A stretch of DNA of 64,000 bases. Origin: Dokdonella sp. GTDB lineage: Bacteria > Pseudomonadota > Gammaproteobacteria > Xanthomonadales > Rhodanobacteraceae. The position numbers and the translations under genes are program-made. Below, one piece after another: positions 1 to 64,000 of this stretch. Within the stretch, counting starts at the first letter, position 1, and each line of letters begins with the position of its first letter. The stretch is taken from NCBI RefSeq assembly GCF_019634845.1, contig NZ_JAHCAQ010000001.1, forward strand, positions 124,001-188,000, read 5' to 3'. The notes beneath the pieces are model-generated. The model saw only the letters and a program-made list of their open reading frames with translations, ran no database searches and was not told the origin of the DNA.

Positions 1-260
1 CTGCCGACATCGATCACCGCGTGCTGCGCGGTGAGCTGCGGCCGCAGTTCGAGCAGCGCGGCGCGCATGTGACGCAGCGGCATCGCCAGCACGACCCACG
101 CGGCATCGGCGAGCGCCGCTGCGGTCGTGCCGGCCAGTTCCGCCGGCACCGCCGCGACCGGGTCGACCACGTGCACGCGATGGCCGGCCGCGCGCAACAG
201 CGTGGCGAAGGCCTGTCCGAACCGGCCGTAACCGAACAGTGCGACCGGGGCTGGCGTCAT
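1..260 (-). CDS. Prephenate dehydrogenase-like NAD-binding protein (partial, N-terminal part only)
   Basis: Only the first 86 codons are in the window; the 3' part lies beyond position 1. The protein opens with a Rossmann nucleotide-binding strand and loop (VALFGYGRFG, residues 6-15), an acidic VVDP at the end of the second strand, then VVLAMPLRHM and VIDVG near the cut. This pattern is that of the TyrA/prephenate dehydrogenase family, which oxidatively decarboxylates prephenate or arogenate on the tyrosine route. The ATG overlaps the stop of the upstream PLP enzyme as ATGA, so it is translationally coupled to it. The substrate-binding C-terminal domain is not visible, so another NAD-dependent dehydrogenase or a fused protein remains possible. 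Confidence 0.7.
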   Translation of the reverse strand, partial: MTPAPVALFGYGRFGQAFATLLRAAGHRVHVVDPVAAVPAELAGTTAAALADAAWVVLAMPLRHMRAALLELRPQLTAQHAVIDVG

Positions 261-1348
261 GTGTCTGCGGACAGCGGCGCGTTGCCGTGGGCAAGGCACT
301 GGGCGAGTCGCGCCTGCCAGTCGCGCGGATCGATGCCGTGCGCCTTGAGCCAGTCGGCATCGAACAGCGTCTCGGCATAGCGCTCGCCGCGGTCGCACAG
401 CAGCGTGACGATGCTGCCGCGCTCGCCGCGCGCGCGCATGCCGGCGGCCAGTTCGAGGCAGGCCACGAAGTTGGTGCCCGAGGAACCGCCGTAGCGTCGC
501 GCGAAGATGTCCTCGAGCATCCAGGTGGCCGCGATCGAGGCGGCATCGGGCACTTCGAGCACGGCATCGACCACCGCGAACAGGAAGCAGGGCTCGACAT
601 GCGTGCGGCCGATGCCCTCGATCAGCGTCGGCGTGCAGGCGCTGGCATCCTCGCAGCGCGTGCGCCAGCCCTGGGCGAAGCTGCGTCCGCACGGCTCGGC
701 CACGCATAACTGCGTCGGCAGGCGGCGATAGCGCAGGTAGCGGCCGATCGTCGCCGAGGTGCCGCCGGTGCCGGCACCGCAAACGATCCAGGCCGGCTGC
801 GCGTGCGGTTCGCGCGCAAGCTGGCCGAGGATCGACTCGGCGATGTTGTTGTTGCCGCGCCAGTCGGTGGCGCGCTCGGCGAGGCCGAACTGGTCGAGGT
901 GGCAGGCACCGCGCCGGGCGTGGTCGGCGGCGCGTGCACACACCGCGTCCGGGTCGTCGACGAGGTCGCAACGGCCGCCCAGCGCCTCCACCGCGCGGAT
1001 CTTGGCCGGCGCCGTGTTGGCCGGCATCACCGCCGTGAACTGCAGGCCGAGCAGGCGCGCGAACCAGGCTTCCGCGATCGCGGTGCTGCCCGAGGACGCA
1101 TCGACCACGGGTTGGCCCTGGCGCAGGCGACCGTTGCACAGCGCGTACAGGTACAGCGAGCGGGCCAGGCGATGCTTGAGGCTGCCGGTCGGGTGGGCGG
1201 CTTCGTCCTTGAAATAGAAATCGATGCCGGCATAGCCCGGCAGCTCGATCTTGAGCAGGTGGGTGTCGGCCGAGCGCGCGGCCTCGCGCTCGAGCGCATC
1301 GATCGCGGCGTGCAGCCAGGCGCGGTCGCCGGCGTGGGTGTGGCTCAT
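257..1348 (-). CDS. PLP-dependent cysteine synthase-family protein, Cds1-like cysteine desulfhydrase
   Basis: This 363-residue protein is a fold-type II PLP enzyme of the cysteine synthase/cystathionine beta-synthase family. PTGSLKHR (residues 53-60) contains the presumed PLP lysine K58, DASSGSTA is the substrate-binding loop, and CGAGTGGTSATIGRYL is the glycine-rich phosphate-binding loop. PTGSLKHRLARS and LYALCNG resemble, from memory, the Cds1 branch (L-cysteine desulfhydrase, cysteine to sulfide, pyruvate and ammonia) rather than CysK/CysM, whose lysine motif is usually S-x-K-DR. It overlaps the decarboxylase upstream and the TyrA-like gene downstream by 4 nt each (ATGA), indicating one mRNA. 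A role as a synthase for an unusual amino acid cannot be excluded. Confidence 0.75.
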   Translation of the reverse strand: MSHTHAGDRAWLHAAIDALEREAARSADTHLLKIELPGYAGIDFYFKDEAAHPTGSLKHRLARSLYLYALCNGRLRQGQPVVDASSGSTAIAEAWFARLLGLQFTAVMPANTAPAKIRAVEALGGRCDLVDDPDAVCARAADHARRGACHLDQFGLAERATDWRGNNNIAESILGQLAREPHAQPAWIVCGAGTGGTSATIGRYLRYRRLPTQLCVAEPCGRSFAQGWRTRCEDASACTPTLIEGIGRTHVEPCFLFAVVDAVLEVPDAASIAATWMLEDIFARRYGGSSGTNFVACLELAAGMRARGERGSIVTLLCDRGERYAETLFDADWLKAHGIDPRDWQARLAQCLAHGNAPLSADT

Positions 1349-3297
1349 GCGGGTGGATTCCGGTCGAGCAGCGCTGCCGTGCAGCGCATGAGGAAGTCGA
1401 AGTATCGGTCGATGTAGCTTATGCCGTTTTCGCGGTCGATGAGCCAGGGATTCATCAGCGTGTGGCGCAGCACGACCAGCGCGCCGCCGTCGCTGTCGGC
1501 ATCGGCGTCGGCATCGATGCCGAGCGAGGTGAGGATCTCGCGGGCGGGTCCGGCACCGACCAGCTCGGGCCGCAGCGTCGTCACCGAGCCGAAGAATTCC
1601 TTCACCTGCAGCGGCTGGTGCACGTCAGGGCGCAGGCGCTCGTACAGGCGCCACAGGAATGCGTTGGCCTGTGCCAGCGAGCGGTTGCCGCGCGGGTTGA
1701 AGGCCAGGCAGACGAGGTTGCTGTCGGGCTCGAACGGCACGCGCGCGTGCAGGTAGCCGGCGACCTGGGCAGCGAAGCGCTGCGCGCGCTCGTAGAACAG
1801 CTCGGTGCAGCGCACGGTCGAGCGCGGCATGCGGCCGAAGTTGCGGTGGTCGAGCGGCAGCACCTGGTGCGCGACGTAGACGCCGGCGGCGGCCGCTCCG
1901 GACTTGGAGCCCTCGGGGATGAACTGGCCGAGGCTGCGGAAGCGCTGCAGGTAATCGCGTGGCGCCTCGCCATGGAAGATGTAGTCGGCGCGCTCGGCGA
2001 GCAGGTCCATCGCGCGATGGTCGCGGCAGACGAAGGCGCCGCTGCCGAACGGCAGATAGCCGAGCTTGTGCGGATCGACCGTGACCGAATCGGTGTCGGC
2101 CAGCGCGGCGAAGGCGCGGTACAGCGGCGGCGAGGGAAAGTACTTGAACTCGGCGGCGATCGCCTCGCGCTCGCGCAGCGAGCCGTCCTCGTGGCGGAAG
2201 ATCGTCGCCAGGTAGCCGCCCCAGGCCGCGTCGACGTGCACCGCGAAGTCGAGGCCCTGCGCGCGCGTGGCCTCGCGTGCGGCGAGCACGCCGTCGACCG
2301 GGTCGATCGTGCCGTACTCGGTGCTGCCGAGCACCGCGACCGCGAGCAGCACGGGAATGCGCTCGCGGGCGCAGCGCTGCACGTGTTCGGCCAGCGCATC
2401 GGCATCCAGACGCATGCCGTGCGTCGGCAGCAGGTCGAGCTGGGCGCGGCCCAGGCCGAGCATCTTGACGCCCTTGCTCCACGAGTAGTGCGCGGTGATC
2501 GGCGCCAGCACGCGCGGCAGGCGCAACTGCGGGTGCGCGGCGAAGAAGCCCGCGATGCCGAGCTGCTCGATGCGCTGCGCCTCCACGCGCGCATGCCACT
2601 GCGCGCGCTCGCGTGGCGGCTGCGCGGCAAGCCAGGCCTGCCAGCGCCCGAGCAGGTCGATCGTCGCCGCGTTGCCGAGGTTGAACGCCGCCCAGTCGTC
2701 GTCGGGCAGGTCGAGCCCGGGCGCGCCGGCCGCGCGCAGCGCGAGCGGAAACGCCTTGAGCGCGAGCGCGAGGCGCAGCGCCTGATAGTTGGCCAGCGTG
2801 CCGCCCGAGGTCAGGTGGCCGAAGGCGCAGTCGGCTCGCGCCGGGTCGCTCGGGTAGCCGAGCATGCGCGCGAGCTGCAGGCCGACCTTGACCTCGAGAT
2901 CGACCGTCACCGGCGCGGCTTCGTCGGTGACGTTGTTGGGGTTGTAGGGCAGCGCCAGCATCTGCGCCGCCAGTCCCGGCAGCAGCAGGTCGGAGGCCAT
3001 GTGGCCGATGTAGCGCGGACTGTGGAACGGCATCGAGCGCTTGAGCGCCGCCGACAGCTGGTGCAGCTCGCGGCGCATGCGCGCCTCGAAGGCCTGGTAG
3101 TCGGGATGCAGCGAGGCCGCGGTGCCGATCGCCGGCGGATCCTCGGGGTGGAAGTTGCGCCGCCAATAGACGTGATCGCGCAGGAATTCGACGAGGATGC
3201 GCTCGAGCAGCGCGTCGTTCTCGCCATAGGGGCCGAGGAAACAGGCGTCGAGCACGTGGTCGTGCTGGAACGGGGGCGCGGTGGGTTCGGCAGGCAC
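1345..3297 (-). CDS. Group II PLP-dependent amino acid decarboxylase, tyrosine-decarboxylase-like
   Basis: The 650-residue product matches the layout of bacterial tyrosine decarboxylases (about 620 residues). It has an N-terminal segment with RYIGHMASDLLLPGLAAQ, NPNNVTDEAAPVT before the PLP domain, and HYSWSKGVKMLGLG. The PLP aspartate lies in VHVDAAWGGY, and the Schiff-base lysine in VDPHKLGYLPFGSGAF near residue 410. These enzymes remove CO2 from aromatic L-amino acids to give amines such as tyramine. The substrate cannot be read from sequence. It is the first gene of a three-gene coupled operon with a Cds1-like enzyme and a TyrA-like dehydrogenase. An FNR-type palindrome lies in the divergent promoter region upstream, so control by oxygen is plausible. 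Confidence 0.8.
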   Translation of the reverse strand: MPAEPTAPPFQHDHVLDACFLGPYGENDALLERILVEFLRDHVYWRRNFHPEDPPAIGTAASLHPDYQAFEARMRRELHQLSAALKRSMPFHSPRYIGHMASDLLLPGLAAQMLALPYNPNNVTDEAAPVTVDLEVKVGLQLARMLGYPSDPARADCAFGHLTSGGTLANYQALRLALALKAFPLALRAAGAPGLDLPDDDWAAFNLGNAATIDLLGRWQAWLAAQPPRERAQWHARVEAQRIEQLGIAGFFAAHPQLRLPRVLAPITAHYSWSKGVKMLGLGRAQLDLLPTHGMRLDADALAEHVQRCARERIPVLLAVAVLGSTEYGTIDPVDGVLAAREATRAQGLDFAVHVDAAWGGYLATIFRHEDGSLREREAIAAEFKYFPSPPLYRAFAALADTDSVTVDPHKLGYLPFGSGAFVCRDHRAMDLLAERADYIFHGEAPRDYLQRFRSLGQFIPEGSKSGAAAAGVYVAHQVLPLDHRNFGRMPRSTVRCTELFYERAQRFAAQVAGYLHARVPFEPDSNLVCLAFNPRGNRSLAQANAFLWRLYERLRPDVHQPLQVKEFFGSVTTLRPELVGAGPAREILTSLGIDADADADSDGGALVVLRHTLMNPWLIDRENGISYIDRYFDFLMRCTAALLDRNPPA

Positions 3298-3333
3298 GGC
3301 GGCAGGGGGCTGGGAACGTGGCGGGCAGCGTGC

Positions 3334-3339
3334 AGCCTA
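3334..3339 (-). promoter_or_regulatory. Candidate -10 element of the decarboxylase operon
   Basis: On the minus strand this reads TAGGCT, a TA-N3-T hexamer 37 nt before the decarboxylase ATG. No convincing -35 is seen; the FNR-like palindrome at 3355-3368 occupies that position. Judged by eye only. Confidence 0.35.
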
Positions 3340-3354
3340 GCCGATGTGGTTGCG

Positions 3355-3368
3355 CTGATCCCGATCAA
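3355..3368. promoter_or_regulatory. FNR/ANR-type operator in the decarboxylase-DnrO-like intergenic region
   Basis: The sequence CTGATCCCGATCAA differs from the FNR consensus TTGAT-N4-ATCAA at one position. It lies between the divergent decarboxylase operon (minus) and the His-rich protein gene (plus). An FNR-type regulator with the matching ExxSR recognition helix is encoded at 7420-8178. Relative to the candidate minus -10 the site overlaps the -35 region. Relative to the plus-strand -10 candidate (GATACT, 3441-3446) it would be near -91, an allowed class I distance. Which promoter it serves is unknown. Confidence 0.5.
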
Positions 3369-3475
3369 ACCGCGCGGACCTGCGCGCAAGTGCCGCAGGC
3401 GCCGGTGACGCGGGTCAAGGGCGGTTCGGTTGCGCTGCGCGATACTGCGCCGGTTCCGTACGTTGTGGAGACACC

Positions 3476-3976
3476 ATGATGCGTCCATACCCGCTCGCCG
3501 CCGCGCTCGCGGCGACTTTGACCTGCGCCGCACTGCCCGCCGCCGCGCAGGAGCACGCCCAGCACGACCATGCCGCCCACGCCGCGCACGCTGCCGCGGC
3601 GGTCACGACGCCGGCCCAGCGCTGGGCCACCGATGCCCCGCTGCGCGAAGGCATGGCGCGCGTGCGCGCCGCGCTGAGCGACCTCAGCCACCACGAGATG
3701 GGCCACATGAGCAACGAGCAGGCGCGCGAGTTCGCGGTCGCGATCGAGGACGCGGTCAAGTTCATGTTCGCCAACTGCAAGCTGCCGGCCGAACCCGACG
3801 CGGGCCTGCACGCGATCCTCGTGCCGCTGCTCGCCGCGGCGCAGCGGCTCGACAAGGATCCGGCCGACAAGGCCGCGGTGGCGGCGATGCGCGATGCGGT
3901 GGCGCCGTATCCGCGGCAGTTCGACGATCCGGCCTGGCCCGCAGCCACGCCGGCCGCAGCCGATCACCAACATTGA
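3476..3976 (+). CDS. Exported histidine-rich protein, DnrO-like
   Basis: A 166-residue protein with a clear Sec signal peptide (residues 1-24, ending PAAAQ). A His/Ala-rich stretch follows (EHAQHDHAAHAAHA), and a second His/Met patch DLSHHEMGHMS lies near residue 70. The remainder is alpha-helical with one cysteine in FANCKLP. It resembles proteins named DnrO in Xanthomonadales annotations; this is from memory and no mechanism is established. The His/Met clusters suggest periplasmic binding of copper or another metal, which is inference. GTGGAG about 6 nt before the ATG is the ribosome binding site. The gene is divergent from the decarboxylase operon, with an FNR-like site between them. Confidence 0.6.
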   Translation: MMRPYPLAAALAATLTCAALPAAAQEHAQHDHAAHAAHAAAAVTTPAQRWATDAPLREGMARVRAALSDLSHHEMGHMSNEQAREFAVAIEDAVKFMFANCKLPAEPDAGLHAILVPLLAAAQRLDKDPADKAAVAAMRDAVAPYPRQFDDPAWPAATPAAADHQH

Positions 3977-4030
3977 TTGCGGCGCGGGCGTGACGCGCCT
4001 GCGTTGCGCCCGGCGCGGGGCGAGGGCGAC

Positions 4031-4345
4031 ATGACCGAGTACATCGCGGCCTGGCAGTGCATCGGCTGCGGCAAGATCGAGGCGCCGCAGACCTGCATCG
4101 GCGTGTGCCGCGACCGCAAGGTGTACTTCATCGGCAAGCGCGAGCACGAGGCCGCGCTGGCGCAGGTGGCGCAACTGCGCCAGCAGCTCGAGATCGTGTC
4201 GCAACGGCTGCTGCGCTTCGAGCACGCCACGCCGCGTGAGGGCCAGTGGCAGGCTGCGTGGCTTGCGCTGCAGCAGCAGGCGCGCGAGCTGCGCGGGCTG
4301 CTCGCGGCCGGCGCGGGCGAGCACGCCGACCCGCCACCCCGCTGA
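4031..4345 (+). CDS. Small conserved protein with two Cys motifs and a coiled coil
   Basis: A 104-residue protein starting MTEYIAAWQ. Two cysteine pairs (CIGC near residue 10, and CIGVC about ten residues later) form a compact zinc-ribbon-like or metal-binding knuckle. A helical Gln/Leu/Ala-rich segment follows, likely coiled coil (roughly residues 38-70). The reading frame is open further upstream, but the ATG at 4031 is preceded by GGGGCGAGG and fits the start of the conserved part. It follows the His-rich DnrO-like gene by 54 nt and is probably co-transcribed with it. Similar short proteins seem to occur widely in beta- and gammaproteobacteria, but I know no function. Confidence 0.6.
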   Translation: MTEYIAAWQCIGCGKIEAPQTCIGVCRDRKVYFIGKREHEAALAQVAQLRQQLEIVSQRLLRFEHATPREGQWQAAWLALQQQARELRGLLAAGAGEHADPPPR

Positions 4346-4444
4346 CCGGCGCCGCGCCAGAGGATGATCGCGCGCTATGCTCGCGGTTTGCCGCAGCCGC
4401 GCTGGTGGCGGCCGTCTCCCATCGTCATCCGAGGTGACCTCGTC

Positions 4445-6124
4445 ATGAACCCGATCCTGCCGCGCCTGGCGGCGCTCATCCTGGCCGCGTGCTGCACCCT
4501 GCCGGCCGCGGCTGCCGACCTGTTCGTCGATCACGTCAACGGCTACACGCTCGACGCGGCCGGCAAGCTCAGGCGTTTCGAGTCGATGCTGGTCGAGCAG
4601 GGCAAGGTCGTCGCGATCGGCTCGCATGCCGAACTCGCGCCGCGCGCCGGTACCGCGCAGCATCTCGATGGCGGTGGCCGCACCCTGCTGCCGGGTCTGA
4701 TCGATGCGCACGGGCATGTGATGGGGCTCGGCATCGCGCTGCGCCAGATCGATCTGCGCGACACCGCTTCACTCGACGCCGCGGTGGCGAAGGTCGGCAG
4801 CTATGCGGCCGCGCATCCGCAGACGGCGTGGATCCAGGGCCGCGGATGGAACCAGGAAGTGTGGCACCTCGGGCGCTTTCCGCGCGCCGCCGAACTCGAT
4901 CGCGTGGTGGCCGAGCGCCCGGTCTGGCTCGGGCGCGTCGATGGTCATGCGGCCTGGGCCAACAGTGCGGCGATGAAGCTGGCCGGCATCGACCGCAACA
5001 CGCCCGATCCGGCCGGTGGCCGCATCGAGCGCGATGCCGACGGCAATCCGAACGGCGTGTTCGTGGATGCCGCCATGAGCCTGGTGGAGGCGAAGATTCC
5101 GCCGCCCGACGCCGCCGAAGCCGAGGCGGCGCTCGATGCGGCGCTGGCCGAGCTCGCGCGCGTGGGCCTGACCGGCGTGCACGATGCCGGCGTCGACGCG
5201 GCCACGGTGGCGCTGTACCGGCGCCATGCCGACGCGGGCCGGCTCACCGCGCGCATCTACGCGATGATCGGCGGAACCGGCGAGGCGTTCGATCACATCG
5301 CCGCCGCTGGCCTGATCGAGCGCTACGGCAACGACATGCTCGACGTGCGCGCGGTCAAGCTGTTTGCCGACGGCGCCCTGGGCAGTCGTGGCGCGGCCTT
5401 GCTCGCGCCCTACAGCGACGCGCCGCACGATACCGGCCTGCTGTTCGAGACCCCGGCGCAGTTGCAGGCGATGATCGACAAGGCGATCGCCCGCGGCTAC
5501 CAGGTCGGTGTACACGCGATCGGCGATGCCGCCAACCGCGAGGTGCTCGACGCCTACGCGCAGGTGTATCGCGTGCGCGGCGCCAAGGCCAAGGCGCTGC
5601 GCAACCGCATCGAGCATGCGCAGGTGCTGGCGCCGGCCGACATCGCACGTTTCCCGCGCCTGGGCCTGGTCGCCTCGATGCAGCCGACCCACGCAACCTC
5701 GGACATGAACATGGCCGAGGCGCGCATCGGCACGGCGCGCATGCGCGGCGCCTACGCCTGGCGCAGCTTCCTCAAGCAGGGCACCGTGATCGCCGGCGGC
5801 TCGGATTTTCCGGTCGAATCACCCAACCCGTTCTACGGCCTGTATTCGGCAGTGACGCGCCAGGACCACGAGGGCCGCCCGCCCGGCGGCTGGTACGCGC
5901 AGCAGAAGATGACCCTGGTCGAGGCGCTGCGCGCGTTCACCTGGGGCGCGGCCTGGGCGCGTCATGCCGAAGACCGCATGGGCACGCTCGAGCCGGGACA
6001 CTGGGCCGATTTCATCCTGATCGACCATGATGTGTTCGCCGATCCTCCTGCGCGCATCTGGTCGACCCAGGTGCTGCAGACCTGGGTCGGCGGCCGGCGC
6101 GTGTACGCGAAGGCGGCCGATTGA
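4445..6124 (+). CDS. Exported amidohydrolase of the YtcJ-like family
   Basis: The 559-residue product has an N-terminal signal sequence (residues 1-24). It also contains LAAC at residues 13-16, so a lipoprotein is possible. The metal-dependent TIM-barrel amidohydrolase motifs are present: LPGLIDAHGHVMG with the HxH pair H89/H91, VHAIGDAANREVLDAY, RNRIEHAQVL, and GGSDFPVESPNP with the catalytic Asp. The family hydrolyses amide or related bonds in varied small molecules, and the substrate here is unknown. The reading frame is open from 4364, but the ATG at 4445 has GAGGTGA at 7 nt and begins the signal peptide, so it was chosen. A TATGCT hexamer near 4376 may be its -10. Confidence 0.8.
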   Translation: MNPILPRLAALILAACCTLPAAAADLFVDHVNGYTLDAAGKLRRFESMLVEQGKVVAIGSHAELAPRAGTAQHLDGGGRTLLPGLIDAHGHVMGLGIALRQIDLRDTASLDAAVAKVGSYAAAHPQTAWIQGRGWNQEVWHLGRFPRAAELDRVVAERPVWLGRVDGHAAWANSAAMKLAGIDRNTPDPAGGRIERDADGNPNGVFVDAAMSLVEAKIPPPDAAEAEAALDAALAELARVGLTGVHDAGVDAATVALYRRHADAGRLTARIYAMIGGTGEAFDHIAAAGLIERYGNDMLDVRAVKLFADGALGSRGAALLAPYSDAPHDTGLLFETPAQLQAMIDKAIARGYQVGVHAIGDAANREVLDAYAQVYRVRGAKAKALRNRIEHAQVLAPADIARFPRLGLVASMQPTHATSDMNMAEARIGTARMRGAYAWRSFLKQGTVIAGGSDFPVESPNPFYGLYSAVTRQDHEGRPPGGWYAQQKMTLVEALRAFTWGAAWARHAEDRMGTLEPGHWADFILIDHDVFADPPARIWSTQVLQTWVGGRRVYAKAAD

Positions 6125-6134
6125 GGCGTGACGA

Positions 6135-7316
6135 TCAGTCGAAGCCGTCGGCGAACAGCGCATCGGACAGGCAGCGCGCGAGCGACAGCACGCGCGTGCC
6201 GCCGTCGATCCACGCGATCACCGGGCGCTGGCTCGCGTCGAGCTTGAAATCGCCGTCACGCAGGCCGCTGTGGCTGACCGTCACCGCGACCTCGGCGCCG
6301 CCCGTGCAGGCGGCGTCGTCGCAGGCCCAGGCCGACATCACCGAGTCGCGGTAGCGCGCGAACGCGGGCCGATCGCCAGCCAGCAGCGCCAGTCCGAGCG
6401 GCTGGCCGGCGGCCGGCGGCAGGCTGCGCCGCGTCGCGCTGGTGCAGGCCGGCGTGGCGCAGTCGAGCAGGGCCGGGTCGTCGGGGCGATTGTCGAGCAC
6501 GAGCGGTCGCCCGTCGCTGCGGATGGCCAGTGCCGTGTGCCAGGGCATGAAGCGGCCGATCGGACTCGACAACGCGGTGGTGGTCACGCTCGAGCAGGTC
6601 GGGCTGCCTGAGCACACACTGATCATGTTGCCGTAGCTGTTGCTCGCGCCGGCACTGCGCAGGTACGCAATCACCGGGTTGCCTTGGGCGTCCATCGCGA
6701 GCGAATACGCGGCGAACTGCGCCTGCGCCGGCGGCGTGGCGAGGACCACATCGCGGCCGGTGCCCGTGCACTGCACGTCGTCGCAGAAGTGTGCGACCAG
6801 CGCGCCCGGCGCGGCCGCGTTGTATGGGGCCGTGTACAGCAGCAGCGGGTTGCCGCTGGCCTGCAGCAGCAGTGGCAGATCGCCGCCGATGCCGCTGGCC
6901 ATGGCGAAGAGGTCGGTCGAGGTTGCGCCCAGGCAGCCCGCATCGCTGCAGTCGTACAGGCGCAGCGCGCCGTAGTACGAGGTGGTGACGAGGGGGCGGT
7001 TGTCAGCGCGGATCGCCACGCCCGAATCGCCGAACCGACCGCTGATGTAGCCAAACGATTGCGAACTGCCGCTGCTGCAGGCGAGGTTGGCGCAGTCATG
7101 CACGAACAACTGGGTGTCGTTGGACTGATCGGTGCTGTACACGAGCAGCGGGCGGCCATCGGCGCGCAACGCCATGCGCACGAAGCCGACCGCGGCGCCG
7201 GAGGTCGGGATGACGGTGTTGCCGAGGCTGCAGGCGGGGAACGCCGCCTGCGCAGGCGCGGTGGCGAGAGCGGCGCCTGCCGCCAGCAGCATCCGGCACG
7301 GTATCGGCATGGGCAT
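6135..7316 (-). CDS. Secreted Cys-pair repeat protein with C-terminal FADGFD
   Basis: A 393-residue protein of unknown function. After a signal peptide (MPMPIPCRMLLAAGAALATA...) it consists of about six repeats of roughly 50-60 residues. Each carries a RxDGRPLLxY-like strand and a cysteine pair, such as HDCANLACSS, YDCSDAGCLG, HFCDDVQCTG, LDCATPACTS and WACDDAACTG. The periodic pattern suggests a beta-propeller or other repeat beta structure, possibly disulphide-stabilised. The protein ends in ALFADGFD, a short tail that I associate with secreted proteins of Rhodanobacteraceae-like bacteria. The ATG at 7316 is preceded by GAGCGAGGATC. It converges with the amidohydrolase (10 nt between stops). 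Confidence 0.65.
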   Translation of the reverse strand: MPMPIPCRMLLAAGAALATAPAQAAFPACSLGNTVIPTSGAAVGFVRMALRADGRPLLVYSTDQSNDTQLFVHDCANLACSSGSSQSFGYISGRFGDSGVAIRADNRPLVTTSYYGALRLYDCSDAGCLGATSTDLFAMASGIGGDLPLLLQASGNPLLLYTAPYNAAAPGALVAHFCDDVQCTGTGRDVVLATPPAQAQFAAYSLAMDAQGNPVIAYLRSAGASNSYGNMISVCSGSPTCSSVTTTALSSPIGRFMPWHTALAIRSDGRPLVLDNRPDDPALLDCATPACTSATRRSLPPAAGQPLGLALLAGDRPAFARYRDSVMSAWACDDAACTGGAEVAVTVSHSGLRDGDFKLDASQRPVIAWIDGGTRVLSLARCLSDALFADGFD

Positions 7317-7419
7317 GTCGTGATCCTCGCTCGGTGGCCCCCCACGTCGCGCCACCGAGCATGGCCGCGTGATACGGCGCATGTTGCGACCCGCGTCACG
7401 TCTTGCGTTGCGCGGCGCC

Positions 7420-8178
7420 TCAGCGCTGCAGGATCGCGCGCGCGACCTCGGACAGCGCGGCCGGATCGGCGAGCGTGACCTGACGGCCGTCGACCGCGAT
7501 CAGGCCACGATCCTGAAAGCGGCGCAGCACGCGGCTGACCGTCTCGGCTGCCAGTCGCAGGTAGTTGGCGATGTCGCCGCGCGACATCGCCAGCGTGAGC
7601 GTGTGCCGCGGGAAGCCGCGTTCGGCGTAACGCCGCCCGAGGTTGATGAGGAAGGCAGCCAGCCGCTCGTCGGCCGAATAGTCGCCAGCCAGCAGCGCCG
7701 CATTGCCGATGTCGCGGCTCAGGCGCCGGAACAGTTCCTGCTGCACCGAGGGGATGCGCGCGGCCAGCGTGACGAGGGCGGGAAACGCGAAGCGGCAGAC
7801 CTCGACCCGACCCAGCGCGATCGCGTCGCACGGGTAGGTTTCGGGGTCGATCGCGTTGAGGCCGACCAGTTCACCCGGCAGATGGAAGCCGAGGATCAGT
7901 TCGCGGCCGTCGAGATCGACCTGGCGCGTCTTGACCGTGCCCTTGCGCACGGCATAGATCGCGTTGAAGCGGTCGCCACTGCGGAAGATCGCGTCGCCGT
8001 TGCGGTAGGTGTCGACATGCTCGACGAGGCAGTGCAGGTCATGCAGGCCGATCTTGTCGACACCGCCGCTCAGGCACACTGCGCCGAAGGCGCAGGTCGA
8101 GCAGAACGTGTACTCGTCGCCATCGTCGGCAATCGGGTCCGGTGGGGCGATGCGCCCCGGTGGTACGACCTTACCCAT
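7420..8178 (-). CDS. fnr: FNR/ANR-type oxygen-sensing transcription regulator
   Basis: A 252-residue CRP/FNR-family regulator. Cysteines C26, C29, C35 and C128 match, at a constant offset of +6, the four [4Fe-4S] ligands of E. coli FNR (20, 23, 29, 122). This predicts oxygen-sensitive dimerisation. The cNMP-like beta roll follows (GDAIFRSGDRFNAIYAVRKG). The C-terminal helix-turn-helix contains AETVSRVLRRF, whose E-x-x-S-R is the FNR recognition pattern for TTGAT half-sites. It lies 15 nt downstream of hemN on the same strand and is probably co-transcribed with it. FNR-like boxes occur at hemN and at the decarboxylase/DnrO region, so these are likely targets. GGAGA lies about 11 nt before the ATG. 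Confidence 0.92.
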   Translation of the reverse strand: MGKVVPPGRIAPPDPIADDGDEYTFCSTCAFGAVCLSGGVDKIGLHDLHCLVEHVDTYRNGDAIFRSGDRFNAIYAVRKGTVKTRQVDLDGRELILGFHLPGELVGLNAIDPETYPCDAIALGRVEVCRFAFPALVTLAARIPSVQQELFRRLSRDIGNAALLAGDYSADERLAAFLINLGRRYAERGFPRHTLTLAMSRGDIANYLRLAAETVSRVLRRFQDRGLIAVDGRQVTLADPAALSEVARAILQR

Positions 8179-8193
8179 GCGCCAGGCAGTCTC

Positions 8194-9591
8194 CTAGACG
8201 GCGCGCGAATAACGGGTACCCGTGTCGGCGCCAAGGTATGCATCGAAGCACATCGCGATGTTGCGCAGCAGGAACTGGCCGCGCGGCGTGACGATGATGC
8301 GCTCGGGAGTGGCTTCGACCAGTCCGTCGTCGGCCAACGGCGCCAGACGGTCGAGTGAACTCCGGAAATACTCGGCGAAGTATACGAGATGGCGCGCCTC
8401 GAAGGCAGGGATGTCGAGGCTGCCCAGGCACATGAGCTGCTGGATGGCGTCGGCGCGCAGCGCGTCGTCCTCGCTCAGGCGCAGGCCGCGCGCGGTCGGC
8501 AGGCGTGCGTTGTCGAGCGCGGCGTAGTAGCCGGTCAGGTCGCGCGGGTTCTGGCTGAAGGTGGCGCCGACATGGCTGATCGCGCTCATGCCGAAGCCAA
8601 CGAGGTCGCAGGCGGCATGGGTCGAATAGCCCTGGAAATTGCGCTGCAGCGTGCCGGCCTCGGCGGCCAGCGACAGGTCGTCGTCGGGCAGCGCGAAATG
8701 ATCGACGCCGATGTAGCGGTAGCCCGCCGCGGTCAGCGTCTCCACCGCCAGTTGCAGCAGGCCCAGCCGCACATTGGCATCGGGCAGGTCGAACTTGTCG
8801 ATCTGCTTCTGCGCCGGGAAGCGCTCGGGCAGGTGGGCATAACCGTAGGCCGCGATGCGCTCCGGGCGCAGGGCGATGACCTGATCGAGCGTGCGCCGGA
8901 ACGAGTCGGCGCTCTGCCGCGGCAGGCCGTAGATGAGGTCGAGGTTGACCGAGCGGATGCCCGCGTCACGTCCGCCCTCCATCACCGCGCGCGTCTGCTC
9001 CACGCTCTGGATGCGGTTGATCGCGCGCTGCACGTCGGGGTCGAAATCCTGCACGCCGATCGACAGGCGGTTGATGCCGGCGGCGGCGATCTTGCGCACG
9101 TAGTCGCCGTCGCAGAAGCGCGGGTCGAGCTCGACCGCGAACTCGCGGTCGGGGCGGCGACTGAAGCTGAAGCAGCGCGCGATCATCTCGATGAGTTCGG
9201 CGAGCTGGTCGCCGTCGAGGAAGTTGGGCGTGCCACCGCCGAAATGCAGTTGCGCCAGGCTGCGGTCGCGCGCGAACAGCGCCGCCACCGTCTCGATCTC
9301 GCGATACAGCCGGGCGAGGTAGGTGCCGGCCTTGCTCTTGTCGTGGGTGATGATGCGCGCGCAGCCGCAGTAGAAGCACGGCGACAGGCAGAACGGCAGG
9401 TGCACGTAGACCGATATGTCGCGCGGAATCGGGTCCTCGTTGGACGCGGCGATCGCGGCGCGAAGCTCGGCTTCACCGAAATCGGTGCGGAACTGCGGCG
9501 CGGTCGGGTAGGAGGTGTAGCGCGGGCCGTTGACGTCGTAGCGGGCGACGAGGTCGCGGTCGAAAATCGGCGGCAGGGAGCGTGCGATCAT
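8194..9591 (-). CDS. hemN: Oxygen-independent coproporphyrinogen III dehydrogenase
   Basis: A 465-residue radical SAM enzyme that converts coproporphyrinogen III to protoporphyrinogen IX without oxygen. NGPRYTSYPTAPQF near residue 20 is the HemN-specific N-terminal motif. The CLSPCFYCGC cluster motif holds the radical-SAM cysteines plus the extra Cys typical of HemN, and HFGGGTPNFL follows. The frame is open to 9696, but starting there would put the FNR box inside the gene. The ATG at 9591 gives the usual distance (about 20 residues) to GPRYTSYPT. No good Shine-Dalgarno precedes it. The FNR regulator gene follows directly, consistent with anaerobic induction. Confidence 0.95.
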   Translation of the reverse strand: MIARSLPPIFDRDLVARYDVNGPRYTSYPTAPQFRTDFGEAELRAAIAASNEDPIPRDISVYVHLPFCLSPCFYCGCARIITHDKSKAGTYLARLYREIETVAALFARDRSLAQLHFGGGTPNFLDGDQLAELIEMIARCFSFSRRPDREFAVELDPRFCDGDYVRKIAAAGINRLSIGVQDFDPDVQRAINRIQSVEQTRAVMEGGRDAGIRSVNLDLIYGLPRQSADSFRRTLDQVIALRPERIAAYGYAHLPERFPAQKQIDKFDLPDANVRLGLLQLAVETLTAAGYRYIGVDHFALPDDDLSLAAEAGTLQRNFQGYSTHAACDLVGFGMSAISHVGATFSQNPRDLTGYYAALDNARLPTARGLRLSEDDALRADAIQQLMCLGSLDIPAFEARHLVYFAEYFRSSLDRLAPLADDGLVEATPERIIVTPRGQFLLRNIAMCFDAYLGADTGTRYSRAV

Positions 9592-9597
9592 GTCGGC

Positions 9598-9603
9598 ATC
9601 GTC
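9598..9603 (-). promoter_or_regulatory. Candidate -10 of hemN, suggesting a leaderless mRNA
   Basis: On the minus strand the hexamer GACGAT occupies -12 to -7 relative to the A of the hemN ATG. It matches TATAAT at three positions, including A2 and T6. A class II FNR site centred at -41.5 from a start at the ATG coincides with the box at 9626-9639, which supports this placement. Confidence 0.35.
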
Positions 9604-9625
9604 GGCGCTCGGTGCGGTCGGCGCC

Positions 9626-9639
9626 TTGATCCGAGTCAA
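9626..9639. promoter_or_regulatory. FNR box upstream of hemN
   Basis: TTGATCCGAGTCAA matches TTGAT-N4-ATCAA at nine of ten positions. Its centre (9632.5) is 41.5 nt upstream of the first base of the hemN ATG (9591). FNR activates hemN in many proteobacteria, and the regulator is encoded immediately downstream of hemN. The box also lies 69-82 nt before the divergent LysR gene and could influence it. Confidence 0.8.
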
Positions 9640-9707
9640 ACGCCAGGGTGTCAAATTGTCGCGCGACGGCGCGGTGGCGTGCCGGTTGGCGGTCACGAAG
9701 GAGCCTC

Positions 9708-10691
9708 ATGAACAGCATCGAAGGTGCGCTGCACGACCTCAACGACCTGCGCCTGTTTGCGGCCGTGGTCGAGCATGGCGGCTTCTCGGCGGCCGGGCGC
9801 GCGCTCAATACGCCCAAGTCGCGCCTGTCCAAGCGCATCTCGCAACTGGAGGAGCGCCTCGGGGTGCGTCTCCTGCAGCGGACCACGCGGCGTTTTGCGG
9901 TGACCGCGATCGGCGAGCGCTTCTATGCCCACTGCCGCGCCGCGCTCGACGAGGCGCAGGCGGCGCAGGACGTGGTCGACGAGCTGCGTGCCGAACCGCG
10001 CGGCAGCGTGCGCATGAGCTGCCCGGTGGCGCTTGCGCAGACCTTCATCGCCCACGTGCTGCCCGACTTCCTCGCTGCCCATCCGCAGGTGCAGGTGCGC
10101 ATCCACGCCAGCGACCGCCGCGTGGACCTCATCGGCGAAGGCTATGACCTGGCCTTGCGCGTGCGCGACCGGCTCGACGAGGAACCGTCGCTGGTGGCGC
10201 GCACCTTCGGCCAGTCACGCCTGCTGCTGGTGGCCAGCCCCGACTTCCTCACCCGTCATGGCCGGCCGCAGGAGCCGGCCGCACTGGCCCGGCTGCCGCT
10301 GCTGTCGCGCATCGAGCAGGATGGTCCGCACACGCTCGACCTCGCCGACGGCAGTGGCGGCAAGGTCAGCGTGGCGATGGCGCCGCGCATCGCCTGCGGC
10401 GATTTCACCGTGCTGGCGGCGGCCGCCATGCGCGGCATGGGTGTGGCCACGTTGCCCGAATTCGTCTGTGCGCCAGCGATTCAGCGCGGCGATCTCGAAC
10501 TGGTGTTGCCGGGCTGGAACATGCCGCAGGGCATCATGCACCTCGTCTATGCGAGCCGGCGCGGCCAGTTGCCGAGCGTGCGTGCGCTGGTCGAATTCCT
10601 GGCCGAACGCCTGCCGCGCGCGGTGCGCGAGATGGAGGCGCAATGCGCCGAGGCGGCGCCGCCGCCACGCCGCAAGCGGTCGCGTGGCTGA
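9708..10691 (+). CDS. LysR-family transcriptional regulator
   Basis: A 327-residue LysR-type regulator. The N-terminal winged helix-turn-helix reads DLRLFAAVVEHGGFSAAGRA followed by TPKSRLSKRISQLEERLGVRLLQRTTR (residues about 8-60), the standard LysR signature. The C-terminal substrate-binding domain starts near residue 95 (GSVRMSCPVALAQTF). The frame is open from 9648, but the ATG at 9708 has a strong GAAGGAG at 5 nt. The gene is divergent from hemN. LysR proteins usually control a neighbouring gene, but no metabolic partner stands out here. The effector is unknown. Confidence 0.9.
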   Translation: MNSIEGALHDLNDLRLFAAVVEHGGFSAAGRALNTPKSRLSKRISQLEERLGVRLLQRTTRRFAVTAIGERFYAHCRAALDEAQAAQDVVDELRAEPRGSVRMSCPVALAQTFIAHVLPDFLAAHPQVQVRIHASDRRVDLIGEGYDLALRVRDRLDEEPSLVARTFGQSRLLLVASPDFLTRHGRPQEPAALARLPLLSRIEQDGPHTLDLADGSGGKVSVAMAPRIACGDFTVLAAAAMRGMGVATLPEFVCAPAIQRGDLELVLPGWNMPQGIMHLVYASRRGQLPSVRALVEFLAERLPRAVREMEAQCAEAAPPPRRKRSRG

Positions 10692-10719
10692 GCGCGATTC
10701 GTCGCGCCTGCGCGGCGGC

Positions 10720-11079
10720 TCACGGTACTGCCCGGCGCAGCGCCGCGGCGCGCTTGAGTGCGCGCGTGCGGGCGCCGATCGCGGCGATCAGCAGGCAGCA
10801 CAGCGTCACCTCGAGCAATGCCGGCAGGCGTGTGGCCGGCACCGCCCACGCCGCGACGATGCCGTGGCAGAAATAGAACAGCGCGACGATGCCGGCCCAC
10901 AGCAGCGCGCGACCGAGGTTGCGGCGCAGCGCCGACAACGGCAGCAGCAGCGGCGGCAGGGTCAGCAGCAGCGCAAACCAGGACTGCCCGCTGGCCGGCG
11001 GCGCCAGCCACAGGTACCACGCCGGCTGCAGCACGATGAGAGCCAGCCAAGCCGCGAGCGCGAGTCGTTCGGACTTCAT
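10720..11079 (-). CDS. DUF2069-type inner membrane protein
   Basis: A 119-residue membrane protein with four hydrophobic segments (LALAAWLALIVLQPAW, WFALLLTLPPLLLPL, ALLWAGIVALFYFCHGIV and LLEVTLCCLLIAAIGA) and a basic C-terminus (RTRALKRAAALRR). This length and four-helix pattern fit DUF2069 (COG3308). In Xanthomonadales this gene commonly sits beside yihY and wrbA, and yihY is indeed divergent from it here, but wrbA is absent. The ATG at 11079 starts the conserved part; the longer frame upstream is a GC-driven extension. Function unknown. Confidence 0.7.
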   Translation of the reverse strand: MKSERLALAAWLALIVLQPAWYLWLAPPASGQSWFALLLTLPPLLLPLSALRRNLGRALLWAGIVALFYFCHGIVAAWAVPATRLPALLEVTLCCLLIAAIGARTRALKRAAALRRAVP

Positions 11080-11241
11080 GCCCGCCGCCGGCGTGATGCG
11101 GCGGCGATGGCACGGCACGGCCGGCCGCGGCAACGGCGGCGCGACGGGGTGGTGGTGGCGATCACGGACGGTACTCCTTGCGCAATGGTGGCCGGCGCGC
11201 TCCGACCCGCGCTGCGCTGGGGCCGGCATGCGGCAATCTGC

Positions 11242-11247
11242 TAGGCT
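11242..11247 (+). promoter_or_regulatory. Candidate -10 of the yihY operon, leaderless geometry
   Basis: TAGGCT lies at -12 to -7 before the yihY ATG (11254), with no room for a Shine-Dalgarno sequence. The geometry is that expected for a leaderless transcript starting at the ATG. No clear -35 is visible. Confidence 0.4.
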
Positions 11248-11253
11248 CGCGGC

Positions 11254-12552
11254 ATGCTTGAGCCGCTGCGGCAGTTTGCCAGAACCCTGCGCGATCGCGA
11301 GCGCGTGCTGGCGTTCCTGCGCTTCACCTGGACGCGATTCGTCGAGGACGGCTGCATGCAGACCGCCGGCGCGCTGGCCTACACCACGGTGTTCGCGCTG
11401 GTGCCGCTGACGGCGGCCGGACTCGGCATCCTCGCCGCCTTTCCGGGCTTTGCCGACTGGCGCGGGCGCCTGACGGCGTGGGTGTTCGACAATTTCGTGC
11501 CGGCGGCCGGCAGCACGGTGCAGGGCTACATCACCGAGTTTGCCGACAACGCCAGCAAGGCCACCGTGGTGGGCGTGCTCGTGCTGCTGTTCAGTGCGAT
11601 CGCACTGATGATGAGCATCGAGGATGCGTTCAACCGCATCTGGCGGGTGTCCGGGTCGCGCAGCGCGGGTGCGCGCTTCCTCGTGTACTGGGCCGCGCTG
11701 ACGGCCGGCCCTTTGCTGCTGGTGGCGGCGCTCGCGGTGAGCTCGTACCTGTTTGCGCTGCCGTTCATCGACGCCGCCGAGGCGCAGTATTCGATCAAGG
11801 CCCACGTGTTGTCGGCACTGCCGACCCTGATCGTGTTCGCCGCGCTCGTTTCGGCCTACGTGGTCATTCCCAACCGCAGCGTGCGCCTGCGTTATGCCGT
11901 GGTCGGCGCGCTCATCGCGGCCGTGCTGTTCGAGGCGGCCAAGCGCGGCTTTGCGCTGTATGCGACCCAGTATGCGAGCTACCAGCAGATCTACGGCGCG
12001 CTGGCGATGGTGCCGATCTTCATCCTGTGGATCTACCTGTCGTGGCTCGTCGTGCTGCTGGGGGCCTCGATCACGGCTTCGCTCGGCGCGTTCGAATACC
12101 GCGCGCAGGCACAGCGCCTGCCCGCCGGGCAGGAATTCGCCGGCCTGCTGCGCGTGCTCGGCCACTTCGCTGCCGCGCAGCGTGACGGGCGCGGCCTGCA
12201 TCGCAGCGCCCTGCTGCGCAACGAGCCATTCCTGACCGATGACCTGCTGCAGCGCTATCTCGGTGATCTGCAGCGCGCCGGCGTGATCCGCCGCAGCGAG
12301 GTCGGCGAGTGGGTGGTGGCACGCGACCTGGCCACGGTGACGCTGGCCGAACTGTACGAGGACGGCCGCTATCGCCTGCCGCTGCATGGCGCCGACCCCA
12401 ACGGACTGGTCGCCGGTCCGGCGACGCCGCTGCTGGACGCGCTGGGCACGCACGCCGACCAGGTGCTGCAGGTGCCGTTGGCGGCGCTGTTCCCGCTGCC
12501 ACCGCGCGGGGTGGCATCATCGCCGTCCACCACGATCGCGGAGTCCACATGA
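11254..12552 (+). CDS. YihY/BrkB-family inner membrane protein with C-terminal winged-helix-like extension
   Basis: A 432-residue protein of the YihY/BrkB family (older annotations call it RNase BN, which is not correct for this family). The first 290 residues carry the family core: GALAYTTVFALVPL, IEDAFNRIWRV, then several membrane helices ending in FILWIYLSWLVVLLGASI. Residues about 300-410 form a soluble tail (LTDDLLQRYLGDLQRAGVI, GEWVVARDLATVTLAEL) that looks like a winged helix; such long versions are known in Neisseria and Xanthomonadales. The transport or structural role is unresolved. It overlaps the thioredoxin gene by 4 nt. Confidence 0.85.
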   Translation: MLEPLRQFARTLRDRERVLAFLRFTWTRFVEDGCMQTAGALAYTTVFALVPLTAAGLGILAAFPGFADWRGRLTAWVFDNFVPAAGSTVQGYITEFADNASKATVVGVLVLLFSAIALMMSIEDAFNRIWRVSGSRSAGARFLVYWAALTAGPLLLVAALAVSSYLFALPFIDAAEAQYSIKAHVLSALPTLIVFAALVSAYVVIPNRSVRLRYAVVGALIAAVLFEAAKRGFALYATQYASYQQIYGALAMVPIFILWIYLSWLVVLLGASITASLGAFEYRAQAQRLPAGQEFAGLLRVLGHFAAAQRDGRGLHRSALLRNEPFLTDDLLQRYLGDLQRAGVIRRSEVGEWVVARDLATVTLAELYEDGRYRLPLHGADPNGLVAGPATPLLDALGTHADQVLQVPLAALFPLPPRGVASSPSTTIAEST

Positions 12553-13028
12553 AATCCCTGTTGCGTGCCATGCTGCCGTGCGCGCTGCTGGTCGCGGCTG
12601 CAGTCGGCGCGGCCGGCGCGGCCCGGCCGCAGCTCAAGATCACCACGCTCGACGGCCACGGCTTCGACCTCGCCGCGCAGCGCGGCAAATGGGTCATCGT
12701 CAACTACTGGGCCACCTGGTGCTCGCCCTGCATCAAGGAGATGCCCGACCTGTCGGCCTTCGTCGCCGCGCACGACAACGTGGCCGCGATCGGCCTGGCC
12801 TGGGACGATGTCGAGCGCAGCGAACTGGAGCAATTCGTGGCCAGCCATCCGGTGGTCTATCCGCTGGCGCAGGTCGACCTCGACCATCCTCCGGCCGACT
12901 TCCCCGCGCCGCGCGGCTTGCCGGTCACCTACGTGATCGCGCCCGACGGCAGCGTGGCCAAGACCTTCACCGGGCCGATCGACGGCAAGGACCTCGCCGG
13001 CGTGATCGAGGTGGGCAAGACACGGTGA
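12549..13028 (+). CDS. TlpA-like exported thioredoxin-fold protein
   Basis: A 159-residue protein with a Sec signal peptide (residues 1-25) and a TlpA/ResA-type thioredoxin domain. The redox motif WATWCSPC places the cysteines at 58 and 61. The cis-proline region reads RGLPVTYVIAPDGSV. Such proteins act as periplasmic thiol-disulphide reductants or oxidants for cytochrome maturation or for specific clients. It starts inside the yihY stop (ATGA) and overlaps acyP by GTGA, so the three genes form one coupled operon. The client protein cannot be told from sequence. Confidence 0.88.
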   Translation: MKSLLRAMLPCALLVAAAVGAAGAARPQLKITTLDGHGFDLAAQRGKWVIVNYWATWCSPCIKEMPDLSAFVAAHDNVAAIGLAWDDVERSELEQFVASHPVVYPLAQVDLDHPPADFPAPRGLPVTYVIAPDGSVAKTFTGPIDGKDLAGVIEVGKTR

Positions 13029-13294
13029 TCGCGGCGCGGCGCTATGTCGTGGCGGGTCGCGTGCAGGGCGTGCACTTTCGCGCTGCCACGCGCGCGCAGG
13101 CGCTGGCGCTCGGCATCGCGGGCCACGCGCGCAACCTCGCCGATGGCCGCGTCGAGGTCATCGCCGAAGGCAGTGCGGCCGCGCTGGCGCAGTTGGCGGA
13201 CTGGCTGCAGCACGGGCCGCCGACCGCGCGCGTCGCTGCGGTCGATGCCGAGGAGATTGCCGCGGCCGGGCGCAGCGGGTTCAGCGAACGGTGA
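13025..13294 (+). CDS. acyP: Acylphosphatase
   Basis: An 89-residue protein starting at GTG, coupled to the upstream stop codon (GTGA). The acylphosphatase signature is present: RYVVAGRVQGVHFR with the phosphate-binding loop and catalytic Arg19, and GHARNLADGRVEV with catalytic Asn37. The enzyme hydrolyses carboxyl-phosphate bonds such as acetyl phosphate in the cytoplasm. The size is that of the family (about 90 residues). The position after yihY and a thioredoxin gives no further clue to its role. Confidence 0.9.
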   Translation: MIAARRYVVAGRVQGVHFRAATRAQALALGIAGHARNLADGRVEVIAEGSAAALAQLADWLQHGPPTARVAAVDAEEIAAAGRSGFSER

Positions 13295-13317
13295 GCCGCG
13301 GCGCCGGCGCGCCCGCT

Positions 13318-13794
13318 TCAATGATCGGACTTGGCGAGCCCGAAGCTGAAACCCGATTTCATGATCGCAGCGACGCGCTCGGCCAGTGACTTGGGCGTGG
13401 AGGGCGGCGGTGTCGGTGCCGGCTCGGGTGGCGGCGGCGGTACCTGCCAGGACACATGATGGTCCTGCGCACGCTGCAGGCAGTGCATCGAATCGATCGC
13501 AAGGCGGTTCCAGGCCGCCCAGTGCGCGGCCGGCACGAGCACCCAGCCCGGCTTGCCCGGGGGTGGTTCGTCGGGCTTGAGCGGGTCGAAGCCGGTGCTG
13601 CCGGGCAATGCCAGCGCCTGCGTGAGCGCGCGCCCGGCGACGCGGAAGGCGACGCTGTTGCGATACAGGATCACGAAGGGATGGTGCTCGAACAGCAGGC
13701 CATGGTGCATCGCGATGCGCCCGAGCCGCACACGCTCATCGCGGCGCTGCAGGTATGAGGCCAGATAGTCGAACTGGGTCCGTGCGTTGGCCAT
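13318..13794 (-). CDS. Conserved hypothetical protein, possibly TfoX N-terminal-like, with Pro-rich linker
   Basis: A 158-residue cytoplasmic protein. Residues 25-100 (MHHGLLFEHHPFVILYRNSVAF, LPGSTGFDPLKP, WVLVPAAHWAAWNRLA) loosely follow the order of strands in TfoX N-terminal domains (a small alpha/beta fold), but the match is weak. A proline-rich linker (PPPPPEPAPTPPPSTP, about residues 117-132) precedes a short helix KSLAERVAAIMKSGF. No catalytic motif is visible. It is convergent with acyP and lies downstream of kbl, separated by a hairpin. Function unknown. Confidence 0.6.
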   Translation of the reverse strand: MANARTQFDYLASYLQRRDERVRLGRIAMHHGLLFEHHPFVILYRNSVAFRVAGRALTQALALPGSTGFDPLKPDEPPPGKPGWVLVPAAHWAAWNRLAIDSMHCLQRAQDHHVSWQVPPPPPEPAPTPPPSTPKSLAERVAAIMKSGFSFGLAKSDH

Positions 13795-13839
13795 GACTCG
13801 CCCCCCTGACGAGCACTTGACGGACCTACTCTAGCAAAG

Positions 13840-13862
13840 CAGGCCCGCAGCGGCCGGGCCTG
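13840..13862 (-). terminator. Hairpin after kbl
   Basis: CAGGCCCG and CGGGCCTG form a perfect 8-bp stem with a 7-nt loop. It lies 30 nt after the kbl stop and 46 nt before the next minus-strand start. The following sequence (CTTTGC) is only weakly U-rich, so termination is likely but not certain. Confidence 0.5.
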
Positions 13863-13891
13863 ACGCACATTTTGACGGACCGGGCTCGCGC

Positions 13892-15085
<1,194 letters not shown>

Positions 15086-15232
15086 GGTGGTTCCGGCAGC
15101 AGTGGAGGGCGCCATTGTCCGCCATCGTCGCCGCCACGTCAGCCGCGGCGGTTGCCGACGGCGGTGCCGGCAGCCACTATCGCAGGCTGGGGCACGCGGC
15201 CGCGTGTCGATCGTGGGCGAATGGAGGGCATG

Positions 15233-15535
15233 ATGGTCATCAAACGCATCGGGGTACTCAAGGCCGGCATTTTCCAGGGCTGCTTCCTGGCTTTGTTCGG
15301 CTTGCTGTTCGGGGTGATGGCATTGGTGTTCGGCACGATGTTCGGGGGCGTGCTCGGCGCTGCCGGCAATCACGGCGGAGCCGGTCTGGGCATGGGCTTC
15401 ATCGGTGGCATTGGCGCGTTGATCTTCCTGCCGATCATGTACGGCGTGATGGGCTTCATCGGCGGCATCATCGCCGCGGCGCTGTACAACCTCGTGGCCG
15501 GCATCGTCGGCGGTCTGGAAATCGACGTTGACTAG
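15233..15535 (+). CDS. Small glycine-rich membrane protein
   Basis: A 100-residue integral membrane protein with two or three hydrophobic segments ([63 protein letters not shown]). It is rich in glycine and has a short basic N-terminus [16 protein letters not shown] lies 4-5 nt before the ATG at 15233; alternative ATGs at 15221 and 15230 are badly spaced from it. The order KRIGVLKAG, then membrane helices, then an acidic end (LEIDVD) resembles a family of short uncharacterised bacterial membrane proteins. It stands alone between kbl (divergent) and a hairpin. Confidence 0.65.
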
Positions 15536-15556
15536 CAGCGTTGCACGCTGCGGCAG

Positions 15557-15578
15557 GCCGGGCCACGGACGGCCCGGC
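15557..15578 (+). terminator. GC-rich hairpin after the small membrane protein gene
   Basis: GCCGGGCC and GGCCCGGC form a perfect 8-bp stem with loop ACGGAC, 22 nt after the stop. The downstream T-run is short (CCTTTCG), so the call is moderate. Confidence 0.5.
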
Positions 15579-15658
15579 GGCCATGCCTTTCGTCACGGGC
15601 CTTGGGTGTGGGCTTCTTGTACGCTCACCGGTTCCTGACGACTGGGAACTTCGGCATC

Positions 15659-17875
15659 ATGAAACAAGCACTCTCGGTGGCATTGGCGGCAGCGCTCGCC
15701 ACTTTCGCGCTGGCTGCGTGCCAGGCGCCGACCAAACCCGACCAGGCCGCCGCGGCGACGGTGCCGGTTGCGCCGGAAGCGGCAGCCAATCCGCTGTTCA
15801 CGCCCAGTCCGCTGGCGCTGGAATATCCGCAGTTCGACCAGATCGAGGACGTGCACTTCGGGCCGGCCTTCGATCGCGGCATGGCCGAACAGTTGCAGGA
15901 GATTGGCGCCATCGTCGATAACCCGGCGCCGCCGAGCTTCGACAACACCATCATCGCGATGGAGCGGAGCGGGCAGATCCTCAATCGCGCCACCACCGTG
16001 TTCTTCAGCCTCGTCGGTGCCGACACCAACGACGCGCGCAAGGCGATCCAGGCCGACTACTCGCCGAAGTTCGCGGCCCATCGCGACGCGATCTATCTCA
16101 ATCCGAAGCTGTTCGCGCGTGTGGCCAGTCTCTACGAGCGACGCAGCCAGCTCGGTCTCGACGCCGAGGGCACGCGCCTGGTCGAGCGCTACTACGATGA
16201 TTTCGTGCGCGCCGGCGCCAAGCTCGCGCCGGCCGAACAGGCACGCCTCAAGCAGATGAATGCCGAACTGGCCAGGCTCGGCACCCGCTTCAGCCAGAAC
16301 GTGCTGGCCGAGGTCAATGCCTCGGCGATCGTCGTCGACAGCAGGGAAGAACTCGACGGCCTGCCGGCCGACGCCATCGCCGCCGCGGCCGAGGCGGCCA
16401 AGGCGCGCAAGCTCGACGGCAAATACGTGCTCGCGCTGCAGAACACCACCGGCCAGCCGCCCGAAACCTACCTCAGCAACCGCGCGCTGCGCCAGCGCAT
16501 CCACGAGGCGTCGGTCACGCGCAACAGTCGCGGCAACGACTACGACAACACCGCGATCGTGGCGCAGATCATGAAACTGCGACTGGAGCGGGCGCAGATG
16601 CTCGGCTATCCCGACTATGCGAGCTACAGCCTCGCCAACCAGACCGCCAAGACCACCGCGGCCGTCAACAAGATGCTCGGCGAACTTGCGCCGGCAGCCG
16701 TTGCTAACGCCAGGCGCGAGGCCGCTGATCTGCAGAAGATGATCGACCGCGAGCAGAAGGCCAAGGGCACCAAGAGCTTCAAGCTCGAGCCGTGGGACTG
16801 GGCCTACTACGCGGAGAAGGTGCGCAAGGCCAAGTACGCGTTCGACGAAGCCCAGCTCAAGCCGTACCTCGAGGCGAAGAACGTGCTCGAAAACGGCGTG
16901 TTCTACGCCGCCGGCCAGCTCTACGGCCTGCGTTTCAAGCAGCGCACCGACCTGCCGGTGTACCAGCCGGACCTGCTCGTCTACGACGTGTACAACGAGG
17001 ACGGCACGCAACTGGCGATCTTCATCGAGGACATGTACGCGCGTCCCTCCAAGCGTGGCGGCGCATGGATGAACGCGTACGTGCAGCAGAACCGCCTGTT
17101 CGGCACCAAGCCCGTCGTGGCCAACCATCTCAACGTACCCAAGCCACCCGCGGGTGAGCCCACGTTGTTGACCTGGGACGAGACGCGCACGATGTTCCAC
17201 GAGTTCGGCCATGCGCTGCACGGCATGTTCTCCAACGTGACCTATCCGTACTTTGCCGGCACCAGCGTGCCGCGCGACTTCGTCGAGTTCCCGTCGCAGG
17301 TCAACGAGATGTGGGCCGACTGGCCAAGCGTGCTGGCCAACTACGCGCGCCACTACCAGACCGGCGCGGCGATGCCCAAGGCCCTGCTCGACAAGGTGAT
17401 GGCCGCGGCCCAGTTCAACGAGGGCTTCCGCACCACCGAGTACCTCGGCGCCGCGATGCTCGACCAGAACTGGCACCAGATCCAGCAGCTTGCGGCGGTG
17501 CCGGCCGCCGCCGACGTGATGGCGTTCGAGGCCGCCGCGCTGGCCAAGGACGGCATCGCCTACGCTCCCGTGCCACCGCGTTACCGCACGCCGTACTTCA
17601 GCCACATCATGAGCGGCTATGCCGCCGGCTACTACTCCTACATCTGGTCCGAAGTGCTCGATGCCGACACCGTGGAGTGGATCAAGCAGCACGGTGGCCT
17701 CACCCGCGCCAATGGCGACCGCTTCCGCGACACGCTGCTCTCGCGCGGCGGCAGCAAGGATGCGCTCGACCTGTTCCGCGACTTCACCGGTGGCGAGCCC
17801 GACATCAAGCCGCTGCTCGAACGTCGTGGCCTGGCCGCGCCGGGCGCCAAGACCAAGGCGCCGGCCCGACACTGA
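15659..17875 (+). CDS. dcp: M3-family metallopeptidase lipoprotein (peptidyl-dipeptidase Dcp-like)
   Basis: A 738-residue zinc peptidase. The N-terminus is a lipoprotein signal (lipobox LAAC, Cys21), so the mature enzyme is probably anchored in the periplasm, unlike soluble E. coli Dcp. Residues 45-450 are the helical M3 body; the catalytic motif is TMFHEFGHALHGMFS (HExxH, about residue 505) with the downstream glutamate in FVEFPSQVNEMW. The GYAAGYYSYIWSEVLDAD region forms part of the active site in the family. The enzyme removes dipeptides from peptide C-termini. The ATG at 15659 was chosen because the upstream extension would bury the signal. It stands alone and is followed by a strong hairpin. 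Confidence 0.9.
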   Translation: MKQALSVALAAALATFALAACQAPTKPDQAAAATVPVAPEAAANPLFTPSPLALEYPQFDQIEDVHFGPAFDRGMAEQLQEIGAIVDNPAPPSFDNTIIAMERSGQILNRATTVFFSLVGADTNDARKAIQADYSPKFAAHRDAIYLNPKLFARVASLYERRSQLGLDAEGTRLVERYYDDFVRAGAKLAPAEQARLKQMNAELARLGTRFSQNVLAEVNASAIVVDSREELDGLPADAIAAAAEAAKARKLDGKYVLALQNTTGQPPETYLSNRALRQRIHEASVTRNSRGNDYDNTAIVAQIMKLRLERAQMLGYPDYASYSLANQTAKTTAAVNKMLGELAPAAVANARREAADLQKMIDREQKAKGTKSFKLEPWDWAYYAEKVRKAKYAFDEAQLKPYLEAKNVLENGVFYAAGQLYGLRFKQRTDLPVYQPDLLVYDVYNEDGTQLAIFIEDMYARPSKRGGAWMNAYVQQNRLFGTKPVVANHLNVPKPPAGEPTLLTWDETRTMFHEFGHALHGMFSNVTYPYFAGTSVPRDFVEFPSQVNEMWADWPSVLANYARHYQTGAAMPKALLDKVMAAAQFNEGFRTTEYLGAAMLDQNWHQIQQLAAVPAAADVMAFEAAALAKDGIAYAPVPPRYRTPYFSHIMSGYAAGYYSYIWSEVLDADTVEWIKQHGGLTRANGDRFRDTLLSRGGSKDALDLFRDFTGGEPDIKPLLERRGLAAPGAKTKAPARH

Positions 17876-17908
17876 CAGGTGCACCGTTGCCACGGGCGCA
17901 CCGGACTG

Positions 17909-17949
17909 GCCTCCACCGCCGCGCGGAGCGTTGCGCGCGCGGCGGAGGC
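17909..17949 (+). terminator. Strong hairpin after the M3 peptidase gene
   Basis: CCGCCGCGCG pairs with CGCGCGGCGG, extended by GCCT/AGGC across a 3-nt bulge, loop of about 9 nt. It lies 34 nt after the stop in a 213-nt intergenic stretch with no gene. No U-run follows, so it may need Rho or act as a 3' stabiliser. Confidence 0.5.
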
Positions 17950-18088
17950 AAGCACCGCGCTTCGTGCGCACGGGCGATGACGGCGCGTCCCTGCGGATGG
18001 TGACGCGCCAACTGCTGCCTGCGATGCTGCCGCCGCCGGAGGCGAGTGATCGCTGCCCGGCCCGCACGCCGCGTGCGATCGCCTGTGC

Positions 18089-19174
18089 CTAGGTCGGTCG
18101 GTGCGCAGAGCCGGTGGTGGGCGGCGCGCGCAGGGGTGGCGCCAGCTGCGGCCGTTGGCCACCAAGCGCGCCCTGCAACTGCGCCAGCGATTGCTCGATC
18201 GCCGCCCGCCAGGCGTCCACCGTGGCCGGATCGCTCGCCGCCTGGGCATACCAGTTGATGACGAAGGCGAAATACATCCAGCGGCCGTGGCTGTACATGC
18301 CGCCGGCGAAGCAGCGTGCGTGGAAGCCTTCGATGTCGGCGTTGCCACTCTTGCCCCAGGCGCTCGCACCGAGCGGCAGCGGGATGAGGTAGATGTAGTC
18401 GCACAGCGTGAGGATGCGGCGGAACTCCTGCAGCGTCTGTGCGTGCGCGAAGAATTCACCCTGCAATGCGCGCGCGTAGTAGCTCACGAAGTCGCCTGCC
18501 GACGAGGCCAGGCTTTGCACGTCGTTGAGGAAGGGATGGATCATCGGTTGCTGCGCCACCGCGAGCAGTTGTTCCCAGTCGAGCGAGGCGTAGTTGGGCG
18601 CGCCACACAGGTAGCCGGTCAACGCGCGTGTGCTGTCGGGCACCGACGTCCTGGCCAGGCCCGCGGCGGCGATGAAGTGGCGGATGTTGGCGACGCCGGC
18701 GGCCTTGAACACCATGTCGGTGGCGGTGTTGTCGCTGCGCAGGATCATCGCTTCGAGCGCGCTGCGCAGTGACACCATGCCGTAGAGGTCGGGTGGGTTG
18801 TAGATCGGGCTGCCGAACGACCAGATGCTCGAATCGAGAATGAGCGCGCGCTGTTCGAGTTGCGCGACCACATCGGGTGCGTCGTGCTGGCGCAAGGCCT
18901 CGCACAGGGCAAAGGTCTTGAGCGAGCTGGCGCAGAACAGGCGCCGATCGGCTTGCAATTGCGCGACGAAATCGTCGCCACCCGCCACCGCGGGAACGCG
19001 GATTTCGAACCCGACATCGCCGGGCAGGGCGGCGAAACGCGCCACGATCGATGCCGGGTCGAGCGCGGCCAGCGCGGCGTCGGCCGGTTCGGCTGCGAGC
19101 GCGGCCAGCGGCGCGGCGCCGAGGGCGGCGGCGCCGGCCTTGATGAAGTCGCGGCGGGAGCGCTTCGCTGTCAC
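18089..19174 (-). CDS. Tat-exported class A beta-lactamase-fold serine hydrolase
   Basis: A 361-residue protein. The N-terminus (SRRDFIKAGAAALGAAPLAALAA) is a twin-arginine signal. The serine beta-lactamase/DD-peptidase triad of motifs is present: SSLK (S83, K86), SDN (147-149) and KSG (275-277). I do not see the E-x-x-L-N omega-loop motif expected of true class A beta-lactamases between SDN and KSG, so hydrolysis of beta-lactams is doubtful. A carboxypeptidase or esterase activity is equally possible. The tail is proline-rich. It lies 21 nt after the G8-domain gene on the same strand and is probably its operon partner. Confidence 0.75.
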   Translation of the reverse strand: MTAKRSRRDFIKAGAAALGAAPLAALAAEPADAALAALDPASIVARFAALPGDVGFEIRVPAVAGGDDFVAQLQADRRLFCASSLKTFALCEALRQHDAPDVVAQLEQRALILDSSIWSFGSPIYNPPDLYGMVSLRSALEAMILRSDNTATDMVFKAAGVANIRHFIAAAGLARTSVPDSTRALTGYLCGAPNYASLDWEQLLAVAQQPMIHPFLNDVQSLASSAGDFVSYYARALQGEFFAHAQTLQEFRRILTLCDYIYLIPLPLGASAWGKSGNADIEGFHARCFAGGMYSHGRWMYFAFVINWYAQAASDPATVDAWRAAIEQSLAQLQGALGGQRPQLAPPLRAPPTTGSAHRPT

Positions 19175-19195
19175 GGCTGCGCGTCCGCCGCGATC

Positions 19196-22100
19196 TCAAC
19201 GCGCACAGAAGTCGTGCGGCAGGTCATCGGCGCGTTGCGGGCAGACATCACCTGGATAGGGCTGGCCCAGCTGCTGCAACGGGTGATCCCAGGGCGCTGC
19301 GTTCTGCACGCACTGCGCCGGTGGCCGCGGATCGGTGGCGCCGGCTTCGAGGGTCTGGAATCCGGCTGGCAGCGTGAACTTGATGCCGAAACAGCCGCCG
19401 GCAGGGCAGTCCTGGTCGGCGCCGGCCCAGGCGCACACGGCATCGTTGGCGCGATCCACGCCCACGCATTGCGACCGTGCATCGAGCGTGCAGAAGGTTC
19501 GTGGCTGGCACTTGTCCTTGCGTCCCTGATCGAACAGACCCACCGCGCCGGGCAGGTCGTCCATGCGCAGGCTGACCTCGACCACGCCCCGCGCGGTGGC
19601 CTTGTCGCCGTTGAGCCAGCGCGCGCGGCCCGGTGGCAGCGCGCCGAGGCTCTCGTCGAAGACGATCGGATTGACGCCAATGCGTGCCTTCACCATCTTG
19701 ATGCTGGCCGGATCGAAATCGGTGTTCTCGCCGACGTAGAAGCGGTAGGTCTGCTCGGTGTCGGGCTTGGCGAACACGAGGAACAGGTAGTAGCTCTCAC
19801 CGGGCTTGAACACGTTCACCACGCACGGTGTCGGGTCGTTGCGGCGCAGGCAGCCATCCTCGGACAACTGCCGCTTCTTCGACACCGCGGTGTCGATGTA
19901 GTAGGTGCCGTGGTTGGCCGTGAGCGAACTGCGCTGGCCGGTCTCCTGGCCCATCATGCGGATGCTGCGGGCCAGGCCATGGTCGGCGATCGGCATCTGG
20001 TTCTGCCGCCACAGCGGCACGCCGAAGCAGTCCTCGTTGGTGCAGGCGCGATTCCAGTCGCCGGAGTTCCAGTTCATGTTGCTGCCCTGCGGTGCCAGCG
20101 CGCAGGTGCCGTTGTTGGCACAGGCCGGATAGAGGACCGTGGTGACGTACTGGTACGGACTGGTGCGCGAGCTGTTGGCCGACATGCACTGGGTGGCATC
20201 GATCGGCGCGGCGAAGAAGTCGTCCTTGTTGATCACCGTGGTGTCGACGTAACCGGTCAGCGTGCCGTCATCGTCGTTGAGCACGGTCTGGCGGTCGTTG
20301 CCGGCGAAACCCGCGAACAACTTTGAGTTGTAGCTGCAGTACTGCTGTTCGACCGCATCGAAGTCGGTCATCAGGCTGCCTTCCTTGACCAGCGGCGTCA
20401 CCACGAAATGACGGATGTCGACCTTGTCGAAGTACAGGTTCCTGGAATGGAACGCGGGCGGATAGTAGAAGCCATTGGGCTGCTTCCAGCCGATCGCTGC
20501 GTTGGGCATGTAGCAGCGCGCCGATGCGCCGCTGCCGACCTTGGGCAGGCCCAGCAGCGAACCGGCCAGCCATTCGCTCTGGCGCGCCCTGCGGTTGCTC
20601 ATGTCGGGATCGCAGCGGCCCACCTTGTTGGCGCGGTCGACGAACGGCTTGCAGTCGTCGATGTCGAGCGTCTTGATGTTGAGGTAGGCGTTGGAGTCCT
20701 GGTAGGCCGGGCCGTCATACACGCTGAACAGGCGCTGGTACATGCCGAAATTGCTGGTCTGCACCGAGATGCCCTCGTCGATCGACAGGCAGAAATTGGG
20801 TGGCCGGTTGCCGTTGGCATCGATCGCGCAATGCAGGCCGTTCGGATTGAACGCGCTGCCGCTCGATGCATACGGATTGCCGTCCTGGGTGTGGCCGATG
20901 AACGCGCTCTTGTGCACCAGCGCCCAGTGACCGGGGATGACATCCGATTCGCTGTAGCCGCCGCCGGTGACCATCGTCAGGCCCGCCTGCTGCACGTCGG
21001 TGATGACGCTGTTGGAGACCAGATACCACTGTGGCCGCAACCAGATCGCAGCGAAGTTGAAAGCGGCCCAGTTGAACGAGGTGGTGTAGCGGTCGAGCAC
21101 CGTGACCATGCAATCGGCTGGCGAGCCGGCGCTGCAGCGCGCGGGCTGCGTGCTGCAGTCCTGTGAGGTGCATTGGGTGGGAAAGTGGCCGCCGCCGGGG
21201 TCGAGCGTGGGGTAGTAGCCGGTATCGCCCTGGTTGCCGGCCAGCGGGTTCTTGACCGGTTCCAGATTGAGCGGGTGCGGCTCGGGCGCATCGCCGGGGC
21301 CGATGCCCTGGCAGGCTTCGGTGCCGGTCACGGTCTGGAACGAGGTCATCGCCGCGGCACAGGTGTTGCCGGTGAACGACTTGAGTGGAACCATGCCGGC
21401 ACGATTGAGATCATGCGGATCGCCGTTGCGTGGCGCCTGCATCGATGCGTACGACGTCCATTTCATGTTGCGCGACATGCCGCTGTTCATGCTGGTCAGC
21501 CACCAGTAGCACACGCCGCAGGTGCCGGCGCCCACCGCCATGTTGTCCTCGAAATCATTCCAGCCGTTCATGATCCAGAACACCGTCGGGTGGTCGTAGT
21601 CGGAACGGAACGGCACGTTCTCGCCGATGCTCAGGTGCAGGTTGGGCGCGGCAAGGATGCCGGGAATGCGCCGCGGGTTCTGCACGTTGTCGACCGCCGC
21701 GCGCGCAAACACGCCGAGGTTGGCGATGAACTTGTTGTCGGTTTCGGTGCCGTCCTCGAGATAGAAGCCATGGCCGATCGACTTCCAGCCGACGTTGCGC
21801 TCCAGGCGCAGGTTCTGCGCGCCATGCAGCACGATCCAGCGCGTCATCGACTCGTTGACCGAGGAGTCGCGCAGGAAGGTGTCGGACGGCGCCCAACGGG
21901 TCAGGTGGAAGTGCAGCGGATAGTGGCCCATGCGGCCGCCCTGGCCGAGCTGGCGCAGCTCCACGCCCTGCATCTGGAAGCGCTTGAAGCCCTGCCGCAC
22001 CACCACGTGGCCACCGAACGAATAACCCGGGCCGCTCGAGCCCAGCGTCGGTTCGGGCGGAAAGTCGGCATCGAGCGTGTCGCCACCCGAGACGATGCGG

Positions 22101-23161
22101 ATGCTGCGCGTGAGCACGCCGACCGCGGCGCGGACCTCGGCGCCGTTGGCATGCAGCGTGGCATCGAGTCCGACACCCTGCGGCACCGTCGACAGCGCGA
22201 AGCGGATGCCATTGTGGGCGTGCTTGAGCGGCGCCTGCAGCGCAACCTGCGTGCTGCACTCGACGTCGCTGGCGACGACGGCTTCTTCGGAATGACCCGG
22301 TACGTAGTCGGTGCTGGTGACGACGATGTGATCACCGGCCTGCAGGCGCAGCGGTCGATCCAGCTTGATCTGGGTGGCGCCGATCGCGGTCGAGCCATCC
22401 AGTCGCGCCCAGCTCGAGCCGCTGCTGCTTGGCGCCGCGGCGCATTCGGGGCTGGCGTAGCTGGCGCCCTTGCGGCCGAACAACTGCAGCGTGCCGCCGT
22501 AGGATACGCCGAGCACCTTGTAGCCGAAATAGCCCTTGCCATGCGTCGGGTTGTCGGCGCCATCGAGTGGCAGCGGGGTGTAGGCGTAGAAGTAGTCGTT
22601 GCCGATGGCCGCTTCGTCGCCGTAGCGCGGGTAGCTCGCCGCCGAGGCCAGAGCCGAGATCGGTCGCGCCTGACTCACCGGCACCGGCATGCCCATCGCA
22701 TCGCGATTGGCGTTCCAGATGTCGTCGGGCACGCCGCATTGACCCTTGTCATCGCTCAGGCAAGGTACGCCGCGACCCTGCCGGTTGCGGTCGCCGCCGG
22801 TCTGGTCGGCGCCCCACAGGTGGATCGCGAGCTGGCCGCCATGAGTGCCGATCGGCTCGCTCGGCGAGCCGGCGACGAGACTGCCGTCCTTCTCGACGAG
22901 GATGTTGGCGGCCCAGAACTCGATGCGCGCATCCTCGAAGCTCAGCGTGCCGCCGGCGAGTACATGCACATCGCGGAACTGATAGTTGCCCGCCTTGACC
23001 GCGCAGGGCGCGGTGACGACGAGATCGCCGCCGCTGCCGGCCTGCAGCACGCCGCCGGCGCAGGTATCGGCGTCCGCGGCGAAGGCCGGACGCGAGCCTG
23101 CAGGCAACAGCATGACCATGGCCAGGGCGAGGCCCAGCTTGAGCGTCGTTGCGGTGTTCAT
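19196..23161 (-). CDS. Large exported G8-domain protein with CEMIP/TMEM2-type beta-helix
   Basis: A 1321-residue exported protein with a signal peptide (residues 1-29). Residues 50-120 and 200-300 fit the G8 domain: GGTLSFEDARIEFWAANILV, LAIHLWG, GTLQLFGRKG and GDHIVVTSTDY. Residues 385-545 carry the hallmarks of CEMIP, TMEM2 and fibrocystin-L: MGHYPLHFHL (411-420), VLHGAQNLRLERN (444-456), GHGFYLEDGTE (463-473) and TVFWIMNGWNDFEDNMAVG (526-544). Those relatives are right-handed beta-helices, and CEMIP and TMEM2 act in hyaluronan binding or cleavage. The second half has many cysteines (Cys-rich, probably disulphide-bonded) and no motif I recognise. It lies 11 nt after a beta-barrel gene. A role in binding or cleaving an extracellular polysaccharide is inference. 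Confidence 0.75.
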   Translation of the reverse strand: MNTATTLKLGLALAMVMLLPAGSRPAFAADADTCAGGVLQAGSGGDLVVTAPCAVKAGNYQFRDVHVLAGGTLSFEDARIEFWAANILVEKDGSLVAGSPSEPIGTHGGQLAIHLWGADQTGGDRNRQGRGVPCLSDDKGQCGVPDDIWNANRDAMGMPVPVSQARPISALASAASYPRYGDEAAIGNDYFYAYTPLPLDGADNPTHGKGYFGYKVLGVSYGGTLQLFGRKGASYASPECAAAPSSSGSSWARLDGSTAIGATQIKLDRPLRLQAGDHIVVTSTDYVPGHSEEAVVASDVECSTQVALQAPLKHAHNGIRFALSTVPQGVGLDATLHANGAEVRAAVGVLTRSIRIVSGGDTLDADFPPEPTLGSSGPGYSFGGHVVVRQGFKRFQMQGVELRQLGQGGRMGHYPLHFHLTRWAPSDTFLRDSSVNESMTRWIVLHGAQNLRLERNVGWKSIGHGFYLEDGTETDNKFIANLGVFARAAVDNVQNPRRIPGILAAPNLHLSIGENVPFRSDYDHPTVFWIMNGWNDFEDNMAVGAGTCGVCYWWLTSMNSGMSRNMKWTSYASMQAPRNGDPHDLNRAGMVPLKSFTGNTCAAAMTSFQTVTGTEACQGIGPGDAPEPHPLNLEPVKNPLAGNQGDTGYYPTLDPGGGHFPTQCTSQDCSTQPARCSAGSPADCMVTVLDRYTTSFNWAAFNFAAIWLRPQWYLVSNSVITDVQQAGLTMVTGGGYSESDVIPGHWALVHKSAFIGHTQDGNPYASSGSAFNPNGLHCAIDANGNRPPNFCLSIDEGISVQTSNFGMYQRLFSVYDGPAYQDSNAYLNIKTLDIDDCKPFVDRANKVGRCDPDMSNRRARQSEWLAGSLLGLPKVGSGASARCYMPNAAIGWKQPNGFYYPPAFHSRNLYFDKVDIRHFVVTPLVKEGSLMTDFDAVEQQYCSYNSKLFAGFAGNDRQTVLNDDDGTLTGYVDTTVINKDDFFAAPIDATQCMSANSSRTSPYQYVTTVLYPACANNGTCALAPQGSNMNWNSGDWNRACTNEDCFGVPLWRQNQMPIADHGLARSIRMMGQETGQRSSLTANHGTYYIDTAVSKKRQLSEDGCLRRNDPTPCVVNVFKPGESYYLFLVFAKPDTEQTYRFYVGENTDFDPASIKMVKARIGVNPIVFDESLGALPPGRARWLNGDKATARGVVEVSLRMDDLPGAVGLFDQGRKDKCQPRTFCTLDARSQCVGVDRANDAVCAWAGADQDCPAGGCFGIKFTLPAGFQTLEAGATDPRPPAQCVQNAAPWDHPLQQLGQPYPGDVCPQRADDLPHDFCAR

Positions 23162-23172
23162 GGATATCCCCC

Positions 23173-24309
23173 TCAGAAGCTGACGGCCAAGTGCAGGTTG
23201 ATGCCCTGCGCGCGCAGCCTGGAATTGTGGGCGGTGAACTGTGGTGCCAGCGGACCCGACGGCGTCGGCGCCGGGTCCTCGGTGAACGAGGTGCTCTGCG
23301 TGGGGTTGATCCGGCGGTCGACCTGGTTGCCCGGGCGCAGCACCTTGTCGGCCTGCAGCAGGCTGTAGCCCAGACCCAGCGTGGCGTGATCGCCCAGGCG
23401 CAGACCCAGCCCGAGCGCGGCTTCGCCCACCAGCGCGAACTGGCTGCGCGTGTGTCGGCCGATGTTGCTCGGTTGCGCGAAGTAGCCGCCGACGAAGGTC
23501 TCGGTGGCGCCGAACGCAGTGAAATCATTGGTCCGCAGGCTGCCCTGCACGTCGGTGGACTGCCGCATCGTGCCGGCGGCGGCCTTGAGGCTGGCCACGC
23601 CGAACCAGCGTCCCGCAGCGGCCTGCGCGCGCAGGCCGGCCTGCACGCCGTAGTAGCGGTTGCGGCTGTCGAAACGGTCGAGCGTCTGCCACACGTCGGG
23701 CTCGAAGGCGGGCAGGTAGGGACTCTCGGTGGCCAGCGTCCAGCTCTCGCGGAAATCGAGATGGCGCAGGCCGCCCAGCAGGTCGAGTTGCCAGGCCTCG
23801 TCGGCGGCGACGGTCCAGCGCAGGTCGAGCTCGGCGCCGCGCAGGCGGTCGCGCACCTCGTGGTAGGCGCTGCCGCGGTAGATCTGCGCCTGCGACAGCT
23901 CGCTGCCGGCTTCCTCGCCGGTGATGGCGTCGATGTAGGGCAGGATGAGGTCGACCGAGCCGACTTGTCCCGACGATGCCACACCGCCGCCGACGCGGCG
24001 CGACTGCAGGCCGAACGCGCTGGCCTCGATGCCCCATTGCGCATCGAACGCGTAGCCGATGCCGAGCCGTGCGCCGCGGTGCGTGCCGGTCGACAGCGCT
24101 TCGTCGCCGAGCAGCACCTGTGTGCCGGGTGCGCCGATGATGCCGTCGCTGATGATCGGGAACGGGATCGGGCTGTCGTTGAGGCGCCACGACAGCGCCT
24201 CGAGCGACACGTTCCAGGTATCCGCAGGCGCTGCCAGCGCGGCTTGCGCGGCGCATGCCGCTCCGGTCAGCGACAACAACAGGCCTGCAATCGAGTTGGG
24301 TCGGCGCAT
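23173..24309 (-). CDS. Outer-membrane beta-barrel protein, BBP7-like
   Basis: A 378-residue protein with a Sec signal peptide (residues 1-26, LLSLTGAACAAQAALA). The mature part alternates amphipathic strands (GARLGIGYAFDAQWGIEASA, FALVGEAALGLGLRLGDHA). It ends in QGINLHLAVSF, the terminal phenylalanine being typical of BAM substrates. RPGNQVDRRINPTQ before the last strands resembles the BBP7 family, best known from Planctomycetes. The ATG at 24309 has GGAG 9 nt upstream. A TTGCGC-N18-TATGAT promoter lies about 130 nt upstream. It is the first gene of the operon that includes the G8-domain protein and a Tat-exported hydrolase. Confidence 0.7.
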   Translation of the reverse strand: MRRPNSIAGLLLSLTGAACAAQAALAAPADTWNVSLEALSWRLNDSPIPFPIISDGIIGAPGTQVLLGDEALSTGTHRGARLGIGYAFDAQWGIEASAFGLQSRRVGGGVASSGQVGSVDLILPYIDAITGEEAGSELSQAQIYRGSAYHEVRDRLRGAELDLRWTVAADEAWQLDLLGGLRHLDFRESWTLATESPYLPAFEPDVWQTLDRFDSRNRYYGVQAGLRAQAAAGRWFGVASLKAAAGTMRQSTDVQGSLRTNDFTAFGATETFVGGYFAQPSNIGRHTRSQFALVGEAALGLGLRLGDHATLGLGYSLLQADKVLRPGNQVDRRINPTQSTSFTEDPAPTPSGPLAPQFTAHNSRLRAQGINLHLAVSF

Positions 24310-24439
24310 CGTGACGAGCTCCGTGTGTGGATCGGATGGCCCACCGGAGCAGCGCCGGACGCTGTGCGATCGATGCGGGTGGTCCCCTGTCCGGTACTGG
24401 AGGTCGCAATGCGCCCGCCCACCATCGAACGTGAGCTGG

Positions 24440-24469
24440 ATCATAAAACCGTTGCCATCGGCGGCGCAA
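24440..24469 (-). promoter_or_regulatory. Sigma-70-type promoter of the barrel/G8/hydrolase operon
   Basis: On the minus strand TTGCGC (24464-24469) and TATGAT (24440-24445) are separated by 18 nt. The implied 5' leader before the barrel ATG is about 120 nt. The 296-nt gap 24310-24605 holds no gene. Confidence 0.5.
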
Positions 24470-24605
24470 AGGCCGACAGTCCACGCCGGCAGCGCCGCGT
24501 CGCGTGGATGCCGTGCGCCAGCGCGCACGGCCACCATGGCCGCATCGCGGGTACCGGCGGTTGCGCGCCGCGTGGTGATGCTGCCGGCCATTGCGCTTGC
24601 GTGGC

Positions 24606-26021
24606 CTAGCGGTCCGCCGTGGCGGCAGCGCGCGTCGTGTTCGGCCCTCGCGGTGCCCGCAGCTCGACGCGCCAGCCCAGTTCGGCGAGCCGCTCGGCGG
24701 CCAGCGCAGTGGCGTCGCCCGCGATCAGCACGCGGCGGCGGCCCTCGCGCAGTGGCGCCAGCGCGAAGTAGCGTGCCGCATCATCGGTCCAGCTCAGGCG
24801 ATCCACCGCCAGCGGCAGCAGCAGTTCGCCGTCATCGGCCCTGAAGGCGAACCCCGCGCCGATCGTGAGCAGGTGCCCGCCGTGCGCGTGGGCGCCCAGT
24901 GCGCTGTGCACGAGCGCCAGGCCATTGACGAGGAATCGCGCTTCGAGCTCGCTGCGTGCGCTCATCGCCAGTTCGAGGAAGGCGTCGCAACCGGTCGCGG
25001 GCTGCAGCGCATCGAGTGCATCGACCAGCGCGGTCTGCAGCGTCGGCGAGAACGCGCCGCGGCGCACGAACTGGCGCACCAGCAGCGCATCGCGGCAGTG
25101 CGCCTGCAGGCGCGTTGCGTTGCGTGCGCGCAGGTCGTCGGGCGACAGCCGCCACACGATCTCGTCGATCTGTCCACCCTTGGCGAGGATGTCGGCCCCG
25201 ACGCCGCCCACGGCGTCGAGCGCGGCGCCTGCGCTGAAGCTGCCCGCGCTGCCGACCCAGGCCAACGCCACCAGCCGCTCCTGCACCTGGGGGTTGGTCG
25301 AATACGGATCGATGCCGAGGCGCCGCGCGATGTCGCGCTTGACCGTGTTGAACTTGAGTTCGCGTTTGACGTAGCGCTCGCCCTCGCGCGCGATGCGGGT
25401 GTACCAGGTCTTGCGGCGCGCGGCAGGCGCGTCAGTCGCATCGCCGTCGCGCGCCTGCGTCATCGGTCCCTGGTCGGCAGGAAACGGCTCGCCGATGTTG
25501 CCGAGCTTGCGCGCCGCACGATCGGTCAGCGACTGCGCCTGGTTGGCCTGGCGCACGAGCCGATCGCGCAGGTAGCGCGCGACGCCCACTGGCAGTCCGG
25601 TCACGGTGTCGACCGGATGCAGCGCAATGTTGACGAGCGACTCGACCGTGTGGCCGAGGCGATCGCCGGCGGCGCGCACGAACGCCTCGCTGTGGGTGGC
25701 CGCATCGAGCCGTTCGAGTGCCGGCAGCTCGGCTTCACGCTCGGTGAGCATCTCGACGCTCGGCGCCTGCAGCGTGCCCAGGCGCGTGTCGAGCGTGAAG
25801 TGCGCCATGTAGCCGCGCAGTTCGACATGCGGATCGACGCTGAAGCCCGGCCCTGACAGCAGCGCCGGCTCGATCAGCGAAGCGGCATCGACGACGGCTT
25901 CCTCCTCGGTGGCTGCGGCCGCGCCGGGCGCTGCCGCCGGCGCGCCGGCGAGCCACGCGCCCAGGAGTGCGGCGGCGACGCAGTGCAGGTGGCGCTGCGG
26001 GGACGATGATGAACGCAACAC
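24606..26021 (-). CDS. Secreted conserved hypothetical protein
   Basis: A 471-residue protein of unknown function with a signal peptide (about residues 1-35, ending APGAAAA). GYMAHFTLDTRLGTLQA, then a helical LTEREAELPALERLDAATHSEAFVRAA and ALHPVDTVTGLPVGVARYL resemble a conserved gammaproteobacterial family whose members also contain KRDIARRLGIDPYSTNP. The C-terminal part (residues 290-471) shows alternating helices and strands without a catalytic signature. The likely start is the GTG at 26021, with GAAGG 5 nt upstream, 8 nt after the acyltransferase stop, so the two are co-transcribed. The longer frame upstream runs through the acyltransferase gene and is a shadow. Confidence 0.65.
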   Translation of the reverse strand: MLRSSSSPQRHLHCVAAALLGAWLAGAPAAAPGAAAATEEEAVVDAASLIEPALLSGPGFSVDPHVELRGYMAHFTLDTRLGTLQAPSVEMLTEREAELPALERLDAATHSEAFVRAAGDRLGHTVESLVNIALHPVDTVTGLPVGVARYLRDRLVRQANQAQSLTDRAARKLGNIGEPFPADQGPMTQARDGDATDAPAARRKTWYTRIAREGERYVKRELKFNTVKRDIARRLGIDPYSTNPQVQERLVALAWVGSAGSFSAGAALDAVGGVGADILAKGGQIDEIVWRLSPDDLRARNATRLQAHCRDALLVRQFVRRGAFSPTLQTALVDALDALQPATGCDAFLELAMSARSELEARFLVNGLALVHSALGAHAHGGHLLTIGAGFAFRADDGELLLPLAVDRLSWTDDAARYFALAPLREGRRRVLIAGDATALAAERLAELGWRVELRAPRGPNTTRAAATADR

Positions 26022-26029
26022 GGTGACCT

Positions 26030-27247
26030 TCAGCGGGAGCGCGCGGCGTCCTCGACTGGCGCAGCGGCGGGCGCGGCGATCATCTCGGTGTGGAGCTGTG
26101 GCCGCGCTGAACGCGGTCGCCCCAGGCGCAGCACCGGCAGTTCGAGCCAGCGGTAGGACAGCGCTGCGAGCAGACAGGCCAGGCCCAGCACCACCGGCAA
26201 CATCCACGGCAGGCGGTAACCGCTGATCGCGTCGAAGGCGTGCGCGTTGCCGAGCCAGTGCAGGACCGGAAAGTGCCACAGGTACACGCCGAAGCTGATC
26301 AGGCCGAGCCTGCGCAGCGGCGCGTTGTCGAACAAGGCGCTGGCGACGCGGCTGCCGCGCGCGGCAGCGTAGAGCATGAGCGCGACGGCAAGCCCGGCCA
26401 GGCCGTGCCAGGTGAACAGCAGTGGGTGGCCTTCCCAATAGCTGCCGATCGTGTAGTGCGACGCCCACAGCAGGGCCGCGAGCAATGCCATGCCGCCGAC
26501 GAACAACGCATCGTTGCGACCCGGATGGAGCGGGCGACCGCGGGCCACCGCGCAGGTATAGGCATAGGCGGCCAGCATGCCGGCGGCGAACTGGTCGAGC
26601 CGGCCCGGCATCTGCTCGAGCGCGATCACGCGCAGCGGCACCTCGGCGTGCGCCACCAGCGGGAACACGAGCTGCCGCCAGGCCTGGGTGACGAGGATCG
26701 CCAGCAGCGCCAGCCACCACCAGCGCCCGGGCCGCAGCCAGTATGCGAGCAGCGGCAGCAGCAGGTAGAACCCGAACTCGATCGACAACGTGTAGGTGAC
26801 CGGATTGATCGGTGCGGCACCGAATGGACCGAGGTTGTTGAGCAGCAACAGGTTGCCGAGCAACTGGCCGAGCGTCGGCACGCTGCCGATGCCGGCGACG
26901 GCCGCCAGTGCGATGAGCACGGCGAGCTGCCCGTAGTAGGCCGGCAGGATGCGCTGCACGCGGCGCAGCCAGTAGGTGCGCAGCGAGGGGCGCGGTGCCG
27001 CTTCAAGCTGACGGCTCGCGTAGGGCAGGCTCAGCAGGAAGGCCGATAGCGTGAAGAAGATGTCCACGCCGGCCCAGCCCGCCGAGAACAGCGGCGTGAG
27101 ATCGAGCGGTCCGAGCATGATGAGGCGGGGCGTGGCCTCGACCCACACGTGGTAGACCACCACCCACAACGCGGCGAAGCCGCGCAGGCCGGTCAGCGCG
27201 GTGAGTTCGGCATCGCGCGATTGCAACGCCATCGACCGTGCCGGCAT
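26030..27247 (-). CDS. OafA/YrhL-type integral membrane acyltransferase
   Basis: A 405-residue acyltransferase-3 family protein with about ten membrane helices. LTGLRGFAALWVVVYHVWVE is the N-terminal family motif with the catalytic histidine, WAGVDIFFTLSAFLLSLPY follows, and YTLSIEFGFYLLLPLL and GVYLWHFPVLHWL are later conserved helices. Such enzymes O-acylate sugars of lipopolysaccharide, capsule or secreted glycans. The frame is open to a GTG at 27271. The ATG at 27247 was chosen because GAGGG lies about 10 nt upstream, but a further ATG 6 codons later is also possible. It precedes the secreted hypothetical gene, with which it probably forms an operon. Confidence 0.82.
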   Translation of the reverse strand: MPARSMALQSRDAELTALTGLRGFAALWVVVYHVWVEATPRLIMLGPLDLTPLFSAGWAGVDIFFTLSAFLLSLPYASRQLEAAPRPSLRTYWLRRVQRILPAYYGQLAVLIALAAVAGIGSVPTLGQLLGNLLLLNNLGPFGAAPINPVTYTLSIEFGFYLLLPLLAYWLRPGRWWWLALLAILVTQAWRQLVFPLVAHAEVPLRVIALEQMPGRLDQFAAGMLAAYAYTCAVARGRPLHPGRNDALFVGGMALLAALLWASHYTIGSYWEGHPLLFTWHGLAGLAVALMLYAAARGSRVASALFDNAPLRRLGLISFGVYLWHFPVLHWLGNAHAFDAISGYRLPWMLPVVLGLACLLAALSYRWLELPVLRLGRPRSARPQLHTEMIAAPAAAPVEDAARSR

Positions 27248-27468
27248 GCGGGCGTGTCCCTCAGTCGCCACGTGCGACCACGCGCCAAGCGGGGGTGTCG
27301 CTGCCCGGGCCCGGCGCGCCCACGCGCGCCCACTCGACAGGGTCGAGGATCAGCAATGCGGTCACGGCATGGGGCAGGGGATGCATGCGCGGATCATAGC
27401 CGGCCACATCGGGCGCGCGCGTCGCCGCATCCTGCCGGTTCCGTCCACGGCGTCGCAAGAAGGCGGAT

Positions 27469-28000
27469 TCAACGCCGAAGTGCCCCACGTTTGACGGACG
27501 CCTCGACCATGGCCTGAGGCTTGCGATCGCCTGACCGCTTGCGCTGCCCGTGGCTGAATCGACGTTCGATCGGTTGAAGCTGATCGTTCGTCACGACCGC
27601 CAGATCGCAGCCTTTGGCCAGTCACTGGCGCCGCAGACCGTGGGTATTCTCGTTGCTGCCGCGCAGCCACGACGAACAGGGGTCGGCGAACTGGCTTCTC
27701 GCCTCCAGCGCGATGTCGATCAGGGCGTGTTCGGCGAACTCGCGGCCGTTGTCCCGGCTGAGCGCATGCACGCGCCCGCGCAGCGGATACAGCGCGTGCA
27801 GGATCACCCGCATCGTCGGTTCGGCTTCGCCGTTGGCCACCCGGCGCAGACGCACGACGCCGGTCTTGCGCTCGACCAGGGTGACGATCCGCGCCGCCCC
27901 CTCGCCGATGATCGTGTCACCCGCCCGGTCGCCGACGCGACGCCGGGTTGCCAAGCCCCGGCGGGTGCTGGGCTACTTCCCGGTAACGGAAACGTTGCTG
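27469..28000 (-). pseudogene. Decayed IS30-family transposase
   Basis: Reading leftwards, the DDE core of IS30 transposases is recognisable: RVGDRAGDTIIGEGA, IVTLVERKTG, ALSRDNGREFAEH and RGSNENTHGL, so the catalytic D, D and E remain. Several faults mark it as dead: the N-terminal helix-turn-helix is missing or scrambled by frame changes (upstream of about 27960), and the usual Y is replaced by an in-frame TGA (27622-27624). The remainder continues in the same frame as KGCDLAVV to VKRGALRR and stops at 27469. No terminal inverted repeats were found by eye. It fills the gap between the acyltransferase and accA. Confidence 0.8.
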
Positions 28001-28064
28001 ACCACCGAGCGCAAGAGAAGCCTCCCGCAGCCGCAGCCATGCGTCGGCCGTGAAGAACCGCGGC

Positions 28065-29024
28065 TCAGCCGCCCGTGACCGCGCCGTAGCCGCGCAGGCG
28101 CTGGTAGCGGCGTTCGATGAGGGCCGGCTCGCCGATGCGCGCGAGCTCGTCGAGCTGGTTGAGCAGGATCGCCTTGAGGCGGATCGCCATGCCGCGTGGG
28201 TTGCGGTGGGCGCCGCCGAGCGGTTCGCGGATGACCTTGTCGACGAGGCCGAACTCCTTGAGCCGCGGCGCGGTCATCGCCAGCATGCCGGCGGCATCGC
28301 GCGCGCGTTCGGGTGTCTTGAACAGGATCGACGAGCAGGCTTCGGGCGTGATCACCGAGTAGGTGCTGTACTCGAGCATGTTGGTGACGTCGCCGACGCC
28401 GATCGCGAGCGCGCCGCCCGAGCCGCCTTCGCCGATCACGCTGCAGATGATCGGCACGCGCAGGCGCGCCATCTCGAGCAGGTTGCGTGCGATCGCCTCG
28501 CTCTGGCCACGCTCCTCGGCACCGACGCCGGGGTAGGCGCCGGGGGTGTCGATGAAGGTGAGGATCGGCAGTCGGAAGCGTTCGGCCAGTTGCATGAGGC
28601 GCAGCGCCTTGCGGTAGCCCTCGGGATAGGGCATGCCGAAGTTGCGGCGGATCTTGCTCTTGGTGTCGCGCCCCTTCTGGTGGCCGATGATCACGGCGCT
28701 GCGTCCGCCGAGTCGCGCCAGACCGCCGACGATGGCGGCGTCGTTGGCATAGGCGCGGTCGCCGGCGAGCTCGTGGAACTCGTCGCACATGACCTTGACG
28801 TAGTCGAGCGTGTAGGGCCGCGCCGGATGGCGCGACATCTGCGCGACCTGCCAGGGCGTGAGATTGCGGAAGATCTCGGCGGTCTTGGCGCGCAGCTTGC
28901 CCTGCAGCGTGGCGACCTCGGCGTCGATGTCGAGCGCGTGGCCGCGGCTGGCGCTGCGCAATTCCTGCAGCTTGGCTTCCAGTTCGGCGATGGGTTGTTC
29001 GAAATCGAGGAAGTTCGGGTTCAT
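28065..29024 (-). CDS. accA: Acetyl-CoA carboxylase carboxyltransferase alpha subunit
   Basis: A 319-residue protein, the length of E. coli AccA. It forms the carboxyltransferase with AccD and transfers CO2 from biotin to acetyl-CoA in fatty acid synthesis. Family landmarks are [18 protein letters not shown] at the N-terminus, [39 protein letters not shown] (oxyanion-forming glycines) and [13 protein letters not shown]. It follows dnaE as in most gammaproteobacteria, but a 208-nt gap with its own -10 candidate separates them. The gene start (ATG 29024) gives the normal [11 protein letters not shown]. Confidence 0.97.
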
Positions 29025-29081
29025 TCGCCGTGGTTCGCGGTGGACGGGCGGCGCTGGTGGTCGGCCGGCCGCGCAAAGGGT

Positions 29082-29099
29082 GCAAGTATAACGACTTGC
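29082..29099 (-). promoter_or_regulatory. accA promoter -10 within a short inverted repeat
   Basis: The minus strand carries TATACT (29085-29090) about 60 nt before accA. It lies inside the inverted repeat GCAAGT-ATAACG-ACTTGC (29082-29099), which could be an operator. No -35 was found. This region is part of the 208-nt dnaE-accA gap, which holds no gene. Confidence 0.4.
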
Positions 29100-29232
29100 C
29101 CGTTTGGCGCAGGACTGCTGCCGGTGGCGGGCCTGGCGCCGGTGATCCTCGGCAACGGCGCGCGGTCCGATCCGGCCACACCGGCAGCGTGGCGGCCGCG
29201 GCCGCCGGCGCGGGGCGCCGCGCGGTGGCCGG

Positions 29233-32736
<3,504 letters not shown>

Positions 32737-32802
32737 GGCGGCGCCGGGGGGAATCGCCAGCGTAGTTTCCCGGCGTGCCGCGGACAAGGCTTGACGGCGC
32801 GA

Positions 32803-34524
32803 CTATTGCAGCAGGTGCAGGGCGTCGAAGACATGGCCGAAGTAGTCGGCCAGGACCGGTGCGGGGCAAGCGTCGAACAGGCCGCGGCAGCGCTCGCGCA
32901 GCACCGCGTTGGCCTGGAAGTAGTCATCCAGTGGCAGGCCGGCCTGCTGCAGCACGACGCCGCCGAGGAAGGCCAGGTCGAGTTCGTCCGGCGGCGACCA
33001 TGGCGCGGCGGGGAAGTTGGTGTCGATGCGGTAATAGGTGTCGTACAGCGCGGCGGCGGGCGACGCTGCGACGCGGGCCCGGCGCAGCGTCTGCTCGAGC
33101 CCGTCGAACGAGGGCTGATGGTCGCCGAAGTGCACCAGCAGCACCGGGTTGCCGCTCGCGAACAGGAACTGGCGCAACTGGCTCAGCGCGAGGTCGGACT
33201 GGTGCATGCGATAGAGGTAGGTGCCGAGGTTGCGGTTGGCGCGCTCGTCCAGTTGCGGCGCCGGCGGCTCGTTCCACGGCGGCGGCAACCTGGCCAGCGG
33301 GTAGTCATGCGGACCATGCTGGCGCATCGTCAGCACCATCACGAACAGCGGGCCGGTCGCCGTGCCACGGCGGGCCGCGTACAGCGCCTGCACGTGCTGC
33401 ATGAGGTCGCTGTCGGTGCTCTCCCAGTGCAGCCCGAGTTCGCTCGCATCGTGGAATTCGTCGAAGCCGTAGTCGCGGTAGGCGGTTGCCGCGCCGACGA
33501 ATTCCTTGCCCATCGGATAGATCGCGATCGTGCGGTAGCCGAGTGCCTTGAGCTGGCGCGGCAGGCTGTAGGCGAGGCGCGGCACGATGTTGTAGGGCGC
33601 GTAGATGCCGGCGGCGCCGAACACCGTGTGCGGCAGCCCGGCGAAAAAGGCGAATTCACTGGTCCAGGTGGCGCCGCCCCAGGTGTGCACGCGCAGGTCA
33701 CCGTAGCCGCGCGTGGCGGCATCGGGTTCGAACAGGTCGAACCGACAGCGCGGGCTCGTGCACGCGGCCCACTGGCGCGGATCGAGCGTGCTCTCCTCGA
33801 GTACGGCGACGATGTCGGGTGCGTTGCCGGTGGCCTGCGGCGCGACCGCTGCCGGCAGCTGCCATTGCGCGCGATCGCCGCCGCTGCTGCGCACCGGCAG
33901 CACAAGCTCCATGCGCGAGAATGAACTGATGAAGGTGGTGATCGGGTTGCGGGCGCCGTTGCTGATGAACTCCCACGTCGGCACCGCATACACATCGGTG
34001 AACGGTCCGCGCGGCCACAGGCAGGCCGCCAGCGGCAGGCTCGCCAGCAACGTCATGCCCAGGCGCCGCCGGCGCCGCCGTGCCCGCCACAGGCCGGGCG
34101 ATTCCAGGCGCCACAGCAGGGTCGCCAGCGCGCCGCCACCGAGCAGCGCGATGAGGCTCTTGCGCAGCATGCCCGGATAGTGGGCGATCACCTCGCTGCT
34201 GAAGGTGGCGGCCAGATAGCGCAGGTCCGGTGCCAGCAGGGCTTCGCGCAGATAGGCGACCTTGAGCGAGCTGGCAAGCCAGATCACGCCAAGCAGAAGC
34301 GAGGCGACCAGCACCCCGAAGGCCGGACGGCCCGCGGCAACGCCCGACAGGACCGCGGTGCAGACCATGACCGCAAGGCAGAACGCCTGTTGAGCCACGT
34401 CGTGCTCGAGTTCGAGCAGGCGCACCACGACGAACCAGCACGCGGTGGCGGCGATGGCCGCCGCGAGCAGGCGCCGCCAAGCCGGAGCGGGCGAATGTTC
34501 CTTGTCCAAGTGCACTCCACGCAT
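32803..34524 (-). CDS. LTA-synthase-like sulfatase, membrane phosphotransferase (copy 1)
   Basis: A 573-residue membrane protein. Four or five N-terminal helices (residues 15-165) are followed by a periplasmic alkaline-phosphatase-fold domain. VAVLEESTLDP contributes the metal-binding acid, HTWGGATWTSEF (about 280-291) holds the presumed Thr nucleophile, and [12 protein letters not shown] is the second metal site. The family moves phosphoglycerol or phosphoethanolamine onto lipids or glycans. It is clearly paralogous to the gene at 35372-37102: both share GLYAPYN/GIYAPYN, YP-M and FGDHQPSF. It lies between rnhB and dnaE, where the usual cluster has nothing. An outer-membrane glycolipid substrate is inferred. 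Confidence 0.82.
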   Translation of the reverse strand: MRGVHLDKEHSPAPAWRRLLAAAIAATACWFVVVRLLELEHDVAQQAFCLAVMVCTAVLSGVAAGRPAFGVLVASLLLGVIWLASSLKVAYLREALLAPDLRYLAATFSSEVIAHYPGMLRKSLIALLGGGALATLLWRLESPGLWRARRRRRRLGMTLLASLPLAACLWPRGPFTDVYAVPTWEFISNGARNPITTFISSFSRMELVLPVRSSGGDRAQWQLPAAVAPQATGNAPDIVAVLEESTLDPRQWAACTSPRCRFDLFEPDAATRGYGDLRVHTWGGATWTSEFAFFAGLPHTVFGAAGIYAPYNIVPRLAYSLPRQLKALGYRTIAIYPMGKEFVGAATAYRDYGFDEFHDASELGLHWESTDSDLMQHVQALYAARRGTATGPLFVMVLTMRQHGPHDYPLARLPPPWNEPPAPQLDERANRNLGTYLYRMHQSDLALSQLRQFLFASGNPVLLVHFGDHQPSFDGLEQTLRRARVAASPAAALYDTYYRIDTNFPAAPWSPPDELDLAFLGGVVLQQAGLPLDDYFQANAVLRERCRGLFDACPAPVLADYFGHVFDALHLLQ

Positions 34525-34699
34525 CGCAACCGTGTGCTGCTGGCGACAACGCGTGCACCGTGGCGTCGCTGCAGCCTGCAGCCCGCATCATAACGCGCGC
34601 CGGTCGGTGCACGAGGACGCGGCGCGTGCTCCGCGGCACAGTTCAGAGTCGGCCGCGTGGCCAGGTGTGTGCGCAGGTGACGTCGCAGGCGTGACACAT

Positions 34700-34711
34700 C
34701 GCACATGTGCG
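34700..34711. other. 12-bp perfect palindrome in the rnhB-sulfatase gap
   Basis: CGCACATGTGCG is self-complementary. It lies in the 228-nt gap between rnhB and the first sulfatase gene and could be a regulator binding site for the latter. No matching regulator is known here, and chance occurrence is possible. Nothing else is seen in this gap. Confidence 0.3.
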
Positions 34712-34752
34712 GCACGCATCGCGCCGGTTGCCGCCGCGCTGCGGACGCGGAT

Positions 34753-35346
34753 CTAGCGGAGTGGTTCCGCGAACAGGCTTGGCGCGAGCAGACGCCGCAC
34801 CGGCGCGAAGCCGCGGCGATGGATCGGGCACGGGCCAAGGCGTTCGAGTGCGGCCAGATGCTCGGGTGTGGGATAGCCCTTGTGCTGGGCGAAACCGTAG
34901 CCGGGGTGAATCGCGTCGAGTTCGCACATGAGTGCATCGCGCGTGGTCTTGGCCAGGATCGAGGCGGCGCCGATCGCCGGTTCGCTGGCGTCGCCGCCGA
35001 CGACGCTGCGGGCAGGACACGGCAACGACTTGGGCAGTCGGTTGCCGTCGATCAGCGCGAGCGAGGGCGCCGGCGCCAGCGCGGCCAGCGCGCGCGCCAT
35101 GCCGGCCAGCGTGGCACCGAGGATGTTGAGGCGTTCGATTTCGTCGGTGTCGACCACCGCCACCGACCAGGCCAATGCATGGGCGCGGATCAGCGGCGCC
35201 AAGGCGGCTCGCTGCGCCGGATCGAGCGCCTTGGAATCGGCGATCCCCGCGATCGGCCGGCTCGGATCGAGGATCACGGCGGCAACCACCACCGGGCCCG
35301 CCAACGGGCCACGGCCGGCTTCGTCGACGCCGGCGATGCGCGCCAT
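34753..35346 (-). CDS. rnhB: Ribonuclease HII
   Basis: A 197-residue endoribonuclease that cuts RNA in RNA-DNA hybrids and removes single ribonucleotides. The start [20 protein letters not shown] holds the first two acidic ligands. [20 protein letters not shown] and [17 protein letters not shown] are family motifs. The ATG at 35346 is supported by homologues, as the longer frame would overlap the preceding gene. It normally sits between lpxB and dnaE; here it is flanked on both sides by paralogous sulfatases. Confidence 0.96.
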
Positions 35347-35371
35347 GGTGGCCCGCGTCGGCGCACACGGT

Positions 35372-37102
35372 TCAGGGGTTTTCATGCAGGTCGCCCAGCG
35401 TGCTGAAGATCCAGGCGTGGTACGACGCCACGGTGCGCTTGTCCTTGCAGTCGAGGTAGCGGCCCTTGCAGCGTTCGCGCAGCAACGTGTTGGCCTGGTA
35501 GAACGCATCCTTCGGCACGCCGGCGACGTCGAGCACGAGCGAGCCGAGAAACGCGATGTCGAGCACCGGGTAGTCGTAGCGCGCGCGTACCGGGTAGTTG
35601 GCGCGGATCATGTAGTAGGTGACCCAGCTCGCGACCGGACCGGCCGCCTTGGGCACCTGCTTGGGGATTTCGTTGATGGCGCCGTCGAACGAGGGCTGAT
35701 GGTCGCCGAAATGCGCCAACACGGCGGGACGCTTGCCATCGAACAGCAGCTTCTGCAACTGGTCGAGCATCGCATTGGACTCCTCCAGGCGCTGCAGGTA
35801 GTTGCCGAGGTTGAGATTGAGCCAGTCGTCGAGCGCCCTGGGCTTGAACCGACCCGGAAACAGCGGCTGGTCGAACGGCGCCGGCAACTCGGCCAGCGGT
35901 TTCATGTGCGGACCGTGCTGGTGCAGGGTCAGCATGAACACGAACAGCGGCGTGTCGGGATGGGCGCGCTTCTCGTCGCCGTACACGCGCTCGAATACCT
36001 TGAACAGGTCGGCATCGTGGCTGTCCCAGCCCAGGCCGTACTCGGTGCCATCGTAGAACGCGTCGAAGCCGTAGTAGTCGTAGGCGTTGCGTGCGTTGAG
36101 GAAATCGCCGCTCATCGGGTACAGCGCGATCGCGCGGTAGCCGGCGTGCTGGAACGCCTTGGGCAGCGTGTAGCTCACGCGCGGGGCGAGGTTGTAGGGC
36201 GCATACAGGCCGGCGTTGCCGAACAGCGTGTGGGCGAGGCCGGTCAAGGCCGAGAACTCGCTGGTCCAGGTGCCGCCGCCGAAGGTGTGCACGGTGAGCA
36301 GGCCGTGCGCGCGCGTCTGCTTGTCGGCGTCGAACATCGGCAGCCGGCACTGGGCGATCGTGCACAGTTTGAGGATGCGTGGGTCGAACGTGCTTTCCTC
36401 GAGCACGAGCACCACGTCGGGCGCCTGCGCCGGTGCCTGCAGCGGTCGATCGAGCTTCCAGCTCATGCTGCGGTCGACGTCGGGCGGGATCACCGGTTCG
36501 TTGATGACGGTGTCGTTGAACGAGGTCAGGAAGTCGGTGATGAAGCTCTTGTCGTTGACCGTGATCCACATCGGCTTGTTGAACACGCCGGCGAACGGAC
36601 CATCGGCCGACAGCATGAGCGTCAGACCCCAGGCCGCCAGTGCGGCGCCGGCCACGCGCACCAGCGCGCGCACCGCGCGCGGGCGCGCGGGCAGCAGGGC
36701 GGCGCGTTCGCAACGGAACGTGATCACGAGCAGCAGCGGCACGAGCACCAGCGTCGCCAGGCCGACCGCGAGCAGCAATGGATAGTGCGAGAACACTTCG
36801 AGCGTGCCGCTGTTGACGAAGTATTCGAGGTCGGGCGCCAGCAGCGGCGTGGTCAGGTATTTGAACTTGAGCACACCGGCCAGTTCGATCGCGCCGAACA
36901 GCAGACTCACCGACATCAGCGCGAATGCGATGCGGGCCGAGGCGAACAGCAGCAGCAGCAGCGTGGCCAGCACCACGCTCAGCGCGAACAGTTTTTCGCT
37001 GCCGGTGTTCTCGGTCAGCGGGCCGAGCACGACCAGCGCGGCAAACGCGAGCGCGGCGAATACGCGCAGGGCGTGCGGGCGGCGCGGGGCGGGCGCGTTC
37101 AT
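35372..37102 (-). CDS. LTA-synthase-like sulfatase, membrane phosphotransferase (copy 2)
   Basis: A 576-residue paralogue of the gene at 32803-34524. Four or five N-terminal membrane helices (residues 10-165) precede the extracytoplasmic domain. [12 protein letters not shown] (EES at 235-237), [12 protein letters not shown] (Thr278/Thr280 candidate nucleophile) and [12 protein letters not shown] give the metal and nucleophile set of LTA synthase/phosphoethanolamine transferases. Family chemistry is transfer of phosphoglycerol or phosphoethanolamine from a lipid donor. It lies 89 nt after lpxB and 25 nt before rnhB, so it is probably part of the lipid A operon. The acceptor may be lipid A, its core or a glycan. 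Confidence 0.82.
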
Positions 37103-37191
37103 GGGGTGCTGCGAGGCATGCGCGGCATCGTGCCATGACCGCGCACCGCGTCAACCGGTGCGCAGCGGAAGCGGCCGGCGCCGCGCCGCGT

Positions 37192-38370
37192 TCAGCGCGC
37201 CGCCAGCAGGCCGGCGATGGCGTCGGCGGCGCCGGCGCTGGCGTCGCCGCGCAGGGCCAGGTGCAGGCGGCGGTATTGGGCCTGCAGGGCGCCATCGTCG
37301 CACTGGCCCGACAGGAGCGGTTCGAGCGCGGCGGCCAGCGCGGCCGGCGTGCAGTCGTCCTGCATGAATTCGGGTGCCAGATCGCGCCCGGCGAGAATGT
37401 TGGGCAGCGCGTAGCGCTCGACCTTGAGCAGGCCGAACAGGCGCACGATGCGGTAAGTGAGCGCGGCGATGCGATAGGCCACCACCATCGGCCGCTTGGC
37501 CAGCATCGCCTCGAGCGTGGCCGTGCCCGAGGCGAGCAGCACCGCATCGGCCGCGATCATCGCCTCGCGGGCGTGCCCATCGCGGATCGTGAGCGCGGCG
37601 CCGGCATCGGGCCACACCTGCCGCTGGGCGTGTTCGAAGGCGGCGCGGCAGGCGGCGTTGGCCATCGGCGCGACGACGCGCAGCGCGGGATGGGCCGTGC
37701 ACAGACGCTGCGCCGCGCGCAGGAAATCGGGCGCGAGGCGCGTGATCTCGCCCACCCGGCTGCCGGGCAGCAGGGCCAGCACGGGTCCGGTGGGCGGCAG
37801 GTCGAGTGCGGTCCGCGCTGCGCCGCGGTCGGGATCGAGCGCCATCGCGTCGGCGAACGGATGGCCGACGAAGCGCGCATCGACACCGTGGCGTGCGTAG
37901 ATCGGCGGTTCCATCGGGAACAGGCACAGCACGCAGTCGGCACTGGCGCCGATCTTCGCCGCGCGCGACTCACGCCAGGCCCATACCGACGGGCTCACGT
38001 AGTGGACGGTGCGGATGCCGGCGCGCTTGAGGCGACGCTCGACGCCGAGGTTGAAGTCGGGTGCGTCGATGCCGATGAAGGCGTCGGGCCGCAGCGCGCG
38101 CGTGCGGGCGATGACATCGCGACGGATCGCGAGCAGGCCCGGCAGGTGGCGCAGCACCTCGACCAACCCCATCACCGACAGCCGGCTCAGTGGGTGCCAG
38201 CTCGTCAGCCCGGCCGCGATCATCTGTTCGCCACCGATGCCGGCGAAGCGCGCGTCGGGGAAACGCGCGCGCAGCGCGTGAATGAGTCCCGCACCAAGCA
38301 GGTCGCCGGAAGGCTCGCCGGCGACGAGGACAAAGCATCGGGGCGTCGCGGGCGGGGCGGACTCGGGCAT
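37192..38370 (-). CDS. lpxB: Lipid-A-disaccharide synthase
   Basis: A 392-residue GT19 glycosyltransferase that joins UDP-2,3-diacylglucosamine and lipid X. LVAGEPSGDLLGAGLI near residue 15 and FVGHPFADA, LLPGSRVGEI and ASGTATLEAML are conserved LpxB segments. The frame is open to 38490, but the ATG at 38370 begins a normal LpxB. It has its own -10 (TATCAT) 6 nt before the ATG. An unusual 359-nt gap precedes it, as lpxA and lpxB normally abut. Confidence 0.95.
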   Translation of the reverse strand: MPESAPPATPRCFVLVAGEPSGDLLGAGLIHALRARFPDARFAGIGGEQMIAAGLTSWHPLSRLSVMGLVEVLRHLPGLLAIRRDVIARTRALRPDAFIGIDAPDFNLGVERRLKRAGIRTVHYVSPSVWAWRESRAAKIGASADCVLCLFPMEPPIYARHGVDARFVGHPFADAMALDPDRGAARTALDLPPTGPVLALLPGSRVGEITRLAPDFLRAAQRLCTAHPALRVVAPMANAACRAAFEHAQRQVWPDAGAALTIRDGHAREAMIAADAVLLASGTATLEAMLAKRPMVVAYRIAALTYRIVRLFGLLKVERYALPNILAGRDLAPEFMQDDCTPAALAAALEPLLSGQCDDGALQAQYRRLHLALRGDASAGAADAIAGLLAAR

Positions 38371-38729
38371 CCGCTGATGATAACGGACCACGCCGAAGCG
38401 ACGGACCGGCGGCGTCATCGCGGTCGGCGGCAAAGACGGCACAAGGGCGCCTGGCGCCGTCGGATCGCTGAACACGGACCGCACCGGCAACGGCGAAGCG
38501 ACGGCGGGTGGAACGCGCGGCCTGCGCCGGGAGGCGGTCGCACCGGCATGGCGATGTTTGCGGCGAACTCGCCCACTGCAGGTTCAGCCGCATCGACGGT
38601 CGCCTGCCATTCGCGCGCTGAGGCAGCGCGTGCCTGGCGCTGCGGGTTGCCGCGTCCGTGCGTCGCCATCGGCGCATCGGCCGCGCGCCTGCGACGGCGC
38701 GGGCCGTGCGCCTGGGGATCGCCTGCACT
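38371..38729. other. 359-nt gap between lpxA and lpxB
   Basis: In most gammaproteobacteria lpxB follows lpxA directly. Here no gene on either strand is supported and no tRNA cloverleaf was found. Apart from the lpxB -10 at the left end I see no feature. It may be a relic of a deletion or insertion. Confidence 0.5.
38377..38382 (-). promoter_or_regulatory. -10 element of lpxB, leaderless geometry
   Basis: On the minus strand TATCAT occupies -12 to -7 before the lpxB ATG, so a transcript starting near the ATG would lack a leader. No Shine-Dalgarno or obvious -35 is seen. Confidence 0.45.
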
Positions 38730-39512
38730 TCAGCGCGCGAGCGCGCGCTGGCCGGCATCGATGAAGGCCAGCATCTGCGCCACGTCGGCGCTGTCACGGC
38801 TCAGCTCGGCGAGCTGCGCGCGGGCCTCGGCCAGCGGCGTGCCGCCGACATACAGCGTGCGGTAGGCGCGCTTGATCGCGGCGATGCGCGCGGCGTCGAA
38901 CCCGCGCCGCTTGAGTCCTTCGCTGTTGATGCCGCGCGGCCGCCCCTGGGTATCGGCATCGGTCGCGACCATGAGGAACGGCGGCACGTCGCCGCTGAGC
39001 AGCACACCCATGCCGATGAAGGCATGGGCGCCGATGCGGCAGAACTGGTGCACGCCGGCGAAGCCGCTGACGATGACGTGGTCGCCGACTTCGACATGGC
39101 CAGCGAGCGTGGCGTTGTTGGAAAACACGCAGTGGTCGCCGACCTGGCAGTCGTGGGCGATGTGGCTGTAGGCGAGCAGCCAGTTGTCGTGGCCGATGCG
39201 GGTGACGCCGCCGCCGCCGGCGGTGCCGCGGTTGCAGGTCACGAACTCGCGGATCGTGTTGCGATCACCGATCACGAGCTCGGTGCGCTCGCCGGCGAAT
39301 TTCTTGTCCTGCGCCGCTGCGCCGAGCGAGACGAACGCGAAGATGCGGTTGTCGCGCCCGATGCGCGTGGGCCCTTCGATGACCACGTGCGCGCCGATCG
39401 TGGTGCCGGCGCCGATCGTCACGTCGGCACCGATCACGCTGTAGGCACCGATCTCGACCCCGTCGTCGAGGCGCGCGCCAGGATCGACCTGGGCGCTAGG
39501 GTGGACCTTCAC
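38730..39512 (-). CDS. lpxA: UDP-N-acetylglucosamine acyltransferase
   Basis: A 260-residue left-handed beta-helix acyltransferase performing the first step of lipid A synthesis from acyl-ACP and UDP-GlcNAc. The hexapeptide repeats run from residue 1 to about 185. [13 protein letters not shown] contains the catalytic base (H120, matching H125 of E. coli), and [20 protein letters not shown] follows. The C-terminal helices bind the acyl-ACP. It overlaps fabZ by ATGA, as in the canonical lpxD-fabZ-lpxA order. Confidence 0.97.
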
Positions 39513-39973
39513 GCGGGAACCTCGGCGCAGAGGATCTCGGCCTCGGCCACGACCCTGTCATCGACGAGGGCGCGGCCCCAGAACTGGCTCATGTTGCGTA
39601 CCGAGCGCTTGTGCTCGACTTCGAGCCGCAGCTGGTCACCCGGTACCACCGTATGGTTGAAGCGTGCCTTGTCGACCTTGACCAGGTAGAACACGACCGG
39701 CCCCTTGGACTCGTGCCCCGACAGCGTGATGAGCAGGCCGGAAGCCTGCGCCATCGCCTCGATGATGAGCACGCCCGGCATCACCGGATGACCCGGGAAG
39801 TGGCCCTGGAAGAACGGTTCGTTGAACGTGACGTTCTTGAGGGCGCTGATGCGCTGGTTGGGCTCGAGGCCGACCACGCGGTCGACCAGCAGGAACGGAT
39901 AGCGGTGCGGCAGCAGGGCCGCGATCTGCTCGACGTGGATCGGAAGTTCGACGGGGGCCAGCGACTTGTTCAT
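39509..39973 (-). CDS. fabZ: 3-hydroxyacyl-ACP dehydratase FabZ
   Basis: A 154-residue hot-dog-fold dehydratase of fatty acid synthesis. [15 protein letters not shown] opens the conserved core. [20 protein letters not shown] carries the catalytic His58 and Glu72, spaced 14 residues apart as in E. coli (54 and 68). The gene overlaps both lpxD and lpxA by 4 nt. It balances flux of 3-hydroxyacyl-ACP between phospholipid and lipid A. Confidence 0.97.
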
Positions 39974-40995
39974 TCGGTACGGTCCTTTGCGCCGACGCCA
40001 AGGCGTCGCGCGATCTCATCCAGGTGCCTGAAGCGCGCCGCATTACGGCGCCATTGCCGGTTGGGCTGGATCGGCGTGCCTGACGAGTACTCGCCCGGTT
40101 CGCGGATCGAATGGGTGACCAGGCTCATCGCGGTGACCGTGACCCGATCGGCAACGTTCAAGTGGCCGAGTATGCCAGCGCCGCCGCCGATCAGGCAGTA
40201 GCGTCCGATGCTGGCGCTGCCGGCCACGGCGGCGCAGCCGGCCAGCGCGCTGTGCGCACCGATGCGCACGTTGTGGGCGATCTGGATCTGGTTGTCGAGG
40301 CGCACGTCCTCTTCGAGCACGGTGTCGCCGAGCGCGCCGCGATCGATCGTGGTGTTGGCGCCGATCTCGCAGTCGTCGCCGATCACCACGCCGCCGAGCT
40401 GCGGCACTTTGATCCAGTGGTCGCCCTCGAAGGCCAGGCCGAAACCGTCGGCGCCGAGCACGGCACCGGGGTGGATCAGCACGCGGCGGCCCAGGCGCAC
40501 GTCCTGCACCAGGGTGACGCGCGCCACCAGGCGCGACTGGGCGCCGACCACGCAGCGCGGACCGACGCTGCAGTGCGGGCCCAGCGTCGCGCCAGCCTCG
40601 ATCCGTGCCCCTGCCTCGATCACGCACAGCGGGCCGATGCTGGCGCTGGTGTCGACGTGGGCGTCGGCGGCGATGATCGCGCTGGGATGGATGCCGGCCG
40701 GCGCCGTCGCGACCGGCTCGAACAGCGTCGCGACGTGGGCGAAGGCGACGTAGGGGTCGGCTGCGACGAGGCACGGCCGCGGGCAGTCGGCGGCATCGGG
40801 TTCGCGCAGGATCACGGCTGCGGCGCGCGTGGCGGCCAACTGAGCGCGATAGCGCGGGTTGGCAAGAAAGCCGATCTGGCTGGCGTCCGCGGCAACGAGC
40901 GTGGCGACGCCGCTGATCGGCTGCTCGGCGCTGCCGCCGACCAGGCGCAGTCCGAATCGCGCGGCGATCTCGCCCAGCGCCGGCTGCACGCTCAC
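39970..40995 (-). CDS. lpxD: UDP-3-O-(3-hydroxyacyl)glucosamine N-acyltransferase
   Basis: A 341-residue enzyme of the third lipid A step. An N-terminal uridine-binding domain (residues 1-105, ISGVATLVAADASQIGFLAN) is followed by a left-handed beta-helix of hexapeptide repeats. QIAHNVRIGAHSALAGCAAVAGS carries the catalytic His near residue 240. The C-terminal helix ends [12 protein letters not shown]. It overlaps ompH upstream and fabZ downstream by 4 nt, so expression is coupled. Confidence 0.96.
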   Translation of the reverse strand: MSVQPALGEIAARFGLRLVGGSAEQPISGVATLVAADASQIGFLANPRYRAQLAATRAAAVILREPDAADCPRPCLVAADPYVAFAHVATLFEPVATAPAGIHPSAIIAADAHVDTSASIGPLCVIEAGARIEAGATLGPHCSVGPRCVVGAQSRLVARVTLVQDVRLGRRVLIHPGAVLGADGFGLAFEGDHWIKVPQLGGVVIGDDCEIGANTTIDRGALGDTVLEEDVRLDNQIQIAHNVRIGAHSALAGCAAVAGSASIGRYCLIGGGAGILGHLNVADRVTVTAMSLVTHSIREPGEYSSGTPIQPNRQWRRNAARFRHLDEIARRLGVGAKDRTE

Positions 40996-41522
40996 TGCGC
41001 GCCACCCTTGGCCGACTGGCGGCGCAGGCGATCGAGGATCCGCTCGGTCACGTCCACACGTGGGCTGGCGTAGACGACCGGGCTGGCGACGATGAGATCG
41101 TAACCCTGTTCGCGCGCGAAGCTGACCACGGCGTCATTGATCTCGCGCCAGCTGTTGTCGAGCTCCTGGTCGCTGCGCGCCTTGAGTTCGTTGCGCAGGC
41201 TGTCGCGTTGGCGCTTGATCGACCGCTCCAGCGCATCCATTTCGCGCTGCTGTTCCGGCGTCGGTGCGGCAGCGGCCTTGGCGCGCAGCTCGGCCAGTTG
41301 CTTCTCGTCGGCCTTGAGCGACGCGTCGCGTCCGGCAAACTCGCTTTCCAGCTTGCTGCGCCCGGCCACGATCTGCGGTGCGTTGTCGAGCAGGCGCTTC
41401 ATGTCGACGTAGCCGATGCGGGCACTGGCCGGCGCCTGCGCCCATGCGCTGCACAGGCCGGTCAGCAGCAAGCAGAGGCAGGCTGTGCGCAACCGGCGGG
41501 CTGTAAGGGCGGACTGCACCAC
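40992..41522 (-). CDS. OmpH/Skp-family periplasmic chaperone
   Basis: A 176-residue protein beginning at GTG (GAGG 8 nt upstream). A signal peptide (to about residue 31, SAWAQA) precedes the Skp core, which opens ARIGYVDMKRLLDNAPQ. A long charged coiled coil spans residues 55-125 (KLESEFAGRDASLKADEKQLAE), ending in a short C-terminal cap. Skp holds unfolded outer-membrane proteins for BamA, which is encoded just upstream. It overlaps lpxD by 4 nt. Confidence 0.93.
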   Translation of the reverse strand: MVQSALTARRLRTACLCLLLTGLCSAWAQAPASARIGYVDMKRLLDNAPQIVAGRSKLESEFAGRDASLKADEKQLAELRAKAAAAPTPEQQREMDALERSIKRQRDSLRNELKARSDQELDNSWREINDAVVSFAREQGYDLIVASPVVYASPRVDVTERILDRLRRQSAKGGAQ

Positions 41523-41565
41523 CGGTCTGTCCTCGTTGCCAACGCTGCGGGCAATGGTACGACGA

Positions 41566-43980
41566 TCAGAACGTGTTGCCGAACATGAACTGGATCGTTT
41601 CGGTGTCGTCGCCGGGCTTCTTGCGGATCGGCTTGGCGATGTTGATCACGATCGGCCCGACCGGCGCCCGCCATTGGAACGAGATGCCGACCGAGGCGCG
41701 CAGCTGGTCGGCGCTCCAGCTCCGGTACTCGCTGCAGTAGGTCGCCGTGCACAGGTTGTTCTTGAACACGTTGCCGACGTCGACGAAGGCCGACAGGCGG
41801 GTGCTGTCGTTGCTCTCCTTGACGAAGGGCGTCGGGAAGATGATCTCCGCCGAGGCCGTGGTCTTGAACGAGCCGCCGAGCGACCAGCGGCAGTTCTTGT
41901 CGCTGGGCGGGCAGATGTCCGGCGCCCACGCGTAGTAGGGGCCGAGCGTGTTGTCGCGGAAGCCGCGCACGTCGGAGACGCCGCCGGCGTAGAAGTTCTC
42001 GAAGAACGGCAGGCCGCCGAGGTTGGCCATGTAGCGCTCGTGACCGATGGTGTCGGGGTTGGCCAGCACGCTCTTGGGATCCTTGTAGGTGTCGCCGTAG
42101 CCGACCGCGAAGTGGCCGTAGAACGTCAGCGAATCGGTCATGCGCAGGTACTGCGCGAACTGGTAGGTGGCCTTGTAGTACTGCAGCGTGGAGCCGGGCA
42201 GCGTCACGTTGAGCGACACCGACTGCAGCGAGCCACGCGTCGGGTTCCAGTAGCGGTTGCGGGTGTCATGGGCCCACGACAACTGGATGTTCCAGGTGTG
42301 GAAGGTGCGGTGGCCGAGGTTATCGAGGTAGTCGATCATCGGCTGCGGCGTGCCGAGGTAGGTCGACCCGGTGATCAACGTCTTGTTGACGCCGATCTGG
42401 GTATTGATCGTGTCGGCCTCGGTGATCGGGAAGCCGAGGTAGATGTCGAACGAGTCGGTGCTGCTGAGGTAGGCCGCAAGGTTGCTCTGGCCGGCGTCGA
42501 ACTTGCTGTGCTGGATGTCGTAGCCCAGGCCGATGCCGTCGTCGGTGAGATACGGCTCGTAATACGACAGCGAATAGCGCTGCAGATAGGCGCTGCGCTG
42601 GGCGTTGACCGAGACGCGGTCACCGGTGCCGAAGAAGTTGTTCTGGGTGACGCCGGCGCTGATGATGAGACCCTGCACCTGCGAGTAGCCAAGGCCGAAG
42701 GTGAACTGGCCCGAGTTCTGCTCCTCGACGTTGACCGTCACGTCGACCTGGTCGTCACTGCCGGGCACCTTGGGGGTGTCGATCTCGACCTTGCTGAAGA
42801 AGCCCAGGCGCTGCAGGCGGATGCGCGATCGGTCGATCGCGGCCTGCGAGTACCACGAGCCTTCGAGCTGGCGCATTTCGCGGCGCAGCACCTCGTCTTC
42901 GGTGCGCAGGTTGCCCTTGAACACGATGCGGCGCACATAGACGCGCTTGCCGGGGTTGATGAAGAAATTGAGGCTGACCTCGCGCGTTTCCTTGTCGATC
43001 GCCGGCAGCGGATTGACGTCGGCGAACGCGTAGCCGATGTTCGACAGCGCGGCCGTGATCGCATCGACCGACTGCTCGACCTTCTTGCGCGAGAACACCT
43101 CGCCATCCTTGACCTGGATGAGCTTGCGCAGGTCTTCCTCGCGCAGCACGAGGGTGCCGGTCAGCTTGATGTCGCTGATCTTGTAGACCTCGCCTTCCTT
43201 GATGCTGGCGACCACGTACATCTTGCGCTTGTCGGGGCTGATGCTGACCTGGGTCGACTCCACGTCGAAATCGGCGTAGCCGCGGTCCATGTAGTAGGAC
43301 TGCAGCTTTTCGAGGTCGCCCGACAGCTTTTCGCGCGAATACTGGTCGTCCTTGCTGTACCAGGATGTCCAGTTGCTGGTCGAGGATTCGAAGTCGCCCT
43401 CGATCTGCTTGTCGCTGTAGGTGGTGTTGCCGACGATGTTGAGGTGCTTGATCTTGGCGGCCTTGCCCTCGGCGATGTTGATCGCGATCTCGACGCGGTT
43501 GCGGTCGAGGTTGACCGTGCTGGTCTTGACCGACACGTTGTACTTGCCGCGGTTGTAGTACTGGTGGGTGAGCTCGTTGCGCACTTCACTGAGCTTGAGC
43601 GGATCGAACGCCTCGCCCTCGGCCAAGCCGATGCCCTTGAGGCCCTTGAGCAGGTCCTCTTCCTTGATGTCCTTGTTGCCGCGGATCGCGATCTTGCTGA
43701 TCTGCGGCCGCTCCTTGACCGTGATGACGAGGATGTCGCCCTGCCGGGCCAGCGCGATGTCGTTGAAGAAGCCGGTCTTGTACAACGCGCGGGTCGCCTG
43801 TTCGGCGCGTTCGGGCGTCAGCGTGTCGCCCTTCTCGACCGGCAGGTAGGTGAACACCGTGCCGGGCGCGATGCGCGACAAGCCGTCGATGCGGATGTCG
43901 GAGATCGTGAAGGTATCGAACGCGCAAGCGCTCTTGGCGGCCAGAAAGGCCAGGAGAAACAGGGCGGCAACACGCTTCAT
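41566..43980 (-). CDS. bamA: Outer-membrane protein assembly factor BamA
   Basis: An 804-residue Omp85 protein that inserts beta-barrels into the outer membrane. A signal peptide (1-20, KSACA) is followed by five POTRA domains (about 22-420), for example FTISDIRIDGLSRIAPG and VRRIVFKGNLRTEDEVL. The C-terminal barrel carries YAGGVSDVRGFRDNTLGP with the VRGF motif of the conserved loop. The protein ends IQFMFGNTF with terminal Phe. The ATG at 43980 was preferred over a GTG two codons upstream. The order rseP-bamA-ompH-lpxD is canonical. Confidence 0.97.
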   Translation of the reverse strand: MKRVAALFLLAFLAAKSACAFDTFTISDIRIDGLSRIAPGTVFTYLPVEKGDTLTPERAEQATRALYKTGFFNDIALARQGDILVITVKERPQISKIAIRGNKDIKEEDLLKGLKGIGLAEGEAFDPLKLSEVRNELTHQYYNRGKYNVSVKTSTVNLDRNRVEIAINIAEGKAAKIKHLNIVGNTTYSDKQIEGDFESSTSNWTSWYSKDDQYSREKLSGDLEKLQSYYMDRGYADFDVESTQVSISPDKRKMYVVASIKEGEVYKISDIKLTGTLVLREEDLRKLIQVKDGEVFSRKKVEQSVDAITAALSNIGYAFADVNPLPAIDKETREVSLNFFINPGKRVYVRRIVFKGNLRTEDEVLRREMRQLEGSWYSQAAIDRSRIRLQRLGFFSKVEIDTPKVPGSDDQVDVTVNVEEQNSGQFTFGLGYSQVQGLIISAGVTQNNFFGTGDRVSVNAQRSAYLQRYSLSYYEPYLTDDGIGLGYDIQHSKFDAGQSNLAAYLSSTDSFDIYLGFPITEADTINTQIGVNKTLITGSTYLGTPQPMIDYLDNLGHRTFHTWNIQLSWAHDTRNRYWNPTRGSLQSVSLNVTLPGSTLQYYKATYQFAQYLRMTDSLTFYGHFAVGYGDTYKDPKSVLANPDTIGHERYMANLGGLPFFENFYAGGVSDVRGFRDNTLGPYYAWAPDICPPSDKNCRWSLGGSFKTTASAEIIFPTPFVKESNDSTRLSAFVDVGNVFKNNLCTATYCSEYRSWSADQLRASVGISFQWRAPVGPIVINIAKPIRKKPGDDTETIQFMFGNTF

Positions 43981-44077
43981 CGTCACATTCCGTCAGGGCA
44001 TTGGCAGGCCCGCGGCGGGATCGCCGTGGTCCGGTGCATCGTTGTTGTTGGCGGGGATTGCTCGGCGCAGCGGCAGG

Positions 44078-45445
44078 TCAGGACACGTGCCGCAGGATGT
44101 CGTTGTAGAGCGCCAGCCCCATCAGGGCGACCAGCAGCACCAGTCCGACATACTGCCCGGCAATCTGCACGCGTTCGCTGACCGGACTGCCCTTTGCCAA
44201 TTCGATAAGGTAATACAGCAGCGCGCCGCCGTCCAAGATGGGAATCGGCAACAGGTTGAGGATGGCCAGGCTGAGCGAGATCAGGGCGAGGAAATTGAGG
44301 AACCAGGCCAGGCCGAGCTGGGCCGACGCGTTGGCGACCTCGGCGATCGTGATGATGCCCGACAGGTTCTTGAGCGAGGCCTGGCCCGTGACCATGCGGC
44401 CGAGCATGCCCAGCGTCTGCCGCGTCTGCTCCCAGGTGGTGGCCAGCGCCCGCGGAATGGCCGCCAGCGGGTTGTAGCGCAGCGTGGCGTCGTAATGCGG
44501 CTCGATCGGCTCGGGCCCGATGCCGAGCAGCCACGGCGGCGCGCCGATGGTGCCGGCGGCCGGATTGGGGCGCGGCGTGGCCTGCAGCGTCAGCGTCTGC
44601 GCGCCGCGCCGCACCACGAGCGCGAGCGCCCGGTCCGCCGCGGCATGCGCCGTGACCGCGCGCGACACCTCGCGCCAGTCGCCGATCGGCTCGCCGGCGA
44701 TGCTTTCGAGGCGGTCGCCCTTGCGCAGGCCGGCCTGCGCCGCGGCACTGTCGGGTGCGACCTCGCCGACCACGGGCGGGATCGCCATTTGTTGCGGGAT
44801 GAGGCCGATGCGGTCGTAGATGGCCTGCTGGTCGAGGTCGGCCGGCAGTTTCGACAGCGCCAACGTCACCGTGCGCTCGCTGTGGTCGGGCCGGGCCAGC
44901 GTGAGCGTGACGTCCTGGTGCGCCATGCCGGCCGCCACCAGCCGGTCGCCGGCATCGGTCCAGTTGTCGATCTGGCGACCATCGACGGTCCTGATGCGGT
45001 CGCCCGCGGCGAGCCCTGCGCTGGCCGCGACGCCGCCGACGTGGCCGATGACCGGCTGGTAATCGGGTTTGCCGATCACGAACATGAGCCACAGCGCGGC
45101 CACCGTGAAGATGAGGTTGAAGGCCGGTCCGGCCGCGGTGATCGCGATGCGCGCACCGAGCGACTTGCGGTTGAAGGCGCCGGCGATCTCCTGCGGCGCC
45201 ACCACCGCGTCGGGATCGCGCTCGTCGAGCATTTTCACGTAGCCGCCGAGCGGGATTGCAGCGATCGCGAATTCGGTGCCGTGCCGGTCGTAGCGCTTCC
45301 ACAGCGCTGGTCCGAAGCCGATCGAGAACTTCAGCACCTTGACCCCGCAGCGGCGCGCGACCACGAAGTGGCCGTACTCGTGGAAGGTGATGAGAAGTCC
45401 GAGTGTGACGATGAGCCACCAGACCGAACCGAAAAATTCACTCAT
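44078..45445 (-). CDS. rseP: Intramembrane zinc protease RseP
   Basis: A 455-residue site-2 protease with four membrane helices and two PDZ domains. FHEYGHF (HExxH, H22/E23/H26) in the first helix and LLPIPILDGGALLYY near the C-terminus bind zinc. PDZ1 and PDZ2 occupy roughly residues 115-300 (AGLAAGDRIRTVDGRQI; AGLRKGDRLESIAGEPI). In the family it cleaves anti-sigma factors after a first cut, releasing sigma-E-type factors under envelope stress. It lies 9 nt before the dxr stop in the same operon and upstream of bamA. Confidence 0.96.
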   Translation of the reverse strand: MSEFFGSVWWLIVTLGLLITFHEYGHFVVARRCGVKVLKFSIGFGPALWKRYDRHGTEFAIAAIPLGGYVKMLDERDPDAVVAPQEIAGAFNRKSLGARIAITAAGPAFNLIFTVAALWLMFVIGKPDYQPVIGHVGGVAASAGLAAGDRIRTVDGRQIDNWTDAGDRLVAAGMAHQDVTLTLARPDHSERTVTLALSKLPADLDQQAIYDRIGLIPQQMAIPPVVGEVAPDSAAAQAGLRKGDRLESIAGEPIGDWREVSRAVTAHAAADRALALVVRRGAQTLTLQATPRPNPAAGTIGAPPWLLGIGPEPIEPHYDATLRYNPLAAIPRALATTWEQTRQTLGMLGRMVTGQASLKNLSGIITIAEVANASAQLGLAWFLNFLALISLSLAILNLLPIPILDGGALLYYLIELAKGSPVSERVQIAGQYVGLVLLVALMGLALYNDILRHVS

Positions 45446-45454
45446 GCGCGCAGC

Positions 45455-46633
45455 TCAGGCCGACAGTTCGCCAATGATACGGACCGCTTGCCGACGGGCC
45501 GTTAAATCGGCGTCAAGGACGGCCGTGAGGTCGGTCACGGGCTGCGGCGGCAGGCCGTCGAGGCAGCGCTCGATGACCTCGCTGATGCCGAGGAAGCCGA
45601 GCCTGCCGTCGAGGAAGGCCGCCACTGCTTCCTCGTTGGCGGCGTTGAGCACGATCGGCGCGCTGCCGCCCGCGCGCAGCGCGGCATAGGCAAGCGCCAG
45701 GCCGCGGAAGGTGGCGAGGTCGGGCGCTTCGAAGTCGAGCCGGGCCGCGCCCGCCAGGTCGAGCGCGCCGACTCCGGCATCGATGCGTTCGGGCCAGGCC
45801 AGCGCGTAGGCGATCGCGGTGCGCATGTCGGGCAGGCCGAGCTGGGCCAGCAGCGAGCCGTCGACGTATTCGACCAGCGAATGGATGAGGCTCTGCGGGT
45901 GCACCACCACCTCGATCTGGTCGGGCGCGGCATCGAACAGGTGGTGGGCCTCGATGACCTCCAATCCCTTGTTGACGAGCGTGGCCGAGTCGACCGAGAT
46001 CTTGCGGCCCATGCTCCAGTTCGGGTGGGCGCAGGCCTGCGCCGGCGTGATCGCGGCCAGCTCGTCGCGGCGGCGGCCACGGAACGGGCCGCCCGAGGCC
46101 GTCAGCACGATGCGGCGCACACCGGCCGCGGCCAGCGAGTGGCGCTCGCGCGGCAGGCACTGGAACACCGCGTTGTGCTCGGAATCGAGCGGCAGCAGCT
46201 CGCCGCCGCCCTCGCGCAGCGCGGCCTTGAGCAGGGCGCCGGCCATGACGATCGCTTCCTTGTTGGCCAGCAGCAGGCGCTTGCCCGCCTGTGCCGCGGC
46301 CAGCACCGAGGGCAGGCCGGCGGCGCCGACGATCGCCGCCACCACGGTGTCGCAATGCGCGCCGGTGGCAGCCTCGACCAGTGCAGCCGGCCCGGCTTCG
46401 ACGCGGCAGCTCGCGCCCAGTGCGTGCAGGCGCGCGCGCAGCTCCGCGGCGCAGGCTGGATCGGCGATGACGGCGAGCTCGGGACGGAACTGCGCACACA
46501 GTTCGGCCAGCTTGGCGGCGTTGCGATGCGCTGCCAGTGCGCCGATCCGGTAGCGCGCGGGGTGACGCGCGACCACATCGAGCGTGCTGGCGCCGATCGA
46601 GCCGGTCGCGCCGAGGACCGCGAGCGATCTCAT
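45455..46633 (-). CDS. dxr: 1-deoxy-D-xylulose-5-phosphate reductoisomerase
   Basis: A 392-residue NADPH enzyme of the MEP isoprenoid pathway. The start [21 protein letters not shown] is the nucleotide-binding fold. [25 protein letters not shown] (metal ligands) and [10 protein letters not shown] follow, and the region [21 protein letters not shown] is diagnostic. The upstream open frame is a shadow of cdsA. It overlaps cdsA by ATGA. The pathway supplies the substrate of UppS, encoded two genes upstream. Confidence 0.97.
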
Positions 46634-47460
46634 GGCTGGCGCAGCAGGTCGAGCAGCATCTTGCCGGCGGCGAACACCGGCAGTGCCGCCAGCAGGCTGT
46701 CGGCGCGGTCGAGCAGGCCACCATGACCGGGGAACAGGGCGCCCGAATCCTTCACGTTGGCGTGGCGCTTGAGCAGACTCTCGACGAGATCGCCGACGAT
46801 CGAAGCGGCGACGCTGAGCAGGGCCGCGCCGAGCAGGGCGACCAGCCAGCCGTCGCGCCAACCGAGCAGACCGCCGCCCACCAGTGCCACCGCGCCAGCC
46901 AGCGCGAACGCGCCCCACACCCCGGCCCAGGTCTTGTTGGGGCTGATGCGCGGCGCCAGCTTGCGGCGGCCAAAGCGGGTGCCGGCAAAGTAGGCGCCGG
47001 TATCGGCGGCCCACACCAGCAGGATCGCCAGCAGCGCCCAATACGGGCCATGCGGCGACTGCGCGTGCAGCTGCACGAGCGCGAGCCAGGCTGGCACTAC
47101 CGCGACGATGCAGGCGGCGAACTTGAGGGCGGTGTTCTCGCGCGTCGGCGCAGCGGCGTAGGCGAAGTGGCGCAGCCACAGCAGCGACAGCGTCCACCAC
47201 AGCAGGCCGACCGCGATCACGCCGGCGGCGCCGGGAGTGCCGTGCAATGGCCAGGCCAGCGCGATCAGCGCCGCGACCAGCAGCACGGCGCCGCCGCGCG
47301 CCGCTGCGCTGCCGATGCCGGCGAGCAGCGTCCACTCCCAGCTCGCGCCAAGGAACAGCGCGGCGACGACCAGTGCGAACAGCCAGTTCGGCGCCATCAA
47401 TATGATGGCGACCACCAGCGGCGCGAGGATGAGTGCGGTGATCGTGCGTTGCTTGAGCAC
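46630..47460 (-). CDS. cdsA: Phosphatidate cytidylyltransferase
   Basis: A 276-residue integral membrane protein with about seven helices. It makes CDP-diacylglycerol from phosphatidic acid and CTP. The family signature near the C-terminus is intact: [20 protein letters not shown], then [10 protein letters not shown] with the catalytic aspartates; SPNKTWAG lies earlier. The start is the GTG at 47460, 5 nt after the uppS stop, which suggests translational coupling; a clear Shine-Dalgarno is lacking. It overlaps dxr. Confidence 0.95.
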
Positions 47461-47465
47461 GTCGC

Positions 47466-48188
47466 TCAGCCGGTGGCGCGCAGTTGCGCGGAGGTGTGGC
47501 CGTAGCGACGTTCGCGCTGCGCGAAGGCGTCGATGGCGGCGTCGAGCGCGGCGGCGTCGAAATCGGGCCACAACGTGTCGGTGAAGTACAGCTCGGCGTA
47601 GGCGAGCTGCCACAGCAGGAAGTTGCTCACGCGCAGTTCGCCCCCGGTGCGGATGAACAGGTCGATTGGCACCTGGTCGGCCAGGCACAGCCACGGCGCC
47701 AGCGTGAGCTCGTCGATCGCATCGAGCGCGATCTCGCCACGCATCGCTGCGCCGGCGATGCCGCGCGCGGCCTGCGCGATGTCCCAGCGTCCACCGTAGT
47801 TGACGGCCACGTTGAGGCGCAGTGCGTCGTTGCCGGCGGTGCGCGCCATCGCCGCCCGCATGCGCGCCGACAGCTCGGCGTCGAAGCGGTCGAGGTCGCC
47901 GATGAACGTCAGGCGCACGCCGTTGCGGTGCAGTTCGTCGACCTCGCTGTCGAGCGCCTTCACGAACAGTTGCATCAGCGCATGCACTTCATCGCCCGGG
48001 CGCTGCCAGTTTTCGCTGGAGAACGCGAACAGCGTGAGTGCAGCCACGCCGCGCTGGCGGCAATGCTCGACCGTCGCGCGTACCGCCTTCTGCCCCTCGC
48101 GATGGCCCAACTTGCGCGGCAGGTGGCGACGCTGGGCCCAGCGGCCGTTGCCGTCCATGACGATGGCGATGTGGCGAGGGATGGACAT
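47466..48188 (-). CDS. uppS: Undecaprenyl diphosphate synthase
   Basis: A 240-residue cis-prenyltransferase extending farnesyl diphosphate to the C55 carrier lipid of cell-wall and O-antigen synthesis. [19 protein letters not shown] holds the catalytic Asp12. [25 protein letters not shown] and [19 protein letters not shown] are conserved regions. The ATG at 48188 is preferred over the longer frame. The gene follows frr after 131 nt and is followed by cdsA. Confidence 0.97.
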
Positions 48189-48319
48189 GGTGATCCGTGA
48201 TTGGTGATCGGCAACAAGGCGGCGCGGTGGGCAACGCGTGAGGGGTGTTGGCGGCGGCACTCGTCGAGTGCCCGCGCGCGTCCGCTGCTACCGGTCACGA
48301 ATTGCCAATCAGCGTCCCC

Positions 48320-48877
48320 TCACATCGCCATCAGCTCGTCTTCCTTGGCCTTGACCACGCCGTCCACGTCCTTGATGAACTTGTCGGTGAACTTCTGGAT
48401 TTCCTCGCCGGCGCGCCGCTCGTCGTCCTCGCTGATCTGCTTGTCCTTGACCAGCTCCTTGACCTGGTGCAGCGCGTCGCGGCGCACGTTGCGCACGGCG
48501 ACCTTGGCGTTCTCGCCCTCGTGGGCAACGTGCTTGGACAGTTCCTTGCGCCGCTCCTCGGTCAGGGCGGGCAGGTTGATGCGGATGACCTGGCCGACCG
48601 TGGTCGGGGTGAGGCCGAGATCCGAGGCCAGGATCGCCTTCTCCACCGGCCCCACCATGGTCTTCTCGAACGGCGTGATCGTGATCGAGCGCGCATCGGC
48701 GATCGCCACGCTCGCAACCTGGGTGATCGGCGTGTCGGTGCCGTAGTAGGGCACCTTGAGCGGTTCGATCAGCGCGGTGCTGGCGCGCCCGGTACGCAGG
48801 CGCGTGAGTTCGTGGCGGAGCGATTCGACGCTCTTGTGCATGCGCGTCTGCGCATCCTTCTTGATCGTGTCGAGCAT
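48320..48877 (-). CDS. frr: Ribosome recycling factor
   Basis: A 185-residue protein, same length as E. coli RRF, that splits post-termination ribosomes with EF-G. The start MLDTIKKDAQTRMHKSVESL, ELTRLRTGRASTALIE in helix 1, and INLPALTEERRKELSK and AVRNVRRDALHQVK are conserved. A TGC-TATACT extended -10 lies upstream. It follows pyrH by 76 nt in the universal rpsB-tsf-pyrH-frr order. Confidence 0.97.
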   Translation of the reverse strand: MLDTIKKDAQTRMHKSVESLRHELTRLRTGRASTALIEPLKVPYYGTDTPITQVASVAIADARSITITPFEKTMVGPVEKAILASDLGLTPTTVGQVIRINLPALTEERRKELSKHVAHEGENAKVAVRNVRRDALHQVKELVKDKQISEDDERRAGEEIQKFTDKFIKDVDGVVKAKEDELMAM

Positions 48878-48914
48878 GGGGCGAGGTTCGCAACGGCAGC
48901 CGGAAACGGTCGCG

Positions 48915-48923
48915 AGTATAGCA
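48915..48923 (-). promoter_or_regulatory. Extended -10 promoter of frr
   Basis: On the minus strand TGCTATACT combines a TGn extension with a -10 hexamer differing from the consensus at one position, 37 nt before the frr ATG. It would allow frr-uppS-cdsA transcription independent of pyrH. Confidence 0.55.
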
Positions 48924-48953
48924 GCGCCCCGCAGCGCGCCAGTGCACGGGCCG

Positions 48954-49679
48954 CTAGCGGCGCGTGTCGACCAGGGTGCCGATCGGCTCGCCGCGCATGA
49001 TGCGCATGAGGTCGCCCTCACGCGACAGGTCGTAGATGCGCAGCGGCACCTTGTTGTCGCGGCACAGCGCGATCGCGCTGGTGTCCATCACCTGCAGGTT
49101 GCGCTCGATCACCTCGTTGTAGCTCAGGTGCTCGTAGCGGGTGGCGCTGGGATCCTTGGCCGGGTCGGCGCTGTACACGCCGTCGACCTTGGTGGCCTTG
49201 AGCAGCAGGTCGGCGCCGATCTCGATCGCGCGCAGCGCGGCGGCCGAGTCGGTGGTGAAGAACGGGTTGCCGGTACCAGCCGCGAACAGCGCGATGCGGC
49301 CTTTCTCGATGTGGCGGATCGCGCGGCGGCGGATGAAGTCCTCGCACACCTCGTTGATCTTGATCGCGCTCATCGTGCGCGCGTAGCCGCCGGCCTTCTC
49401 GATCGCGTCCTGCATCGCCAGTGCGTTCATCACCGTGGCCAGCATGCCCATGTGGTCGGCGGTGACGCGATCCATGCCGGCGGCGGCGAGACCGGCGCCG
49501 CGGAAGATATTGCCACCGCCGATGACGACCCCGACCTGCACCCCGGCGCGCTGCACCTCGATGATCTCGCGGGCCAGCCGCTGCAGGACCTTGGGGTCGA
49601 TGCCGTAGTCGGCGTCGCCCATCAGCGCCTCACCGGACAGCTTGAGCAGGATGCGCTTGTGCTTGAGTTCAGTGCTCAT
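48954..49679 (-). CDS. pyrH: Uridylate kinase
   Basis: A 241-residue UMP kinase of the amino acid kinase fold, forming UDP from [21 protein letters not shown] at the N-terminus, [40 protein letters not shown] and [15 protein letters not shown] are family motifs. The ATG at 49679 gives the canonical start. A TACAAT -10 lies upstream. It is divergent from a TRIC-type membrane protein gene. Confidence 0.97.
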
Positions 49680-49706
49680 GAGGCGTTCCGTCGGGCAAAC
49701 TCACGT

Positions 49707-49712
49707 ATTGTA
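49707..49712 (-). promoter_or_regulatory. -10 element of pyrH
   Basis: On the minus strand TACAAT lies 28-33 nt before the pyrH ATG. The -35 is weak. This would separate pyrH transcription from rpsB-tsf, which face the same way but end at a strong terminator. Confidence 0.5.
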
Positions 49713-49776
49713 GCGACTGCCTCGGTCGTTGCGCAGCGTTGTGTCATCGGCCCGGGATGCCACCAGGGAATGCGTG

Positions 49777-50421
49777 ATGCCGTCCATGAAGCTCCTCATC
49801 GATCTGCTCGACCTGTGCGGCACGTTCGTGTTCGCGCTCAGCGGCGCCACTGCGGCGGTGCGGCGCCGACTCGATCTGTTCGGGGTGCTGGTGGTGTCGT
49901 TTGCGGCAGCCACCGCGGGCGGCATCACGCGCGACCTGCTGATCGGCGCCGTGCCGCCGGCGGCGATCGCCAACTGGCACTACCTGGCGGTGTCGGCCTG
50001 CGCCGGGGTGGTCAGCTTCCTGTGGTGCCCGCTGATCGAGCGCCTGCGCAACCCCGTGCGCATGTTCGATGCGGCCGGACTGGCGCTGTTCGCGGTGGCG
50101 GGCACCGAGAAGGCACTCGCGTTCGGCCTGCACCCGGTGATGGCGGCGCTGCTGGGCATGCTGACCGGCATCGGCGGTGGCATGGCGCGTGACCTGCTGC
50201 TGACCGATGTGCCGATGGTGCTGCGCGCCGACCTGTATGCGGTGGCTGCGCTGGCGGGCGCGGTACTCGTGGTGGTCGGCGAACTCGCGCACTGGCCGAT
50301 GCCAGTGACCGTCGGCGGCGCGGCGGCGCTGTGTTTCGGCCTGCGCATGATGGCGGTGTGGCGCGGCTGGCGGCTGCCGGTGGCCGCCGGCGGCGGGCGC
50401 CGCGGTCCCGACGAGCGGTAG
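49777..50421 (+). CDS. TRIC-type (UPF0126/YadS-like) channel-family membrane protein
   Basis: A 214-residue protein with seven predicted helices made of two homologous halves. GTFVFALSGATAAVRRRLDLFGV and AAATAGGITRDLLIG repeat as DAAGLALFAVAGTEKAL and LTGIGGGMARDLLL, the glycine-rich kinks of the TRIC/UPF0126 family. Prokaryotic TRIC proteins form homotrimeric cation channels. The start is ambiguous: AGGGA precedes the ATG at 49777, and another ATG lies at 49786. It is inserted as a plus-strand gene between tsf and pyrH, interrupting the usual rpsB-tsf-pyrH-frr block. A terminator follows. Confidence 0.85.
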   Translation: MPSMKLLIDLLDLCGTFVFALSGATAAVRRRLDLFGVLVVSFAAATAGGITRDLLIGAVPPAAIANWHYLAVSACAGVVSFLWCPLIERLRNPVRMFDAAGLALFAVAGTEKALAFGLHPVMAALLGMLTGIGGGMARDLLLTDVPMVLRADLYAVAALAGAVLVVVGELAHWPMPVTVGGAAALCFGLRMMAVWRGWRLPVAAGGGRRGPDER

Positions 50422-50450
50422 GCGCCACCGCCGCTGGGGCGCCGGCCATG

Positions 50451-50479
50451 AAAAAGGCCGCGACGAGCGCGGCCTTTTT
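50451..50479. terminator. Bidirectional Rho-independent terminator
   Basis: AAAAAGGCCGCG and CGCGGCCTTTTT form a perfect 12-bp stem with a 5-nt loop. T-runs are on both strands, so it ends transcription of the TRIC-type gene (plus) and of rpsB-tsf (minus). Confidence 0.93.
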
Positions 50480-50500
50480 GCCTTCGGAGCGCTTGCCCGG

Positions 50501-51379
50501 TCAGGCCAGGCCAGCCTGCTTCATCACTTCGGCGGCGTAGTCCTCGACCACCTTCTCGATGCCTTCGCCGACCGCGAGGCGATGGAAACCGAGCACGTCG
50601 GCGCCGGCGGCCTTGGCGGCGGCCTCGACGCTCTTGTCGGTGTCGAGCACGTAGGGCTGGCCGTACAGCGTGTTCTCGTTGATGATCTTGGCGACCTTGC
50701 CGCCGATGATCTTCTCGAGGATTTCCGCCGGCTTGGCCTTGTCCTTCTCGCTCATGCGCGCCAGTTCGATCTCCTTCTCCTTGGCGACGAACTCGGCCGG
50801 CACGTCGCTGGCCTTGTTGTAGGGCGGATTCATCGCGGCCACATGCATGGCCACGCCGCGCGCGAAGTCGGCATCACCACCCTTGGTCTCGACCAGCACG
50901 CCGATGCGGCCGCCGTGCACGTAGGCGGCGACGGTGTTGGCGCTGTCGATGCGGATCAGGCGTCGCACCTGCACGTTTTCGCCGACCTTGGCGACGATCG
51001 CGGCGCGCGCTTCCTCAACCGTCTCGCCGGTGGCGAGCCTGGCGGCCTTGAGCGCATCGATGTCATGCGCGCCCGAGCTCAGCGCGACCTGTGCCACGGT
51101 GCTGGCGAAATTCTTGAAGTTGTCGTCGTTGGCGACGAAATCGGTCTCGGAGTTGATCTCGACCAACACGGCCTTGCCGGCGTCCTGGGCGAGCACGATG
51201 CGACCCTCGGCGGCGACACGGCTGGCCTTCTTGTCGGCCTTGGCCAGGCCTTGCTTGCGCAGCCATTCGGCAGCGGTGTCGATGTCGCCCTTGTTCTCGG
51301 TGAGTGCCTTCTTGCACTCCATCATGCCGGCGCCGGTGCGCTCGCGCAGGTCCTTGACCAGTGATGCGGTGATTTCCAT
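50501..51379 (-). CDS. tsf: Translation elongation factor Ts
   Basis: A 292-residue nucleotide exchange factor for EF-Tu. [20 protein letters not shown] is the N-terminal motif and [17 protein letters not shown] the core EF-Tu-contacting motif, with the conserved TDFV. The ATG at 51379 gives [11 protein letters not shown]. It follows rpsB, separated by a structured 136-nt spacer, and ends 22 nt before the terminator. Confidence 0.97.
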
Positions 51380-51466
51380 GGTGTCCTCGTGGCGGATGCG
51401 CGCAGGCGCGCAGATCGGGGGTGCCGGACGGCCGGCGCAGCGCGCTGCGGCCATCGGGCAGGGGTT

Positions 51467-51501
51467 CGGCGACGCCGGGCGTTACCGCCATGGCGTCGCC
51501 G
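51467..51501 (-). promoter_or_regulatory. Long hairpin with GNRA loop between rpsB and tsf
   Basis: On the minus strand CGGCGACGCC pairs perfectly with GGCGTCGCCG (10 bp). Inside, GGCG and CGCC pair around a GTAA tetraloop. It starts 14 nt after the rpsB stop. No U-run follows, so it is more likely an RNA-processing or attenuation element, or an mRNA stabiliser, than a full terminator. Confidence 0.6.
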
Positions 51502-51515
51502 TGACACGCGCGTGC

Positions 51516-52421
51516 TTACTCGGCGCTGTCGGGGCTGGCGGGGGCGTCGTCCTTGGCCGGACGGCCGCGCGGCGGCGCCGGGCGGCCCTTGCCGGCCGGA
51601 CGCTTGTCGGCGCCGGGCTTGCGCGGGCCGGACGGGCGGCGGCGATCGTCGCGCTCGCGCGCTTCCTTCTTCACCACCGGGTTGCCGTCGGCGTCGAGTT
51701 CGACGAATTCGTCGCGGTCGCCTGCCGCGGCGGCCGGTGCCGCAGCCTTGCCCTCGAGCACGGCGTCGGCGGCGGCGGCGGCGTACAGCTGCACCGCGCG
51801 GATCGCGTCGTCATTGCCCGGGATCGCGTAATCGACCAGGGCCGGGTCGTAGTTGGTATCGACCACGGCGACGACCGGGATGCCGAGCTTCTTGGCTTCC
51901 TTGATCGCGATGTCCTCGTGGCCGATATCGATCACGAACAGCGCGTCGGGCAGGCGGCCCATGTCCTTGATGCCACCGAGCGAGCTCTCGAGCTTGTCCT
52001 TCTCGCGCGTGAGGCGCAGCACTTCGTGCTTGACCAGGCGGTCATGGCTGCCGTCGGTCGCCATCGTCTCCAGTTCCTTGAGGCGACTGACCGACTGCTT
52101 GACGGTGCGGAAGTTGGTCAGCATGCCGCCGAGCCAGCGCTGGCTGATGTAGGGCATGCCGCAGCGGGCCGCTTCTTCCTTGATCGCCTCGCGCGCCGAG
52201 CGCTTGGTGCCGACGAAGAGGATCGTGCCGCGCTTCTGCGCGATCGCCGACAGGAAGTTCATCGCATCGCTGAACAGCGGCAGCGTCTTTTCGAGGTTGA
52301 TGATGTGGATCTTGCCGCGCGCGCCGAAGATGTACGGCGCCATGCGCGGGTTCCAGTAGCGGGTCTGGTGGCCGAAATGCACGCCGGCTTCGAGCATCTG
52401 GCGCATGGTGACTTGAGGCAT
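51516..52421 (-). CDS. rpsB: 30S ribosomal protein S2 with long basic C-terminal extension
   Basis: A 301-residue S2, longer than E. coli S2 (241). The core is standard: [68 protein letters not shown] and [15 protein letters not shown]. From about residue 235 an Ala-rich segment leads into a disordered Arg/Pro/Lys tail ([20 protein letters not shown]) ending in an acidic stretch. The ATG at 52421 begins [10 protein letters not shown]. The 320-nt upstream region (shared with map) should contain its promoter and leader. Confidence 0.96.
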
Positions 52422-52741
52422 TGCAGGTATTCCTTCATGCAAGGGAATCGCGGCGGACGCACCGTTGCCATGCCTGCCCGTGGACAGGCGCGGCAGGCGG
52501 CAGGGCCTGCAGCAATTCCGGGGTTTGACCTCCACGCACCCGCCGCGAACGACCCCTTGCAGGGCACCCCGGACGCGGTGACGATGCGTGTGCGGATTCG
52601 GCACGATTGCCGTTGCGGCCTTGCGGATTGCCCGCCGGACCGCATCTGTCGCTCCACCCCGAACCGTGAAAGTCGCGGTGTGGAACCGTAGAATGATAGC
52701 TTGGCCGGCGCGTCGGCGCCAGCACCCCATATCGAGAAGCC
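52422..52741. promoter_or_regulatory. rpsB-map divergent intergenic region with rpsB leader
   Basis: This 320-nt gap holds no gene. The map side has TAGAAT (about 52683-52690), about 50 nt before its ATG; the minus strand shows CTATCATTC in the same stretch as an rpsB -10 candidate. That leaves an rpsB 5' leader of about 250 nt with small hairpins such as GCCTG/CAGGC. S2 autoregulates its operon through such a leader in gammaproteobacteria. Confidence 0.4.
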
Positions 52742-53509
52742 ATGCCCGTTACCGTCAAGACCCCCGCGCAGATCGAGCAGATGCGCGTTGCCGGCCGCCT
52801 CGCCGCCGAAGTGCTGGAAATGCTCGTGCCCCATGTCAGGCCCGGCGTCACCACCGAGGAGCTCGACCGTCTGGCCCATGACCATATCGTCAATGTGCAG
52901 AAGGCGATCCCGGCCAACGTCGGCTACAAGGGCTTCCCCAAGACCCTGTGCACCTCGGTCAACCATGTGATCTGCCACGGCATCCCGAGCCCGGCCAAGA
53001 CGCTGCGCGATGGCGACATCGTCAACATCGACATCACGGTCATCAAGGATGGCTGGCATGGCGATACCAGTCGCATGTACTTCGTCGGCACGCCGTCGGT
53101 ACTGGCGCGGCGCCTGGTCGACACCACGTTCGAGGCGATGATGCTCGGCATCGAGCAGGTGCGTCCCGGCGCCACGCTCGGCGACATCGGCCACGCGATC
53201 CAGCAGCATGCCGAAGGGCGCGGCTATTCGGTGGTGCGCGAATACTGCGGCCACGGCATCGGGCAGATCTATCACGAGGACCCACAGGTCCTGCATTACG
53301 GCCATCCCGGCGCCGGCCTGCGCCTGCAGAAGGGCATGACCTTCACCGTCGAGCCGATGATCAACGCCGGCAAGCCGTACACGCGCCTGCTGCCCGACGG
53401 CTGGACCGTGGTCACCAAGGATCATTCGCTGTCGGCGCAGTGGGAACACACCATCGCCGTCACCGACGACGGTTACGAAATCCTCACCCCCTGGCCCGAG
53501 CCGGCCTGA
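52742..53509 (+). CDS. map: Methionine aminopeptidase, type I
   Basis: A 255-residue metal enzyme that removes N-terminal methionine. [21 protein letters not shown] holds the two Asp ligands, [15 protein letters not shown] the His ligand, and FTVEPMIN and [11 protein letters not shown] the Glu ligands. It is divergent from rpsB, as in many gammaproteobacteria. It ends 3 nt before glnD and so probably starts the map-glnD-dapD-yffB-dapE operon. Confidence 0.97.
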
Positions 53510-53512
53510 GCA

Positions 53513-56140
53513 ATGCCGGCGTCGCTGCCTGCGCTGCCGCACCTGCCCGCGGCGCCACCGCGCAGCGGCGTTTCCCCCGATGCCCGCCTTGCGCTGCGCC
53601 AGTGGCTCGCCGATGGCGAGCGTGCGCTGGCGGCGGCATTCCACGCTGGTGGCGACGCTGCCGCGCTGAGCCGGCGCCGCGCCGCCTGGGTCGACACGCT
53701 GGTCGGCCACGTCTGGCGTGCCTGCCTTGGCGACGCGCCAGGCTGCACCCTGCTGGCGGTTGGCGGCTATGGCCGCGGCGCGTTGTTCCCGCATTCGGAC
53801 CTCGACCTGCTCGTGCTCGGCGAGGCGCCCGAGCTGGCGCGCCAGGCGCGTGCGCTCGAGGCCCTGTTCGCCTGCCTGTGGGACGTTGGCCTCAGGCCCG
53901 GGCACGCCGTGCGCGACCCTGCGCAATGCCGAGCGCTGGCGGCCAGCGACGTCAGCGTGTTCACCAGCCTGCTCGACGCGCGCGCGCTGGCCGGCGACGG
54001 ACAGGTGCTGCAGCCGATCGTCGATGATCACGCGTTGTGGCCGGCGGCGGCCTTCCTCGCCGCCAAGGTCGCCGAGCAGGCGGCGCGCTTCGCGCGCTGC
54101 AACGACACGGCCTACAACCTCGAGCCCGATCTCAAGGACGGTCCCGGCGGCCTGCGCACGCTCGACCTCATGCGCTGGCTTGGCCGCCGCACCGCCGGCG
54201 CGGGCGATTTCGACCTGATGGTGGCACGCGACCTGCTCGATGCCACCGAGCGCGAGGCCCTGTTGCGCGCGCAGGCCACGCTCGAGCGCTACCGGTTTGC
54301 GCTGCATCTGGCGGCAGGCCGGGCCCAGGAGCGGCTGTTGTTCGACTACCAGCGCACGCTGGCGACGCAGCTTGGCTTCGAGGACGAACATGCCGACAAC
54401 CTTGGCGTCGAGCGTTTCATGCAGGCCTACTACCGCGCCGCCACCATCGTCGAGCGGCTTGGCGCGCAGTTCGTCGAGCGCTGCACCGAACTGCTCGGCC
54501 CGGATGCAGCGGTGCGCGAGCTCGATGCCGATTTCCTCGCGCGCGGCCAGCGCATCGAACCACGTGCCGGCACGCTGCTGGTGCAGCGACCGGCGGCGGT
54601 CATCGCGCTGTTCGCGGCACAACTGGACCACCCGGAGCTGCACGGGCTGACTGCGCAGGCGATGCGCCTGCTGCAGCAGGCACTGGCCAGCCATGGCGAG
54701 GCGTTCGCCGAGGATGCGGCGGTGCGCGATGCCTTCCTCGCCCTGCTGCGGCGTGGCGCGCCGGCGGTGGAGGCGCTCGCGCGCATGAACCGCCATGGCG
54801 TGCTGGCGGCCTTGCTGCCGGCATTCCGGCGCATCGTCGGACGCATGCAGTACGACCTGTTCCATGTCTACACGGTCGACGAGCACACGCTGCGCGTGCT
54901 GCGCAACGTGGCGAGTTTCGCCGATGCCGGTGCACGCGAGCGCTTTCCCGAGGCCGACCACGTGTACGCCGAACTGCCCCAGCCCGAGCTGCTGCTGCTC
55001 GCCGCGCTGCTGCACGACATCGCCAAGGGTCGCGGCGGCGACCACAGCGAGCTCGGCGAGGTCGAGGCGCGCCAGTTCTGCCTGCAGTTGGGCCTGCCAG
55101 GCCACGATGTCGAGCTCGTTGCCTGGCTCGTGCGTCATCACCTGCTGATGAGCGTCACGGCGCAGCGCCAGGACATCACCGATCCACAAGTGGTGCACCG
55201 GTTCGCCAGTGCGGTCGGCGACCGCACGCGACTGGATTACCTTTACCTGCTGACGATGGCCGACATCGCCGGCACCAACCCGAGGCTGTGGAACGGCTGG
55301 AAGGCGCGCCTGCTGGCCGACCTGCACGTGGCCGCGCGCTACGTGCTGCGCGCGGGCCTGCAGCAGCCGCAGCACGCCGGCGAACGCATCGCCGCCAAGC
55401 GCGAGCGCGCGCTCGCGCTGGCGCGCGAGCAGACGCAGCCGAGCGCGGTCATCGTGGCGCTCGACGATCTGCCCGACGATGCCTTCCTGCGCTTCCGCGC
55501 CGAGCAGATCCTGTTCCAGGCCCGCGCGATCGCCGGTCGTGCCGAGCACGATGTGGTGGTGGCGATCGACTCCGCGCCGGCGCGCGGCAGCAGCGACCTG
55601 TTCGTGTGCGCCCCCGACCGCGACGGCCTGTTCGCGACGATCATGGTCACGCTCGACCGGCTCGGAATCAGCGTGACGCGCGCGCGCCTGCTGGTCTCGC
55701 CGCAACGCCGGGTGTTCGACACCTTCGAGATCATCGACGCGCGCAGTCTCGCGCCGCTCGACGGCGAACGCAGCGCGGCGCTGCGCGCCGCGCTGCTGCA
55801 GGCGCTGGCGCCGCGCGAACTGCAGCCGCGCGCGACCCGGCGCCAGTTGCCGCGTCGCCTGCGTCATTTCCAGAGCGCGCCACACGTCGCCTTCAGCGAT
55901 GGCGACGACGCGACCCAGCTCGCGCTCGTCGGCAGCGACCGGCCCGGCATGCTGGCGCAGATCGCGCTGGCGTTGCGCGAGGCGCGCGTGCGCGTGCACG
56001 ATGCGCGCATCGCCACCTTCGGCGAGCGCGTCGAGGATTTCTTCACGTTGACCGACGGCAACGGCAAGGCGCTCGACGCGCCGGCGCGCGAGGCCGTGCG
56101 CGTGGCGTTGGCGCGGGCGTTCGGGGCTCCATCTCAATGA
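53513..56140 (+). CDS. glnD: [Protein-PII] uridylyltransferase/uridylyl-removing enzyme
   Basis: An 875-residue sensor of glutamine that uridylylates PII proteins. The nucleotidyltransferase domain has [19 protein letters not shown] (GGYGRG 84-89, catalytic Asp96/Asp98). The HD hydrolase domain is at about residue 500 ([17 protein letters not shown]). Two C-terminal ACT domains begin near residues 690 ([20 protein letters not shown]) and 800 ([20 protein letters not shown]). All functional parts are present. It follows map by 3 nt and precedes dapD. Confidence 0.96.
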
Positions 56141-56160
56141 ATGATCACGAGGATCGCGGC

Positions 56161-56979
56161 ATGCAGAATCTGGAAACCCTGATCGACGCGGCCTGGCAGC
56201 AGCGCGATGCGCTGGCCGCGACAGCGTTCGAGCGCGAGCTGCGCCCGGCCATCGAACGGATCATGGACGGTCTCGAGGATGGTTCGCTGCGCGTGGCCGA
56301 ACCGGTCGCAGGTGGCTGGCAGGTCAATGCCTGGCTCAAGAAGGCCGTGCTGCTGTACTTCCGCCTGCATCCGAACCGGCTCATGGACGGCGGGCCGATG
56401 GGCGCGTTCGACAAGGTGCCGCTGCGCTTTGCCGATGCCGACGAAGCCGCGCTGCGCGCGACCGGCGCGCGGCTCGTGCCTGGCGCGCTGGTGCGACGCG
56501 GCGCGCACGTGGCGCGCGATGCCGTGCTCATGCCGAGCTACGTCAACATCGGTGCCCGTGTCGGCGCGGGCACGATGGTCGACACCTGGGCCACGGTCGG
56601 GTCCTGCGCGCAGATCGGCGCCAACGTGCACCTGTCCGGCGGCGTCGGCATCGGCGGTGTGCTCGAGCCGCTGCAGGCGAACCCGACCATCATCGAGGAC
56701 GACTGCTTCATCGGTGCCCGCTCGGAGGTCGTCGAGGGCGTGATCGTGGAGCAGGGCAGCGTGATCGGCATGGGCGTGTTCCTCGGCCAATCGACGAAGA
56801 TCTACGACCGCGCCAGCGGCACGATCAGCTATGGCCGCGTGCCGGCCGGCAGCGTCGTGGTGGCGGGCTCGCTGCCCGCCGGCGACGGCAGCCACAGCCT
56901 GTATGCGGCCGTGATCGTCAAGAAGGTCGATGCCAGGACGCGCGCCAAGACCGCGCTCAACGAGCTGCTGAGGGCATGA
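56161..56979 (+). CDS. dapD: 2,3,4,5-tetrahydropyridine-2,6-dicarboxylate N-succinyltransferase
   Basis: A 272-residue left-handed beta-helix enzyme of lysine/diaminopimelate synthesis. The start [16 protein letters not shown] aligns with E. coli DapD, and GAGGA lies 7 nt before this ATG, so it is preferred to the ATG at 56137 that overlaps the glnD stop. [14 protein letters not shown], the hexapeptide turns ([20 protein letters not shown]) and [13 protein letters not shown] are conserved. It overlaps yffB by 4 nt. Confidence 0.96.
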
Positions 56980-57338
56980 GCATGACCGCCACGATCCACG
57001 GCCTCGACAACTGCGACACCTGCAGGAAGGCGCGCAACTGGCTCGACCGCTTCAAGCTGCCGTACGCGTTCATCGACTATCGCGAGCAGCGCATTGCGGC
57101 CGAGTCGCTGAAGGCATGGGCGAAGGCGGTCGGCGGCTGGGAGAAATTCGTCAACCGCGCGTCGACGACGTGGCGCGCGCTGCCGGAGGCGCGCAAGTCG
57201 CCCGGCAGCGACGCCGAGTGGCTGCTGCTCATCAAGGAGCATCCCGCGCTGGTGCGGCGTCCGCTCGTCGTGCTCGACGACGGCAGCGTGCACCAGGGCT
57301 TCAGCGACAACGGCTTCAAGAAGCTGTTCGGCAAGTAA
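56976..57338 (+). CDS. yffB: ArsC/Spx-family thioredoxin-fold protein, YffB-like
   Basis: A 120-residue ArsC-fold protein. [13 protein letters not shown] holds the CxxC pair near residue 13-16. Later [16 protein letters not shown] and FKKLFGK match the short YffB/Spx-like branch rather than true arsenate reductases. In E. coli yffB also precedes dapE, and the same link is kept here, with 10 nt between. A role in lysine metabolism or redox is not established. It overlaps dapD (ATGA). Confidence 0.9.
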
Positions 57339-57348
57339 TGGAGTGGCC

Positions 57349-58533
57349 ATGTCGGACGTGCTCGACCTCACCTGCGAACTGATCCGCCGCGCCTCGGTCA
57401 CGCCCGATGATGCGGGCTGTCAGGCGCTCATCGCCGCGCGCCTCGAACGTGCGGGCTTTGCGATCGAGCATCTGCGTTTCGGCGACGTCGACAACCTGTG
57501 GGCGACGCATGGCAGCGGCGCGCCCGTGTTCGTTTTTCTCGGCCACACCGACGTGGTGCCGAGCGGTCCGGCCGAGGCGTGGTCATCGCCGCCGTTCGAG
57601 CCGAGTATTCGCTCCTGCGATGTTCCTGGCCGCGAGAATCCGGAGGCGGTCGGCCATGACGGCACGCTGCACCTGTACGGCCGCGGCGCGGCGGACATGA
57701 AGTCGGGCGTCGCGGCGATGGTCGTTGCGCTCGAAGACTTCGTCCGCGGGCAGCCCGATCATCGTGGCACGGTGGCGCTGCTCGTGACTTCGGACGAGGA
57801 AGGCATGGCCATCGACGGCGTGCGTCGCGTCGCCGATCTGTTTCGCGAGCGCGGCCAGCGCATCGACGCCTGCGTGGTCGGCGAGCCGTCGTCGAAGGCG
57901 CGGCTCGGCGACCTCGTCCGCATCGGTCGCCGCGGCTCGCTGACGGGGCGGCTGCGGGTCGAGGGCGTGCAGGGACACGTCGCCTATCCTGACCAAGCCG
58001 ACAACCCGATCCACCGCATCGCGCCGGCGCTGGCCGAACTGGTGGCGACGCGCTGGGACGAGGGCAATGCGGCATTCCCGCCGACCTCGTTCCAGATTTC
58101 CAACATCGAGGCCGGGACCGGCGCCGACAACGTCATCCCGGGCCGCCTGCGCGTGGTCTGCAACTTCCGTTTCGGCACCGCGAGCACGGCGCAGGACCTG
58201 CGTGAGCGCAGCGAGGCGATCCTGCGCCGGCATGGCGTCAGGTTCAGCATCGACTGGCATCTGTCGGGCGAGCCCTTCCTCACGCCCGATGGTCCGCTGC
58301 GGCGGGCGGCACTGGCCGCGATCGCCAGCCACTGCGGTATCGAACCCGAACAGAGTACCGGCGGCGGCACGTCCGACGGGCGTTTCATCGCGCCGCTCGG
58401 CGCCGAGGTGATCGAACTGGGCCTGTGCAATGCGACGATCCACAAGGTCGACGAATGTGTCGCGATCGCCGACCTCGAGCGCCTGCCGGCCCTGTACGCC
58501 GAGGTGGCGCGGCGCCATCTCGCCACAGCTTGA
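57349..58533 (+). CDS. dapE: Succinyl-diaminopimelate desuccinylase with unusual insertion
   Basis: A 394-residue two-zinc hydrolase that releases diaminopimelate from its succinyl form. [11 protein letters not shown] (H66), [10 protein letters not shown] (D116), LLVTSDEEG (catalytic Glu and metal Glu), VVGEPSS and [11 protein letters not shown] supply the active site. GGAG lies 6 nt before the ATG at 57349, which is preferred over a GTG two codons upstream. Between SIR (86-88) and [10 protein letters not shown] about 15 extra residues (S89-H103) occur compared with H. influenzae DapE. They sit just before the metal-ligand loop. Confidence 0.94.
57613..57657 (+). other. In-frame 45-nt insertion within dapE
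   Basis: The segment encodes [15 protein letters not shown] and separates two blocks that are contiguous in other DapE proteins. Part of it carries a 6-bp inverted repeat TGGCCG/CGGCCA. It could be a small mobile palindromic element or a coding-sequence expansion. The length is a multiple of three, so the frame stays open. Confidence 0.5.
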
Positions 58534-58609
58534 GCGGCAGCATCGGGCTTGCCTGCCCGCGCCGGTCCTGCCACCGCTGCCGCCGCTCGCGATGCCGTGC
58601 GCGCCGTGC

Positions 58610-59692
58610 TCAGGCCGGACCGGTCAGCAGCTTGAGCTGGTCGGCCTGGTCCTCGCGCGTGAGCGCATCGACGAGTTCGTCGAGATCGCCGTCGAGGATC
58701 GCCGGCAGGCGGTACAGCGTCAGGTTGATGCGGTGGTCGGTGATGCGACCCTGCGGATAGTTGTAGGTGCGGATGCGTTGGCTGCGGTCGCCCGAGCCGA
58801 CCTGCAGGCGCCGCGCTTCGGCTTGCGCGGCGGTCTGCTTGGACTGTGCCTCGTCGAGCAGGCGGGCGCGCAGCAGCGCCAGCGCCCGCGCACGGTTCTT
58901 GTGCTGGCTGCGTTCGTCCTGACACTCGACCACGATGCCGCTGGGCAGGTGGGTGATGCGGATCGCCGAGTCGGTCTTGTTGACGTGCTGGCCGCCCGCG
59001 CCCGAGGCGCGGAAGGTGTCGATGCGCAGGTCGGCGTCGCTGATCGGTACCTCGTCGATCTCGTCGAGCTCGGGCAGGATCGCCACCGTGGCCGCCGAAG
59101 TGTGGATGCGGCCTTGCGACTCGGTTGCCGGCACGCGCTGCACGCGGTGCGTGCCCGACTCGTACTTGAGGCGCGAATAGGCGCCGTTACCCTCGACGCG
59201 CGCGATCACTTCGCGGTAGCCGCCGTGCTCGCCCGCGCTGGCCGACAGGATGTCGACCTGCCAGCGGCGCCGTTCGGCGTATCGCAGGTACATGCGCAGC
59301 AGATCGCCGGCGAAGATCGCGGCCTCGTCGCCGCCGGTGCCGGCGCGGATCTCGAGGAACAGGTTGCCCTCGTCGCGCGGATCGGTCGGGATCAATGCGC
59401 GGTTGAGCTCGTCCTCGAGCGCGACGCGGGCCGCCTCCAGCGCCGGAATCTCGGCCGCGGCCAGTTCCGCAAGGTCGGCATCGCGCAGCATCGCTTCGGC
59501 GTCGGCCAGCGCGCGCGCGTTGGCGTCCCAGGCCTTGAGCGCAGCCGCCAGCGGGCCGAGCTGGGCGTGTTCGCGCGAGACTTCGCGCAGGCGGCGGGCA
59601 TCGCCGAGCACCTCGCTGCTCGCCAGCAGGCGCTCCAGTTCCTCGTGGCGTTCGGCCAGTTGTTCGAGTTTGCGGCGGATCGAGGCTTGCAT
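58610..59692 (-). CDS. prfA: Peptide chain release factor 1
   Basis: A 360-residue class I release factor for UAA and [21 protein letters not shown] contains the P-x-T tripeptide (PAT) that reads the third codon base, and [17 protein letters not shown] the GGQ hydrolysis motif. The ATG at 59692 begins [15 protein letters not shown]; the longer frame is not used. It follows hemA after about 200 nt, the usual hemA-prfA order. Confidence 0.97.
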
Positions 59693-59823
59693 GCGGCGGG
59701 AGTCGACGGTGAGGGTTGGCAGGCAGGCTGCGGCGGAGCGCGGGTCGAGGGCGGCGATGGCGTGGGCGCGGTGGCGGAGCGGCAGGACGGCAAGGCGAGA
59801 TGGATGCGGTTTGCCGCTCGCTG

Positions 59824-59838
59824 CCGCGGGTCCCGCGG
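59824..59838. other. 15-nt GC-rich palindrome between hemA and prfA
   Basis: CCGCGGG and CCCGCGG flank a single T. The 200-nt hemA-prfA gap holds no gene; this palindrome could fold in the hemA-prfA mRNA or simply reflect base composition. Confidence 0.3.
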
Positions 59839-59892
59839 TTCGCTCCGTCGCGGTCGCGCAGCGCGCAGGCGTGATGCGTTTGCGCCGGCGCG

Positions 59893-61170
59893 CTAACGCT
59901 CGCGCTGCTTGCCGGTCGCCGGATCGAGGTCGAACAGGCGATTGGCGGCCTGCAGCAGTTCCGCGTCGCCGCGCAGCGCGGCTTCGCGCAGGTGGGCGCT
60001 CGGTGCGTGCAGCAACTTGTTGGTGAGCGTGTAGGCGAGGAAGTCGAGTGCTTCCTCGGGCGAGCGGCCGCGCGCGAGCAGGCTGCGCGCCTTGGCCAAC
60101 ACCTGATCGCGGTCGTCCCGGGCCTGGCGGCGCAGGTCGACGACGGGATTGCCTGCATGCCAGGCGTGCCACCAGCCCATGAAATGGTCGACCGACAGTT
60201 CGATCATCGCCTCGGCCTGCAGCGCGGCCTCGTGGCGCGAGCGCAGGTTGTCGTCGATGATGCCGCGCAGGTCGTCGATCGTGTACAGGTACACGTCCTC
60301 GATCTGCGCCACTGTCGGGTCGATGTCGCGCGGCACCGCGATGTCGACGAGAAACATCGGTCGACGCTTGCGGCGCGTGATCGCGGCCTCGACCTGGGCA
60401 CGCTGCAGGATCGGGTCGCGGCTGGCCGTCGAGGCGATCACGATGTCGGCTTCGGGCAGGTGGCGGTCGAGGTCGGCCAGCGCGATCGCGTAGGCGCCGA
60501 AACGCGCCGCCAGCGCCTGCGCGTTGTCGAGCGTGCGGTTGGCGACGATGAGGCGCCGCACATTGGCGTCGCCAAGGTGGCGCGCGGCCAGTTCGATCGT
60601 CTCGCCGGCGCCGATCAGCAGCACGCAGGCCTGGCGCAGGTCGGTGAACACGCGCTCGGCCAGGCGTACCGCCGTGAATGCGACCGACACCGGGTTGGCA
60701 CCGATGCTGGTGTCCGAGCGCACGCGCTTGGCCACCGCGAAGGTGTTCTGGAACAGGCGCTCGAGCGGCGACTTCAGCGTATGCGCCTCACGGGCACGGC
60801 TGTAGGCATCCTTGACCTGGCCGAGGATCTGCGGCTCGCCCAGCACCATCGACTCGAGGCCGGTGGCGACGCGGAACAGGTGGCGCACCGCGTCGGCATC
60901 GGCGTGGCGGTACAGGAACTCGTCGACCCGCGCCTGGGTCAAGCCATGGTGGCGGTTGAGCCAGTCGGCGGGCACGCCCTCGGCGCCGGCTTCGACCGTG
61001 CAGTACAGTTCGGTGCGATTGCAGGTGGACAGGATGGCCGCTTCCTGCACGCCCGGTTGCGCGGCCAGCTCGCCCAGCGCCGGCGGCATCGCTTCGCCGG
61101 TGAAAGCGACACGCTCGCGCAGCGCGACGGGGGCGGTCTGGTGGTTGAGTCCAACGGCAATCAGCGCCAT
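59893..61170 (-). CDS. hemA: Glutamyl-tRNA reductase
   Basis: A 425-residue NADPH enzyme of the C5 route to 5-aminolevulinate. [13 protein letters not shown] holds the nucleophile Cys50 (Cys50 in E. coli as well). [13 protein letters not shown] and [19 protein letters not shown] are conserved. [17 protein letters not shown] is the NADPH fold and [13 protein letters not shown] precedes the dimerisation domain. It is divergent from the TPR lipoprotein gene and upstream of prfA. Confidence 0.97.
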
Positions 61171-61313
61171 GAGTCGGTTCGAGAGCTGCGCTGCGGCACG
61201 CGCGCGGGAGGACCGGATGCACGCGCAGGATCGGCTAAGCTAGAACCTCGTGCGGCGGGTCGCGCAAATTGTGCGGTCGCCGCTGTTCGATATCAAGCAA
61301 GACAAGGCGTTGC

Positions 61314-63041
61314 ATGCGATTCTTGTTTCGTTTCCGCGTTGGCGTCGGGGTGGCGGGCAGTGGGCTCGCCATGCTGCTCGCGGCGTGTGCCTCGGCACCG
61401 GCGCCGCGCAGTGCGCTGCCGCCGGCGCCGTCGTCGGTGCGTGCGGTCGATGCGCAGCACGACCTCCTGGCCAAGGTGCTGGCTGCCCAGTTCGCGTTGC
61501 AGAACGACGACCTGGCCACGGCAGCGCAGGGGTATGCGGCGGCGGCCGAGCTGTCCGACGATCCGGCAGTGGCCGAGGTCGCGACCCAGCTCGCACTGTC
61601 GCGGCAGGACTGGGCTCTCGCGCAGCGATCGCTGGTCCGCTGGCGGGCGCTGACGCCGGCTGCACCGGGCGTCGAACAGGCGCAAGCCTGGATCGCGCTC
61701 GGCGAGGGCCGTGGCGACGAGGCACTGGCCGTGCTGCAGCGGCTGGCCAGCCGCGACGATGAGCAGGGCTGGCGGCTGGTGGCGCAGATGCTCATGAATG
61801 CCCCCGACAAGATCGCCGCCGCGGTGCTGCTGGCGCGACTCGTGCCGGGCACGCGCGCCGAGCTCAACGAAGGCACGGCGGTCGCCGTCAGCCAGCTCGC
61901 GTTCCGGCTCGGCGATGCGTCGCTGGCGCGGCGACTGGCCGACGCTGCGGTCAAGCGCTTCCATGGCGAGGATGCCTACGCCTGGAGCGCGCAGCTGGCC
62001 GTCGCGGGTCGCGAGGTGGTGCGTGCGCGCACGATCTACGCCGAGGCGTTGCGGCGCCATGCCGACAGCCGCCGCCTGCGCACCGGCTACGCCGCGTTGC
62101 TGGGGCAGGATGGTGACAATGCCGCCGCCGCCGCGGTGCTGGCGGTCGGCAAGCAGGACCAGACCAGCTATGCCGCGCGGGCCGCCTACGCCGCGCGGGC
62201 CGACGACAAGACGCTGATGAGTGCGCTGTACCGCGAACTGGAGGCGGCCAAGGGCCAGCGCGACGGCGAACGCCTGTACCTGCTCGGCCAGCTTGCCGAA
62301 ATGCTCGACCGCCCGGCGGCGGCACTGGGCTGGTACCGTGCGATCGGCGACGACGACGAGCGCTACTTCGACGCGCAGTTGCGCAGCGCGATCGTGCTCG
62401 ACGGATCCGCCCGCGGCGACGCCGCCGTCGCGACGCTGCACCGGCTGCTGGCGCAGAGCCAGGGCGATCCCGACCGGCAGCGCAACGTGCGTCTGCTCGA
62501 GGCCGACATGCTTGGCAAGCGCGGGCGCGCGGCCGAGGCGCTGGCGGTCTACGCGCAGGCGCTGCAGGCCAGTCCCGACGACACGCGCGTGCTGTACGCG
62601 CGGGCGCTGTACCGCATCAACCAGGGCGAGGTCGCGGCCGGCGAGGCCGACCTGCGCCGCATCGTCGAGTTGCAGCCCGACAATGCCGAGGCGCTCAACG
62701 CGCTCGGTTACACCATCGCCGACCATGCCAAGGGTGACAGCGAGCGCCAGCACGAGGCGCTCGCACTGATCCGCCGCGCACTCGAACTCAAGCCCGACGA
62801 GCCGGCCATCATCGACAGCCTCGGTTGGGTGCAGTACCGGCTCGGCGATCTCGAGGCCTCGCTGAGGGACCTGCGCCGCGCCTATGCCAAGCAGGCCGAT
62901 CCCGACATCGCCGCGCATCTGGGCGAAGTGCTGTGGGTCAAGGGCGAACAGGCCGAGGCGCGCAAGGTATGGGATGAAGCGCGGCGGAAACACGCCGACA
63001 ACAAGGCGCTGCTCGAGACCATCGAGCGGCTGACGCGATGA
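61314..63041 (+). CDS. TPR-repeat lipoprotein
   Basis: A 575-residue protein with a lipoprotein signal (lipobox LAAC near residue 25) followed by mostly helical repeats. Clear TPR units occur towards the C-terminus: DTRVLYARALYRINQGEV, NAEALNALGYTIADH and PAIIDSLGWVQYRLGDLEAS. AAGG (in CAAGGCG) lies 7 nt before the ATG at 61314, so the longer frame from 61269 is not used. The placement before lolB-ispE is conserved in Xanthomonadales; it overlaps lolB by ATGA. A role in outer-membrane lipoprotein or envelope assembly is suggested by context only. Confidence 0.85.
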   Translation: MRFLFRFRVGVGVAGSGLAMLLAACASAPAPRSALPPAPSSVRAVDAQHDLLAKVLAAQFALQNDDLATAAQGYAAAAELSDDPAVAEVATQLALSRQDWALAQRSLVRWRALTPAAPGVEQAQAWIALGEGRGDEALAVLQRLASRDDEQGWRLVAQMLMNAPDKIAAAVLLARLVPGTRAELNEGTAVAVSQLAFRLGDASLARRLADAAVKRFHGEDAYAWSAQLAVAGREVVRARTIYAEALRRHADSRRLRTGYAALLGQDGDNAAAAAVLAVGKQDQTSYAARAAYAARADDKTLMSALYRELEAAKGQRDGERLYLLGQLAEMLDRPAAALGWYRAIGDDDERYFDAQLRSAIVLDGSARGDAAVATLHRLLAQSQGDPDRQRNVRLLEADMLGKRGRAAEALAVYAQALQASPDDTRVLYARALYRINQGEVAAGEADLRRIVELQPDNAEALNALGYTIADHAKGDSERQHEALALIRRALELKPDEPAIIDSLGWVQYRLGDLEASLRDLRRAYAKQADPDIAAHLGEVLWVKGEQAEARKVWDEARRKHADNKALLETIERLTR

Positions 63042-63640
63042 GGCGGCTCGGTGCGCGCCTGCTGCTGGCCGGGCTGCTGGCGAGTCTTGCCGCCTGCGTG
63101 ACGCCGCCGGCGCGCCGCAGCACCAGCAGCGCGATTCCGGCAGCGCAGAGCGAACGCGAACGCATACTGGCCGCGCGCACGCATTGGGTGCTCGAGGGGC
63201 GCCTGGGCGTGGCCAATGCACACGACAGCGGCAGTGGTTCGCTGAGTTGGCAGCAGGATGGGGCGAACTACCGTTTCACCGTGCACGCGCCGGTCACCGG
63301 CCGCACCTGGGTGCTGTCGGGTGATGCCGCGCAGGCGCGGCTCGACGGCCTGCGCGATGGCACGTTGCAGGGCCGCGATGCGGCGGACCTGCTGCAGCGC
63401 GAGCTCGGCTGGCAGGTGCCGTTCGCGCAACTGGTGGCCTGGGTGCGCGCATTGCGCGCGCCCGGACCGGCGCAGATGGCATTCGATGCGCAGGGACTGC
63501 CGGCGCAGATCGAGCAGGACGGCTGGACGATCCGTTACGGCGACTACGACATGACGCAGTCGCCACCGTTGCCGCGTCGCGTGTTCGCCAGTCGCGGTGA
63601 GGAGCGCGTGCGCCTGGCGATCCGCAGTTGGCAGCCGTGA
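63038..63640 (+). CDS. lolB: Outer-membrane lipoprotein LolB
   Basis: A 200-residue lipoprotein (lipobox SLAAC, Cys20) that receives lipoproteins from LolA and inserts them in the outer membrane. [24 protein letters not shown] and [20 protein letters not shown] are LolB core features. The position between the TPR lipoprotein and ispE supports the call. It overlaps both neighbours by 4 nt. Confidence 0.93.
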
Positions 63641-64000
63641 GCACGATGCCTGCGGCCTGGAGCCAATGGCCGGCACCGGCCAAGCTCAACCTGTTCCTGC
63701 ACATCACCGGTCGCCGTGAGGACGGTTATCACGAGCTCGAAACCGTGTTCCAACTGCTCGATCGCGGCGACCGGGTGCGACTGCGCCGGCGTGACGACGG
63801 GCAGGTGCGGCGCGTGCGCGCGCTGGCCGGAGTCGCCGAAGCCGACGACCTGACCGTGCGCGCGGCACAGGCGCTGCGCGCGGCCACCGGTTGTCGCTGG
63901 GGCGTGGACATCGAGCTCGACAAGCACATTCCGCTCGGCGGTGGACTCGGTGGCGGCAGCTCGGATGCGGCCAGCGTGCTGGTCGGGCTCGATGCGGTGT
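63637..64000 (+). CDS. ispE: 4-diphosphocytidyl-2-C-methyl-D-erythritol kinase (partial, N-terminal part)
   Basis: The first 121 codons of a GHMP kinase of the MEP pathway lie in the window; the rest is beyond 64000. [20 protein letters not shown] is the N-terminal active-site region, [12 protein letters not shown] follows, and [17 protein letters not shown] is the ATP-binding loop. It starts at GTG 63637 within the lolB stop (GTGA); an ATG 3 codons later is an alternative. It acts in the same pathway as dxr at 45.5-46.6 kb. Confidence 0.95.

Follow-up and report, generated by a model that had tools for sequence, protein, structure and literature searches.

What could connect an outer-membrane barrel, a large β-helix protein of the G8/CEMIP type, and a Tat-signal serine hydrolase encoded in a row in a Dokdonella genome? 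The window, a stretch of 64,000 nucleotides from an assembly of 3.26 Mb, contains these genes as three minus-strand ORFs with spacers of 11 and 21 nt, as the first-pass annotation had described. The analysis established the gene structure, family matches, predicted folds, a tight barrel–G8 linkage within one clade, and invariant polar residues common with human TMEM2; docking, a surface location, polysaccharide cleavage, and the role of the hydrolase are inferences. The reading that we favor, and to which we assign almost an even chance, is a two-gene core in which a G8 β-helix protein would be docked at the surface on a BBP7 barrel and would bind and probably cut polysaccharide, the hydrolase being a periplasmic accessory. 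The kinds of components (G8/CEMIP proteins, BBP7, and Beta-lactamase2) are known, and what is new is their combination: consistent with an initial claim that no such bacterial system had been described, neither the trio nor a bacterial barrel–G8 pair was found among the papers listed from the literature searched, a library that excludes bioRxiv preprints and the majority of subscription papers.

Gene layout and protein families

The barrel gene (23173..24309, minus strand) encodes a BBP7 outer-membrane β-barrel of 378 aa ending in Phe, the final residue in seven of seven barrels aligned; Sec-type signal peptides of the barrel and of the G8 protein were called by eye. The product matched Pfam PF07585 (BBP7) with an E-value of 4.6e-48 and 164.6 bits against a cut-off of 26, and this family was common to the four barrels scanned (E-values of 4.6e-48 to 1e-74). 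Pfam describes BBP7 as putative beta-barrel porin-7, and no paper on its function was found in the literature searched, within the scope given above. The AlphaFold2 model of the mature barrel (pLDDT 84.6, pTM 0.83) spanned mature residues 10–356, with the first strand at mature residue 10, and its nearest folds were 10-strand barrels.

Beyond the 11-nt spacer (23162..23172, minus strand), the second gene (19196..23161, minus strand) encodes the G8/CEMIP-type β-helix protein of 1321 aa. It matched Pfam G8 at residues 58–121 (22799..22990, minus strand; E-value of 5.6e-10, 39.6 bits against a cut-off of 22.9) and Pfam CEMIP_beta-hel at residues 381–565 (21467..22021, minus strand; E-value of 7e-44, 150.6 bits against 27.3). 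The sole solved relative retrieved with a profile of 48 G8 sequences was human TMEM2 (8c6i; E-value of 2.5e-54), and the predicted fold of the bacterial protein conformed to that of the TMEM2 ectodomain. Among the proteins similar in fold to the G8 model, many act on glycans, and in a viral structure library the named matches among the 50 listed were mostly tailspikes, depolymerases, and β-helix proteins.

The 21-nt spacer (19175..19195, minus strand) leads to the hydrolase gene (18089..19174, minus strand, GTG start), which encodes a Tat-signal serine hydrolase of 361 aa in the Beta-lactamase2 family (Pfam PF13354; E-value of 7e-14, above the cut-off). Its Tat signal scored 19 bits with NCBIfam TIGR01409 (cut-off 16.7) and fell below the cut-off of Pfam TAT_signal (14.1 against 22.7). 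The proposed Pfam profile search of all three products thus returned BBP7, CEMIP_beta-hel/G8, and Beta-lactamase2, all above cut-off, and the family calls of the first-pass annotation were correct. Judged by their length, family matches, and conservation in relatives, the three ORFs exceed chance. The same annotation had placed a promoter ahead of the trio; a sigma-70 consensus scan of 17800-24700 gave 0 sites (mean of 0.5 in shuffled sequences), other promoter types remaining possible. The minus-strand protein encoded upstream (24606-26063) had no Pfam match at an E-value of 0.1.

Linkage of the barrel and G8 genes

A scan of genome contigs for the G8 protein confirmed 110 relatives, and 80 loci were kept (L033–L112). 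Forty-seven ORFs in L033–L083 each covered >1050 query residues; as labelled, they came from gamma-, beta-, and alphaproteobacteria, deltaproteobacterial and Dadabacteria MAGs, Acidobacteria, Binatia, and Methylomirabilota. Similarity in L084–L112 lay chiefly in the core. Among 61 surveyed genomes, full-length G8 proteins were found in G000, G002, G004, G005, G009, and G014, and G051 gave a weak match confined to the core; five genomes from the same genus as the window correspond to loci, namely L033 = G002 (Lysobacterales bacterium PRO2), L034 = G005 and L046 = G014 (both Dokdonella sp.), and L035 = G004 and L042 = G009 (both Lysobacterales bacterium).

A profile search of ORFs detected the barrel in 7 of the 80 loci (L033, L034, L035, L036, L046, L069, and L076), always directly upstream of the G8 gene, giving eight loci with the window; all seven carry MAG in their record titles. 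The distance from barrel stop to G8 start was 9–11 nt in all eight, assuming a GTG start in L069 and ATG, not the preceding TTG, in L076. When 48 G8 proteins were placed in a tree, with L082 chosen as the root, the eight barrel-paired members all fell into one clade of 10 (support 0.979), the other two members of which, L042 and L037, gave no barrel match. The 61-genome survey placed the barrel in G000, G002, G004, G005, G014, and G023. Background surveys, which scored just 4–6 first-look candidates per genome, detected it in 2/299 genomes drawn from the order (G023 and that of the window itself) and in 1/398 drawn from the phylum (that of the window), and a plasmid collection contained no barrel match at an E-value of 1e-3. 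These observations support a real, clade-restricted, dedicated pairing of barrel and G8 protein, and a pairing this tight would offer a handle on BBP7, for which no functional paper was found. In L036, the barrel (8602-9810) is split over two reading frames; this MAG is labelled Bordetella parapertussis, which looks doubtful.

The barrel was detected in 7 of 48 G8-bearing genomes and in none of the other 41, and it is therefore not generally needed; these genomes represent 48 of the 51 loci L033–L083, with L058, L061, and L072 omitted as their genomes were already represented. Outside the barrel clade, some G8 homologues carry other additions: RTX repeats at the end of the protein in Methylotetracoccus oryzae (L041, 9554-14125), and TSP3 repeats in L043. 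By eye, the proteins of L040 and L073 have a hydrophobic segment at the C-terminus with a basic tail, and the N-termini of those in L066, L067, and L082 resemble lipoproteins. Many further homologues outside the clade have neither the barrel nor these parts. These features suggest that the G8 protein is destined for the cell surface or the exterior, with the means of placement differing among lineages.

According to the first-pass annotation, the barrel could serve to anchor or to export the G8 protein. A dedicated pairing of the two is supported (eight loci, 9–11 nt, one clade), and the directly upstream position of the barrel gene would also suit export of the β-helix protein in the style of two-partner secretion. 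Export is nevertheless very improbable in our estimate: the POTRA domains that precede the barrel of a TpsB protein are absent, the modelled barrel beginning at mature residue 10 and ending at 356 would leave no room for them, 10 predicted strands would make a narrow barrel, Pfam gave no POTRA or TPS match in either protein, and the barrel was undetected in 41 of the 48 G8 genomes. The two-partner export pore was accordingly judged unlikely.

Alternatively, the barrel could be an uptake porin for oligosaccharides, with the G8 protein secreted freely by another route to cut polysaccharide outside and the hydrolase trimming products in the periplasm. The Pfam name of BBP7 and the glycan-acting fold relatives of the G8 model are in line with this, as is the presence of NanC, VhGalP, and KdgM in the barrel fold list; KdgM takes up pectate-lyase products. 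These three, however, scored only 9.8, 9.6, and 8.6, far under a group at 19.6–24.3. The few neighbors scanned with Pfam included no sugar-transport family, and the absence of a detected barrel from most G8 genomes (41/48) weighs here as well, so that we regard uptake as rather unlikely. The barrel shares 8–14% identity with the OpcA adhesin and with omptins. An omptin-type protease, which has catalytic Asp/His residues, was also considered; the folds are alike, and the sequence alignment of seven barrels shows no invariant His.

In the docking reading that we favor, the CEMIP/TMEM2-type right-handed β-helix protein would be exported and would dock at the cell surface on the vase-like 10-strand BBP7 barrel, the product of the gene just upstream, where it would bind, and probably cut, an extracellular and likely acidic polysaccharide.

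We also clustered the neighbors in the 51 loci L033–L083 for a recurrent third partner. Clusters found in at least three loci besides the barrel were examined, and the candidates were rejected as generic families (by our own reading) or as coming from close relatives. An SDR-type oxidoreductase, one of the generic families, occurred in 7 loci, and in 3 of these no more than 90 nt separate it from the G8 gene. Among the clusters from close relatives, a lipoprotein-like protein is encoded downstream of G8 in L045, L048, L053, L056, and L077, labelled Deltaproteobacteria or Proteobacteria, and the L077 copy has an NHL/Vgb_lyase match.

The downstream hydrolase

The hydrolase has in common with class A β-lactamases (PF13354) the motifs SxxK (S83–K86; 18917..18928, minus strand), SDN (residues 147–149; 18728..18736, minus strand), and KSG (residues 275–277; 18344..18352, minus strand). 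SxxK and SDN were present in 11 of 11 sequences compared, and the third motif was KSG in 7, including that of the window, and KGG in 4, which were acidobacterial. Class A β-lactamases have an omega-loop Glu that serves deacylation, whereas Thr182 occupies its position in the alignment to 2cc1; all 11 sequences contain P-D/E-S-T-R. With NCBIfam bla_class_A, the protein scored 31.2 bits, below the cut-off of 200. An ordinary class A β-lactamase was ruled out by the omega loop and this score, and the sequence leads us to expect a slow or non-lactam hydrolase. In G014, the hydrolase is split over two reading frames (L032, 468-2554), by a frameshift or an assembly error.

The proposed neighborhood survey recovered the contiguous trio outside the window only in L033, a near-identical relative (98% identity between the G8 proteins). 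The hydrolase adjoins G8 only in the window, L033, and L042 (spacers of 21 nt in L033 and 27 nt in L042). At an E-value of ≤0.001, it was found in 8 of the 61 surveyed genomes: seven strong matches (G000, G002, G004, G005, G009, G014 in two pieces, and G023) and a weak one in G035 (19.7 bits). The strong set equals the union of the full-length-G8 and barrel sets (7/61); in G004, G005, and G014, hydrolase and G8 lie on different contigs. The 48 G8 genomes yielded 15 matches, 10 strong (≥332 bits) and 5 weak (≤49 bits). Background frequencies, from surveys that again scored just 4–6 first-look candidates per genome, were 18/299 in the order, strong only in G000 and G023, and 23/398 in the phylum, where only the window's own was strong and the next best reached 41 bits. 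The plasmid collection gave a single hydrolase match at an E-value of 1e-3 (36.6%).

In the acidobacterial order of G325, the hydrolase occurred in 76 of 150 genomes, strongly (≥410 bits) in 9, and G8 in 3, all among these 9. Without the chosen center G325, the counts were 2/149 for G8 and 8/149 for the strong hydrolase, with both G8 genomes shared (p ~0.0025 by our own arithmetic, with no correction for relatedness). G8 was absent from 6 of the 9 genomes with a strong hydrolase match, which indicates that the hydrolase is not bound to G8. Co-occurrence at the genome level is suggestive, and it is not independent evidence because the genomes are related.

G023, from another genus, encodes a barrel and a hydrolase 3.5 kb apart (L029, 8199-17287), with a 1029-aa protein containing six CxxCH motifs between them and a DHOR-type protein of 1137 aa with two CxxCH motifs upstream; a search of this genome for G8 found none. 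Since barrel and hydrolase stand beside heme proteins without G8, the barrel is not G8-specific, and the two can accompany other large proteins.

It is quite plausible, if somewhat short of an even prospect, that barrel and G8 protein form a functional pair and that the hydrolase lies downstream by chance, a reading compatible with any of the other barrel roles. The trio is contiguous in just two near-identical genomes and the hydrolase adjoins G8 in three; it occupies other neighborhoods in those genomes of Acidobacteria and Burkholderiales that were inspected and stands beside an apparent hslVU (by eye) in L030/L031. Against chance speak the exact coincidence of strong matches with the seven genomes holding full-length G8 or barrel, the 3.5-kb proximity to the barrel in G023 without G8, and the lack of strong matches in 397 other phylum genomes. 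The hydrolase is loosely associated with the barrel–G8 module. The earlier proposal that it acts on the same target as the G8 protein was not borne out, given adjacency in just three genomes, a suggestive co-occurrence, and the omega-loop Glu missing from the alignment. As a loosely linked accessory of the docked G8 protein, the Tat-signal hydrolase would be periplasmic and might, for example, cut ester or amide bonds on the products or the cell envelope.

Conserved residues and the comparison with TMEM2

Among positions conserved in at least 90% of the bacterial family, 122 aligned with human TMEM2, and 75 of these were identical in the human protein. Eight residues within one stretch (21734..21913, minus strand), H417, H419, R441, H446, H464, E469, E473, and N476, showed no variation across the 48 bacterial sequences; human TMEM2 has the same residue at each of these positions, and they were present in 25–29 of 29 distant G8 proteins. 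In this last count, positions 411–419 and 528–535 are biased by the search patterns that sit there, which include H417 and H419; E292, H316, R344, R441, H446, H464, E469, E473, N476, and N540 are free of this bias. The cluster is a candidate active or metal site and may instead be structural. A role for the G8 protein without catalysis, as an adhesin on the surface or a structural β-helix, appears unlikely, though clearly worth weighing: the His, Glu, and Arg residues that bacteria and human TMEM2 share without variation hint at more than scaffolding, and may still be structural.

Human TMEM2 (CEMIP2) and CEMIP are likewise G8-containing β-helix proteins. Whether TMEM2 and CEMIP themselves cut hyaluronan is disputed. 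The authors of the TMEM2 structure could not assign an active site, residues reported as important for TMEM2 activity sit in the lectin-like domain, and Table 1 of the structural paper lists one Ni2+ for 8c6i (PMC10206443). The bacterial protein lacks this domain, inserted as lectin-like domain 1 in the human protein (profile positions 221–247 correspond to human chain 159–335), and has an outer-membrane barrel partner on the bacterial side. A bolder proposal, which we consider improbable, is that a lectin-less, perhaps ancestral-type TMEM2/CEMIP β-helix genuinely depolymerizes polysaccharide while anchored to an outer-membrane barrel of its own, the catalytic residues being those of the invariant cluster equivalent to human TMEM2 H547, H549, H582, H600, E605, and E609 (numbered as chain index + 82, our own conversion from the construct description). 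If so, the disputed human activity and the missing active site could be resolved on the bacterial protein. Widespread in bacteria, predicted to share the fold, and free of the lectin-like insert, the family would provide a simpler test protein for TMEM2/CEMIP activity, and the polar residues common to all 48 bacterial sequences and human TMEM2 provide a shortlist for mutation.

The G8/CEMIP core is also found in plasmid genes annotated as "G8 domain-containing protein" (for example, in Croceibacterium, Vitreoscilla, and Planctomyces), where matches cover just 12–27% of the query. Three long G8/CEMIP genes (L044, L058, and L061) belong to a single acidobacterial genome, and L073 (4330-14797) contains a tandem pair, the second member of which has pentapeptide repeats in its N-terminal part and is extended at the C-terminus.
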